Below are positions 1-64,000 of a DNA stretch of 64,000 nt, in pieces. The stretch is taken from assembly GCA_018389105.1 (NCBI GenBank), contig JACATO010000647.1:428001-492000 (forward strand). Reading direction: 5' to 3'. Position 1 is the stretch's first letter. The number at the start of each line of letters is the position of its first letter. Below the pieces are notes generated by a model. The model was not told where the DNA came from. It saw only the letters and a program-made list of their open reading frames with translations, and did no database searches. Origin of the DNA: Nautilus pompilius. Its lineage: Eukaryota > Mollusca > Cephalopoda > Nautilida > Nautilidae. Both the position numbers and the translations under genes were made by a program.

Positions 1-2601
1 TTTTCAGCATTATTTTGACTTTCCCTGAAAGTATTTGGATAATTTGATCCCTTGTTACTAGGTAAAGTTTATAAATCAAGTTCTAAAAGAGCAGTTTAGT
101 AAATTATAAAAATATTTGAAGCAAGAAAACTTTATTTTTAAGGTGAGAACCTTGTTAATAGTATATTAGAAGAAAGTTTAAAACAGAAGTGGTTGATATA
201 GAAATGTCATGTATCTAAACTCTAAATACCATATCTCCAGATGAGCAGATTCATTCATTTAGAACTGAATGATAGTAAATTTAGTATAAAAAAAGGAGAG
301 AGAGAGAGACTCACATTTGTATGCACTTGGTACTTCCCTAGTTTTTGTTTCTGATAACAACAACATTTATATATATATATATATACCTTTTATCTGGTTT
401 GAATGGTGGTTTTACTCCTGTGTCAGGATTAGTTACCAACAATTGGTTTTAAGTTTGTAAACAAACTATCAATCAGTAGAGACCATACATGGAATTCCTT
501 AGTGGTGGGTCTTTCTTTTGAATAAAATATTAAAAAGGTAAACTTATCATTTAAAGGTAAATGCATGTGAAAAAGAAAATCTGAGGGGGGGGTTAATTCT
601 AATTTGATATATTTTGCTTGAAATTTTTGTTTATTTTTATTTGGTGATGTGAGGATACTGAACGTGATTTTATTAGCTAGGTTGTCATTTCATAATAGAC
701 TAAAGTCAGCCTCACTGGTGGCATTAAAAAAAAATCAGATTTACCTATGAACACTATGACTTGTGTATGGAATGCAAGCACCAACTATCTGAACTTGATA
801 AGTACTATATAATTTGTAGGAAAAAATACTGATCGAAAATAGTAATGGGGTAGTGAGTTGTAGCTGATCTTGTCTAGACCTTTATTAGAATAAATGAAGA
901 ATTCTGCCCATTTAAAAGATAATTATGGATGAGCCGGTATTTACTTGTGGTTGGGGGGGGTATTCATTATACATATAACTACTATATATTTGGCTAACCA
1001 CAGACAGATTTTTGTTTTTGTATCATTACTAGAAACTTGTTACCTTGACTTGAAAACAGACTTATTTTTTAGAGTACTTGAAATCTAATTCAGTGTTTAT
1101 TAGCATTTCTTCTTGCATCAACCTTATTTTCATTAAGATTTGTTGAGTTCTTTTGTGAAGTGAACACCTGATGTGAATTATTTTTCTCTTCGACATCTCA
1201 CATACAAAAAAAAGCGCTACACATGTTTCCCTAACCCTGACATTCAGTCAAGCTAAAATAACGTTGCAGTAATGGTATATGGCCAGGTTTCATCTAAACG
1301 TCCCTGGTATTAGTTTCCTACTCTGTACATTAGTATATGTGAGATGACACCACATGGCCTATCTCATGTTGTAGTATTAGTTTTGGCTGAGCTGGATCTG
1401 AAATTGGAAATAATGGATTCCTAAGTGTTATGTAAACATTAGTTGGTGGTTTGTTTGATTTAAAACTGTTCATGGTAAGCCAACCTAGTTTTCAAAGTGT
1501 ATTTCTGATAAGAGATTTGTTTTAGTGACATAAAGGGTAAACTTGTTTGTTACCATAAACTGTAGGTAAGTGTTGGGTGGAGGGTTAAGTAGATAGAAGA
1601 AAACTTTTAATTTTTAAAACAGTTAAATACTCAAGAACTTATCAAGTCCAGTGTACTTTTACTTACCACGCATTGGCTATCGTTTTTATATCATTAATTA
1701 AGAATGAATGTCTGTCTCTCAGATGTGACGATAACTAGAATATTGCAAGGAACTTGAGAGAGAAAAACTTTTTAAAAAGTTTTCTTACTACTAATGAATG
1801 AACAAACTTTTAACCAAGATGTGTTCATTTTAGATATTTATGTAAATAAGTAAAGATGGTGAATTTATAAATGCAGAATGACATTTGGATTTGGATTTGC
1901 TGTATGCATCTGTGGGCAGAGGTGGCTTTATCCTTGTCTGAGTGAACTGATGTCCGTTTGCTGGTGGTGGTTTATTGCATTTGCTCACTGTGTCACCCCA
2001 GAGCTGCCAAGCGACTGGTTGCTTGTGGCAACATCACTATAACAAACAGCATCTCAGGACTAGGCAAAGAATTGCAAATCTGCTCTTGTTGTGCCTCTTG
2101 GAAAAATTTAAAGTAACAAAATGAAAGTCACCAAATCTGGTTACTAAACACACTGCATTAGACATGTACTTATTCTTACACTTTATGGAGTAACGTACTA
2201 GGGATGTTCAGACGAAACCCAGCTGAAATGGCGTTGCTGGACATTTCTAGTACTATGGGTGTAATTGAGATGTCTGGAGAGTTCTCTTTAGAAAAGGAAC
2301 AACAGTCTGGACTCGGCACTTGCAGAGAGAGAACCGCGCTGCCTGGGTCTCTCATCATAGTGTTTGAGGTTTTTTAAAATCATGTTTGTTGCTTATTGTA
2401 AAAAAAAAAATTGCTGCAATTTTACTCAAAGCTGAGAACTTGAAAAAATCTTCTTTAAAATTGTATTTTCCATACAACTCAAAAAAACAACACCCATATA
2501 GTCTCTGTTTGCTCTTTGGGTTGTATGCATTGATCACTAGTTTGTATAATAAATATTACCTTTATTTATTTTGTGTTTTTTCCATTTTCTTTCTTTTTTA
2601 G
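1..2601. other. Intron or upstream DNA of the UBE2G1-like gene
   Basis: AT-rich non-coding sequence before the first recognisable UBE2G1-like exon. It holds simple repeats only: a short GA run near 295-311, a TA run near 370-386 and several A or T tracts. I looked for the missing N-terminal exon of the E2 enzyme on the plus strand and found none, so that exon probably lies upstream of the window. No other gene is supported. Confidence 0.6.
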
Positions 2602-5274
2602 AGTTAATGAAAAATCCGGTTGAAGGATTTTCAGCTGGTCTTATAGATGATGACATTTATAGGTGGGAAGTAGTAATCATTGGTCCTCCAGAAACATTAT
2701 AGTAAGTATTAAGTAATGACTATTGTTTAGCTAACTAACTGACCTCAAACTAGTTTAAAAACAGAAACAACAAAATCTATTTGGCACTGCCAGTTGATTC
2801 TTAATTGTAAGTTAATTACTGTCAAGTTCTTCTGCACTTTCTCAGCAAATAAATAAGTCCATGTCTTTTCAAACAAGCAAACAAAACTCATGCTGTTTTT
2901 GCACCAAACATTTTAACTCTATCCGCTTGCTCTCTGGATTATTGCCATGAGGCATTAGGATAAAATTCCCTGCATTTTAAAATTAAAATAGCCCAAATGA
3001 TAGAGAGAAACAGCAACAAAAAAGGGGCAAAATTTTGGTTAAAACTATTACTATCATGACCGATGGTATACTTTCCGAATTAAGTTGTCCTGGCTTCATG
3101 TGCCCAAACCTAGATATTTGGTTTTTGCTGTCATTCAGTAAAAGCAATTGCAAAATGCATTGTAATTGTCATTTCTTTCCTCAAATCCAGATTATTTAGG
3201 CATATATATTTTTTTTTAATTTCAGTGAAGAAGGTTTATTTAAAGCACACTTGGTCTTTCCAAAAGAATATCCCCAACGACCTCCAAAAATGTCGTTTAA
3301 ATCAGAAATGTGGCATCCAAATAGTAAGTATCTGGAGCTGTTAGTTTTAAATACTTCTAGCAGAATGACCAAAGATTTAGGTAGTGTTAATGCTTGAACA
3401 CTGCAAAAGGTGTGTTGTTGTGATGATGTACCTCCAGAGTACATGGTTTATCTATTACTACATAAATTAGGGGATGCCCTTTTACTATCCCATCTTATTT
3501 TAACTTGTTTGGGTCTACATTTGTGAACAGCTGTTTAAATTATCTGAAGGTTTTTTCCTGTTGAAGTGTTTGCCAATTTTAAATTAAATCTTTCAACAAA
3601 CAAATGATTTTTTTACTTTTGTGTAGTACATGAAAAATAAGTTTTTATCTAAAACAACAAAGTTGTTATTAAGATTATTTGAATTTTATTATATTGTAAA
3701 CCGTCAGGTATATTCATCATGTATAACAGTCTAAATGGATTGCTAATCTTCTCCAACTGACTTGATGTTGTTTTGACTTTTATTCCAGTTGACAAAGATG
3801 GTAATGTGTGTATTTCAATTTTACATGAACCTGGCGAAGACAAATATGGTTATGAAAGTGCTTCTGAACGCTGGCTTCCCATACATACTGTTGAAACGAT
3901 ACTTGTCAGTGTGATATCAATGTTAGCAGATCCTAATGATGAATCACCAGCAAATGTGGAAGCTGCAGTAAGTTGGCTTCTGTCTGTCTATTGAGTGGTG
4001 TCAGAATTCATTGTCATCATTCAGAATTGGAAAATTCAATAGTTTTGATTCATTTGCATAATTACCAGTAGAATATTGGGACTGTTATTTCAGAGTGCAG
4101 TGCATGTATTAACTATTCTAAAGCAAGAATGGGAAGGAATCTTGAGTGTATGAAAACCTACAAAAATGTCAAAAAGAAGGAGTATTGTGATGACAGCTAA
4201 TTGAATACTTGTTTGTTGTATTTTTTGTACTGTCTGCAACACACTGGACACATGAACTCTTGATGTTAATGAGACTTGTGTTAGCAGAATGCAAAAAAAA
4301 TGAAGTGGTTTTTCTTATTGTAAGATTTTGTGTTATGATTTACAGGTGAAAAACAAACAAACAGAAATGAAGAATTTTGGAATTTAAAACATCTCCATAG
4401 AAAACATTGCACTTTGATTCCATTTTTCTGAAAATTCCCACAAGTCGCCAACCTGCAGCTATAACAACTCTAACTTTTATCTTCTTTAGTAGTAGTTCGT
4501 TTTAAAGAAGAGTTCTGCTATAACTATCAGATTTTTAAATTTCAGGAGTTATTTTAAACATTCTCTCAAGCTCAGCATGTTTTCAATTAAGAAAGAGATT
4601 TTAAAAACAAGAATATTCTTCCTTGTTCACTTGTAGTAGGTAAAAGATGTAGTCACTAAATCTGGTTATTAAAATGATAATGGTTCCTTCAAACTGATAA
4701 TTGATTATAGTTAATTTTCAGTTTTACGGATTTTCTTAAAGCTAGCTTGAGGAATAAAGTGTTTATTCTTTTAAACTAATTTCTTTTAAAAGGATTTTAA
4801 TTAACCTGTGCATTGGGTTTCTATAGCTGGTTAATATCACAAAATGTTTTTAGTTTTATTTTGAATCTGTGTATAAACTTCCAAAGACTTGCTGAAGATC
4901 ATAATTAAATGTTCAGCTAAAAATGCTTCCACCATTCATCAGTTATTCCAGAGTATTTGGAACACAAGCAGCTATACGTGCAAGGAATTTTTTCTAGATG
5001 TTTGAATTAGTAGAGCTAAACATTATTACTTTTTTGACATCTTAGACGATTCTCTTATGACTCCTCATGCACGTTTGACTATAGTAGTAGTATTTCCATT
5101 TAAGTTGTTATATTTTGAATCAGAAAGATCAACTCTTAGTAAAAGGAAATTTTGAAAAATTAGACTGTTTTTAAACAAAATTTATTACAGAAAATGTGGC
5201 GGGAACAACCAGATGAATTTAAAAGACAGGTAGCGAAATGTGTCAGAAAAAGTCAAGAAGAATTTGTTGATTAA
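2602..5274 (+). CDS. UBE2G1: UBE2G1-like ubiquitin-conjugating enzyme E2, last four coding exons (5' partial)
   Basis: Coding exons are 2602..2701, 3226..3323, 3789..3967 and 5191..5274, stop TAA at 5272-5274; each has AG before and GT after where expected. Product: E2 enzyme that takes ubiquitin from E1 on a cysteine and passes it to lysines with a RING-type E3. The first exon reads [13 protein letters not shown], the second ends with the E2 signature HPN, the third carries the catalytic cysteine (codon 3809-3811) in [18 protein letters not shown]. The insertion after the active cysteine ([10 protein letters not shown]) and the tail RKSQEEFVD fit UBE2G1 rather than UBE2G2. Split codons join in frame at all three introns (phases 2, 1, 0). 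Several positions differ from vertebrate UBE2G1, for example ASERWLP and NDESPANV, as in invertebrate orthologues. The N-terminal exon (about 17 residues) is not in the window. No frameshift or stop is seen, so I take the gene as functional. Confidence 0.93.
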
Positions 5275-7561
5275 ACTAATTTAAAAGCAAGCAAACAAAT
5301 CTTCCATGTAAAGGTAGGTTTTTGTTTCTAGCATCAGTGAGAAGGGTGCCTGCCTGCCATGGTTGAGGGCCCGGGTTATGACTCGGTTTGGCGACCTCCT
5401 GTAGCAAGGTCTCTTGCTCTTCTGTGCCAGTCTGTCTGCATGCCCAAAGCTAAATGGGGGTTCTAGTAGGTACTTGTGGTGAGATTCTGTGAATATCTTG
5501 ACTGGCTTGCACCCTGACCTCCCTCCCAACTGTATATAGGCAACTTGCTTGAGGACCAAGGCTATGTATGCCACATTAGCTCACTTCCATGAGATGTCAT
5601 CAATACCTCCAGTCAGAAAACAGGAGTTCACAAAGAAGCAAGAAAATGATAGATCTAAGCAGTATCTCTCCCTTTTGTTTAGTAAATTGGACACTGCATT
5701 ATTTAATTTTATGGTGTATTTTGTAAGATTACTTGTGCCTAAGGTGGGTTTGATTGACAGCTGCTGAAATTAAAGTTCCTTCCATTGTGTATTTATGTTC
5801 ATGGGTATAAACTGGAGATTATCAGTGAGGGAGTGCATTTCAGGGAAATAACAAGTTTCATTCCATTCCTCCCTTCCAGAGATAAACAAAATATCCCTGC
5901 AGAAAAGAGGAAAAAGCATTACAATATTATGAAATTTACGTTATCATTTTTGGAATTTAAAAACAAAAAACGAGAAACTCTCACTTCCTGATTAATAGAG
6001 AAGTTTTTTAAAAAAAGCTTTAACATTGTTATGAATATAATTGATCCACTTTGTCTTGTTGATAACTGTATATAATTATCTCTCCTGAAAGTTTCTGTAT
6101 ATAGAAGCAATTTTTGGTGCCTTAAGTAAACATTGAGTGTGTTCATCCAAAATTATTTTATACAGATTCACACATTGGCGTGGAAAAGTATCGTCTCTAT
6201 CAGTAACTGAGAGATTTTAAGATTAAAAAGACTTGCATCACTAATGTTTGTAAAACTAGTTTGATTTTGGATTTTTTTAATTTTCAGTTTACCCCTTAAA
6301 AGATTGCACTAAAAATTTCTTTTGTGTTTAAACTGTACCAAGAATGATGGATGTTTACTTTTATCCAATTGGTACGTGGCATAACATAACATTTTCTATT
6401 TCAGAGTAGCACCAGATTGTTCATACTATAGCGACAATGTCAAGAATGGTCATTGAACACAACCAGTCTGAAGAGGCAACCAACAGCAGGTCAATTTTGT
6501 TATCGTTCAATGGCATAGTCAAAACTCTGGTGCCATTCTTTCAAACTACTGTTCATTTTTTCCTACTGTGGTTGGACGTACTGCATACTTGTACGATGAC
6601 AATTTTGGACCCACTTAAACAGCATTGACGATTGTTTTCCGCATTGCCTGTGTGTTTACGGTTTTAAGTGGACTGATGTCAGTCCTTTTTTGTTATCCAC
6701 AGACAATCCTGGTGTGGCCAGCAAAGAATTTGTTTGTACTTGATTGACATGCTGCAGCAGACATTTACGGTATACCAGGATGCACTGCTCCTCCATACCT
6801 CACCCTCTTTCAGCTGTGGAGGGGGGCCCCAGAGGGTGGTATTGCATTTCAGGGATTCCATCAATATTACAATACTTCACTCATTCTTTCTGCCAGTTGA
6901 TTATCATGTCATCCACTTGTGTGATAAAACAAGGGTTGATCTAACACTTGAGACAATTGCAATGATAGGCAATAAAGAGAAAAAAAAATTTCTCAGGCTT
7001 TGCTGTTTAGCTGGCAGACTAACTTGGTTTTCCTTGGGTCAGATTTCTTTTGTATTTGTCCCTTGTGAAGCTTTGAAAAGCTTGCATATCTTTCAAAGAC
7101 AAATCAAAGTTTGTTTTTGAAGTTTCAAGAACTAGATGGGATCTTCATCTGCCTTGACAATGAAAATGGTTGTAGCGGGTTTATTAAAGGATACTTTGAG
7201 TTTTGCCAGTCTTCGTACCAACTTGCTACTTCGGGATTATAACACTGTTTTCCATCTCCCAAACAACAGCTGTCGAAGTAATATTCTTTTGACTTATTTT
7301 CTGAACTAACTATTAAAATAACGAAAATTCATTTTATTATTATTGTTTAAAAATTTCTATTAAAAAGGAATAAACTAAAACAAAAGGGAAATTAGAACTC
7401 ATTGTGATGATCCTGGATACAGTAATTTGAGTTGAAGTGTTAGTAAATGTACTGCCTGAAGCACAACAGATCTAAGTAATTCAACAATATATGTGCCTGT
7501 TCTGTTTCAAGATACCCCAGTATGTTAAATGTATGAAGATTTTAATTTTTTCAATAATAAA
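5275..7561 (+). other. Probable 3' UTR of the UBE2G1-like gene
   Basis: Sequence after the E2 stop codon is mostly AT-rich with no convincing coding region; open frames near 6.4-7.1 kb are short and lack family similarity. A GC-richer patch at about 5340-5570 stands out. A canonical AATAAA lies at 7556-7561. The 3' end is inferred only from these signals. Confidence 0.45.
7556..7561 (+). promoter_or_regulatory. Poly(A) signal AATAAA, candidate end of UBE2G1-like mRNA
   Basis: AATAAA about 2.3 kb after the E2 stop, followed by A-rich and T-rich sequence. A second AATAAA at 7973-7978 is an alternative. Either could be used; the sequence does not decide. Confidence 0.4.
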
Positions 7562-7972
7562 ATGTAAAAAAAGGTAAAAATTCGGCAGAGATTTTTTTTT
7601 TTTTTTTTTGTAAATGTAAATCTTTACTTAAGAGATGCAAAAAAAGCTAATCAGAAAAACAACAAAAAACTGCTGGAAGTAAATTATAATAGTAAGTTTG
7701 GTTGGAGACTCAAAGTTTATTTTCATCGTTGTAAGTTAAATCTGTAAATTAAAGTTTACTTGGCACTTCTTGGTACACACAATTACTGACACACACAATT
7801 TAGGGGACAGTTGAAATCATGAATTTGTATTATCTACACTGGTGGTTGCAAATTTTAGTTTAATGAATTATACAATGATGCCATGATTGTATTTTGTTGT
7901 ATGCAAGAACAGTTACTGATATGGGATAAAGTGTATCTATTTAGGCCACTTATTTTTTATTTATATTTGTGA

Positions 7973-7978
7973 AATAAA
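7973..7978 (+). promoter_or_regulatory. Alternative poly(A) signal AATAAA
   Basis: Second canonical signal between the convergent E2 and ATP23 genes. It is followed by a GT/T-rich stretch as expected downstream of a cleavage site. Confidence 0.35.
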
Positions 7979-8305
7979 GAGGTTTTTTAAATTATTATTA
8001 AAATAAGTTTTCAACTTGGAAGATAACAAGTGATGTTGCTTTGCAAAGTGGAGCTACACAAATCTTCATTTAGCCTTTTTTAAAGAATTTTTTTTTGTAA
8101 ATAGTATAAAATGCCTGCATGTCGATTACATTCCAACATAATGCAATTATTTAAACTATTAGATTATTTGAGTTATTACTGTTTACACACTTTTGATGAT
8201 TCAAAAGTTAAGCTCTGTTTGTGCGTTCTATACAGGTATGTCAAAGGTTGCAATACACAGTGAAAAGGTTAGTTGGTGTTTTTTCCACAACTGGAATGAA
8301 CAGCT

Positions 8306-8311
8306 TTTATT
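8306..8311 (-). promoter_or_regulatory. Candidate poly(A) signal for ATP23 (minus strand AATAAA)
   Basis: TTTATT on the plus strand, read AATAAA on the minus strand, about 340 bases past the ATP23 stop. An overlapping second copy follows at 8311-8316. Position fits a 3' UTR of ordinary length. Confidence 0.35.
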
Positions 8312-8650
8312 TTATTTTTTTTTTTTAAATTGAAAGTTACCTCTGTGCCCCCGGGAAATGAGATTTTAACAAAAAATTTCGTTAATGAAAGGTGTTGAAA
8401 CTTAGGTGGATTTTTGTATTGTCTTTTTAAATAAGCTTCTCACAGTTATAGTATACCTGGCTGATCGTTCTTGACCCCCCCCCGTGAATCAGTATTGTTC
8501 TATACACTACACCTCGCCAAAGAGAATTAAAATCGTTTACTTCTAATGATGCCACGACGACATTTTTTCGCTCTACATTCATTTCAAATAACAAAACCGG
8601 CCTGGCTATCTCAATGTACAGGTAGGTAATCTTACAGGACCAGAAAGTAG

Positions 8651-9415
8651 TTAGTCTACATAACCATACAAAAGTCCCTCGAGTAAAGCGCGTTCAGCAT
8701 CCCTGGAACCCTTTCGGGGCCTCCTGCCGACCGGTTCCAAGTCTCTGTAGCACTTATCGAACACGCTGTCGACGACCTCCCTCGCCCGCTCAACGGGCAC
8801 GTTTCGGACCATGACCACCGACATCACCGCCTTGTTCCTGACGCACTCGGAGTGCTGCCGGCGGAGGTTCAGCGGGGACGCCTCGCCCGCCGCGATGGCC
8901 GCGAGAACGGAGCAGTGCATGAGGTTCGCCGCCCGGATCTCGGTGCAGGCCAAGTGGTGCAGGTTCTCGAAGTCCACCTTCGCCCGGCAGAAGTCGAACG
9001 CGTGCAGGAGCTCGTGGGCCAGGACGTTGCAGCAGACCGACCTCCTCTTGCTGTTGTTCTGACAGACGACGACCTGCTTGGAGACGGGGTCGAAGCCTCC
9101 GCTGACGTTCCCGACGCAGTTCTCGCAGGAGAGATGCCGGCGCAGGTCCACCTCGCAGCCGTGGCTCTTCAGGGCGCGCGCCATCAGCTTCACCATCGGG
9201 TGGTTCTCCGTGCACCACAGGACGCTGCTCTCGCACTTAATCCGCCTGCCGGCGTCGCGCCCTTCCAGCATCTTGCTCCAGAACGATTTGGCCTTGGAGT
9301 CGCTTCTTTCCGGATAGAAGAAATAGCCGAGGTCGTCTTCGGCCGTCGGCTGTAACTTTCCCCATTGTTGGTCGTGCGCCTCGCTCTCTTTGTCGGCCAT
9401 GTTGATGGGCACCAA
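8651..9415 (-). CDS. ATP23: ATP23-type mitochondrial inner-membrane metallopeptidase, intronless
   Basis: 254 codons without an intron, close to the length of human ATP23. The zinc-protease motif HELLHAFD lies at residues 134-141 (HExxH plus Asp), preceded by SCENCVGNVSGGFDP (residues 96-110) and followed by HLACTEIRAANL, all family hallmarks. ATP23 works in the mitochondrial intermembrane space, processing Atp6 and assisting F1Fo assembly in yeast; it contains conserved cysteines as here. Two in-frame starts are possible: 9415 or a better-placed ATGGCC at 9400. The coding region is very GC-rich, with G or C in most third positions, against AT-rich flanks. In vertebrates the gene has several introns, so this may be a retrocopy, a lineage-specific intron loss or transferred DNA; the frame is fully open, which argues for function. 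It is convergent with the E2 gene. Confidence 0.93.
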   Translation of the reverse strand: MVPINMADKESEAHDQQWGKLQPTAEDDLGYFFYPERSDSKAKSFWSKMLEGRDAGRRIKCESSVLWCTENHPMVKLMARALKSHGCEVDLRRHLSCENCVGNVSGGFDPVSKQVVVCQNNSKRRSVCCNVLAHELLHAFDFCRAKVDFENLHHLACTEIRAANLMHCSVLAAIAAGEASPLNLRRQHSECVRNKAVMSVVMVRNVPVERAREVVDSVFDKCYRDLEPVGRRPRKGSRDAERALLEGLLYGYVD

Positions 9416-12400
9416 ATAAATCTTGTTTCTAAAGAGTCTACCCGCGCTTTTGTTCGAAGTGGGTTATCGCCCCCTGTTTCAGAAACATGAACAAAATCGA
9501 TGGAAAGGTGCACATTAGTTGCTTGGAAATTGTATGCTGCAGTATAGTATTATGGAGTACACTACCAGTAGTTAGTGTTTAGAAGAACAGGAATACTACA
9601 TCCATGATCTAAAGTTTGCATCACCTTATAAATAACAATAAAACTCACCTTTATTTCATGCTCATAGCACGAAACTGCCAGGATCACTCCTAAATTTTTG
9701 CTCTGAATGCATGATTCGTGAAGCAGCTATTTTGGAAATCTTGTGTTTTAAATCGTCACAGTTTTCCATTGATAGTGGGAACTTATAAAGTGGTCTGCTC
9801 TTCAATACGGGAACTTAACACGTTGCTTAATTAGTTGTCAAACAGTGAGAAAAATCCGGTGTGGTGCAAAAGTTTTGGCTATGGCTTTAAGTAGATAACA
9901 GGAACCAAGAAATAAGACCGTATAAACTTTAAGGAGCTTTATTAAATACCTGACTTGCGTTAAAGTTTTTAGTTAACTAAACCCTACAGCAAACTATTCA
10001 TTTGCAGCAGCAACTATTACTAATGTGATCTCTTAAAACTATTTGCTCCCTCCTCACATTGGAGTTATCATCTCTACTTAGAATGCAATCCTGTCTGCCT
10101 TAACTTCTACTATAATGTTTTTACTATAAATATTACCATTAAAGTTCATTTATGTGTTTAGCTAAGAAAGAGGTCTGCTCTATGAATATGACCTTAAAAT
10201 GACTGCAAGTGTGTACGAAAATCTCTCTGTTAGAAATCCCTTTATATTTTAACCTCAAAAAAAAAAAACAAACTTTTACTAAAGCTGAGAGAGGAACTGC
10301 TAAACCTCTGTGATCCAGGTTCACCTGTATATGACAAGTTGTTACCATGACTGACTGTTGGTGAATATTTTATTCTTCCCACTCCAGTGCACATTTCTGC
10401 ATTTAAACTGTTTTTCTGATGTCTCTGTCCACAGAGAAAACAGCAATTAAAACGTGCGCCGTAATGTCGCATGAAGTTTATTAAAAAACAAATTAACATC
10501 TGAAACAAAATCAACCGGTAATGAAGTAGTAGATATTATCCCAAATTTCTATACTAATAAATAAGAAAAACTGGTGAAAACAAATGAAAAGGGCAACTGT
10601 TAATTTGCAGGGTTCTTAGTAATAAACCAGCCATAATCAGAATTGGGATTAAGTGAAATTTACATTAAACAGACTTATGAGGGATGGTGCCATCATTTAG
10701 TAATCTCTACTAAAGATTTGTTGGTTTTGTAAATTTGTGATTGTTAGATACTGAACAGTAGAAGATTAGCTTTGTTAACCCCGCTTGACCACAATTCAAC
10801 TAAAGGAAGGAAGGGCACAGGGAGTCTTGAAAAATTGAAAGAAAAAACAAAGGAAATCAAATAAGGATGGATGAATGAAGGAATGTATAGTGAACAAAAA
10901 TATTAAGTAAGTAAAATATGAATTTCACATGCATTTATTGTACTTAGCGCTAAATGCATAGTTGAACTTAGTGGCAGTAATGCTCATATTTAAGTACGTC
11001 GATCACTTGCTGCGTGCTGCCCATTTAGCCTCTCATCCCATTGAAAATTTCATGTAGGTTTTCAAATGTTGAGGTGCAGAAACTGGTCTTTCACAAGTTA
11101 TGACAGGTAATGTGCACAAGATCTTCAGCATACTCCAGATGTTTGGGAATAGCTTCCTGTCCATTTTTAGATTTTTTAGGGCTATTGCTAGCAGATCTGT
11201 CTTGTTGCTTCACAATTTTCCCCAGATATCTAGCTTACCATTTAAAGTATTTTCAGATGGAAGATCAGTGTAGTGAGCATTTGGAAACTGAAGTCTTTCC
11301 CGCTCTGCTTCCTTTCAGTTTATTCAGGGATGACTGCATTTTGCACAGGTACAATGTGTTATCCATTTGTGAATATACTCACGGGAATCTTCTGAAGTGC
11401 TGTGCATTGTCAGCTGATGTCATCCTGGTTCTTTTGATGACCACAGGGTCCCAGTTTCTTATGATAACGAACATGATTAACCAGCATGTCTTGAACAATG
11501 TGATCACCTTCAAGACGTTGGCTGTCATTTCTGTGGCTTCCGATATTTAAATTCTGCTTCTCCCACAAAACAACAGTTTTTGAAATTGATGTTAGCTCAG
11601 CCTGTTTTCTTTCAGGTGTCATAGTAGCTGCCGTGTCATTTTCCCTGCATGAAACTGAAAATAAGCAAACTGTTTAATTCACTGACATTTTGAGTTACTG
11701 TACAAATAATTTATATGAAAAAAAAAAGAAATTGTGAAAATGTTTTCTTAGTATGTGCTGCCTTGAATCAGGACTCTTGGTGACATTATTTCCTGTGCCA
11801 GCCAGTAAAAATACATTTTTCATTGTTCACATTTTGACTATTCATGTGTCAGAATAATAAGGTGCAAACTTTTGTTCCAGTTGAGCAGAGTGAAAATAAT
11901 TAGACAGGAAAACTAGGCAATAAAAAATAAATCAGACCATTTTATGGAAGATGGTCTAGATTTTCCCCTGGGGCAAACCTGTTGTAATGCTTTCAATAAT
12001 CCACCAGCTGGTCGATGGCAACATGTCACTAGCCATTGAAAGATTTTGAGGATAGACAGGTGCCAAATGATCATGCACATGGATGTATGTTGGCAGATGT
12101 GATAGCTTGTGGACTGGCAACAAAAAACATGTTGCACGGTTATATTATGGCTCAAGCAGACTGAGATGTGATAATTCAGCCCACAACTGAAAAATTGGAT
12201 GCTACACTAATCTATGATGATTAATGTCAACTGATGACCAGGAGCCAAATAGCTCACACTCACCATCTTCAATCACCAATGAATCATGACACTGGAGGTC
12301 CAGTGCAATTAGTTAGCATAGCGCAAGAGCTGCAGGGCATATGAAAGTCATACAAGCAATCGATGTTATTTACTCTATCCAAGTCTTGTTCGTGTTCCTC
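9416..12400. other. Intergenic AT-rich DNA without a supported gene
   Basis: Open frames on both strands near 11.1-11.6 kb and 11.9-12.2 kb have no family similarity I recognise and no splice or codon-bias support. Sequence at about 11.9-12.3 kb is less AT-rich than its surroundings and may be an old repeat, but no ends were found. Confidence 0.5.
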
Positions 12401-12409
12401 GTTTGGGGT

Positions 12410-13560
12410 TCTCCATCTTGTGGTGGTGATTTCTGTGACTTTTGTGAAAGATTAGTGCCTTTCAAGAAGAGAAAAGAGGACAACAAATGTAGAATGTTCA
12501 ATAAAGACTGTTTGATAAAGTATTTCTTTACTGTAGTAGGTACAAAATCTGTTTGATTTGCCATGAAAGTGTGGCAGTTTTTAAGGAGTACAATGTGAGG
12601 CACCATTATAATTCCAAGCATACAAACTTTGGCAGTAGACTGTCAACTAATGTAAAATAAAACTGATGCCTTCTAATTTCTTTTTGTTCTCAGAACAATT
12701 TATATCAGTCACATGAATCATGCATTGCTTCACAAACTCACATGTGGTCCACAATTCTGTTAACACAAAGTTGACCTTAGTTGCAACATTTTGTACAATG
12801 TTTTTGTTTACTGAATAGAGTCTACCATTTCTATAAGCAAATCAAGTGAAATCGTTGAAGAAAGAGAGACGATCAAGAAGTCCTATCTCTTTTTTGCATC
12901 ATCCACCAAAAGGTGCTTTGTAAAAGTGTTATAGACTTTGAACTGTGAGCACTGTCATTTAATTTGAGGTATGGGGTTAATTCACAGCATTTAATTCTCT
13001 TGCTTGAGACACTGATGCAAAAAAACATTTTGTGTCACGCCAATGTCCATTGGCTTAGTTTAAGAAAAGTGCTGAAGAGTGTGTGGAAGCTAAAGGAAGA
13101 AAGCAACATGTTCTTGGAAATGAAGGGAAGGATGAGAATTTTTGACAGTTCAAACATACAGATTGGCTCTGACTGTTTTTTCTGTGGACATTATGGAGCA
13201 TTTAAATCTGAAACTGCAGGGCAAAGGAATACTATTCAACTTTGAAAACATTCTAGTTACTCCTGTTCTCAAGGCAGGTGAAGGACTTTTTTCACCTTTC
13301 CCAACTTGACCAAATGTCGCTCCAGTATGACTGACAACTACAGCAAGATATTGAGTGATTTAAACAAGGAGTTTCTCCAAAACAAAATTCCCTAACCTGC
13401 AAGACTGTACCAAGAAAAGGTAGCATTGTTCAGTTCTTCCTGTTCATGAGCAAACATTCTCACTGATGAACAGCTAAGCTGAGATCACAGACGGTTGATG
13501 AACACCAGAATTGACACCTGATTTTCAAAATAAAAAACTGTCGACAGATGAACATGTCTC
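12410..13560 (+). pseudogene. Decayed hAT (Charlie/ZBED-type) transposase relic with BED finger
   Basis: Two collinear pieces of a hAT transposase survive. At about 12460-12640 a BED-type zinc finger is readable: FNKDCLIKYFF, then, after a one-base shift near 12555, ICHESVAVFKEYNVRHHY followed by NSKH, giving the C-x2-C and H-x4-H pattern with the Cys of the first pair disturbed. At about 13040-13130 the conserved RW block is present as HANVHWLSLRKVLKSVW with R changed to H, followed by LKEESNMFLEMKG. Stops and frameshifts occur throughout and no TIRs or TSDs were found, so this is an old fossil. The BED finger binds DNA and the RW block is part of the RNase H-like core in active relatives. 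Confidence 0.7.
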
Positions 13561-13570
13561 ACTGAGATGT

Positions 13571-14400
13571 AAGTCTTATTTATTCTTAGAAAGAAACACC
13601 AACAGGTATGTAGTTTTGTTTTTATGCTCATGTGTGCACCAAATAATTAAATATTATTGTCTTTTAAAATTTAATTGTTGAACTAAATTATTTTTACATA
13701 ATAATCCATATTTTTATATCAAATGAGATTCCTGCAGGATAAGTAGTTTTCCCCTCCCCTAAACAAAAGTGCTACAACTGTCTTCAGGCTTTCTGTTAGT
13801 ATATTCAAGTCAAAGAAAATGAACAAGTTATGGGCTAAAGACATTCAGGCTTTCTTGACGTTATGACAGAGTAGATTGTATTTTTTCTGATTATCTATTT
13901 TTGAGGTAGAAATTTGGAAAAACGAATGTTAGCGGTGTCCTTAAATTGCTGATCTACATTATTTACACAAATTTAGATCTGGATTCGTATATAAAACCTT
14001 ATTCATTAAATAGCCTTTTTTCTAATCCACCCCCTTTTCAGTTGAAGCAGATATATGTGAATATTAAAACCACGGTGAGATGCTTCAGTGATGGACTGAT
14101 TACAACTTAATTTTACATATTGTAGCAAAACGTAATTTTTTGAAATGTAGTTTCTTAAACAAAGACTTTTAAAATGTTCTCCTTTCATTGATCAGATAAT
14201 TTCGGGTCGACAATCACCCTGCACGTACACAACCATCTCCGCGCCCTGCTGGGTTCAAGAGATGGGGCTCTCTCTCTCCTCCCTGATCTTTCCATCCCGT
14301 GACGGCTGAAGCACCAGAGATCGCTGATCTTTCTCCCTTTTGTGTTTTACAAGACGATTAATATTTATTTAATATTTAAAATAGTGAAAAACTAATTAGA
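13571..14400. other. Non-coding AT-rich DNA
   Basis: No gene seen. GC content rises from about 14,205 onwards toward the promoter-like island. Confidence 0.5.
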
Positions 14401-14412
14401 TTCTGTGTAATA

Positions 14413-14484
14413 TCTCCTCCTCCTCCTCCTCCTCCTTCCAGGTAAAAGCTCCGTAGTGTCCCTCCCTCTCCCTCTCTCTCTCCT
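14413..14484. repeat. (CTC)n / (CT)n microsatellite
   Basis: A run of CTC units at about 14413-14436 and a CT-rich run at about 14457-14484. They lie just upstream of the promoter-like island and could give GAGA-type or nuclease-sensitive chromatin, but this is inference. Confidence 0.8.
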
Positions 14485-14639
14485 GACGAGCTCGTTAAAA
14501 TACTTTTTTATTATTTTTTAAATGTAGTCCGGGTGTCTCACTGCTAGAAAATGCGTAATAAATTAGTAAATAAACCCAGACAGCAGCAGTTTCTTTTTTT
14601 TTTTTTTTTTTTAAATTAGACACTGTATGTATTATATAT

Positions 14640-14942
14640 AGAGAGAGACGGATCTCCACACCGCCGCCATTCGTCGAGTGGAACTCTTCAGCGCGGAGTA
14701 CGGAACTCGCAGCAGAATGGCGGACCGGATCACTTCCGGTGTAACTCGGGGATGGAAAGGCGGAGCAGAATCGGACACTGGACCATCTAACTAAATTCGG
14801 TAACGTGTAGCGAGAGCCTTTGATATTCGCCTTAACGAGGATTAGGGGGCGGGAACGTTCCGCATTAATTATCTCCTACCCAGGTCCGGTCCCTACCTGT
14901 TCCCCGCTGATGAATCGGACGGTTTCCCCCAGCGAGCGACAG
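14640..14942 (+). promoter_or_regulatory. CpG-rich promoter-like island with 5' exon and perfect splice donor
   Basis: Local CpG-rich sequence in AT-rich DNA. It contains CCGCCGCCAT (14661-14670) and AATGGCGG (about 14716-14723), both like YY1 sites in opposite orientation, and an ETS-like CACTTCCGGT at 14731-14740. A splice donor CAG/GTAAGT ends the exon at 14942. ATGs inside are followed by stops (14717) or run to the donor (14910). The nearest downstream plus-strand gene is the PML-type exonuclease, whose first coding exon begins about 3.8 kb later with an acceptor in its 5' UTR, so this is best read as that gene's promoter and non-coding exon 1. Opposite-facing YY1 motifs also allow a bidirectional promoter. 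Confidence 0.55.
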
Positions 14943-17280
14943 GTAAGTTAAATAAAAGAACGATAGGCTTTGTTATCCTGACAGCCCCTTACTTGGTACT
15001 TTATACCACGATTTGTTATCGATCGGCTTTTTTATTCAGCAAAATGATACAGAACCGTAAACGTACAAGAAAATTATTTGTATGCAATAAAAATTTTTAA
15101 TTTTTGTTGTTGTTGTTGTTGTAGGCATGTAATGGTGGCCAGTGGATTGGGACGGGTAGCTACGTGCTGCCTAAACTACTGGAAAACTTATCTGCCGAGT
15201 ATTTTAACAATTAAAAATGAATAATAATTCTTTTAAGAAACAGCCTTTGAAAGGTAGTTTAATGAATTTAAATGTTTCTATTTTTCATACTCGCCAACTT
15301 TTCAAAATTCTCATGGGGGAGATTTTGCGAAACTCGCAGCAAATCAAGCAATTTACAAGCAAAACTGGTTTAAAGCCCATCAATTTGCAAATACCCACGC
15401 ATTCTTTGCTTTTGTCATTTGTCTTCATCTCTGCATGTCTCAAGATATCATCGTATTTTCATTTTTGTAAATTTCAGACTTAATCTTAGCACAGTTGCTT
15501 TTTTAGCTTCCAGAAACCAGAGTTGAGACCCCAAATGAACATATATATTAATAATACCAATGAGGAAGTAATTCCTTTTTATAGTTTTACTCACACTTAG
15601 TTCAAATATGTATTTGTTTTCATTGCTGAAGACCTCATGCATCATCTTGAAATATTGTTTTCAATTACTAAATAGGTTGTTAAATTCCCTATGTTGATTG
15701 GAAATATTAAACGAACAAATAAAAAGAGTTATATCAGGTTTTATTGTATTGACAGACACTATCTAATAAACTATATCATTACATTTCAATCACAAATACA
15801 GAACATGTTTGAAAATAATTTACCGTAACAGTCACAAACGAAAGAGAAAGACAGCTACTATTGAAAATAGCATACACATAATCTGGAATAGCGCAGTAAG
15901 AAACTTAAGAATTTTAATCCTACTAAACAATGAAGTTAGAAGTTCATTTGGCCACCCAAGGAAATTCTGTTTCCCAAGACGTCTGGAACGTGCACTCATA
16001 GAGTTTTCGCTTCTCCCTTTGTTGCCAGAGAAGCCATTTTGACTAATCACGCTTGGCTTAGAACGATAAATACGATTGGTCGGCTTATCAGTATAATCGG
16101 TTCCCATTGGTCAAGCGGAGTTCCGAAACCCGATTTCCGGAATGGATCAGGTTCACGTCTCTGCCATGTCTGGGCCGACCGGGAAGCTTTGAATGTACGA
16201 AAGGGTCAAGTTAGACCCCCGGAAAATATCGGTGTGTACGTGCCTGGTGGATAGACGAAGCTATCTCGCTGCCGACAAGGCGACTTTACCATTGAGGGTC
16301 CTATTCCACACCTGACACTTAGTAAACCTGTGTTGATTAAACTTACTACTTCTTGTGTATGACAAGTTTATTTACTATATTCTGTTTCATTTAAGGGTCT
16401 CGTTGGTGCGCGCACATGAAAATCCAGGGTGGTTGGTCGGACTGGTTTCGGGGAAAAGAATGTATGACTTTATTACCAACCACTGTACTGATGGCTTTGG
16501 CTGACTGTCAAAGTAATAAGAATGTGATTAAAACTTACATGTTTTCAGCAGGTGAGAGATGAATGTATGCTTGCTTTAAAACTTGTTTACACAACTGTTG
16601 GTAGAATGACTGTCTTAGTTGCCACTTGTATATATATTGTTTCTATAATATATGCTGGGTTTGGTGGTGGGAAAAAGGTTGAAACAATGTACAGTTTTCC
16701 TACCTGAAAAGATTGTATTTTTTATTTTTTGTTGAAACTCATTTTTGCCAAGAAGTTTCTGAAACTGCGAGTTGTGTGTGACCAACCCCCATCAAAAGGA
16801 TGTTGTTCAATTAGGACGACTGTCCTTCTTGTTTCACTCCAGCAACCTTACAGTTGTTTGCTGCCAAAACAAACTCATTGCCAGACAGTAAGAACACTTT
16901 GCTATCTTCTGCTGTAAGGTCTTGTATTATATGAACTCTTAGGTACCCCTCTCTCTCTGGTTTATCAAGTTGTTTTCGTGCTTTCTGTTTTTTTAACTTG
17001 CAGTGTTTCAAAAATTTTCACCAGATGTATGAGAAATGCTCCATCAGGCTGCTGATGCATGTTTTTATTTTTGTGCTGCTTACTCAGCCTGTGCCATCAT
17101 CTTCCATCTTTAAACAAACAAACCAGCTTAGAGATTTACGTCATGTGACAGCACTAGGAAAAAACCGATATGCCATTTCTTCAGACATTTAGTTTTTTTT
17201 TAAAATTCACAACCATAAATTACATTTCTACAGATTTACAGAGATAGTACTTCCCTATATTTTAAAAGATTAAATCACAG
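14943..17280. other. Presumed 5' UTR intron of the exonuclease gene; GC island at 16.0-16.45 kb
   Basis: Mostly AT-rich. A (GTT)n run lies at 15103-15123. A GC-richer patch at about 16040-16445 has three ATTGGT (inverted CCAAT) boxes and, near its end, an ATTAAA signal followed by TCTCGTTGGTGCGCGCAC, which resembles the LTR end and primer-binding region of a gypsy-type element. I could not find matching ends, so it may equally be an alternative promoter. No coding region is supported. Confidence 0.35.
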
Positions 17281-17282
17281 AC

Positions 17283-17640
17283 AGACAGTGTGGTGGTCAA
17301 AATTTTTTGCAACAACTGAAATAATTTCAATTTTTTTAAAAAGTTTATTTTTTACTATCAAGATTAATGCATGTGTTTAAACATTTTGTTTCTGATTTAT
17401 TATGTATGTAGTTCTTTTAGTCAAAACGATATTGCAAAGTGAAGGTTACTGCTCTATTATTCTATATCTCCACCAGAAGTCACAACATTGAGAACGTTTG
17501 GTAACAGTTCTTTGAGACAGGGTTTAATGTGCTGTAGTTTGTAAAAGAAGTGCATTTTAACAATGCAACACACAAAGCAATGAACACAATGATTTGTTTA
17601 GAAAAACAAGGTGATGTAATAATTTTGGCCTCAAATGTAT
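17283..17640. mobile_element. Possible Tc1/mariner-type non-autonomous remnant
   Basis: The left end has CAGTGTGGTGGTCAAAATTT and the right end has AATTTTGGCCTC; read inverted these share a GG(T/C)CAAAATT core, as in Tc1-type elements. The stretch between is about 350 bases and has no intact ORF. TA duplications are not clear, so this call is weak. Confidence 0.3.
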
Positions 17641-17739
17641 ATTAAGATAGGAAAATTTTGTTACTTCAGTAGTTTTTTCAAAGGTATGGTGAATATTCTT
17701 CAAGTTTATTTTAGGTGTTTTTAAAAATAATATATTTAT

Positions 17740-17760
17740 TTATATATATATATATATACT
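17740..17760. repeat. (TA)n microsatellite
   Basis: Short uninterrupted TA run in the 5' intron of the exonuclease gene. Confidence 0.75.
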
Positions 17761-18782
17761 TTTAAAAAAAACAAATATTTTAGTAGATTTTAATTTTGAT
17801 TTGTGCATTACTATTATTATTATTTCAAAAATGTAAACTGTTTTCAATATGTTTTATTGGAGTATTTGGTAAAATTAGTGGCAGATGAACAAGATAAATA
17901 TAGTAATAACGTCCCTTTCAGAAAAAAAAAGTTTATTTCCTGAGAACTCATTGAGGTAATAGCTACAGATTTTGAATTCTGATATATTGCATTGATATTG
18001 TGCCCAGAATATTTAATTGGCTTGTAAAAGCTGTTTGAAGAACATTTCTCATGATACTATGAAGAGTTGAAACTTTGCGCATTATAGTTGGAGAATATTC
18101 ATTAGGGAGGCAGATTTTTTAAATATTCAATGTACTGAAGTTTGTTGGGTTCCAACAAAAACATTATGCTGACAAATGAAAATTTAAGCACAAAGGATTT
18201 TTATGATATAATTTCCTTAGTTTAAAAGAAACAACAAAAATGTATTATTGAACACTAGATGTGACTAAGAAGTTTATTGTGGTTCAGGAAGTGTTTTTTA
18301 AAACTGCGATCTGTGCAAGAAGAGTCATTTTGAATATAGTTGGGTATTTTTGGTGGGCTGGGCTGATTAAGTTTATTGAGAGAGAGAGAGAGGATAATTT
18401 AAATCTGGAAAAATGTTTTGAAAAAATAAACAAAATGTAATGAAGGAGCCTCTCCCAGTCTTTTGTACTTGGCTTCAGATATAAAATGTTTCTTACTGTC
18501 TATTATTTCTCTCTCTCAACTTTAAATATTTTAGCTATCTGCCATTGGGCATGAATACAAAGACAAGCAAATAGGAAACTGGTACAACTACAGTTTTTAA
18601 ATTAATTTATAATACTAGATTGTATCAAACATTAATAATTTGAAAAGTAAACCAAATTTTAATCTTTTCAAGTAGAAATTCAGCTGTAAAATTTTCAAAT
18701 CTTCAATCAGATCAAAATGTATCATTACTCTTTGTAGGGACTTTTTATTAGTTATTTTGACTTTCCAGAAACAGTGATATTC

Positions 18783-21700
18783 ATGGATCTGTGTATACTT
18801 TTAGTCAGCAGGAAGAGTGATGAGAAACTGAAATCAAGGCTGCTAAAGATACAGAGCAGGAGTGAAACTGGTGGTAGTGGAAAGCATCCTTTGTCCCAGT
18901 CTTGGTTGTCTAGATTAGTATTAGCTGCTGCGAAGAATGCAGGCCAGTTCAGCTCTGGCACGAGGCTCCATCCCTACCCTCAGGACAACTGCAGCACATT
19001 GTTCATCAAACACCACACTCAGGAAACTACCCCAATGGTAAGCCGTTAGTTTTTTTATTGTTTGTTTTAAAAATAAAAAGTCTAAAAGATGGGAAAAAAA
19101 TTTTTTTTAGAAGATTAAAGAAAGTCCACCAACTCATTCATAGCCCCTATTTTTTCTATGCATCTCGTAGAGCTTTCTGATTCCTCTCTCACTCGCTTTT
19201 ACAGTGTCAAGGTAGCCTCACAACTTCTGACCCACTGGCACCAGATCTGGAACTCAAGTAAACATGAGAAATTATTAATGATGATTGCTGAAACTGATCT
19301 GTTTCTTAGACATCTTTGGTTTAGTTCTGTTAAATTCTCCTGTCCATCCAAGTAGTGCGAGCAAAAGATACATGAAAAAAATCAGATTATTGAAAAGCTT
19401 GAATAGTTACTTAGCAATCTTTATATTCCAGCCATACTGACCCCATAGCAAAGCTTTTCGTAGACGGTTAGAAGTCTGTGAAACAACTGGTGGCCATTTG
19501 GAACAGTTTTAAAATTTAATGAAAATATAGAAAACTTTCAATTTTAGCTTAAAAAAAAAGTAACTCAGAAGGAATGTATAGAATTATATTAGTATATCAA
19601 GCAAGTGAAACTAAAATTAAGACCCTAACCCTGATAGATGGTTTAGAATTTATTAGTATATTAAACAATGCTTTATTAAAAAACAACAACAAATGAATTG
19701 CACACAATTAAGATGCACATAATTTGTTTCTTTATGTATTTTATTTTGTAACAAATCTCTCTTTCTCTCATTTCGAATTTCATCAAAGAAAGTAATGATG
19801 TACAGTGCACACATGATCAATTTTTTTGCTAAAACCTGAAATAAAAACAACCATATATATAATCCTAATTAACAATATTCTTATTGTTGATTCACAAAAA
19901 TAAGAATGTTTTTTTTAATTTCTGGCACAATACTGTATACAATACTTGGTCAAGGTCAAATAACCTCCTCTCATTATCCTTCTTGATCTAGGGATGGGCT
20001 TGTATATAATCCTTGGTGGGTTGATGTGGTGTAATTGAGTAAAACAACTTATTTGAAGCACTATATTCACATGAGCTAGACTAAAGGGATGTTCAAAATA
20101 TATATTGTGCTGTGCCCTTTCACATCTTTAACTTAAATATGCAGAATTGTCTAATTTTATCTGTATACTCCATTGTTTAGCAAAAGTATAAAAGTATTAA
20201 AAATTTGCATTTTTGGTCATGCAAAATGATAGTAAATGGAAGTGTGTATGCATGATACTATAGAATCACAGGTACTATATTTTATTTCTATACATTTTTA
20301 CTTAAATGCACAATTTCTAAAAATCTTTCTGAGGGGTACTGTAGGGAGATATTTGTCTATCCATTTCACTGCCTCCTGACTGCTCTTCCACAATGATACT
20401 TCCTCAAGTCTGTAGTTCATTTCCTAATGTTGCCACCTCTGTATATCTCACTAATTGAATTGCTTGGCTGTACTTGCAATATTTGGGAGTGGAAAAATAT
20501 TTGATGCTCAAAATTAGTGACAATGTTAGTATTAGCTGATGTGGGTAATTCGTAAATGGAAGTATATCAAACTTTTTACTACCTAACATTTTAGGTGAAC
20601 TTTTTTTCTAATATTTCTGATTATTAGTTTTGTTTGAACTTGCCAACTCTAACGTATAAGTAAACTAATCAAAACAGAAGGTGGAGGTAACAAAAAATGG
20701 AATGAATGACTCTGGAATCTTTTTAAAAGTTAAATGTTTGCTGTTAAGTTCTAGCATGCATATAATTGATATTTACTTTTCTGAATTAATAATCTTACTC
20801 TTTTGATATCTAAAACTTTCATTTGGATTCTGTCACACAGTTACTTACTCAAACCAGGAAAGAGTATCTCACTTTAAAAAATTACCAGAGAGGAATGTGT
20901 TTAAAAGTAACAATGATTTTGTTTGAAATGTTTCTCATAAGTTTTATAGTTTGCTTTTAACCCAGTTAACATCCATACATTTTAAGGAATTAAATATATA
21001 AAATATCTTTATTTACCTATTAGGATATGATAAAGAATTTATATTCCAAGTATCTTGTGACAATTTCAAACAATATTAGAATACAGACAATGAAATGAGA
21101 ATGACAGTGAGTCAGAATTTTAGGGTTAGTATGACAGTTAAGGCGAACATTTAACCTATTCACACTTGTTCATGGAATAAAATACACAACCAGATTGGTA
21201 TTGTAAATCTTTATTGTTTATGTTATATGCATGTTTGTTGTAGAATTAAGTACACTAATCCCTTTTTATGAAGGCACTTTGCTTTTGCATAACATTTTTC
21301 TTTTCTTTTTAAAAAATTATTATTGCAAAGTAGTTCTTGTGTGAAAAAGAAAAGAATTTGTCAGTTTTTAACAGTTTTATTTCACACAACCAAGACAGTT
21401 TGTTTATTCTTGTGTGAGAGTTAAATTAGTAGAAGTAACTTAAGCACATTAGGGGGGTTGTGATGTCAGCAGCACTGCATTACTTTCAGCAAGTAATAGA
21501 TGGTGAGAATTAATTTGAAGGTGTACTGAAGTCTGTTGATAAGAAGACTTAATGTCTCCATAACTAAAACCTTTGTGTAATTAGTCACCTTTATCATTGA
21601 TTTTAAAAGAATTTCAGTAGATTGAAAAACTGTGAGTACTTTTCAAACAAACATGTAAGATGACATCAGAGCTCTTCTGTCAAGAAGACCACAAACAAAT

Positions 21701-24700
21701 TCGTGCAGATTGTAGTTGTGTGTCATAGTTTCACAAGATGCTGTACTGTATGAATTCTGACATCACTACCTTTCTCACTAACAAAGAACTCAGAAACTCA
21801 AGGTGGTAGTCTCTAAAGTATTTATGTGGGTATAGTGAATGAATGAATTTTTATATTCCTTTGCTGTTTTATAATTAGTAATTTTAGCATTGAAACCAAA
21901 CCATAAATAGTAGTGATACAAGTAAGAACTGTTCTTTTAAAAAGTGAATAAATGTGGAAAGCTGACCTTGTTTTGCTAAGGCAACTACTTTATTTATTTA
22001 ATTTAGAAATTGTAGTTGAATCTGACAGATGTGATCAACATAACTGTTTGCACATGTTTAACATTAGTATATATAACTCTATAATATTTTATGAAATACT
22101 AATTTATTGGCTATAATAAAAAAATGTTCTTTACTGCTTAACTATTCCAAATCCAAGTCACCTGGAAGAGTTAATCTTTTTTCTTCTAGTTGTCCACAAT
22201 GTTTGAATATATTACTGATCCACAGTAATATGCTAAAAGGGAGTTCTATTCCTGGAGCACCAGTTTAATTTCTTTCAACCTGATTGATGATCCAAAAATT
22301 GTGGCTCATTTATTATGTGCCTTCTTACTGAGTATCTGGTTAATCTATTGTATCTATGTGACTGTCATCAATATCCTGGCAGAGAATGATCCTCTGTGTT
22401 CTGTAGGACATATTAAGCAGCATTCCAAGTAAGCATTGTTATAGTTAGCTAGCTTTAAATCCATTTTTAATGGCATATATGGTTTCTGTAACTTTCTCTT
22501 CTCTTTGATGACTACTTCACAAGTTATCATCTAAATAAAGCTGTTAATTCAACAGTCTAGGATCACTTGATTTAGTCATGCAGTCTTTCCAGAAAAATAC
22601 ATAACTAACACACACACACAGAGAACAACTTGTCCAGTTATCCAACTTTTTCAGTATAAGCCAAGATTGTTTATTTTAGCTATTTAACCATTGTAGTTCA
22701 TGAGTCAGTGAACTGTATCTGCTATCTGCACATCTCCAGATTGCTTAACTTAATAATCCGAGAACTTATAAGATAAAAGATAAATGATCTTTAAAAGTTT
22801 CTTAGTAAAGTTTTGACAGTTGAATGCCGTACCAAGAGGAATGAAAATCCATACATAGTAAAAGAACTTTATTATTGTATTTGCTAGATGTGTACTGAAC
22901 AGTAACTTTATTTAACTGTTTGCGAGTGAGAAAGAAATTATTAAGGAAGCAGTTTTATTGTGCGAAATTTGTGGAACTGCCCAACTCTGTGGATTACACA
23001 AGGTAATTACCCCATTCCTGGGAATGGCATCAATGATCCCTTAATCTGCAGAATCCACAGTATGAGCAACAACTTTGGAAGCATTCTATAAGGATTTGTT
23101 TTGAATCATGCAGTTAACTAGTTGTAAATAATATTATCCCAGATTAATACATTTCAATGTAAAACATTCTGGCATAATAAATATGAATTTGATAGCACAT
23201 TTACTGCAGTTCATAATGATGTTTATTGCTAAAAATAAGCATGCAGCTCAATCAGTGGTAAATGATGATATAGAGTATAAAATATCAGTCTAAAACATTT
23301 TGGTGTAATAAAATTCTTTTTTTGGAACAATTTTTTTCTCCATCTTGGGGCTACCATCAAACTAATGACATGAAACATGTAAACAACAAACTTTAGTCAG
23401 TCATCAAATAAGCTTAAAGCATCATTGCTCACTCCATTGGATTATGCAGATTAAGTGATTTCCCAATCCCAGGTATGAGCACAACTCTTTCATAATTATT
23501 TGTCTTGGGCACAGTGTTACGCAATTCTGCATTTGGGGCATGACACACACTTCCATTTAGTAGGAGCTCTCTGTAGGCCCGTACTGCCTACGTTGGAGGG
23601 GATATTCAGCATGTGTGATTTCTTCAGCTACTCATGCTTCATGACAGTCATGAATGCAGCATCACTGGTTCATTCCAGATGGCCTTGATGATAATGTACA
23701 TCTCAGTATGTTTAGAACAAGTTCATGTAATTCAGAGACTCTAGAATGTTGTCTCCTTTTAAAAATTATGATAGATACCTGTAATCTAAACTTTGGCCAC
23801 TGCTACTTCACTTTAGAACAGATATTTAAAGTATAGTGGGTTTAAAATTTTAGTGTCCTCTCTCGTTGCAGTCATCCGAGCTGATTGCTACAATTGTTAT
23901 TTGTTTTCTTCCAGTTCACTCTAAAATCTCAGCTGGCTGCTGGGGGGAAATTGCCAGTCTGTGGTCAGCTATCTGGTAGCCACGTGATTGGAGATTCCAC
24001 AAACCGGATCAAGGGAAGATTCACCAGTTTTGCGCTGCTCAGTTTCTCAGAAACGCAAGTAACGCGTCAGAAGATGCTGCACACACACAATTCTGGACCT
24101 CCAACTCTGGCTGATGTGAAATATCCTAATTTTCTTGCCCAACCTTTGCCCGAAACATTTAGTGTTGATGGATGTACAGAAATGTTCTTTGATGTGGAGA
24201 CCACAGGGTTAGGTAAAAAGAAATTTTTTAATTTTATCAAATGCAGCAAATTTAGTAAAGGAAAAGATGATTTACATCCATCATTTAGGTGGTGTTTTTA
24301 GCATCTCTGATTTATCTTAAAGTATAACAATGTGTGTTTTAATGTTAATATTGTTAAGCTGAAACTGATGCCCAAATCTTCCTGACATTACTGTGTAAGT
24401 ACTAAACTACATGAGAATATCTCCATATAATGAAAGAATGCTGGAGCCATTCTACTCAGAGTTGTTTTGTCAGGGTCATATAGCAGGAGAGAATCACAGG
24501 ACACATGCAGTCTGAAAAAGAAAAAAAAAACAGTCTTGGAAATGTTCTATTTCTCTGGCAAGATGGAAAAAAAGCCATAAAAAAATCCACTTGGTTTAAG
24601 TTTTCTTACTGGGTCACGGGTCACTTTTTAGTATTGCTGTAGACTGCTGTTCTAGCTTTTCGTCCTCAATGTCATGTCTAGTTGCTTTATACACTATTCC

Positions 24701-27700
24701 TGACGTTTGTAATCCTGGAAATTTTCTTGCTGTCCTCTCTAATCATTATAGATTTAGCACAGTTTGCCAGCATCCAGCTTGAACTTGATTGCATAGCTTG
24801 CTGTCTTTGACATTCTAACTCCTTTATAGACATGATACTTGATGCTTGTTATGTTCATATGAATGACTAAACACCTGGAAAAGAATTGGTGGTGTAGTAG
24901 AAAGATCTGGTATGGTAAAAGCACACCAGTGATCTAATCTGGTCCGATAGGGATTGTGCCTGCATCACTTGAATACAGAGCATTGTGTGATCAGCAGTGT
25001 GACAATCACATTGCCCCACAAAAGGAAATATTGTAAGAATACTGCAGGGAGACAATATGAGTACATAGGTAGGGAGGTGTACCAACAAAGTAAATATGAA
25101 TAAAGTCTGTTTATGCTGGCACACTTTAACACTTTAATGGTGAAAGGGACTAAAGTAGGCTACAATTGATTTAAAATGAGATGTCTTATTTTCAATAAGT
25201 ATCTGTAAATGTAATAATCAGTGGAGGGGTCATAGTGTCTACAAATTATATTCATAGACATTTAATGGAGCATGGGTGACAATTAGAATCAATACAGTAT
25301 GTATATAAACACGACCTATCCTCATAGCAGAGCTACCACTAAAGATAGAAATTTTAATGGACCTTTGATATGTATTATACATAAAAGGAAACAACAATTC
25401 AGTCTTGAGCCGAGCTGCTTGTATGGGGCAGGCGTTTGTTTGTTTGTTTTTGTATTGACATCGGGGAAGCACAGTAACAGCATTCACATTAAAAGCTTTT
25501 TAACTCTTAACTAGTGTTCATGACTGCAGTTGGCTTAGTTTCCCCCTCTGGTTTAATATTATCCCCTTTTGTTTTATTTATATCGTTTTTATTGTCTTCT
25601 ACATAAAATAATTTACTCTCTTGTAGAGCAGAAGGCATTTTTTTGCATTTATGAAGGATGAACGAAAATTATTTGTTGATGTATAAATACATTGAGAACT
25701 TATATGACTTGGACAGGATTGACCCTGTCGCTGGATGGTGGCCAAGGCCAATGATAAGGGAAACTGGTTATGAGCCGTCTGTGCAGTAAAGTTCAAAATA
25801 AAACAAAATAAGCTTCCAATTTGTCCATGAAGGATATAGCCACTCTTTTCCTTTTTTGGCTGCATCCATGTTGGAAAAGGTCTGGAAGCAACCCCCTCTC
25901 TGTAGCTGAAATGGAATAGTGATTTCCACAGGTTAAATACACATTTCACTGTCCTTGTGCATGTCTGAGAGCTTCCGCAAGAGGGTCTATGGGTCTACAA
26001 TACTAACAGTACTGGCTAATGATTGTATAAAATATAGTAGTATCTGGCATTAATTTATTGGAATTTTTTATTTTTTTTAGTAGTAGTAACTCCGATTGAT
26101 AGACTTCTCAACAAATATAAGGATACATGACTCGAAGTTGTCTCATGTAACCTTTATTTCTCTGAGTAAAAATAGCATGAAAAATATTTTGTTCAACTTT
26201 TCCAAGTTAATATATACAAGGGTTGCTCTGAAACTAATGTCTCCTATTTATTTCCATGAAAACTACAACAGATACAGGGAGCACAATAACACTGTTGGAA
26301 AGAGCAGGTCTTTAGCTACAAAACACTGTTTTTCCACAGTCACCACCATTGGCTACGCATTTTCGCCAGCGATGAACAAGAGCCTGCATGCCGCGTTTGT
26401 AAAAATCTGCACCAGCAGAGGCGACCTGCTTTTTCACAGCTGCGACAACGGCATAGTTGTCGGGAAAATGTTGCCCGCGTAATTCATCTTTCATTGGCCC
26501 GTACAGATAGAAGTCTGAAGGCGACAATTCCGGACTATACGGTGGGTGTGGTAGGACAGTCCAGCCGAACTTTGCAACGTGCCCCAAGAAAACCATTGTC
26601 TTCTTCTCTGGACTGACTCTGGAAATTTGGGCCTTCAGCTTGGTCAGCGTCACAATGTAGTGGTCTGAGTTGATGGTTTCTCTGGGTTCCAGGAAATCCA
26701 GGAGGATCACGCCTTTCCTATCCCAAAAGACAGTGCACATCACTTTACCCACTGATGGCTACATCTTGAACCTTTTCTTTTGTGGGGAATTCACATGTCG
26801 CCATTTCCATGGACTGTCACTTGCTCTCCGGCTCATAGTAGTGGCATCACGTCTTGTCACCGGTGATAATGCGGTCCAGGAAACTGTCGCCTTCAGCCTC
26901 GTATTGGTTCAGCAGGTTCTCACACTTGCATTCAGTGGTTTTTCTGTTCCTGTTTAAGCATCCGTGGGACCCATCTGGTACAAACTTTGCAATATTCCAA
27001 CGTTGCCAACATCATCTCCAATGCATTGAAGCCGACATCCAACTCCACACAAAATTCTCTGGTCATAATCCACCGATTCCCATGGATGAACTGATTGAGG
27101 CGCTCTTCATTTCCTGGGGTGGCAGCTGTACGGGGCCGCCCAGAACAAGGCTTGTCTCTCACATCGCTGTCACCACTACTGAAACGCGCCCCACACCGCC
27201 TCACTGTGCTCACATCCGCCGTTTGGTCTCAATAAACGTTCAGCAAGTGTTGATGAATGTCAATGGGTGCAATTTTTTCCGCCTGGAGGAATTCAACGAC
27301 ACACCTCTGCTTTGTACGCACATCCATGTCAGACGCCATTTTTCAAGACTGTTCCTCTGCTGCTTTCTACCGCACAGCAACCAAATTTACAGGATATTTG
27401 TGGGAAGGTTCAAACTTTACTGCCATACCACCAACATCCGCCTCTGACGTCGTGGACATACAAAACATTAGTTTCGGAGTGACCCTTGTACTTCTGTTTA
27501 GTTCCTCATGATTTATTAATATTAATCTATTTTTGTTTATTCTGCATAATAAAAGGTAGATATAAATTAAGATTTTTTCTAATAATAATAGTTTGCTGTT
27601 GTTAAGGAATTAATATATCACAATGTGTACAGCTCTATTTTAATTTGAGAGATTTGTTGCAGAATAATAAGAATATCATCTATTTTAAAAAAAATCACTG

Positions 27701-28629
27701 CCTGGCTTCGTCCTGCCATTGTATACTTTTTAAGGAAGTCTGTAGTAATGTGGAAATCATGAAAGACTTTCAGATGCAGCACAAAAACTAAATGTTTTTG
27801 TTTATTTTCAGCTGTTCATTCTCATATCACTCAGATAGCTGTGGTTTCTCCCAAAGAATCTTATAGCTGCTATGTTCAACCCAAAGAACCTATTTCCCTT
27901 GGTGCATCATTGGTCACTGATATTACAATGGATGCTAGTGGCCAAATGTTTCACAAGGGGAAACCTGTGAAAAGTGTATCCATAACTCAGTGTCTGGTAG
28001 ACCTATGTTCATTTCTCAGAAAAAAGAAGAAAGTTTTACTTATTGGACACAACATTCATAGGTTTGACTGCCCAGTGTTAATGAATGCTGCTGCCGCCTG
28101 CAACATGATGGATAGTCTTGCTACTGTTATTTATGCTTTTATGGACACACTGAGGCTTTTCAAAGCTGTTCATCCAGGGCTGTTGAGCTACACTCAGGAA
28201 AATTTAATTAAATACTTTTTGGGCAATGAATTTTTATATGCCAAGCACACCGCATTGGGCGACTCTTCTGCATTACAGCAACTGATCCATCACTGTAAGT
28301 TTGACAACACCCAGAAAGAAGCACACAGCTTCCTCTTTTGTTACTTGTCTGAAATACACAGTTACACAAATGTGAAAAGGGTCAATAAGGAATCTTTAAA
28401 TGTTTTGGTGCACAATGGTATTTTAAGCGAAAGAATGGCAGATAAGATGGCTGGAAACGGTCTCTGTTTTGACCATCTGAAGTGGGCCTTTCATTATGAC
28501 CAGAGACAGGGTATCACTACTCTGTTCACATCTTGTCTACCTGATGGAAAGATCAGAGTCACAAAGAGCAATTGGATAATAGACAGAGTAGCTGATTATT
28601 TCCAACAGCTCGAGCAGTCTTCTGACTGA
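18783..28629 (+). CDS. DEDDh 3'-5' exonuclease-domain protein of the PML C-terminal type
   Basis: Best model joins 18783..19037, 23915..24212 and 27812..28629 (about 456 residues). Intron phases agree: ATG/gtaagc to ttccag/TTC is phase 0, TTAG/gtaaaa to ttcag/CT is phase 1. The exonuclease core is clear: Exo I FFDVETTGL (Asp about residue 178, Glu 180), Exo II GHNIHRFDCPVL (Asp about 270), Exo III HTALGDSSAL (His about 330, Asp about 335), so all four DEDDh acidic residues and the His are present. The closest relatives I know are the exonuclease-III-like domain at the end of PML isoform I and stand-alone invertebrate and fish homologues; no RING or B-box is visible. Residues 1-150 (basic, Ser/Gln-rich) are unrecognised. 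The start at 18783 is chosen because an acceptor (CTTTCCAG, ending 18768) sits just upstream; an acceptor at 18804 is an alternative. Substrate (RNA or DNA) is unknown. Confidence 0.82.
19038..23914. other. Intron of the exonuclease gene
   Basis: AT-rich, without a supported gene or a transposon with identifiable ends. Segments at about 23.0-23.1 and 23.4-23.5 kb share short words and may be an old local duplication. Confidence 0.5.
26217..27488 (-). mobile_element. Full-length dead mariner element inside the exonuclease gene's last intron
   Basis: TIRs are CAAGGGTTGCTCTGAAACTA at the left and its diverged inverse ending in GACCCTTG at the right (about 24 of 28 positions pair). The element is flanked by TA at 26215-26216 and 27489-27490, the target duplication of mariners. 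Its length, 1272 bases, is full size for the family. It is oriented opposite to the host gene. The transposase inside is broken (see separate entry). Confidence 0.9.
26312..27339 (-). pseudogene. Mariner transposase pseudogene
   Basis: About 342 codons, family length. It begins MASDMDVRTKQRCVVEFLQA, the helix-turn-helix region contains SGRPRTAATPGNEERLNQFI, and the C-terminal part has the hallmark HPPYSPELSPSDFYLYGPM with the third catalytic Asp. Damage: an in-frame stop where Y-G-D is expected (near 27230), stops and shifts at 26750-26930, including at the Trp after the first catalytic Asp (TGDKT then stop), and the block that should hold the second Asp (DNARPH in relatives) reads FLGHVAKFG. 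It cannot encode active transposase. Confidence 0.9.
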
Positions 28630-28665
28630 TAGCATAAATACATTTTATTTCCTAAATAATGTTCA

Positions 28666-28671
28666 AATAAA
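28666..28671 (+). promoter_or_regulatory. Poly(A) signal AATAAA of the exonuclease gene
   Basis: AATAAA 37 bases after the stop codon at 28629, giving a very short 3' UTR. Position and orientation fit the gene. Confidence 0.7.
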
Positions 28672-28799
28672 AAAGCAACAACACTTAATTGATTGTGGTA
28701 TTAATATATATTCTGATGAGAAATAACGAAGGCCACTATACCTGCAGCATTGCCAGCCACTGTTAGTGATGCTCTTTTGTGTCTACTGTACAAAGCCTT

Positions 28800-30195
28800 T
28801 AAAATTACTGTATTTTGTCATTCTATTAACCATGGTCCTTAAAAGAAAAGTAAGTGATAGTGCAGCAAGTGGATCCAAAGCTAGAAGGGAGAAGAATGTG
28901 ACGACGTTAGGCCCAAAAGTGGAATTACTGGATAAGATCGCATGTGGACTGAGTGCAGCATTGGTGGTGGGGACTGTGTGGCAAAAATGAGTTGACTGCG
29001 ATACATCAAGAAAAAAGAAAAGGGACATGGTTGCAGCGAGTGCCCCATCAAGTGTGTGACTTGTGATTCCATAATATGGAAAAAGCATTAAGCCTTTGAA
29101 TTGAGGATATGGCACAAGAACGAGTGCCCGTGAATAGTCCAGTGATTCGTGATGAGGCTTGAAGCATCAGGTGGTGATGCTGGCAGAGCCTCTTCTCTCA
29201 GCGCAAGTCGGGCGTGGCTTGAAAACTTTAGGAGTCCTGGCCCACACAAGGTGGAAGCAGCGTTTGGGAGACCATGATGCAGCATGGGATTGCCCCACCA
29301 CCCACCCCTGAGCTTTGTGAGATAATCAAAGAGAAGGGTTGGAAGCCAGAACAAGTGTTTAATGCCAACAAAAACTGTCTTGTTTTGGAAGAAAATGCCA
29401 ATAAGAACATTTATCTCCCTCCAAGGAAAAAGAAAGGTTCGGATCACGAGGCAGCCAGGGACAGGCTAGCCCTTTGGGTGACTGCATGGTGAAGCCCGTG
29501 CTGTTGTACATTGCACCCAACCCCAGGGCACTGAAGGGCAAGAATAAGCACTGCTTGTCCGGCATTCTTACAAGGCCTGGGTTACCGCATTTTTATTTTT
29601 GGATTGGTTCTACGACTGTTTCGTCCAAGAGCTGAAGAAATACTTTGCTGCCAATTGCACCAGGCCACCCACACACCCTGCCAACATGGAGGCAGTTTTG
29701 CTACACGACTTCCCTAATCCAGTCTCCCAATCAGGGCGTGATAGCCACCTTTAAGGCCTATTACACAAGGCACACCTTCAGCTGCACTTGTACTTCGATG
29801 GAAGAGGACGCAACACTTGATGTTAGGGAGGGTTGGAAGGAGTAAACATCGCTGACTATATCACTAACATCAAGGAGTCGCTGGATGAAGTAAAGGCATC
29901 AACCATGGACGCCTGTTGGAGGAAGCTGTGGAAGGAGATGGCGAATGATTTCACTGGTTCCTCATCTGTCAACGAAGAGGTAAAGACAATTCACAAGGTT
30001 GGAGTTGGGGGATTCGAGGATGTGGAAGTAGAAGAGTTGGTCGAGTCACATGCTGGGGAACTGACTGGAGAGGAGCTAGTGGAAAGTGACGAAGAAGTGA
30101 TAGACAAACCTAAACTGAATTCAGAAACACTATCCAAGCTCTTGAGTGATGGCAAACGATTGATGGACAAAACATTTGAATATAATCCCTCTATG
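28800..30195 (+). pseudogene. Decayed Tigger/pogo transposase relic
   Basis: Several frames together follow a Tigger transposase. The start reads MVLKRKVSDSAASGSKARRE; then at 29.27-29.49 kb PEQVFNANKNCLVLEE, which is the block around the first catalytic Asp (VFNADETGL in relatives, Asp now Asn-Lys-Asn); PNPRALKG at about 29.52 kb; a trace of SLIQSPNQGVI (third Asp block, Asp lost) at about 29.73 kb; and an acidic C-terminal part at 29.83-30.2 kb. Stops and shifts are frequent. No intact TIRs were found. It abuts the TIR of the next hAT relic. Confidence 0.75.
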
Positions 30196-30196
30196 G

Positions 30197-31462
30197 CAGG
30201 GGTTCTCAAACTGTGCGATAACCCTATCCCCTAAAATGATAAATACATTTTTGTGATCCCTCCCCATGAATAAAAATGATGATTTCACTGAGATTAGGGT
30301 TCAGCAAGAAATAGATATACAGACAGGAGTAGTGATTAAAAAGGATATTTTTTTTAACTAATTTAATTACATTCCACGAACAGTTGGGCAAATCGCCTGC
30401 CTTCAGTATTTCTCTTTGTTGTTGTAATAACAACACAGAAACCAAATCTGTTTACGAAGGCTCATTAAGCTGTTTTCTACCGTAAGTCCGGAAAAGTGGC
30501 CATGTCGGAATATACCACTAACGTTCTAATGGGAAGGATGAGCTGGCCCTCGTATGCATAATCCCTGAAATCTGGGTGTTATTGTCGGGAGGGACACTCA
30601 CTCCTCGTTCCACATTTATTTTTGATCGGTATTTGGTTTTTATTGCAGCAAGTGTAGAAAAACCTGACGCGCACAGGCCCGGTTTTTAAATAGTTCACAA
30701 CATTTATAGTTGTTTGTAGAACCTTCTGAAATATTTCGAAGCCAGAGCTTGCCTATGAATCAGAGTTTGTCCAGACAGCACCAGGAGATCTTCGGCATAT
30801 CTCTGTGACAGAGCGCGCTCAGTCAGTTCATGTCCCCACAGTAGGAGATTTCAATTATTATAGCTATCAATAATACTGAAAAGGTCCTCAGCTTTATTCA
30901 TCCTTCTAATTTCTTTACAGAAGAATAAATCCTCATTTATTTTGCCATCATCAACGAATCTAATGTACATTATTAAATGGGCATCCTCATCTATCTGAAT
31001 GGCAAATGGTTTGTTTCTTATCTTTTCAACTAGTAGCTCATTTAGATCCTCTGCGATTTGGTGGGAAACTGTCAGTAGACGGAGGTGTAAAAACTTTGGC
31101 ACCAAACTCCTCCAACATAGATGTAACCATATCAATAGCTGCTGGAAGAATTAAATTTTCTCCAATTGTGAGAGACTTTTTGCACTGAATGATTTCAAAG
31201 AGACAACTATGTATTTAACCAGACTCAGGTTTTGTTGCTTCATTTCATCTCTTCCAATGAAAAAAATCTAGAGGTTTCTTAGCTAAGTCTGCATGACTTG
31301 TTTCCAGGTGTCCTTTTAGTTTGCTTGGCTTCATACTCTCAACAGACAGGATTTTATGACAAATAGCACACTGAGGCTGTTCTTCTCCAGTCACAAAAAC
31401 ACTAGTGAAACCAAAGATATTGTTACGGATGATATGATGATGTCGTTGATTTAATTGGATTA
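30197..31462 (-). mobile_element. hAT-Charlie relic, minus strand, broken by a copia element
   Basis: The right-hand TIR of the element appears at 30197 as CAGGGGTTCTCAAACT, typical of Charlie elements. Reading the minus strand, a BED finger lies at about 31400-31250 (CAICHKILSVESMKPSKLKG then HLETSH) and the catalytic domain start at 31135-30850 (NKPFAIQIDEDAHLIMYIRF). The other end is lost where a copia LTR begins at 31463. Stops and shifts make it non-functional. Confidence 0.75.
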
Positions 31463-31599
31463 TGTTGACGAGGAAGAACAAAAAAACCTCGCTTTCACAG
31501 CATGGTGGGCGGAACCGGAACTCTCCACTATCTTTTATTAAAATAACAAACATACAGATGGCAACACATAATGTGTACACTTAAATTTACATTCCAACA
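31463..31599 (-). repeat. Short 3' LTR of a copia retrotransposon
   Basis: The 137-base unit runs from TGTTG to CAACA on either strand, the usual LTR termini. Read on the minus strand it starts TGTTGGAATG, a common copia LTR start, contains AATAAA, and is preceded by a purine-rich tract AAGTGGGG acting as polypurine tract. The copia coding region follows on the same strand at higher coordinates. The second LTR is not in place. Confidence 0.7.
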
Positions 31600-31701
31600 C
31601 CCCACTTAAGGTGAGTACAAATTACAATATATACAGAAATATTGTTTTCTTAAGTTCACAATTTCAAATAAAAAAAAGATATAGTGCACTTCTACAATTG
31701 T

Positions 31702-32807
31702 TTAGTTACCCATTACAATATTGATAAATTTGCACAGCTTAATCTTAGTTACAGGCTTAGTGAACATATCAGCAATATTCTGTTCATAAACTAACTGCAT
31801 AACACCTTTTTGCACTTCAGCTCTAATGAGATGATACCTTATGTCAATGTGCTTTGACCTTTGATGCCGAACAGGATTTCTAGCAAGAGCAATTGCACCC
31901 TGATTGTCACAATCATCAAACAACTTACTACCTGTTGTACTTTAACAATTGCATCAAGAATTTTGCTTCTTAAGTTGTAGCAGATAAGGCAATGAACTCT
32001 GCCTCACAAGTGGACAATGATATAGTCCTTTGTTTTCTACTCTTCCATGATATTAATGGTCCTTCACTAGAAAGCTGGAAGCAATATCCTGAAATGCTTC
32101 TGCGATCTTCTGAGTTAGCCCAGTCAGAATCACAAAAAAAACAATTAAACTCAGAGGTTCAAATGACCTTCTAAACACTAAATTTTTGTCAATCGTACCT
32201 TTTACATACCGTAATACGTTTTGCCATAGTCTTGTGCTGTGATAACTTTGTGACAATAAACACAAATCAGGTCTAGTTTCTGTCATAACAGATTAGACGA
32301 CCAACCATCTCTCTATATAACTTAGAATCTGCTAATTCAGCTTTCACTCATTTTACGAGTAGTAGATTTTGCCTTACATTTTTGCATACCAAATCTGGCC
32401 AACAATTTTTGCGAGTATTTTGATTGGTTCACTTTAATTACTCCTCCCTCATGGGCAAACTGTATGCCAAGATACCAAGAAATTTTACCTAGGTCCTTCA
32501 TTTTGAACCTATAATTCAAACACATTTTTACACTCTTGTGTGTAGAACTGTGGTTGGTGGCTATGGTGATATCATCTGCCCATACAATGATAATTGTCAT
32601 CTCATCAGTAGTATGCCTAATGTACACACAGGAATCAGCAGAAGATTGTGTCAAACCTTGACCTATTAAGTACTAATGTAACAAACTATTCCACTTTGTT
32701 TCAAACCATATAGTGACTTCTTTAGTCTGTAGACTAATTTCTCACCATTTTTACCTACAATAGCAAAACCTTCAGGATGTTCCACATACAGTTCACAATC
32801 TATAGGG
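31702..32807 (-). pseudogene. Copia (Ty1-type) pol fragment: reverse transcriptase and RNase H
   Basis: Reading the minus strand from 32807: ELYVEHPEGFAIVG and YRLKKSLYGLKQS (reverse transcriptase), YIRHTTDEMTIIIVWADDI with the DD active-site region, WYLGIQFAHE, then RNase H with FDDCDNQGAIALARNP and RSKHIDIRYHLIRAEV, ending VTKIKLCKF near 31710. This order is diagnostic of copia. Several stops and shifts are present. Gag, protease, integrase and the 5' LTR are missing because the sequence ends at a hAT terminus at 32808. Confidence 0.9.
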
Positions 32808-35772
32808 CAGGGGTCGGCACGATACGGCCCGCGGGGCACTCTCATCCGGCCCACGGAGCCTTTCCGGAAAAATGACAAAATATTCAGTCCTTGAGAAATC
32901 ATGGCTGTGTGTGCCTTTTATTTTTCAAGCGTTCTTGAGTGCTGCATGCGCTTGCAAGTGGGCGCTCAGACGTGTGATCACGTGTGCGATGCACGCACAA
33001 AATTGACAAGGCGCGCGCAGACTCAGGTGTTTTGTCCGAAAGCAGGTCAGGGCTACTATAAAATGGCGTGAGCGCACACGTTGATAACAGTCTGTCAGAG
33101 TTTTTGCGAGCGCGTTACGCATTAATTACTTGTCATCGGTAAGCTGTGTTAACTTGCAATTGTTAAGAAATCACTTAATTTATAGATGTAAAGTGGCAAT
33201 AGAAACGATTGCTCACAGTTAATTACGCATGTTTTCATGGAAGTCAGGCCCTCAAATAAAGACCCCTCTACTTAAGTTTAAAAAAACGGTTGATGCTATG
33301 CAGTATAAAATCCTTCCTGTGATTAAAAAAGCTTAAGCTTCGGTTTACGTGCAAAAGTTTAACATGAAACATTTCAAAATATCAGAAGTATAGGGTTTTT
33401 CTGAGGGGGTCGTTGTTTTCTCAACAGGATGCCAGTAAACCATAAAAATTGTGTTCATATTCTGTTTGTAGATCTATTATGGAAAGCAAACAGCGAAAAG
33501 TTGATCTCGAGCACCGTGTTTTTAATCCCACATGGACAATTGACTACTTCTTTGTTGAACACTTTGGCCAATGTCATTGCCTGCTTTGTGACAGAACCAT
33601 TGCTGTGAAAAAGTCCGAAAATGTCAAGCGTCATTATGAAACGTTACACCTCAAAGATTATCATTTTCTCAAGGGCGCTGCTCGTGAAAAGGAGGCGTTG
33701 CGGCTGAAAAAATTACTGCAGAAACAATCATCATTTTTTACTGTGACAATTGACGACTCTGACAAATATAAGCTCGCCAGCTTTGAACTTTCGCTGCTGA
33801 TTGCTAAACACATGAAGCCACTAAGTGAGGGAGAATTCATCAAAAAATGCCTCGTAAAAGCTGCTGATATCCTTTGTCCAGAGAAAAAACACCAATTTGC
33901 TCAAATTCCACTGTCATCGAGAACAGTTACCAGACGAGTCGAGAATCTTGCCGAAGATGTTGGAATTAAGATTGAAGATATGTACGAGAATTTTCAATCT
34001 TTTTCAATAGCCATTGATGATACAAGTGATGTCTCCGACACCTGCCAGCTCGCCGTATTTGTTCGAGGAGTTACCTCTGACTTCACCGTGTTTGAAGACT
34101 TTGCACGCATTATTCCACTCAAGGATACAGTGACCGGGGTTAACCTGTGCGATGGCGTTTTTACTTGGCTCAATGAATCTAAACTCGATCTCACCAAGCT
34201 TGTTGGAGTAACCACCGACGGAGCTCCCGCTATGGTTGGAGACACGAACGGTGCTGTCGCATTGCTTCAAGAGAAGATTGGTAATGCACAACGACTTTTC
34301 AAACTTCACTGTATCATCCATCAGGATGTTCTTTGCGGGAAATCTTTGCATTTTAAAGAAGTTATGAATGATGTCGTAAAGATCGTGAATTTCATTTTGC
34401 CGAGGTCCCTTAATCACCGACAATTCAAGGAGTTCCTTCGAAATACGCAAGCTGAATATGGCGACCTGTGTTACTTCACAAATGTTCGTTGGCTTAGTAG
34501 AGGGAAAATGCTTTCTCGATTTTATGCTCTTCGAAATGAAGTCGCACTGTTTTTGCAACACAAACACTCCGATCTTGCGAACGTTTTCGACGATCCACAG
34601 TGGATCGTAAAAGTGGCTTTTCTCGTCGACATCACAGCGCACTTAAACAATCTGAATCTCCATCTACAAGGCAGAAATAAGAATGTTTTTGAAATGTTTG
34701 AACGTATCACAGCATTTGAAACCAAGCTCTTACTTTTCGAATCCCAGCTTCGTAACGACAACTTCAGCCATTTTCCTAGTCTTAAAGAGTACTCAGAACA
34801 ATGCGATTCTAATCTCTTCGTCAACGCCATTCTGGATCTAAAAATTGAATTCAAGAATCGCTTTGAGGATTTCCGTTGATTGAAAGATTTGATTTTTCTG
34901 TTCGGTCGACCATTTGACGCACCTGTCGAAAATCTTCCTTCAGAATTTCAGCTCGAAGTGATCGATCTGCAGAATAATGCCTTGCTCAAGAGCAAATTTG
35001 AGTCCGAACAACTAGTGGAATTTTATGCGAACTATCTTCTGCCAAGTGGGAGCTTTCCTCACCTCGTCGACAACGCGAAGAAGTTTGCTTCGTTGTTTGC
35101 AAGTACGTATGCTTGTGAACAGGTATTTTCAAAGGTTAAATTCACAAAAAATAACCTTCGAAGTCAACTCACTGACGATCACCTCAAAGACATTCTTTTG
35201 CTGGCCGCCACTTGTGTTGATCCGGATACAAAAAAATTGACCGCCAATGCGCAAAAACAACCAAGCCACTAATTCCGTCTGTATTTTTGTAATAAAAACT
35301 TGCATTTTAATTGACTTTTGAAAATTTTTTTGGGTTATACTCATGGACTTTCCATTGGAGGCAGTGGTAAGAAGATTCGGTCAATTCGAATTGGGTTTCT
35401 TAATAAATGATATCTACCTTGAAAATCATTTAAATAGTGAAAATGTTTGACAGAATGTTTTATAATGTAAAAGAGCGATTATAATTTGTTTGGGAAATTC
35501 AAATGTGAAAAGTTATTGATAAAAAAGAAACAGAAGCTGTAAAATTCGATATGCTGGCCACTTCCATAACTAGAGATCTTCGAATTGACAAAAAAGATTT
35601 ACCAATTACTTCGTTTTTTATTTATATAAAAGCCAAAACGCAGCAATATTTTCTGGGTGAAGCAATGGTGAAATTTTTGCAATTAATTTTTGGCAACTCA
35701 TAACCATCCGGCCCGCGGACATGCGGCTAATTTTGAATCCGGCCCGCGAGCCGAAAAGGTTGCCGACCCCTG
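32808..35772 (+). mobile_element. hAT element (GTF2IRD2/Charlie8-like), nearly intact
   Basis: TIRs: CAGGGGTCGGCA at the left and its inverse TGCCGACCCCTG at the right, with GGCCCGCGG-type words repeated just inside both ends. The left 8-base flank is CTATAGGG and the right is CCCTAGAA, which do not match; the left neighbour is copia and the right neighbour a LINE. The transposase ORF (33449..35272) has one stop only. Confidence 0.9.
33449..35272 (+). pseudogene. hAT transposase with a single in-frame stop (GTF2IRD2/EPM2AIP1-like)
   Basis: About 607 codons in one frame, interrupted only by TGA at 34877-34879. The likely start is the ATG at 33479 (residue 11). A BED zinc finger has C44-x2-C47 and H62-x4-H67. 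The RNase H-like core shows IAIDDTSD (about 190), TTDGAP (Asp about 257), C-x2-H in LHCIIHQ (about 288-291) and the RW block NVRWLSRGKMLSRF. After the stop, the C-terminal hAT dimerisation region with the catalytic Glu reads STYACEQVFSKVKFTKNNLR. The same transposase type gave rise to the hAT-derived part of GTF2IRD2 in mammals. One nucleotide substitution seems to be the only clear lesion, so this is a young copy. Confidence 0.9.
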
Positions 35773-36597
35773 CCCTAGAAGCTGAGTCCTGCGAAGGGCC
35801 CTTAACTCTTACTGAAATAAAACAAGCCATTAGGGCTTTAAATAAAGACAAATCCCCAGGGAATGACTGCCTTACGCCCAAAATGTATAAATGTATGAGA
35901 TTCGAATATCTCCCATCAGGAGACCTGACAACGATTGTGAATATCGCATATAGTAAGGGGGCACCCTCAGAAAGCCAACGCACTGCCACTGCCGTCCTGC
36001 TTCCAAAGGGGGCGACGGGGAATACTTGGAAAACTGGAGGCCCATAAGTCTCCAAAATAGTGATTATAAAATCATAGCTAAGGCATTAGTGAATTGGCTA
36101 GCTAAAGTTATGAATAAAGTTATCAGTGCTGATCAGACCTGTTCAGTTCCAGGAAGAAGTATTACTAATACGCTTCAACTGTTCAGAGATATCACAACTA
36201 GGCTAGACACGGAAAATTCCATAGGAATCATGCTAGCCTTAGATCAAAAGAAAGCCTTTGATAGGGTAGACTGGAATTTTCTCATTAAGACACTTAAAGC
36301 CCTCGCGGGGAGTATTTCATTAACTATATCCGCCATTTTCAAAGTAATTTAATTACCCAGATTTATCAGAATGGTTTCACTTCCACGTCCTTCCACCCAA
36401 CAAGAGGTATCAGGCAGGGTTGCCCCCTGCATGCCATGCTGTACGTCTTAACTGCGGAACCACTGGTCGCCCTGATTCATCAATCACCATCCATCAGAAG
36501 GATCAATGGTATCAAAATACAACAGTATGCAGATGATACCACCCTCTTGATGCAAGATGCAGCCAGTCTGGATGCAGCTTTCAACACCCTAGAGGTA

Positions 36598-38330
36598 CCG
36601 TAAATTCCGGCATATAAGTTGACGTGGCGTCTAAGTGAGGTTATAAGTTTGGCCTAAAAATCCTGATTTTGAGATGTACCTGCCGTATAAGTCGACCCCC
36701 TTCTCTGGCTCAAATCACCTGGTCGGAATATTTCAATAATCAACTGCGTCATTTTCGCTGACTCATTCTTGCGCTTCGCCGCGCTTTCACTCACGTGATG
36801 TTCACGCTGACTTATTCGTTTCACCAGCATAACATGCTTGCTTGACAAATAAGGCTTTCACTAGAAGTGGTGTCACGTTTTATGCACTTTACGGTTCCTG
36901 TCTAGATTATTTATTGATTTATTGATTTATTGTCTAGAAATTTATTGATTTTCTTTTATCCGGTGTGTCTAACCTTGCTACGCTTAGCTAGGAAATTTCA
37001 ATTTACAAATTTCAGTGACAAATTTTCAAATAATTATAAATTGTTGAACAAGCAAGATGTCCGGTCAACCACGAAGAAGGATGAAATATGATGCAGCATT
37101 CAAGATAAAAGTCGTTCAAGCAGCCAAAGACAGTAACAACAGCGCAACAGCTCGGCATTATTGCATAAGTGAAAAATTGGTCAGAGATTGGAGGAAGGCA
37201 GAAAACGGTATCAAAGAAATGGCTTCAACCAAATGTGTGAATCGTGGTCAAAATCAAGAAAAATGGCCACGATTAGAGAAGGAAATAGCGACATGGGTAT
37301 TATCTGAACGTCCCCTTATCCGACTGAAAGCTTTACAATGGGCAGCTAAGAATAAAGAAGACAGCATGGATTTCAAGGCAACAGTCAGTTGGTGTACCCG
37401 TTTTATGCCTCGTCATGATCTGGTCATTCGTCAAAAGAAAAAAATTTCCCCAAAGGTACCGAAAGATTTGGAGCACAAGATCACGCAATTCCAGACCTTC
37501 GTCATCAATCAAAGAAAACGAAATGAATATGATATGGCTCACATTGGAAATATGGACGAAACGCCCATGTTTTTTGATGTCGTCGGCAACACTACAATTA
37601 ACAAAAAAGGAGAGAAGACAGTTCTGGTGAAGACCACAGGGCACGAAAAGCAACACTTCACCGTCGTATTGGCATGCCTCGCCGATGGAACGAAACTGCC
37701 ACCTATGATAATATTTAAAAGAAAAACGATGCCAAAAGACAAGTTTCCGCCGGGAGTCGTGATTCATGTACAAGAAAAAGGATGGATAGACGATAGTGGA
37801 TGTGTCAAATGGATTAACGAAGTGTGGGCCTGTCGGCCAGGCGCCATGCTTAAACCCAAATTGTTGTTAGTGTGGGACATGTTCAAGTCACATTTAACGG
37901 ATACTACGAAAAAAGCATTAAAATCGAAAAAAAACAGATATGGCGGTGATTCCAAGTGGATTAACATCTGTACTGCAACCTTTGGATGTATCGTTAAATA
38001 AACCATTTAAGGATTCTATGCGCACCAAGTGGAATGAGTGGATGGCATCGGGTCAAAAAACACACTGCCGCCGGGAATGTGTGTGCTGCATCTTTGCCTA
38101 CAGTGTGTCAGTGGGTAAGGGATTCCTGGGACTCTATTGATCGAAAAATCATTGTCAAATCATTCAAAAAATGCTCAATTACCAATGCGATGGACGGTAC
38201 GGAGGATGATATGTTATGGGAAGAGGATGACGATATTCCCTCATCATCAGTGGAGCATGACATTATTCCAGAAGAGGATCCTTACGATGACCATTTGAAT
38301 GATGAGGAATGGGACTTTGTGTTTGGCTTG
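36598..38330 (+). mobile_element. Pogo-like element inserted in the LINE, right end missing
   Basis: The left end starts right after TA (36596-36597) with CCGTAAATTCCGGCATATAA, a TIR of a common pogo/Tigger family. The transposase follows. The right TIR is absent: the pogo reading frame ends in EEWDFVFGL at about 38330 where the LINE frame resumes with GLCVWLGGTQKP, the two sharing the words GGACTTTGTGT. About 16 LINE codons are missing at this junction. Confidence 0.8.
37057..38330 (+). pseudogene. Pogo-type transposase, one or two frameshifts
   Basis: The N-terminal helix-turn-helix reads YDAAFKIKVVQAAKDSNN and SEKLVRDWRK, followed by a CENP-B-type second domain. The DDE core shows HIGNMDETPMFFD (first Asp), LLVWDMFKSHLTD (second Asp) and, after a frameshift at about 37940, LTSVLQPLDVSLNKPFKD (third Asp). 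A second shift near 38060 joins AAGNVCAASLPTVCQWVRD and an acidic C-terminal tail (DGTEDDMLWEEDDD). All three catalytic Asp residues are kept, so the element died recently. It resembles the transposase domain of POGK. Confidence 0.9.
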
Positions 38331-38971
38331 GGGGCACCCAAAAGCCTCTCCGCCGATACAACATCCAAAGGGTGGAAGACAAGATAAAACTGCTAGGCAT
38401 CTTCTTTCCTACTAAAAACAGCACTAACACCCAACAAGATAATTGGCACCCTGCAATTAACAAAATTAAAACTATACTAACTGCATGGTCTTCCCTTAAC
38501 CTATCCTTTTTTTTTTTTTTTTTTACCAAAACTGAACTAATTAACACCTTATTTAGCCCCTAAAATTTATTACAAATCCAAAATTATAGGACTACCAGGT
38601 TGGGTGTGTTCCTCCATAGACGCCGAGTTCGATCAATTTCTTTGTCAGGGACGCAAACACCTGGCCAATAAACAAATAACACAGTACAACAATTTTCTTT
38701 TACACATGATGTAATGCATGTTTCCAAACTAAAATTTTACGAGGATTACGAAAATGCATTTATTTTTATACATTTAATGGGTAGTTTTTGTGTAAATTTA
38801 AGATTTTGATTATTACTGATTCAAAATCAAATCACCATTAATTACAGACTTACATTTGAGCTTATTATAATTATAAGATTACTACTCACTTATCTAACTC
38901 TATATTGTTTCTTTTTAGATAAGAATAAATGATACAATTGCAACTTAAACTTCTGGTTGCTGCTGTAAGAA

Positions 38972-40520
38972 TGACAAGAATAATTTTTGTTACATCTGCA
39001 GTGAATATGTTGCTAAAAAGAAGTGGCGTGTAATAAATAAGCATATTATAAATCTCTATACAGCCTATTTTGATACGAAAGTGGATTCGGCGAGTTGGGC
39101 ACCGCTGGCTACTCTATGCCATTCAGTATTCCCATGATTTGGCAAGAACCACAAAACCACATTGATGATTGCTATTTTTGTTGTACTAATGTCTCTCTCA
39201 CTGTAATTAGAACTGGAAATATATATTATCCCAATCTTTGGTCAGCTTCTCGGCCAGTACAACATTCACATTCGATTCCAGTGCCCAAGAAACCTGATTT
39301 CTTGCCTGAAGACAAAGATACTGATTCTGAAGACACCGAAAATGAAAGCAGCACTATGAACAAAGATCCCAAATTCATTGCATCAGCATCAGAATTAGGT
39401 GAGAGACCACAACTTTTTACACAGAATGACATAAGTGATTTGATACGAGATCTTAAATTAAGTAAAAAACAGAGTGAAATTCTGGCATCAAGACTTAAGG
39501 AGAAAAACGTACTTGAAAAAGGTGTTAAAATAACATTTTATCGCAAACATTCACAAAATTTAGAGTCTTTTTTTAAAAATGGAGTATGACCTCTGTTTTT
39601 GCTATAACATCAAAGGCCTATTTCATTTTTTTGAATCGGAACATGATCCTTCTGAACGGTGCCTTTTTATTGATGCCTCAAAGTACAGTCTGAAGGCTGT
39701 ATTACTGCATAATGGAAATCAATTACCATCTGTTCCTGTTGCGGATTCCGTGGTACTAAGAGAAACATACAACAATCTAAAGGATATTCTAAATGCTCTT
39801 CAGTACAATAAACATCAGTGGGTAAATTGTGCAGATCTAAAAGTTATTGCAATGTTAACTGAACTACAAACTGGATATACAAAATTTTGCTGTTTTTTTT
39901 GTGCCTTTGGGATTCACGGGCAAAAGACAGCCACTACAAAGTCAAAGGCTGGCCTAAACACAAGGAATTAACAGTGGGGCTCAAGAATATTGCCAATTCC
40001 CCACTGGTGCCATCAAATAAGATTCTTCTGCCACCCCTTCACATTAAATTAGGAGTTATAAAGCAGTTTGTGAAGGCACTTGATAAAGACTGTGAGGCAA
40101 AGAACTTTCTAAAGGCAAAATTTCCAAAACTTAGCACTGCCAAAATTACAGAAGGCATATTTGTTGGACCACAGGTACAGTTGTTAAATGATCAAAGCTT
40201 CGAAAAACATTCTGACCCCTGTCCAAAAAGCAGCATGGTGCTCTTTTCGAAATGTTGTCAGTGGCTTTCTTGGGAGACACAAAGCTTCAAATTTTGAATT
40301 TCTGGTCAAAGATCTAATTAAAAACTTTGAAAAACTTGGCTGTAATATGTCTGATGTATCTGATGAACACGGAGAGAGATTTCATCAGGAAATTAGTGAT
40401 ATGTAAGCACGGTATAAAGGAAAGCCTTCGCCAGCATTACTTGCTGACTACTGTTGGTGTCTAGTGCATGATACCAAGTTTGTCTCCCATAAAAGATCCT
40501 GCATGGCCAAACACTTTTAA
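38972..40520 (+). pseudogene. Transposase-like pseudogene of the CACTG/TAA family (outer copy)
   Basis: Collinear with the inner copy: FCYICSEYVAKKKW (about 38975), FSIPMIWQEPQNHIDDCYFC, DLIRDLKLSKKQSEILASRL, ERCLFIDASKYSLKAVLLHN, CADLKVIAMLTELQTGYTKF then CCFFC, LPPLHIKLGVIKQFVKALDK, EGIFVGPQ, and VSDEHGERFHQEISDM, ending LLADYCWCLVHD near 40480. It keeps the FVKAL segment that the inner copy has lost. Shifts occur at about 39590, 39890 and 40250 and a stop follows SDM. I do not recognise a named superfamily; the conserved Asp/Glu residues suggest a DDE/D nuclease. Confidence 0.75.
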
Positions 40521-40643
40521 AGTTTAACCTAATACACTTTTTAACCATTGCCTCTTTGTTTTGATTGTCTAAAAAAATATAAAAATATAATTATAAAAAT
40601 GTCTAAAAAACAATAAAAATGTAATTTTGTATCAATTGAATAA

Positions 40644-43015
40644 CACTGGTCAACAAGTATTTTTCATCTAGCATATGTCAAGGTGCACTTAGTGTAGTTT
40701 TTAATGCTGATTTCAAATATACAAGTAGTTTTTTGACATCACGTACAGTTTTCAAGATGAGAAAGTTTTTTGGTTTTAGCTCATGCATTGTATAGAAATT
40801 CCAATTAACGACGTGTATGCATGTATTTCATTTACATCATGGAAACATACCTTTAAAATAAACTACATTATTCATTGCTGCATAGTTCAGATGCAATATT
40901 CCGTCATCTTAAATTAACCAATCAGGTTTTGTCTGATGAAATAGGTATTTCAACGTCTCAAATTGTCCAGTCATAATTAGTCTGATGAAATATTTCATCA
41001 TCTCAAATTCAATATAAGTATAACCGTTTGTATCTATTTCCTTACTTGTTTTACAGTGTTAACAATGTCAAGACAGTGTAGAAATCCTCCTGATGTGTTT
41101 TGTTATGTCTGTGGACAATTTATTGTGAAAGCTCAAAAACGTACAATAACACCAGAGATCAAGAAGATTTATAAGCTATACTTTGACTGTCCTCTTGGAG
41201 ATCAGGACAAGTTATGGGCACCACATTTTATCTGCTCAGCTTGCTCAAATGGCTTACGTGACTGGTTCAATAAGAGGAAGAAGTCCATGCCTTTTGCCAT
41301 TCCAATGATATGGAGGGAGCCGAAAGACCATTTTAATGACTGTTATTTTTGCAAAGTAAATGTTACAGGATTTTCTATGAAGAATAAACACAAAATTGTG
41401 TATCCCAATTTGGATTCTGCAATGAGACCTGTGCCTCACAATGGAAGTCTGCCAATTCCAGTTACACCAGATGATGGTATTGAAACATCAGATGATGCTG
41501 ACTGTCACGATAGTGCTGCTGAGGAAGATTACGTGGCTGATGACGATAGCTTTGAACCTCAGAAATTTTCCCAAGCTAAACTGAACAACCTTGTCAGAGA
41601 CCTATCCCTCTCAAAAGATAAAGCAGAACTGTTGGCATCAAGACGAAGGAGAAGTATCTGCTAGAGCACGGTGTTCATATAACTTATTTTCGGCAGAGAA
41701 ATGTGGTTCAACAAACGTGTTTTTCTGTTGAAGGCCCGCTTTGCTTTTGCAGTAACATCGATGGACTTTTCGAATGTTTATCACAAAATCATGATCCTGC
41801 AGAGTGGTGTTTGTTTATTGACTCTTCAAAACGAAATTTAAAAGCTGTACTTCTCCAAAATGGTAATTTGAACCCCCCCATTCCTATTGCACACTCTGTT
41901 CATCTTCATGAATCATATGAGAATATGGAAATTTTACTTCATGCCATTGCCTATGAAAGATACTCATGGAAAATGTGTGGAGATTTAAAAGTCATTGGAA
42001 TGTTAATGGGAATTCAGTCAGGTTTCACAAAATACTGTTGTTTCTTGTGTCTACGGGATAGTCGGGCAACTGACAGACATTATTCGGAATCAAACTGGCA
42101 GACAAGAACATCATACCAGCCAGGGCTGTCTAGCATCAAGAATACACCTCTTGTAGATCCATGTAATATCCTATTGCCTCCTTTGCACATAAAGCTTGGA
42201 CTGATGAAACACTAGGGAAGAGAAATGCCAGAGGGTTTGAGTATATTGTAGAAAAGTTTCCCAAAATCACACAGGCGAAGTTGAAAGAGGGCATCTTTGT
42301 TGGACCACAAATTAGAGAAGTACTCAAAGATGTCAACTTCAAGACAATACTGGATGAACTGGAACTGCCTGCCTGGAATGCTTTCAATTGGATCTGTGAG
42401 AATTTCTTGGGCAACAAGAAGGCAATGGAATACGAGTATGGCATCAAGAATCTTCTGAAATGTTACTCAGCAATGGGTTGTCGCATGTCACTGAAAGTTC
42501 ACTTCTTGGACTCCCATCTGGATTTCTTCACAGATAACCTTGGAGCAGTGTCTGATGAACATGGTGAAAGATTTCACCAGGACATTAGTGCTATGGAGAA
42601 ACGGTACCAAGGCTTCTGGAATGACAGTATGCTGGCTGACTACTGCTGGACACTTTACCGTGATCAACCAGATCAGGAACACCGCAGGAAATCCAAATCA
42701 CAATGTTTCTAACTCTGCTGTTCTAACTTTGTCTGTTTTGTCTGACCCATTTTTTGTGTATTCACTCTTTGTAGAATGATAGTGATGATTTTTAACTCAA
42801 TAAACTCATTTACTTTCTAAAAATAATATGTCCTTATTTATTACGTTAATGATTTCATATATACAAATATGTAAATATTTGCATGTATCTACTGAAAAAC
42901 TGATATGTGCTGCATACAAATGGAGTGAAATTTTGAAATCAGCATGAAAAATTAGTCTAAAAAAGTTGGTTTGCATTCATAATGAGTATAATACATTTAA
43001 TTTTGTTGACCAGTG
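40644..43015 (+). mobile_element. Inner CACTG-TIR element with TAA target duplication
   Basis: The first 13 bases, CACTGGTCAACAA, are exactly inverted at the right end. Direct TAA repeats flank it at 40641-40643 and 43016-43018. Length is 2372 bases. It lies in the 3' non-coding part of the outer element, so a member of the family hit another member. Confidence 0.85.
41056..42712 (+). pseudogene. Transposase-like gene of the CACTG/TAA family (inner copy), lightly damaged
   Basis: Three C-x2-C pairs (C16/C19, C60/C63, C96/C99) make a likely zinc-binding N-terminus: FCYVCGQF, FICSACSNG, DCYFCKV. Then come an acidic linker, FSQAKLNNLVRDLSLSKDKA, CLFIDSSKRNLKAVLLQNGN (first conserved Asp), CGDLKVIGMLMGIQSGFTKY (second), a YCCFLC-x-DSRA motif, LPPLHIKLGLMK, EGIFVGPQ, KVHFLDSHLDFF and VSDEHGERFHQDI (conserved D/E cluster), MEKRYQGFW and MLADYCWTLYRD. 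There is a one-base shift at about 41643 and a short deletion at about 42212 that removes the segment matching FVKALDK of the outer copy. Role inferred from position inside TIRs. Confidence 0.75.
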
Positions 43016-43428
43016 TAATAAATCATATAATTTTTTTGTATCATTTTATGATCAAATTGTATAAAAAGTCTTTTCATTTTCTTTTCCATTTCATTTCATT
43101 TCTTTTAAACTTAAATTTAAATTTAAAAAAGAAACTACATATTGAATCCAAAAGGGAATGCCGAATTCAAATTTGGCACCCAAAAATTAATAAAATACAC
43201 ATTTAACATTCTATGTAAAAGAAAATTCATCAAATTTTGTTGGACAGTGTAATTAGACTCCCTCGGAACCAAGGTGTTTTGAATCTCATAAACCTAGAGA
43301 GCAAAATAGGTGCTCAACAAATATTAAATATAAGAGATATCATAAGAACCGTAGACAATAGACCAAAATGGAAAAATCTTTTCCTCAACCGTTTAGCAAA
43401 AGCATATGACACCCTTGACGGTGTGCAT

Positions 43429-45785
43429 TAGGGTGTTGATTGTTTGTGGCTTTTTCAGAAATTCATGAAGGCCAGTGTATGAAAGGATGAGTCTTTAGGT
43501 AAAAGTCATGGAAATAACTTTCATTTTTATTATTTTTACGAAAAACTCCCCCACCACTGCAACTTTTATATTTGCATCTGTTTACATTTTCAGATATCAC
43601 TTATTCATTTGTGCAATTATCTCGACAAGTTTACATACTTTATGATGTCTTATAAACGCAGCAAAAAAGAAATTGACAAAAGTGGAGTGATATGGAGCAA
43701 GAATTTAATCCATTACAAAAAGAGCTGCTCTTCCAGAAAAGGCTTAAAAATTATTAGTAAAGCCTTGCATGAATATGTGCGAATGCCAACACAAGCCATG
43801 ATTATTGGCAGATACAAATATCTTGCTGAGCAAAAGAAGGAGAGAAGGAAGCGAGTTGATATTATTTCAGAAGAACTGGTGACTCTTTGGTCAAAATTGA
43901 ACTTTCCATGTATCACAAAGAAATCAGTAAGGAGGAAAATTGAGAATCTGCTTGTAAAGCATGACAAGCACTTAAAAAAACCAAAAGCCAATGATAAAGA
44001 ATTTTTTGCTGGAGTTTTTGACCTCACCAAAGCAGATGGTATATGGCTGAGTGCTGAGGACAAGAAATTACATCAACTACAAGTAAAGTCTAAGGGGGCT
44101 ATTGGTTATGTCACTGAGAAGACTGGGTCCATCCATCCAAGCAAGATGGCTTTGCTAAAATCTCAGGCAAATGAAGTGGGAGCCTTAACATTAGCAGCAA
44201 CATCATCATCAGTATTGAGTTCTTCCTCCAGTGGCCAGGAAAGTGATGCTACTGACACCACTGCTGAGGATCAACCACCAAGAGAAGAAGAATGGGAATT
44301 GTCACCACAAAAGAATAAGCGAAGATATGAATCTGCCAGAACTGCTGCAAGCTTATCACGAAAACAAAATATTTCTCTGAGAAAATCTGCTAATTTGTGT
44401 CGACAGCTGTCAGATGAGGGCTACAAGATGCCAACTCCATCATATGCTGCTGTTTATAGAGAGAGAAAAAGACAAATGTTGCAGACCCAGAAAAAGTACA
44501 AAGAGACCCTGAAGAATGAAGATTGGGTGTTGCACTTTGATGGAAAGAAGATAGGCGAAAAAGAACTCCAAGTTGTTTTGCTCAAGAATGCTGAAAAAGA
44601 AATCCGGTTGAAGGTAATGCAATTGCATGATGGCAAAGCAATAAGCATCTACAATGGTCTTGTTGAAGTTCTTGATGAGTTTCAACTTTGGCCAAGAATT
44701 CTGATGATAATAACGGACACTACGGCTGTGAACACTGGAAGACTTGGTGGTGTGGTAAAGCGGTTAGGACAGGAATTCACAAGAAGAGGGCTTCCTTTAC
44801 CACAATATGTTGGTTGTCAGCACCACATACTGGACACAATTCTCAAGCACCTCATGAATGACAAGCTTCCTGGGAGAACTACTTCATCTGAAATATCTTA
44901 TGAATTTGCTGATCATCTAATTCGGAACTACAATGAGCTCCGCCAAAATTTTCTTCAGAGTGAAGAACTGTTGAAAGTGAAGGACCTCAAGTGGAGCGAT
45001 GATATGCAATATCTCTATGAACTGTGCTGTTACTACAAGTACTATTGTAAGAACAGAGCTTTTCCCTTCATAAAATTTAAAAAACTACCTGCGATGAGCA
45101 ATGCTAGATGGAATTCACGGGGCATTCTTGCTCTTTTGTCTTTCATTCTTTTGCCTGAGTATAGAGAGCAGCTCAAAGCAATCTGTGATTTCCTGTCTGG
45201 CGTGTGGATGGATATATGGTTTTCAGCTCATCAATTCTGTGAGGAAGATGCTGCCAAGGTTACGGATGCAGTAAAAGCATTAAACTGCCAAAAAGCTTTA
45301 AACAGTTTGAATAATTTCTGGAGCCGTCAGGCCTCAGTGATTCCAGGTGTTCAACGATCAAATATCTGTGCTGAACGAGCTATAAGTTACTTAAAAGAGA
45401 TCACGTCTACTTGCAAGTCCATTGACAGTCTCAATTTACGATTTCTTGATTCTAATTCTAATTGATGTGTACTTTTTGCGTACTCTCTAATTGCATTTGT
45501 ATTCCTGTAGTTGTTATTTCATGATTACCAGTGGAATAAAACAATTTCTTACCATATTTTATTTTATTATAAAAGACTTATTCATACAATAGTTGTAGAC
45601 AACATACGTCTTTTCATTATAAATATATTATCTGAATTGTTTTTGATATGCTGACTTTCATTTACTTTTGGTGGGGGACATTTTTCCAAAAAATATATTA
45701 ATGAGACTTGTTTTTATTCATTTTACCCCAAAACTCATCCTGTAGGACCATGGCCATAACATGTCATGACAGAATCAACACCCTA
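43429..45785 (+). mobile_element. Complete hAT-like element, unusual transposase lineage (copy 1)
   Basis: TIRs: TAGGGTGTTGATT at the left, exactly inverted at the right end (AATCAACACCCTA). A perfect 8-base direct repeat GTGTGCAT flanks it at 43421-43428 and 45786-45793. Removing the element and one repeat restores the LINE frame (LDGVH then VLTDKLKLYRAQ). Length 2357 bases. The internal ORF is uninterrupted. Confidence 0.95.
43609..45465 (+). CDS. Intact transposase of the hAT-like lineage, copy 1
   Basis: 618 codons; the likely start is Met13 (43645, MSYKRSKKEID), because a splice acceptor TTTACATTTTCAG ends at 43593 just upstream. Residues 80-125 are basic; 135-160 contain FDLTKADGIWLSAEDKKL, shared with copy 3. 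A Ser-rich acidic linker covers 198-232. The nuclease core can be traced: HFDGK with Asp311, IITDTTAVNTG with Asp370, GCQHHILD with C403/H405/H406, NARWNSRG with R500-W501, and NICAERAI with Glu589. The order D, D, Cys-His, RW, E is that of hAT transposases, with a helical insertion between the second Asp and the Glu, but there is no BED finger and no typical C-terminal dimerisation block. Family assignment rests on this order plus the 8-base TSD. Confidence 0.85.
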   Translation: MCNYLDKFTYFMMSYKRSKKEIDKSGVIWSKNLIHYKKSCSSRKGLKIISKALHEYVRMPTQAMIIGRYKYLAEQKKERRKRVDIISEELVTLWSKLNFPCITKKSVRRKIENLLVKHDKHLKKPKANDKEFFAGVFDLTKADGIWLSAEDKKLHQLQVKSKGAIGYVTEKTGSIHPSKMALLKSQANEVGALTLAATSSSVLSSSSSGQESDATDTTAEDQPPREEEWELSPQKNKRRYESARTAASLSRKQNISLRKSANLCRQLSDEGYKMPTPSYAAVYRERKRQMLQTQKKYKETLKNEDWVLHFDGKKIGEKELQVVLLKNAEKEIRLKVMQLHDGKAISIYNGLVEVLDEFQLWPRILMIITDTTAVNTGRLGGVVKRLGQEFTRRGLPLPQYVGCQHHILDTILKHLMNDKLPGRTTSSEISYEFADHLIRNYNELRQNFLQSEELLKVKDLKWSDDMQYLYELCCYYKYYCKNRAFPFIKFKKLPAMSNARWNSRGILALLSFILLPEYREQLKAICDFLSGVWMDIWFSAHQFCEEDAAKVTDAVKALNCQKALNSLNNFWSRQASVIPGVQRSNICAERAISYLKEITSTCKSIDSLNLRFLDSNSN

Positions 45786-46849
45786 GTGTGCATGTTCTTA
45801 CTGATAAACTAAAACTATATAGAGCACAAAAAAACTTACTAACCGACTACCATATAACCTCTTTACAAAACTGATTAGTTGCAACATTAACATAGAAACA
45901 AACAACCAAATAAACTTAGGTTCTAACAAAATTGATCTAGACAAATTATCCCAACGAGACATCTACCTCTTCCTGTCGTCACGACCTATCAAGGAACCAG
46001 ACTATAAGAAGTGGTGGGAAGATACACTAAATTCAAGAGCACTTCCATGGGATAGGATCTGGAAAAGTTCCACTAATCACCTCATGGATGGATACTCCTC
46101 TAGACATTCACTGGAAAATTCTTAGAAACATACTCCCTACAAGGGAAAACAAACATAAATGGAAATTTATTAATTCTCCAAAATGTCTTAGATATAATGA
46201 CAAGGACGAAACGGTATTACACTGTATATTCACATGTCCGCTGAATATAGAACTGTGGTGCCTAGTCCGCGACCTGGTTTTCAAAATTAAAAGCCCCCAG
46301 GACAAACTTAGTTTGTTCTGGCGCATCTTTGGATTCATCCCTCGAACTAAAAAGGACTGGTTTTCGAACTTCTTGGTATTCACTGCGCAGCGGATAGTTT
46401 GGGGTAGCCGAAAGGCTTTAGAGAGCAGCCAACTCACGTCAACCAAAAGATTATTCCAAAACCACTTAACGCTTTGCTTATGACAAAAATATGCAGCCAA
46501 GAAATCCAGTGCTAATGAGATAGCAATTTATTCAGCCACCTGGCTAATAAACAACGCCCTCGGCACCATAAACCCAAACCACATCCTCAAACCCGGCTAC
46601 CCACAACAAACCTACACTCTAGACCAGCCCCCCCCCCGAGTCACATCCAACCTTTTTTCCCCTTTGTTTTGTGTATATTCCTTCCCCTTAACTAACTTTT
46701 CCTTTCAGCATATAGCAACTCCACCAGAATGCCAGATAAACAAGATCCAGGAGGCAAGTCCTTCACAGAAGGAATCACCAAACAATAAAAGGCCACGCCT
46801 TCCCAATTAGCAGTTCCTGTCTTTAAGGGTACCACAAAAGCGTAGAGCT

Positions 46850-48060
46850 GTTACCTTTACAGGGGAGGTAGGACAACTATTTAGGAGAAGATATGCAAAA
46901 AATCATGATGGTATACAATATATCTTTCTCTTTTTTGCAGGTTTAACGCATGATGGCAGCTCCTACAGTGGATTTTGGTAAAACTGAAGCACGGGTGGTC
47001 ATGAAGTTCCTCTTCTTGCAAGGCATAGGAGCGGCAGAAATTTATGGCGAGATGAAGGAAGTCTTGAAGGATGGCTGCCCATCATACTCCACAGTGAAAA
47101 CCTGGGTGTCAAGGTTTTGGGCTGGTCATTTCGAGGTCACAGATGAACCCCAGTCAGGACGGCCAACTTCTGCGATCACAGCGGACAAAGCCGACGCTGT
47201 ACATGACATGATTCTCGAGGACCGCCAGATTTCAGCTAAAGTCATAGCTGAGACTCTGGGGATTTCCCGTGAGAGAGTTGGCCACATCATCCACAACATT
47301 CTGGACATGAGAAAGCTTTCTGCAAAATGGGTGCCTAAATGCCTGAACGCAGATCAGAAGCGCATCAGAGTGACGACATCAAAGGTGATTTTGGACCAGT
47401 TTGCAGCAGGAGAGGCTGATTTTATGGTTTGTTTAGTCACCATGGATGAAACTTGGCTTCATCATTATGACCCCCAGACCAAGCAACAATCAATGGAGTG
47501 GCGCCACAGCAGTTCACCATGTCCCAAGAAGTTTTGGACCCAGAAGTCAGTTGGAAAGATTCTGGCTTCAGTGTTCTGGGACAAAGACGTAGTAGTCCTC
47601 ATAAAATACCTGCCAAAAGGTCGCACCATCAATGCAGAACACTACATGTCTCTGTTGGACGAAATGCGTGAAGCTTTGAAGCAGAAACGCCGTGGAAAGC
47701 TGAGTCGTGGTGTCCTGTTTTTTCAGGGAAATGCACCAGCACACAGCACATCAAACTCTATGGAAAATACGCAACTTTGGCTTCAAATTGGTAGACCACC
47801 CACCTTACTCTCCAGACTTGGCCCCCTCCGACTATTACCTCTTTCCACAACCAAAGAAGCATCTCAAGGGAAGGAAATTTCACTCAGATTCAGAAGTGAT
47901 CGCTGCTACAGAGGCCTGGATGGGGGCCCAACCTTCTGAGTTCTTTTTTCAGGGCTTATAAAAACTGAAGGACCACTGCAATAAGTGTGTGAATCTGAGG
48001 GGGGGGGGATATGTTGAATAAAATCATAATAAAAGCCAGGAACTTTTCAGCACCCCCTCA
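46850..48060 (+). mobile_element. Mariner element, right TIR clear, left end uncertain
   Basis: The right end is GTTGAATAAAATCATAATAA... closing in CAGCACCCCCTCA followed by TA (48061-48062); its inverse TGAGGGGGTGCTG is a typical mariner terminus. On the left, TACAGGGGAGG near 46856 is at best a weak counterpart. The transposase occupies 46950-47961. Confidence 0.7.
46950..47961 (+). pseudogene. Mariner transposase with one frameshift and a lost catalytic Asp
   Basis: Helix-turn-helix region YSTVKTWVSRFWAGHFEVTD and SGRPTSAITADKADAVHDMI; first catalytic Asp in VTMDETWLHHYDPQTKQQS; the second catalytic block reads LFFQGNAPAH where relatives have HQDNAPAH, so the Asp is replaced by Gly. A one-base shift at about 47740 leads into IRNFGFKLVDHPPYSPDLAP followed by SDYYLF with the third Asp; spacing between second and third positions is 34 residues, as in mariners. 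Apart from the shift and the Asp loss the frame is open for more than 330 codons. Confidence 0.92.
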
Positions 48061-48062
48061 TA

Positions 48063-48780
48063 AAAACCACATTCCATTCCCCACCCAGCTCAACAGCTTT
48101 CTTTTATCCTCTTCCAGGGGACCAGCTAAGCCTCTATTTATTTAAAATACCCTCTCCCCTACAGTGACCCCTTTAAGTGGACCACAACAGGCTTCTGCCT
48201 CCATTGATTATGTAAGCGGTGCAGGCCTACTAATAGCCACTCAGGCTACCTGCTCAGCTGCCAGGGGGGTCACAACAACACCCTGGTCGGGTCACTTCCC
48301 AATACACCACATGCAGGAACCTCCGGCTCCCCAATGGGGGACAAGTACCACCATCCGCACAACCGAAACAACTAATGTCAGACAAAGGGAGAACGTACCT
48401 CCATCCACTTACCTACATAATAAAGATAACAAACAAAATAAAAACAGAACCTACGCACTCCTCCTACACCAGTTGGACATAATAAAGGTAAACAGTGGCC
48501 AACCCCCCCCCATATATAGCGTCTCAGGGAACATACAGAGAGAAAACTGTCTCGAGAGTCCAGCTGGAAAAATCCTACCTCTCCTGCCGTATTTAGTATG
48601 AAGGAGTTGGGTAGCCCACTGCTCTCACTAGGATCAGGTACACCTACACAAAACACAGGTCGAGATAAGGCCTCACTCATAAACAGCTGCGGTGGCCAGT
48701 CGTGGAACCGACCCAGCTCCCAACACACATACCCAAAAATACCTCGCACCCCACCCCCCAAAAAGATCAAAGTGTGGTAT
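48063..48780. other. Pyrimidine-rich sequence between mariner and the second LINE, unassigned
   Basis: C-rich plus-strand sequence with an open frame at 48164-48601 of Thr/Pro/Gln-rich, low-complexity character that I do not recognise. It may be the 3' tail of the first LINE displaced by the mariner, or the start of the second LINE's 5' UTR. Confidence 0.4.
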
Positions 48781-50975
48781 CACTGCACGGATCTCGGAAT
48801 GAGTTGTTTTCACGAGGAGATTTTACCTTCTCCTCTGCAGGTAAGTGTTGGTGCATGGGTGAAAAAGTGCATCAGTAGAGCAATAGCTTGCCTATTGTAA
48901 GGGCTGTGGAATCACACCCTCGTTTTGGGCCTCTCGAGTAAGTCAGGATACTTCTTGGAGGAAACAGAACCTACCAATCCGGGATTTTAGCCCAGTTGGT
49001 CACAGGAAAAACTTCTCGGTCAGCGAAAGTTTGGGAGTACGTCTGCTTGGCTCGGCACGACAAACGCAGTAACCGACTGAGCTCTCCGACGGAAAGAAGT
49101 TGAATTGTAGGTGTTTTTTCGTGTCAGTATGTTGCAAGCTGCAACAAGCCTTGGCCTGGAAGGAGGCATGCCAGTCGTGGCATGCCCATCCGGGGAGACG
49201 GGTCTTCGACCCATAGGGGGAGTTGGGCTCCAGGCCGAGGTTATGGGACGAAGGACTCCCACCCAGGCTAGATGCGAACCTGAGGTATCGTGTCGAGAGC
49301 AGGAAGCTGGAATGTATGCAAGTGTCCTGAGAAAGGAGCGTCTTTGAAAGGCCTGCTGCTTGAGCAACACTGAAGGCAAGGGTGAAGAGCTGGGTTTTAG
49401 TAGCTTCTTGCGAAGCTATAAAAGGTTGGTAACCTCCTCGGACAGCGAGACGAGTGACAGGCACCAGAAGCCGGACCAGGCAGAGATGTCCAAGCTGGGA
49501 AACCAGGAAAAAAGGAGGAAAAGGAGCAGTTGTTGTTCCCCCATTCCAATGGATCACGGAGAGTGAATCCGGTTGACGTGGGGCATGCCCTCATGAAGGC
49601 CGGGCTTACCTCCTGTGTTACGGCGGTGATCCTGAAGCCCAGTGGGACAATAGAGATTGTTTGCCGTTCGAACGACGACGCCAATTTTATACTGAGGAGG
49701 CCCCTTGAAGTAGCAGGTGTGGGATACGAGCTCCGGGGAGCTTGCCCCATAGCCTGAGTAAAGGTACGCGGAGTACCTTTACATGCCCCGGAGGAGGTAC
49801 CGTCAGAGCTCCTGAGGGAATATGGAAGGGTTTTAGTCGGCTGGAAGCACGACACCCTTGTAAGTACACCATTCCTGTCAGGGCAATGGAGTTGGAAAAT
49901 GTTGATCACAAAACCAATTCCCAGATGAGTCTCTGGTAGCATCAATGGGCACACGTACAAGGTCAGGGGTCACACCCTGGACTCTTGCACAGAAATCGCG
50001 GAGACGGTAGCCAGGTCCAGGAGCTGATCGTCAATCCAGGTGCAGCTGCAACCCAGCCAAGAGTGCAGTATCGGCGTAAGAAGTCGCGGACAGTGGCAGC
50101 GGAGCACACGGTCACCATCCAAAAGGGACCACGGAGCAGGTCGGCTTCTCCAAGCCCACGCCACAAAAATGGTGGCATGATGAAACCTGAGCCCTCCTGT
50201 GAGGTGGTCGCGACACCGGACATGGTACCGCGAGAGGCTCACATAACCACGGTCAAGGAGCCGCTATGCAGCAATGAAACTGACCCACTGCCAGAAACTC
50301 CGAACACCTGATTTTGGGGGCTTCCTTTTTGGAGATAGACCCTAGATAATGTCCACGGACATACGATTTTTATTGATCTTCGATTATGGATAGACACTTA
50401 AATTTTCTCTCCTTCAATGTTAGAGGAATAAATTACAATACACATTTCAAAGGTTTCTTAAACTACCTAGAAAAGTCAAAAACAGATGTAGCCTGCTTGC
50501 AGGAACTACACCTCAACAACCAGATAGAATTAGAAAATAAATTCGCCTGATGGAAAGGAAAGAAGCTCAGTAGTTTAGCGCCATCCGGCAGAGTACAAGG
50601 AGTAGCTAGCATAACAAAGGAGAACCAAACAAAGGCGATGATTGCGTCGGTATACGCTCCCAACGTGGCACGGCAGAGGGTTGCCTTCATGCAGAGCCTC
50701 AAAGATATGTTAGAACAGGAACTTATGGCTTACCCTGCAAGTGAGATTTGTGTGTTGAGGGACTTTAATTACGTCCAAAACCATGAGTTAGATAGGCAGG
50801 GACCGGCCGTTAACCATAGGACACATCTTGCTGGGATCCCGCATCTGGAGACCTTGTGTCAACAGTTTGGATTAGTGGATGCGTTTAGAAATAAACACCC
50901 AGACATAAAAGAGTACACTCATTATAGCCATAGATATAGCATTAGGGTGATGACTACAGAACTTATTTTTAAATA
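48781..50975 (+). mobile_element. Tx1-like LINE, 5' half: 5' UTR, ORF1 remnant and AP endonuclease of ORF2
   Basis: GC-rich 5' region to about 49,350, then ORF1 traces in two frames: basic KLGNQEKRRKRSSCC (about 49.5 kb), DVGHALMKAGLTSCVTAVIL and NFILRRPLEVAGVGYELRGA (49.6-49.75 kb), and YKVRGHTLD (about 49.95 kb). ORF2 starts near 50383 with the endonuclease: NFLSFNVRGIN, CLQELHLNNQ with the catalytic Glu, IASVYAPN and VLRDFNYV (the usual GGDFN, first Gly positions altered). One TGA at about 50548 and a shift near 50945 interrupt it. The rest of ORF2 is missing; a Tigger begins at 50976. Confidence 0.8.
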
Positions 50976-51076
50976 CAGTGGTACCTCGACTTACGAGTTT
51001 TTCGAAATACGAGCCGTCTCTCGGTCGATTTTTTGCTTTGAGTTGTGAGCTAAAATTCGGGTTACGAGCCCCCCTC

Positions 51077-53618
51077 TAGGGTGGTCCAGAACGGGGTGTA
51101 AAATTTCATAGTGCACTGATCCTTTCTCCACACCACTGATTGTTTTCGTGTTGCATTTTTCTCCTTGTGTGCAAAATTTCATCACAATACAATGATATTT
51201 AGAGGTCGCCCCACTTTTAATCTTTTCATTTTTCTTCTTATTTTCAGGATATGGCAACCAGTAATCGTTCGAGCCCCGAGTGTTGGCTTCTCGGGGAGCC
51301 TGTTGATTCCCTGTCATGTGCCCGACTTCCAAGAAAGCGGGATGTGCTGTCATTGTACCTGTTCCATCACGTCGTGGAAAAGAAGACCGTCATGGAAGGC
51401 CTGAACTTGGCATGTGGCAAGGTCCTCACCGTATGGGAGAGGGCCAGGATACCGACACAGCGGGTGGATGCTTGCGTCAGGAAACTTCGAGGAACCCACG
51501 ACAAATACCAAGCGCTCAAGAAACACCGGACTTGTGGGCGAGAGTCGGACCGTGTCAAGGAGAAGATGTTCCTGGATGACCTTCAGGATCTCTTTGATGT
51601 TGCCACAAGCGATGCCCTCCAGACCATGACCAACGAAGAAGACAGGGAGTTCCTCAAGATGCAGCGTGAGGACGTCTTCTCGTGCAGCATTGCAGGGATC
51701 GACGCAAAGAAATCTGGAGTCGAGGCCAGGCGTGGGAAGAGAAATGAGCAAGAAGCTGCTCTCAAGCGGAGATACGACGAACGAGAGGTCAAAGTTCAAG
51801 GGGCCGCTGCTGCCTTCAGTTCCAGCTCCACATCGTCGGAGGAGTCACAGGCTGATGACGACTACCGACCTTCAACTTCTGCCTGTACATCTGGTTCTCC
51901 TGCAAAGAGGCCCAAGAACATCTTCACATCTCCTGAAGTCGTCGGCGCCTTAGATAGAGTCAATCTCCCAGATCGTGGTGCTGCGTTCGTCACTGGCGCT
52001 GTTGCACAAGCCCTGGGCCACGATATTTCTGATCTGACGTTGTCCCGAAGTTCTATACGGCGGTCGCGTAGTCACACACGCCAAATCCAAGATGAAGAAG
52101 CACGGAAGAAGTTTCACGCAGCTGGTCCCCTTCTCCTGCATTGGGACGGGAAAATGCTGCAGGAGATGGGAGGGAAGACAGTGGAGAGGGTTGCGATTCT
52201 GGTAACCGGTCAAGGATTCGAGAAGTTGCTGGGTATTCCAAGCGCTGCACGAAGTACTGGAGAAGCTCAGGCTGCAGCGTGTCTGGAATTGCTTGAGTCT
52301 TGGAAGATTCGCGATGAAGTAGTCGGATTGGTCTTCGATACAACTGCAAGCAACACTGGCCTCCACAAGGGCGCATGCGCCCGGATCGAAGAAGGTCTTG
52401 GAAGGGAGTTGGCGATGTTGGCATGCCGCCATCATGTGTTGGAGATTGTTCTCTCTGACGTCTTTCGAGTCGTCTTTGGGGACACTGGAGGTCCGGAAGT
52501 CGCCCTTTTCAAGCGTTTCCAGAAGGAGTGGCCGACCATCAACCAGCAAGGGTACACAGTGGCTGAGGATACCCTCTTCGAAGGACATCTGGAGCAGCTC
52601 CGCTCCCAGATGAAGGATTACCTGGCATCTGCCCTGGCTGATCCAACGAAGTGTCCGCGCGAGGACTACTTCGAGTTCTTGCAGCTCGCAGCCCTGTTCC
52701 TCGGAGGGGGCACAACGACTCAACCATCGTTTCGTGCCCCTGGTGCCATCCACCATGCGAGGTGGATGTCAAAGGGCATCTACTGCCTCAAAATGTTCCT
52801 GTTCCGACACCAGTTCAAGACAACGAAACGAGAGGAGTGGAATGTGACTGTCATGGCTCTGTTCATTGCCCTGGTGTATGTCCGCTTTTGGCACGAAGCT
52901 CCTCTGTCATCCCACGCCCCACACAACGACATCATGATGCTGACTGAACTCCAGAAGTACACAAACAAGATAAACGTCGCTGCAACCGCGAGCAATGCCC
53001 TCCAACGGCATCTCTGGTACTTGGCGGAAGACTTGGTCGGCTTTTCCCTGTTGGACGACCGGGTTCCAGACAAGATGAAGGCTGACTGCGTGACCCGGAT
53101 GAAGACGGAAAATCCGATTGAAGATCACCCACGCCGGGCAAAAATCAAAGACACACTGGACATCCGCCTTGATGCCTTCTTCACCAAAAGGTCGTATCGT
53201 GTTTTTGACGTCCTGAAGAAAGGCGGAGCCCAGGAAGCGAAGCAGGGCTTCCTGCAGATGGATCCTTTGACTTGGAAGGGCGACAAGCTGTATGAGGACT
53301 TTCAGGCCAGAGCCAAAAGCCTGAGAGTGGTGAACGACGCAGCTGAACGTGGAGTGGCCCTGGCAGAGGCGTACAATGCGACGCTGACGAAGGATGAGGA
53401 TCAGAAGCAATTCATCTTCCGTCTCGTTCACGAACACCGAATGGCCATTCCGACACCCTCAAAGACCAACCTGATGACGAAAAAGTAAAAAATGGGGCGA
53501 CCCCTAAATGATGAGATAGAGAGACGAAATTTTGCATGTAATTCCTTTTCATGAAGTGTAATAAAATTAGCCCTGTGGAGAGAAAGAATTATCATTTTCA
53601 GTTTTTTGGACCACCCTA
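51077..53618 (+). mobile_element. Complete hAT-like element, unusual transposase lineage (copy 2)
   Basis: TIRs: TAGGGTGGTCCA at the left, exactly inverted at the right (TGGACCACCCTA). A perfect 8-base direct repeat CCCCCCTC flanks it at 51069-51076 and 53619-53626. Length 2542 bases. Its coding region is much more GC-rich than copy 1 and than the window in general. Confidence 0.95.
51251..53488 (+). CDS. Intact transposase of the hAT-like lineage, copy 2
   Basis: 745 codons with no stop. An acceptor-like TTCTTATTTTCAG ends at 51248, three bases before the start codon. The N-terminal third is charged (residues 60-180), with LFDVATSDALQTMTNEEDRE at 114-132 aligning to the FDLTKADGIWL-AEDK block of copy 1; a Ser-rich linker covers 190-215. 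Core motifs: LLHWDGKML with Asp299, LVFDTTASNTG with Asp363, ACRHHVLEIV with C392/H394/H395, HHARWMSKGIY with R504-W505, and NDAAERGVAL with Glu699. The D-to-E insertion is longer (336 residues against 219 in copy 1). It also has LFKRFQKEWPTIN, a block I associate with uncharacterised invertebrate proteins of this type. Intact frame, exact TIRs and exact TSD argue for recent activity. Confidence 0.88.
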   Translation: MATSNRSSPECWLLGEPVDSLSCARLPRKRDVLSLYLFHHVVEKKTVMEGLNLACGKVLTVWERARIPTQRVDACVRKLRGTHDKYQALKKHRTCGRESDRVKEKMFLDDLQDLFDVATSDALQTMTNEEDREFLKMQREDVFSCSIAGIDAKKSGVEARRGKRNEQEAALKRRYDEREVKVQGAAAAFSSSSTSSEESQADDDYRPSTSACTSGSPAKRPKNIFTSPEVVGALDRVNLPDRGAAFVTGAVAQALGHDISDLTLSRSSIRRSRSHTRQIQDEEARKKFHAAGPLLLHWDGKMLQEMGGKTVERVAILVTGQGFEKLLGIPSAARSTGEAQAAACLELLESWKIRDEVVGLVFDTTASNTGLHKGACARIEEGLGRELAMLACRHHVLEIVLSDVFRVVFGDTGGPEVALFKRFQKEWPTINQQGYTVAEDTLFEGHLEQLRSQMKDYLASALADPTKCPREDYFEFLQLAALFLGGGTTTQPSFRAPGAIHHARWMSKGIYCLKMFLFRHQFKTTKREEWNVTVMALFIALVYVRFWHEAPLSSHAPHNDIMMLTELQKYTNKINVAATASNALQRHLWYLAEDLVGFSLLDDRVPDKMKADCVTRMKTENPIEDHPRRAKIKDTLDIRLDAFFTKRSYRVFDVLKKGGAQEAKQGFLQMDPLTWKGDKLYEDFQARAKSLRVVNDAAERGVALAEAYNATLTKDEDQKQFIFRLVHEHRMAIPTPSKTNLMTKK

Positions 53619-53762
53619 CCCCCCTCCCATATATTTGTGTTTCCTATATTTGGTGTGTCTTGTTCTTATTAAATGACTATAACTGCACAAGTGGTCTTTG
53701 TTTGTGGTCAGACGGATAAGCTAAAAACTGGTGTCGCGAGCGCACACTTATTTTTTCCAACC

Positions 53763-55475
53763 ATGGGTCTCAAGAAAGTGAGTGTGAAGGACAGTGCTGA
53801 GAAGAAGAAGCGGATGATGTGCTTTGAAGTAAAGAAAGAAATTATTGAAAAACATGACCAAGGTGTGCGTGTAGTGGACTTGTTGATGCAGTACGAGCGT
53901 AGCACTTCTACAATCTGCACCATACTGAAGCAGGAGTTGATAAAGGCTATAACGCCAGCCAAGGGCGTTAAAATAATTTCTAAACAGCGAACATCTATCC
54001 ATGAAAATATGGAGAAGCTGCTGATGGTGTGGTTGACCAAGAAGCAGCTTGCAGCAGATACCATGACGGAAGCTATAGTCTGCGAGAAGGCACGAGCTAC
54101 TTACGCTGATTTGCTGCAGCAGACCCCAGCCACTTGTACGGACGAGCTGTTTAAAGCCAGTCAGGGCTGGTTTGAGAAGTTTAAAAAGAGGACCGGCATT
54201 CACTCCCTTGTCAGGCATGGTGAGGCAGTGAGCATGGATGAAGGCAGCTGAGGATTACCTCAAAACTTTTGCTGGAATTATAACTGACGAAGGATACATC
54301 CTCCAGCAAGTCTTCAACTGTGACGAGACAGGACTGTTTTGGAAGAAGATGCCAAGGACGACTTATATAACGGCAAAGGAAATAGAGGATGCCAGGCCAC
54401 AAACCCACAAAGGATAGGCTAACCCTCGCACTGTGCACCAATGTGAGCGGTGACTGCAAGATTAAGCTGCTGCTGGTTTATCATTCGGAAAACCCCAGAG
54501 CCTTTAAGTCACATAAGATTCTGAAAGAAAAACTGCAGGTTATGTGAAGGGCGAATCCGAGAGCGTGGGTCACCAGGCAGTTAGTTCTTTGTGGAGTGGG
54601 TGAATTTGGTCTTTGGTCCTGACGTTAAGAAATATCTCCAGGAAAGTAACCTACCCCTGCAAGCCTTTCTCGTCCTGGACAATGCACCTGTTCACCCACC
54701 TAATCTCGAAAATGACATCCTCAAAGAGTTAGAGTTTATTAAGGTTCTTTATCTTCCACCCAACACCACTCCTATCCTGCAGCCCATGGACCAGCAGGTG
54801 ATTTCTAATTTCAAGAAGCTCTTCACCAGGCACCTGTTCTGCCACTGCTTTGAGGTGACGGAGAGCACAAACCTCATTCTTTGAGAGTTCTGGAAGGACC
54901 ACTATAACATTGTGATATGCCTCAGAATTATCGATATGGCCTGGCAGGGTGTTACAAATAGGACCTTAACCTCTGCGTGGAAGAAGCTGTGGCCTGAGGT
55001 TGTGTCTGAAAATGACTTAGAAAGACTCTAACCTGAAGCAGCAGTGGTGGAGGAGATTGTATCCCTCAGCAAATCCATGGGCATGGACATGGATGAAGGT
55101 GACATCAACAAGATCATCGAGGATCACTTCGAGGAACTGACAACGGAGAAGTTAAAGGAGCTACAGACGCAGCAGCACACGGAGGATTTGCAGGAAATAG
55201 GTGACGCGGAGGAGGCAGAGGAGGTTATCTCTACAAGTGCGATAAAGGAAATGTTGGGAATGTGGGAGAAACTTTCAGACTTTATTCAAAAGAAACACCC
55301 AGAAAAGGTTGCAACTGGGCATGTGACGGCGCTATTCAATGACACTTGCCTAACTCATTTCAGAAACGTTTTGAAATGGAGGATGAAACAGACCTCATTG
55401 GACAGGTTTTTATTGAAAACTCCTGCAGATGAAAGTGATGAAAGCATGTCGAAAAGGGCAAAAATCAGTGATTAA
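53763..55475 (+). pseudogene. Tigger A transposase, several frameshifts, catalytic residues kept
   Basis: The start MGLKKVSVKDSAEKKKRMM leads into the DNA-binding domain (EVKKEIIEKHDQGVRVVDLL, RSTSTICTIL) and a CENP-B-like second domain (FKASQGWFEKFKKRTGIHSL). First Asp block: VFNCDETGLFWKKMP (about 54.31 kb). Second: FLVLDNAPVHPP (about 54.68 kb). Third: TPILQPMDQQVISNFKK (about 54.79 kb). Shifts or stops fall near 54245, 54400-54590, 54880 and 55030. The acidic C-terminus ends with KQTSLDRFLLKTP, a PCNA-binding-box-like motif (Q-x-x-L-x-x-F-L). Confidence 0.9.
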
Positions 55476-55792
55476 GATTCAGTTATTCAGTCCAGCCTTT
55501 CTCCTCCACCTCCGTCAGCATTCTCAAGTCATCTGATCTCCAAGGTACATGCTGTACATTATACATAATAAAACCAGTTTATTCCAGTTCATTCTATTGT
55601 ATTGTTTTTTTTATACAATATTCATTATTTATAAGTATATTTAAAAACATATAACATAAAATTGTGGTGTTTTATGGGGGGCCCAGAACGGATTAATGGC
55701 ATTTCAATTCATTACAATGGGGAAAACTGATTCGACATATGAGTAATTCGAGTTACGAGAACGAATTAAACTCGTAGGTCGAGGTACCACTG

Positions 55793-56025
55793 TATCAAAA
55801 TTCCTGCTATGACATGGGGTGAACTTTTGCATAAAAAACATTAATATAAAGCTCGTTTTTGATTTGTGTGAAAAAAGTTGCCCCGGGCTGCCAAATAAAA
55901 ATTTCCATTTTACATTCTAATAGGGCAAATTTTGTAAATATTGATGTATTGGCATTCTCATACAAATTTATTCGTAACTGATACATTGTTTGAGTCTCTT
56001 CTGTTCTTTGCCCTCTACCTAACTC
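55793..56025. other. Unassigned AT-rich sequence between Tigger A and hAT-like copy 3
   Basis: No coding region seen. It does not read as continuation of the LINE endonuclease, so the right flank of Tigger A may be different DNA from the LINE on the left. Confidence 0.4.
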
Positions 56026-56856
56026 TAGGGTTGCAAGATGCTAAGAAATAGCGATTTTGGTAAATCATGTGATTTCTGGGTGAAAGAAAAATCAGCGTAC
56101 GGAAATTAGAAAACAGTGTTGAATTGGCTGTCATGAGAGGTGGATGTGCGATGTGTGTTTAAGTGTCGAAAATTTGGTTTATATATTGAATTAACTTGAA
56201 AAAATGCATAATATTTAAATTTCTCCTATTTTTCCTTTTCATTTTCAGATTAACTACTATAATAAAGTTTAGTCTAATGGCTGATTTTAAGTCAAGTGAT
56301 ACAAGAGACATAAAAGAAATTTGCCAAGAATTGAAAATTTCAAAGATTACGTTAGGTTACCTTTAAAAAAAGATGTTTTAGGATGTTACCATACACTACT
56401 TGATAATGAAAAATCAAAACAAAAAAGAGTTAAAATTATTCATGAATAATTAATTAATCTATGGAAGATGACGAGTTTTCCCATACTCAGTGAGCAGGCA
56501 ATCATTGCTCGTATTAATAAACTAATATTAGAATATCAAAAAAATCAAAGATATCCAAAAGAATTTAAAAAAAAAACTAGATACTGTATTTGACATTACA
56601 AAGCCAGAAGGACAATGGTTGTGTGAAGAAGACAAGAAACTTTATGAAAAACAGATAGAATCTGAAGGAAAAATAGGCTACGCAACTCATAAACCAGCTC
56701 CAATTTCCTCAATTCATCGATCAAAAAGACAGAGATGCACTCAAAAAGACAATAAAACTGTGCCACAAGATAATATAAAAGATGACAAATCAAGTAGTTC
56801 AACCATCAATTCCGATACCAGTTCTAATGAAAGCATCTATGAATCTTCCCCTAAAG
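56026..56856 (+). mobile_element. hAT-like lineage, copy 3: left end and N-terminal fragment
   Basis: A candidate left TIR TAGGGTTGCAAG begins at 56026, sharing TAGGGT with copies 1 and 2. A splice-acceptor-like CCTTTTCATTTTCAG ends at 56249. The coding fragment follows at 56277. The element is cut at 56857 by a hAT-Charlie terminus and its 3' part was not found on the other side. Confidence 0.6.
56277..56856 (+). pseudogene. N-terminal transposase fragment of the hAT-like lineage, copy 3
   Basis: It begins MADFKSSDTRDIKEICQELK, then, after shifts and a stop at about 56365 and 56445, follows copy 1: RVKIIHE and INLWK match the copy 1 block RVDIISEELVTLW, and LDTVFDITKPEGQWLCEEDK matches FAGVFDLTKADGIWLSAEDK, followed by KLYEKQIESEGKIGYATHK against KLHQLQVKSKGAIGYVTEK. 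The Ser-rich linker (SSSSTINSDTSSNESIYESS) is conserved. The nuclease core is missing. Confidence 0.8.
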
Positions 56857-57780
56857 CTGTGGTTCTCAAGCTGGGGACCATGAAGCAATTTCAGGGGGAC
56901 CACGAAGGGGTCGCTGACTTGTGTTGTGACTGGATTCTATTTACAGTGTAAATTTGCAAGTATGCCGCCATTATTGACTGTTTTGGTCTACCTTGCTGTG
57001 GTGATAATCAATAAGTCGTTCTCAGTACATGCGTGTCCAGCGTGGGATCGATCGATAACACTCACACGCACGCTTACATGTACACATCACAACTCTGTTG
57101 GTTGCACTGTTAGCCGGTTGTACTCACCTACTCCATGTTCTACTTTGCTCAATTATCTTCCACTTTTGTTTTGGTAATAGACTTCTATTGTCTATTAATT
57201 GGACAGAATCATTACATTTGCGTTTTGCCTCTGGAAAGTTTTGTCAAAAGGTGAGCATTTATTTTTTAACGTTTTTTATCATTAAGTAGCTCATTTATGT
57301 AAAAGTAAGTACAACTTAATGCAGTAATGATGTTTTAATATAGTACCGCATTGTTCAGAATGACGTTGTAACAAATATCAGATAATAAACACTGAAATAG
57401 ATAAACAATAGTTTTACTTATGCATCCTTCTAAATGGGCCAAATTCTATCTGTTTTGTAGTGCTAACTCAATTTCTCTGAGTATCATCATTATCAATATT
57501 ATCTTCATTATTTAAGCACCCAAAAATGTTAACTGCAAAATGAGACAGCGCTGCTAGTGAAAAATAACTGCGGTCCTGTTAAAAGATCGGTCTGGTGCAC
57601 ACAATTTTTAAATCATGCAAAATACTTATCCATTATGTGTGTTTTAATTTTTTTGTAGAATGCCTCCTACAAAGAAAATGAGATATGATGAGTCATATTT
57701 GAAATCTGGTTTTACTGTGCTACATGCTGGTGGAGAAGAGAAACCACAGAGCGTTTTGTGTTCCGAGGTGTTGGCATCTA

Positions 57781-58895
57781 CAGTACAACCTCACGTATCC
57801 GAACCTCACTTATCCGAACAATCGACATGTCCCCCGAACAAAACCTCACGTAACCGAACTTTCACACTTTTTTGTTCGGTTGTCAACGTTCTATTGTAAT
57901 TTCTCTTAGATCTTAACCGAACAAAACATGGCCCTTTTTAAAGTGAACAGTGGGGTGGGGGGGGGGCATGCCTATATAAGTGATTCATATAGTTTAACGA
58001 GGTCTGACTACATTAATATATATATATATAACTATATTAAAGTGATCAGGTGAGTGATTGTCGGTGAATAAAAAAAAATAAAATAATTGAGAGCGAGTAA
58101 GTCGAGCCCATTTTATCTATTGAGTAAGCGAGTTTGTTTCTTCATTTTTTGCGTGTGTGTTCGCCTTTGCTCATTTATCTTTATTATTATGCGTATAGTC
58201 AGACTATTATTGCAATACTTTTCACTTGAAAATTTGAATCAATCACATTTTTTAATCAAGGGGGAAATGATAATTAATTTAAGTAATTTATTTAATTTAA
58301 TATAATTTACTAAGAAATATTTTATCTGGTTTTTCATACCATCTTTGAAGTGTTTTAATCTACATTGCATTTTAGACTGTACTGTTCACGACACTCACGT
58401 TCAAAATGTCTGACAAAAGTTTGAAAAGAAAACGTAATGTTCTGTCTCTAGATGACAAAGCGAAGATCTTGAAAAGACTTGACTCTGGTGCGGTAGCTGC
58501 ACGTTTAGCTGAAGAATATGGTGGTGGGCGATCTACTATCACCGACATTAAAAATCAAAGAGTTAAACTTACTGAGTTTACAGCTACTCAACCAACGAAA
58601 AAACAGTGCACAAGAAAGACAATGTTTGTCGGAAACAACCAGAAGATGGAAGACGCCTTGTACATATACTTCACTCAAGAGCGGGCTAAAGGCACACCTA
58701 TCACTGGCCCTATTTTGATACAGTTTACACAAGTGACAATTAACATGCATAGCGTCTATTGTTCGGATAGGGTGTCAATTGGATGTTTGAATTTGACCCT
58801 CGGCATGCCCACAGCAACACCTGCATTCAGTTTTTTTCATGTATCCGAACAAATAGCTTGTCTCCGGGCTTGTTCAGACACGTGAGGTTGCACTG
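57781..58895 (+). mobile_element. Tigger element C, internally deleted (1115 bp)
   Basis: TIRs begin CAGTACAACCTCACGTATCC at the left and the inverse with three changes at the right. TA flanks at 57779-57780 and 58896-58897. It keeps only the N-terminal part of a transposase (58406-58740: LSLDDKAKILKRLDSGAVAA, EYGGGRSTITDIKNQ), the DNA-binding domain; the catalytic domain is deleted. It could be moved only by another element's transposase. Confidence 0.92.
58406..58885 (+). pseudogene. Tigger/jerky N-terminal domain in element C
   Basis: 159 codons. The first 95 or so are a pogo-type helix-turn-helix domain starting MSDKSLKRKRNVLSLDDKAK, with QTRKTMFVG-type linker and the beginning of the second DNA-binding domain (MEDALYIYFTQERAKGTPIT). 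From about 58720 the frame runs into 3' non-coding sequence and the TIR. It retains an open frame, so a truncated DNA-binding protein is conceivable, but there is no evidence of expression. Confidence 0.75.
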
Positions 58896-60179
58896 TACTT
58901 CACTAAAGCCTAGCAAGTTGAAGAGACATTTGGAATCAAAACATCCTAGTTCAGTAAACAAAGATGAAGAATTCTTCAGACGTCAAGCTGACAGATTGAT
59001 CAAATCCAGGCTTGATGACACAGGAATGTGTCTACAGGACATTTTGGCTGGTGTGAAAGCCTCTACGAGGTTTCAAGGAAAATTTCTGCCGCCAAAAAAC
59101 CTCACAACATCGGAGAGCAGTTGATACTTCCATGCTGCAGAGATATCATATCGCTTGTGCTTGGAAGTTCTGAACTTCAGAAGCTGAAGTATGTCTCCCT
59201 ATCAAACAGTACTGTCAGCAGGCAAATAACTGAGTCTGAAAATATTTTGTCCCATGTCATCTCGAAAATTCAGAATTCATTCTTCAATTTTTTTGCCAAC
59301 CAGCTCGATGAAATGACGGATGTGGCAAATTTAGCCCAACTGTGCGTCTATGTTCGCTACGTTCATGACAAACACATGGAAGATGAATTCCTGTTTTGTG
59401 AAACTCTGAGCACAAAAACAACTTCAAAGAAAATATTTTTCAAAGTTGACCGATTTTTCAAAGCGCATGGTATTAAGTGGGAGCATGTTATTGGAGTGTG
59501 CACCGACGGTGCTCGGCGATGCTTGGTTGCCGTTCTGGTTTTCAGACTTTGGTAAAGGAAAAGTCCCCGGAGGCTATTGGTACACACTGCTCTCGTCGTC
59601 AAGCACTGATGGTGAAAACCATGCCTGATGAGTTTAAAAATGTTCTGAATGACGTGATCAAAGCGGTGAATTTCATAAAAGCGAACGCTCTTAACTCGCA
59701 CCTGTTTGCTGGGTTATGCAAAGAAAATGATTCGGAATTTGAAACTGTTTTGTTGCACTCAAACGTAAGATGGCTTTCAAGGGGGAAAGTTCTGAAGAGA
59801 ATTTTAGTACTACGAAAAGAAATACACGATTTTCTATAAGACGCTAGACCAGGCATGCACAAAAATTTCTCTGATAGCCATTTTCCGACGTGCCTGTCAT
59901 ATTCAAATCCGTGAATAGCGTCAATGTTGCACTGCAAGGTAAAGAGATCACCGAGCTCCATTGTCATGAAAAATTGACTGCTTTCAAAATGAAGCTCGTA
60001 TTATGGCATTCGAAGTTGGAAAGCAAGAACTTTGCACCATTTCCACAGCTAAATATATTTCTTGATGAAAACGCACTTCACATCAATGATGATATCCTTG
60101 AGGTGATGAAAAACCACATTTCAATTCTTGGTGAAGAAATTTCTCGATACTTTCCCGATCTGCAGTAATTTGATAAGTA

Positions 60180-62420
60180 CACTGGCTCCCCTACTTACAA
60201 ACATCCGGAGATACGAACGCGAGCTGACTGATGTTATGTGTGTGTTCGGAAAATGGCGTTATTTTGCCGCAAGTCCGTCATTTGGATTGTGTGCCACATC
60301 CGACTAGTTCACTGTTCTGCCGCTACCAACGCTGGGCAGCACTGTTCCATCTGCAGCATCCCAGCCTCCCTCATCTCGCTCAGTTCGTTGCTCCACGTGT
60401 CGCTGTAAGCATCTCAGTGCGTCCCGTTTATGCCCCCTTGGATACTTTACAGAGACATTTTTATCCGTTATCATGGCTAATAAATAGAGTGCTAGTGCTA
60501 GTGGCAAAAAGCGTAAGGCAAGTGATGATAGTGGTAGTGGCAGGAAACGTCAGGCAATTTCGATGGAAATGAAGGTGGACATCATTAAGAAGTTGGACAG
60601 TGGCGAGAAGATGGCTAATGTAGCATGCGCCTATGGTTTGAATCGGTCGACCATCGGCACAATTTACAAGGGCAAGGATCGTATCATGGAACATGTGAAG
60701 AGTTCTGTGTCAATGGCATCCACTATCATTTCGAAGAAAAGAGGCAAGTGCATAGGAGAGATGGAAAAACTCCTTGGTATGTGGCTGGACAACATGAACC
60801 AATGACGAATGCCTCTTTCTCTTTCGTTGATCCAAGAAAAGGCTAGAAGCCTTTTCGACGATGTGAAGGCTAAGGCAGGAGAGGATGCTTCTGAAAATGA
60901 AACATTTGTGGCGAGCCACGGTTGGTTCGCCTGTTTTAAACAGCGTGCCAATCTGCACAACCTTAAGCTGAGTGGTGAGGCTGCAAGTGCGGACAAGAAG
61001 GCTGCCGAAGAATTTCCTTCTACCCTGAAGGGTATCATCGATGCTGGCGGATACACCCCCCCAACAGATCTTTAACGTTGACGAAACTGGCCTGTTCTGG
61101 AAGAAGATGCCAACGAAGACGTACATCAGTCGAGAGGAGAAGAGCATGCTAGGGTACAAGACGGCCAAGGATCGACTTACCCTGATGCTTGGCGGAAATG
61201 CGTCTGGTGATTTTAAGCTAAAGCCTCTCCTTGTCTATCATGCTGCAAACCCCCGAGCTCTTAAGAATGTGACCAAGAGTTCATTACCCATTATTTGGAT
61301 GTATAACAACAAGGCCTGGGTAACTCTTGCGATCTCCCAACACCACCTCTCTCATACAGCCGATGGATCAGGGTGTGATTTCCAACTTAAAGAAATACTA
61401 CACCCGACGGAAGCACAGACAAGCACTTCAAGCCGTGGACCAGGAGGACACCGAGACTACTTTACGTGACTTCTTGAAGTCGTATAACATTTACGACTGC
61501 GTCAAGAATATCGATGCTGTGTGGCATGAGGTTTCTCAATCAAATATGTATGGCGTATGGAAGTACCTGACCCCACAGTTTTGCCACGACTTTAAGGGTT
61601 TCAACCCACAGGAGGAGAGCAGGAAGGTGGTTGCCAGCCTGATAGAGATCAGCAAGAACCTGCAGCTCGACTTGGAGGAGGACTTTGAGGAGCTTTTCGA
61701 GTCGCACTGAGAGGAGCTTACCAACGAAGACCTTATGGAGTTGGAAGAGATGCAGCGCCAACAGGAACAGGAAGAGGAAGCCAAAGAACCACTTCCCACC
61801 AAGAAGTTCGAAGCAAAGCTTCTTGCGTTTGCCTTTTTGAAGTTTGAAGAGGGGTTGATGCTTTTGGAGGGTCAAGACCCAAATGTTGAGAGGTTCTTGA
61901 AGGTATCAACCGCTATTTGCGACGCTCTACAGTGCTACCGTATCATCTATGATGAGAAGAAAAAGAAGACCAGACAGACTTCAATAGACAGTTTCTTCAA
62001 ACGTAGGTCTGCGACCCCAGCCACCGAGTCCTCTGCACCTCCATCCCCAATGCCTTCCACCTCAGCAGCTTCGCCTAAATGAACTCTTTTAGAAGAGTCT
62101 AACGACGACGTAAACAAGGCAACCGATGATTTCTCCTCCTCCTCCACCATCTACGTATGCTCAGCAACTTCGCTTTAAAGGTAAATAACATTTATTGTCC
62201 TTATTATTATTTTCATTAACTATCCTCATTATTTGAATCTTTAATATTACATCTTCTATGTCTTATCTTTTTTTATTTACCATATACGTATATATAAGGG
62301 GTTTTAAATACCCTTAATTGCTAATTATAGACCGGAAATTACCATATAACAACTTACGAACAATTCAGCTTACGAACAGCTGTTCGGAACCAATTGTGTT
62401 CGTAAGTTGGGGAGCCAGTG
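60180..62420 (+). mobile_element. Tigger element B, full-length, inserted in hAT-Charlie
   Basis: TIRs CACTGGCTCCCCTACTTACA at the left and inverse CACTGGCTCCCCAACTTACG at the right (18 of 20 agree). TA flanks at 60178-60179 and 62421-62422. Length 2241 bases, autonomous size. Confidence 0.93.
60473..62082 (+). pseudogene. Tigger B transposase, several lesions, PIP-box-like C-terminus
   Basis: Starts MANK then a stop, followed by SGKKRKASDDSGSG and EMKVDIIKKLDSGEKMANVA with helix-turn-helix GLNRSTIGTIYK. Second DNA-binding domain: FVASHGWFACFKQRANLHNL. First Asp: IFNVDETGLFWKKMPTKTYI. The second-Asp segment is missing: sequence jumps from NNKAWVT to LIQPMDQGVISNLKKYY (third Asp), a deletion of roughly 60-70 codons near 61320. 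Then comes the acidic C-terminus, one stop at 61708-61710, and a tail RQTSIDSFFKRRS that fits the PCNA-interacting box Q-x-x-I-x-x-F-F exactly. Shifts lie near 60803 and 61063. Confidence 0.9.
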
Positions 62421-62984
62421 TACTATCGTTTCGTCAACAACCCATTTGCACTCACAGTCAGCGATCTGCCTTCAGAGGACAACTTGATCCAGGAACAATT
62501 TATTGATTTGGTGCATGATGGGGATGCAAAGCAGGTTTACCTTGAGATGTGCTGCAGCGACTTTTGGATTGAAATGGCACAGTCACATCCCGATGTCGCA
62601 AAGATGGCTCTTAGAATGATGATTCCATTCGCAACCACTTATGAGTGCGAGACTACATTTTCAACTCTACGTGCCATCAAAACAGTCTCGAAACAGACTA
62701 GATGTGGGTCGTGACATAAGAGTGGCTATGTCAAAAACTCAGCCTAACGTGGAGGATTTGTTGAAGGCAAAGCAGGTGCATCCATCTCACTGAAATGCTA
62801 TGTAAAGTTGATGACCAAGTTCTGTAATTTTTGCAATAAATGAGTGTTGAAAACAATATTTTTACTGTGCTTATTCTCCTTCATTTTATAATGTACCGCA
62901 AAATATTGAAAAAATTTTGAAAAGTTTGAGAACCACTGTTCTAAGAGAAACATGCAATATTAAAATAAAATATTTTCTTTTAGG

Positions 62985-64000
62985 ATGCCACGCAACAGAC
63001 AACGTAAGACTGTCAGAGGAAAAAATTTTGAGTCTATGGACAGGGCTGCCCGTATTGTAAAATCTGAGGGCAGAGCTGTAAGAAGTGGCAAGAGAGTTTG
63101 ACATCTGTCATGTAAGCCTTCATCGATATCTGAAGAAGCTCACAGATTATGAGCAATCCAAGACAGATATCCCACCACGGGTAGGCTTCAATCCTCACAC
63201 AAGAGTATTCAATGAGCAAACGGAAAAGAAAATTGTTGCTTATCTTCTTCAAGCAGCTGATCTCTGCTACGTGCTTTCTCCAAAAGAAGTTAGACGTTTT
63301 GCTTACAATTGTGCCTCTTCGTTGGATCTGAAGTGTCCAGAATCCTGGTCTGATAAAGGGATGGCTGGTACTGATTGGTTTTCTGACTTTTTAAAGAGAC
63401 ATTCAGAACTGGCAATCAGAAAGCCACAAGCTACAAGCCTGGCTCGAGCAATAAGTTTCAACAAAACAACAATCAATGAGTTCTATGATAACCTTGAATC
63501 CTTGATGAGAAGACATAAGTTTGAAAAGAGTGATATCTATAATATGGATGAGACTGGTGTCACAACTGTTCAAACACCTGACCATATAGTTGGGAGAAAA
63601 GGAAAGAAACAGATTGGTGCAATGACATCACAAGAGAGGGGTGTTCTAGTTACCTGTGCTGTTTCAGTAAATGCAACTGGCAATAGTGTACCACCTTTCT
63701 TCATCTTTCCAAGGAAAAAGTTCCAGTATCACTTTGTGCGAGATGGGCCTACAGGATGTGATGGAACTGCCAATGTATCTGGTTGGATGCAGGAGGAAGA
63801 TATCCTCATGTATATGAAACACTTTGCCAAGCATGTTAGACCAAGTTTAGACCACCCTATTCTTACACTTGACAACCACAGATCTCACCTCTCTATAGAG
63901 GTCCTTGATTTCTGTAAGGCAAATGGAATCACATTGCTGTCCTTTCCACTGCATACATCACACAGACTTCAGCCACTTGATAGGGGAGTCTTTGGGCCAT
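62985..64000 (+). pseudogene. Pogo/jerky-type transposase with intact DDD triad, runs off the window
   Basis: An acceptor-like TATTTTCTTTTAG ends at 62983, directly before MPRNRQRKTVRGKNFESMDR. A single lesion near 63081 (two bases short, or one extra) separates this from the frame that is open for 306 codons to the window end: VAREFDICHVSLHRYLKKL (helix-turn-helix), WSDKGMAGTDWFSDFLKRHS (second DNA-binding domain), YNMDETGVTTVQTP (first Asp), LTLDNHRSHLSIEVLDF (second) and HRLQPLDRGVFGP (third), 35 residues apart. All catalytic residues are present. The C-terminus and right TIR are beyond the window; its left TIR was not found because a hAT-Charlie ends 46 bases upstream. Confidence 0.85.

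Follow-up and report, generated by a model that had tools for sequence, protein, structure and literature searches.

A probably young hAT-like transposon with hATm-type ends and a TGNNCA insertion target in the genome of Nautilus pompilius

Background

What kind of transposable element occupies positions 43429-45785 of a 64-kb stretch of Nautilus pompilius DNA, and is it still able to move? An earlier reading of this stretch (the window), made from sequence only, had described the locus as a complete hAT-like element with an intact but atypical transposase. Transposases of hAT elements carry the residues D, D, CxxH, RW and E in this order. The elements themselves are described as 2.5-5 kb long, with short terminal inverted repeats (TIRs) of 10-25 bp (PMC3942097).

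Besides Ac, Buster and Tip, a fourth hAT family, hATm, has been proposed by Zhang et al. in 2018 (PMC6004678). The proposal was based on a clade with 100% bootstrap, target site duplications (TSDs) of 8 or 9 bp and conserved TAGGGTG...CACCCTA ends. More than 74 Repbase hATm entries are mentioned there; hATm-6 is reported to carry PF05699 in its C-terminus, and two hATm-6 elements to possess TIRs of 417 and 575 bp. Among the papers listed by our literature searches, only this one treats hATm as a transposon in any detail.

Results

Structure of the element and its insertion site

The element is complete and measures 2357 bp, slightly below the size range quoted above; its exact 13-bp TIR (TAGGGTGTTGATT; 43429-43441 on the forward and 45773-45785 on the reverse strand) falls within the hAT range. 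It is flanked by an exact 8-bp TSD, GTGTGCAT, at 43421-43428 and 45786-45793, its only two occurrences in the window. YAGGG...CCCTR pairs lying 80-5000 bp apart and bordered by an exact 8-bp TSD occur twice in the window, at 43429-45785 and at 51077-53618, and not at all in each of 50 mononucleotide shuffles. The 13-base TIRs and the 8-base duplication of the earlier reading are thereby confirmed, and a chance pairing of TIRs and TSDs is ruled out by this control together with the copies elsewhere that have exact TSDs.

A feature absent from that reading is a subterminal inverted repeat of 87 nt, 70% complementary, with arms at 43470-43556 (forward) and 45669-45755 (reverse), which starts 41 bp inside the left end and 30 bp inside the right one. 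Beyond the TIRs the two ends align with a score of 36.5; none of 300 shuffles scored above 17. No RNA family reached its gathering score within the element. When the element is removed in silico together with one copy of the TSD, an open frame of about 96 residues spans the junction, with about 26 of them on the downstream side. This agrees with the claim that removal restores a host LINE frame, with the qualification that frame agreement across the junction alone has a chance of about 1/3 and that the LINE identity was assigned by eye.

The transposase frame (43609-45465, forward strand) comprises 618 uninterrupted codons from a TTG, just as first described, inside a stop-to-stop frame of 660 codons. 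Its first ATGs, at 43642 and 43645, lie 16-17 codons past a splice-acceptor-like TTTTCAG at 43587-43593 (forward), visible directly in the sequence, and the same heptamer precedes the ATG of the element at 51077-53618. As these ATGs come after TTTTCAG, the protein is likely to have 606-607 amino acids and to be encoded behind a putative intron of the 5' UTR. A polyadenylation-like AATAAA, likewise seen directly, is located at 45535-45540 (forward).

Copies in the host genome

The host assembly (727.6 Mb, 2558 contigs) contains at least 40 copies, these being the best 40 of 44 candidates from a DNA search. Its 42 rows fall at 40 places, since two of them are second pieces, and the 39 places outside the window were analysed with 200-bp flanks. 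Substitutions relative to the majority base do not exceed 0.30% in 30 of the 40 copies and 1.24% in all of them; because the 40 are the best-scoring candidates, this low divergence is partly selected and the count favours young copies. A protein search points to further places that are more broken, for example on C1458, C1139 and C2546. The window copy and two others (L009, L010) are identical over all 2357 bases. The 660-codon frame is open in 13 of the 40 copies, seven of which encode identical proteins and six a protein with one differing residue each. Changes that break the frame are mostly indels of 1-2 bp, some of which may be assembly errors, since 82 of 228 short indels adjoin a homopolymer of 4 or more.

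An exact 8-bp TSD is present at 34 of the 40 copies including that in the window (33 of the 39 outside it). Two further copies match at 7 of 8 positions, and in the remaining four (L020, L032, L037 and L046) an end has been lost or a base is shifted. Three pairs of copies have common flanks; with each pair counted once, distinct insertion sites number 37. Judged from these sequences, the element has probably been active recently, by a cut-and-paste mechanism.

Length variants are found as well. Of L045 and L047, one carries a 240-bp insertion and the other an 80-bp deletion; both retain an exact TSD, and the frame of L047 is open despite the change of length.

Long and short forms

The second intact element of the window (51077-53618, forward strand; 12-bp TIR TAGGGTGGTCCA, TSD CCCCCCTC) presents a long form of the transposase, with 745 amino acids encoded at 51251-53488 (forward) and a BLASTP match to the 618-residue protein at E 1e-8. 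This 745-residue protein has no Pfam match. The element occupies five places in the genome; three copies are full-length at 100%, and two of the five places show the same internal deletion (query bases 169-698).

Further relatives were sought by a degenerate DTT-x-x-NTG codon pattern, which has 163 matches in the genome versus 2 for the reversed pattern. Sorting the listed matches by eye gave about ten codon signatures, including those of the two window elements, and one locus was analysed for each of the eight remaining signatures (L055-L062). Five of these loci (L055-L059) match at least one of the proteins P0001 (the 618-residue short form), P0002 and P0003 by tblastn at E of 1e-3 or lower. 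L060-L062 gave no tblastn match to the three proteins at E 1e-3 and may be chance pattern matches. One of the loci, L056, is complete, with TAGGGTGGTCCA ends, a frame of 792 amino acids and a TSD ATATATAT. Four further diverged loci were added to the comparison from a protein search of the genome, which returned 94 rows (71 of 432 candidates scored). The collections viral_contigs and phages yielded no confirmed relative; in genome_contigs, 201 stretches fit a pattern and none encodes a relative.

The diverged relatives align with P0001 over most of its length and have an equally short spacing between RW and E, and identity between the short form and two long-form proteins is 21-27%. The left ends of related elements read TAGGGTG. 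Three of the diverged loci (L058, L063 and L065) combine such a left end with a TAGGGTA right end, and TAGGGTG...CACCCTA termini are present in both window elements and L056.

The window also holds an older short-form element of the L063 type, at 50943-50973 and 55794-56857 (bases 1-31 at 100%, 33-1189 at 87.6%). By eye, it comes after a LINE endonuclease-like frame, and it is split by a pogo/Tigger-like element that is itself host to the young second element at 51077-53618.

Motifs of the transposase

D311, D370, C403-x-H405-H406, R500-W501 and E589 (P0001 numbering) all stand where the earlier reading had placed them. D311, D370, C403, H405, R500 and W501 are conserved in all seven aligned short-form rows (P0001 and six relatives), while H406 and E589 are each found in six, H406 being lost in L058 and E589 in L065. 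These rows do not amount to seven independent witnesses, as they represent about three families and five of them, L055 and L063-L066, look like one. In a three-sequence alignment the long form has the counterparts HWDGK, DTTASNTG, CRHH, ARW and AER. The glutamate is aligned there; pairwise alignments of P0001 with P0002 placed the C-terminus otherwise and left it unaligned. A truncated transposase was considered and ruled out by the equally short RW-to-E spacing of L055, L058 and L063-L066. On this sequence comparison, the spacing characterises the short form as a whole and does not reflect a deletion in this copy.

Target-site preference

The element is found almost exclusively at a palindromic TGNNCA target, in which G3 and C6 are preferred beyond T2 and A7. 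The pattern nTGnnCAn is found at 30 of 32 distinct sites with exact TSDs, compared with 0.5% of the 8-mers of the window, and the looser nTnnnnAn at 31 of 32, compared with 9.3%. The exceptions to nTGnnCAn are CTTGCCAT (L011) and CCCCGCAG (L029). Counted over all 34 exact TSDs, that of the window included, T2 is present in 33, G3 in 31, and C6 and A7 in 34 each. A Buster-type nnnTAnnn target fits only 7 of the 32 sites and was rejected.

Six other short-form loci were examined, and three of them have paired ends: L065 with the exact TSD GTGTGCAT and L063 with GTGTACAT/ATGTACAT (7 of 8 matching) are of TGNNCA type, and L058 has GCGTACAT/ACATACAT (6 of 8). No paired ends were found at L055, L064 and L066. 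The TGNNCA rule may be confined to the short form, since the TSDs of the second element and of L056 depart from nTGnnCAn.

Evidence on hAT identity

Pfam searches with P0001, P0002 and P0003 at E values up to 10 gave nothing beyond chance rows; neither hATC (PF05699) nor BED nor any other transposase model was matched. This accords with the claim that a BED finger and a C-terminal dimerisation block are missing, though HMMER filters drop most weak matches and a diverged form of PF05699 could be missed. P-type transposase, MULE and THAP domains were likewise absent from the Pfam scan of the transposase. In phmmer searches no PDB chain matched the protein, and a profile search of PDB gave two chance rows.

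A link to hAT proteins is offered by another frame of the window, 33449-34879, the hAT identity of which rests on motifs seen by eye and on matches to DUF4371 (E 2e-6) and zf-C2H2_12 (E 1e-5), both below Pfam cut-offs. A profile of P0001, P0002 and P0003 aligned with it in hhalign at E 0.0025 and a score of 33.2 over 67 columns, in register, with the second D on the second D and CxxH on CxxH. The next-best score among 20 window frames was 21.1, and 100 shuffles reached at most 27.2; frame 59028-59555, hAT-like by eye, without a Pfam match and ending before CxxH, scored 19.0. When built from short-form sequences only, the profile scored 18.4 on frame 33449-34879, with a maximum of 25.4 among 60 shuffles; among ten window frames, where P0002 is a true relative, it scored higher on a mariner frame (20.5) and on the 41056 frame (20.0).

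Structure prediction was a check put forward in the earlier reading. A model of the catalytic region based on the two window proteins has the order b1(D)-b2-b3-a1-b4(D)-a2-b5(C..H)-helices-a(E): the first D ends strand 1, the second lies just past strand 4, C just past strand 5 and E in a later helix. The helical stretch ahead of E lies where hAT transposases have an all-helical insertion in the RNase H fold. The same strand and helix order is given for RNase H folds in PMC8230255. The predicted order of elements is thus that of RNase H, but the model itself is weak (pLDDT 49.3, pTM 0.41; 41.2 and 0.24 for a single-sequence model).

The hAT-like identity claimed at the outset is supported by the 8-bp TSDs, the T2/A7 bias, the recurrence of the motifs in relatives and the mixed-profile match, though the short-form profile alone gives no match. 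From sequence evidence, the element likely functions as a hAT element does, while the evidence for formal homology to hAT transposases is modest.

Other features of the window

An uninterrupted frame of 254 amino acids at 8651-9415 (reverse strand) matches Peptidase_M76 (ATP23-like; Pfam E 3e-50) and sits in the 2-kb block with the highest GC content in the left half of the window; it may be a single-exon gene or a retrocopy. At 27841-28629 (forward), a 262-residue frame matches PML_C (E 2e-19), with weak exonuclease matches below cut-off. Two frames at 41056-42215, of 202 and 170 amino acids, have no Pfam match; presumably they resemble portions of a single repeat-encoded protein known from arthropods.

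Discussion

The reading we prefer, and hold with considerable confidence, is that 43429-45785 is a young, autonomous DNA transposon of the cut-and-paste type, with ends of hATm type and a hAT-like way of working. Its ends, duplications, target consensus, copy number, open frames and recurrent residues are directly established. In the proposed mechanism, a transposase of about 607 amino acids with an RNase H-type active site (D311-D370-E589) would bind the 13-bp TIRs as well as the long subterminal inverted repeats and excise the element. The element would then be joined to target cuts with an 8-bp stagger at nTGnnCAn palindromes, and repair of the staggered cuts would produce the 8-bp duplication.

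The suggestion that the lineage may be undescribed is doubtful, as TAGGGTG...CACCCTA ends with TSDs of 8-9 bp have been published as hATm (PMC6004678), and both window elements have duplications in this range. The element perhaps looked undescribed because hATm was missing from the list of clades used in the sequence-only reading. It is conceivable, as a tentative proposal, that the short form is a separate unnamed branch of hAT, still active, with no recognisable BED or hATC domain, with a different N-terminal domain that acts on long bipartite ends, and inserting almost exclusively at nTGnnCAn, a stricter target than that of Hermes. Rather improbably, the element could belong to an undescribed hAT lineage apart from hATm, with TAGGGTG ends common by descent or convergence. 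The 21-27% identity of the short form to the two long-form proteins speaks for such a separation, as does the missing hATC match, given that PF05699 is reported in hATm-6 (PMC6004678). Against it, long and short forms agree in their ends, in having 8-bp TSDs and in the order of motifs, their sequences are significantly similar, and the one paper found on TAGGGTG as a transposon end names such elements hATm.

P-superfamily and Mutator-like transposons can both show a [C/D]xxH motif and duplications of about 8 bp. The signature string of the P superfamily also contains [C/D](2)H and D-D-E (PMC8230255). Membership in either group is nevertheless very unlikely, with no P or MULE match in Pfam and a T2/A7 bias that is hAT-like (PMC8721813). 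The TAGGG ends are hAT-like as well; such ends belong to hATm in PMC6004678. Pfam and PDB sequences without a match to the proteins would suit yet another reading, in which long and short forms together are a superfamily of their own beside hAT, with 8-bp TSDs by convergence. The link to hAT depends on a single profile match of 67 columns, which a profile of the short form by itself does not give. That match is, however, in register with two motifs and above all controls run. The T2/A7 bias reported for Hermes (PMC8721813) also weakens the case for a separate superfamily, which we regard as improbable, if less so than a P or Mutator origin.

With 13 of 40 frames open and three copies identical over 2357 bases, the transposase could be assayed as it stands. 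If the TGNNCA rule holds, the target of this hAT-like enzyme would be unusually predictable, and the enzyme would help to explain how hATm-ended elements work without recognisable BED or hATC. Genome annotation would gain a profile for proteins without a Pfam match. More hATm-ended elements are what specialists would expect; what stands out is the combination of many intact near-identical copies, a strict TGNNCA target and no recognisable BED or hATC.

Comparison with known systems

The protein resembles P-element and THAP9 transposases in the RNase H order predicted by the weak model, with [C/D]xxH placed behind strand 5 (PMC8230255). Pfam and PDB scans, in contrast, found neither a THAP domain nor any similarity to them. 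The ends of P-element and THAP9 also differ from those of TAGGGTG type. In the Hermes transposase the order D-D-CxxH-E is found as it is here. The Hermes TSD is reported to favour T2 and A7 (PMC8721813), and this likeness of the 8-bp TSD extends to the Ac group of hAT; G3 and C6 are, in contrast, nearly fixed as well in the element studied here. The BED domains of Hermes bind its left end (PMC10368747), whereas no BED finger was found here, nor any sequence match to a solved structure in PDB searches.

From hATm-6 the element differs in that PF05699, reported there, is undetected by Pfam scan, and in its 13-bp exact TIR with a separate 87-nt subterminal repeat in place of TIRs of 417 and 575 bp. 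Because this domain was not detected, we chose the label hAT-like with hATm ends. What joins the element to hATm are its TAGGGTG...CACCCTA ends, its 8-bp TSD and its intact structure with a transposase (PMC6004678).
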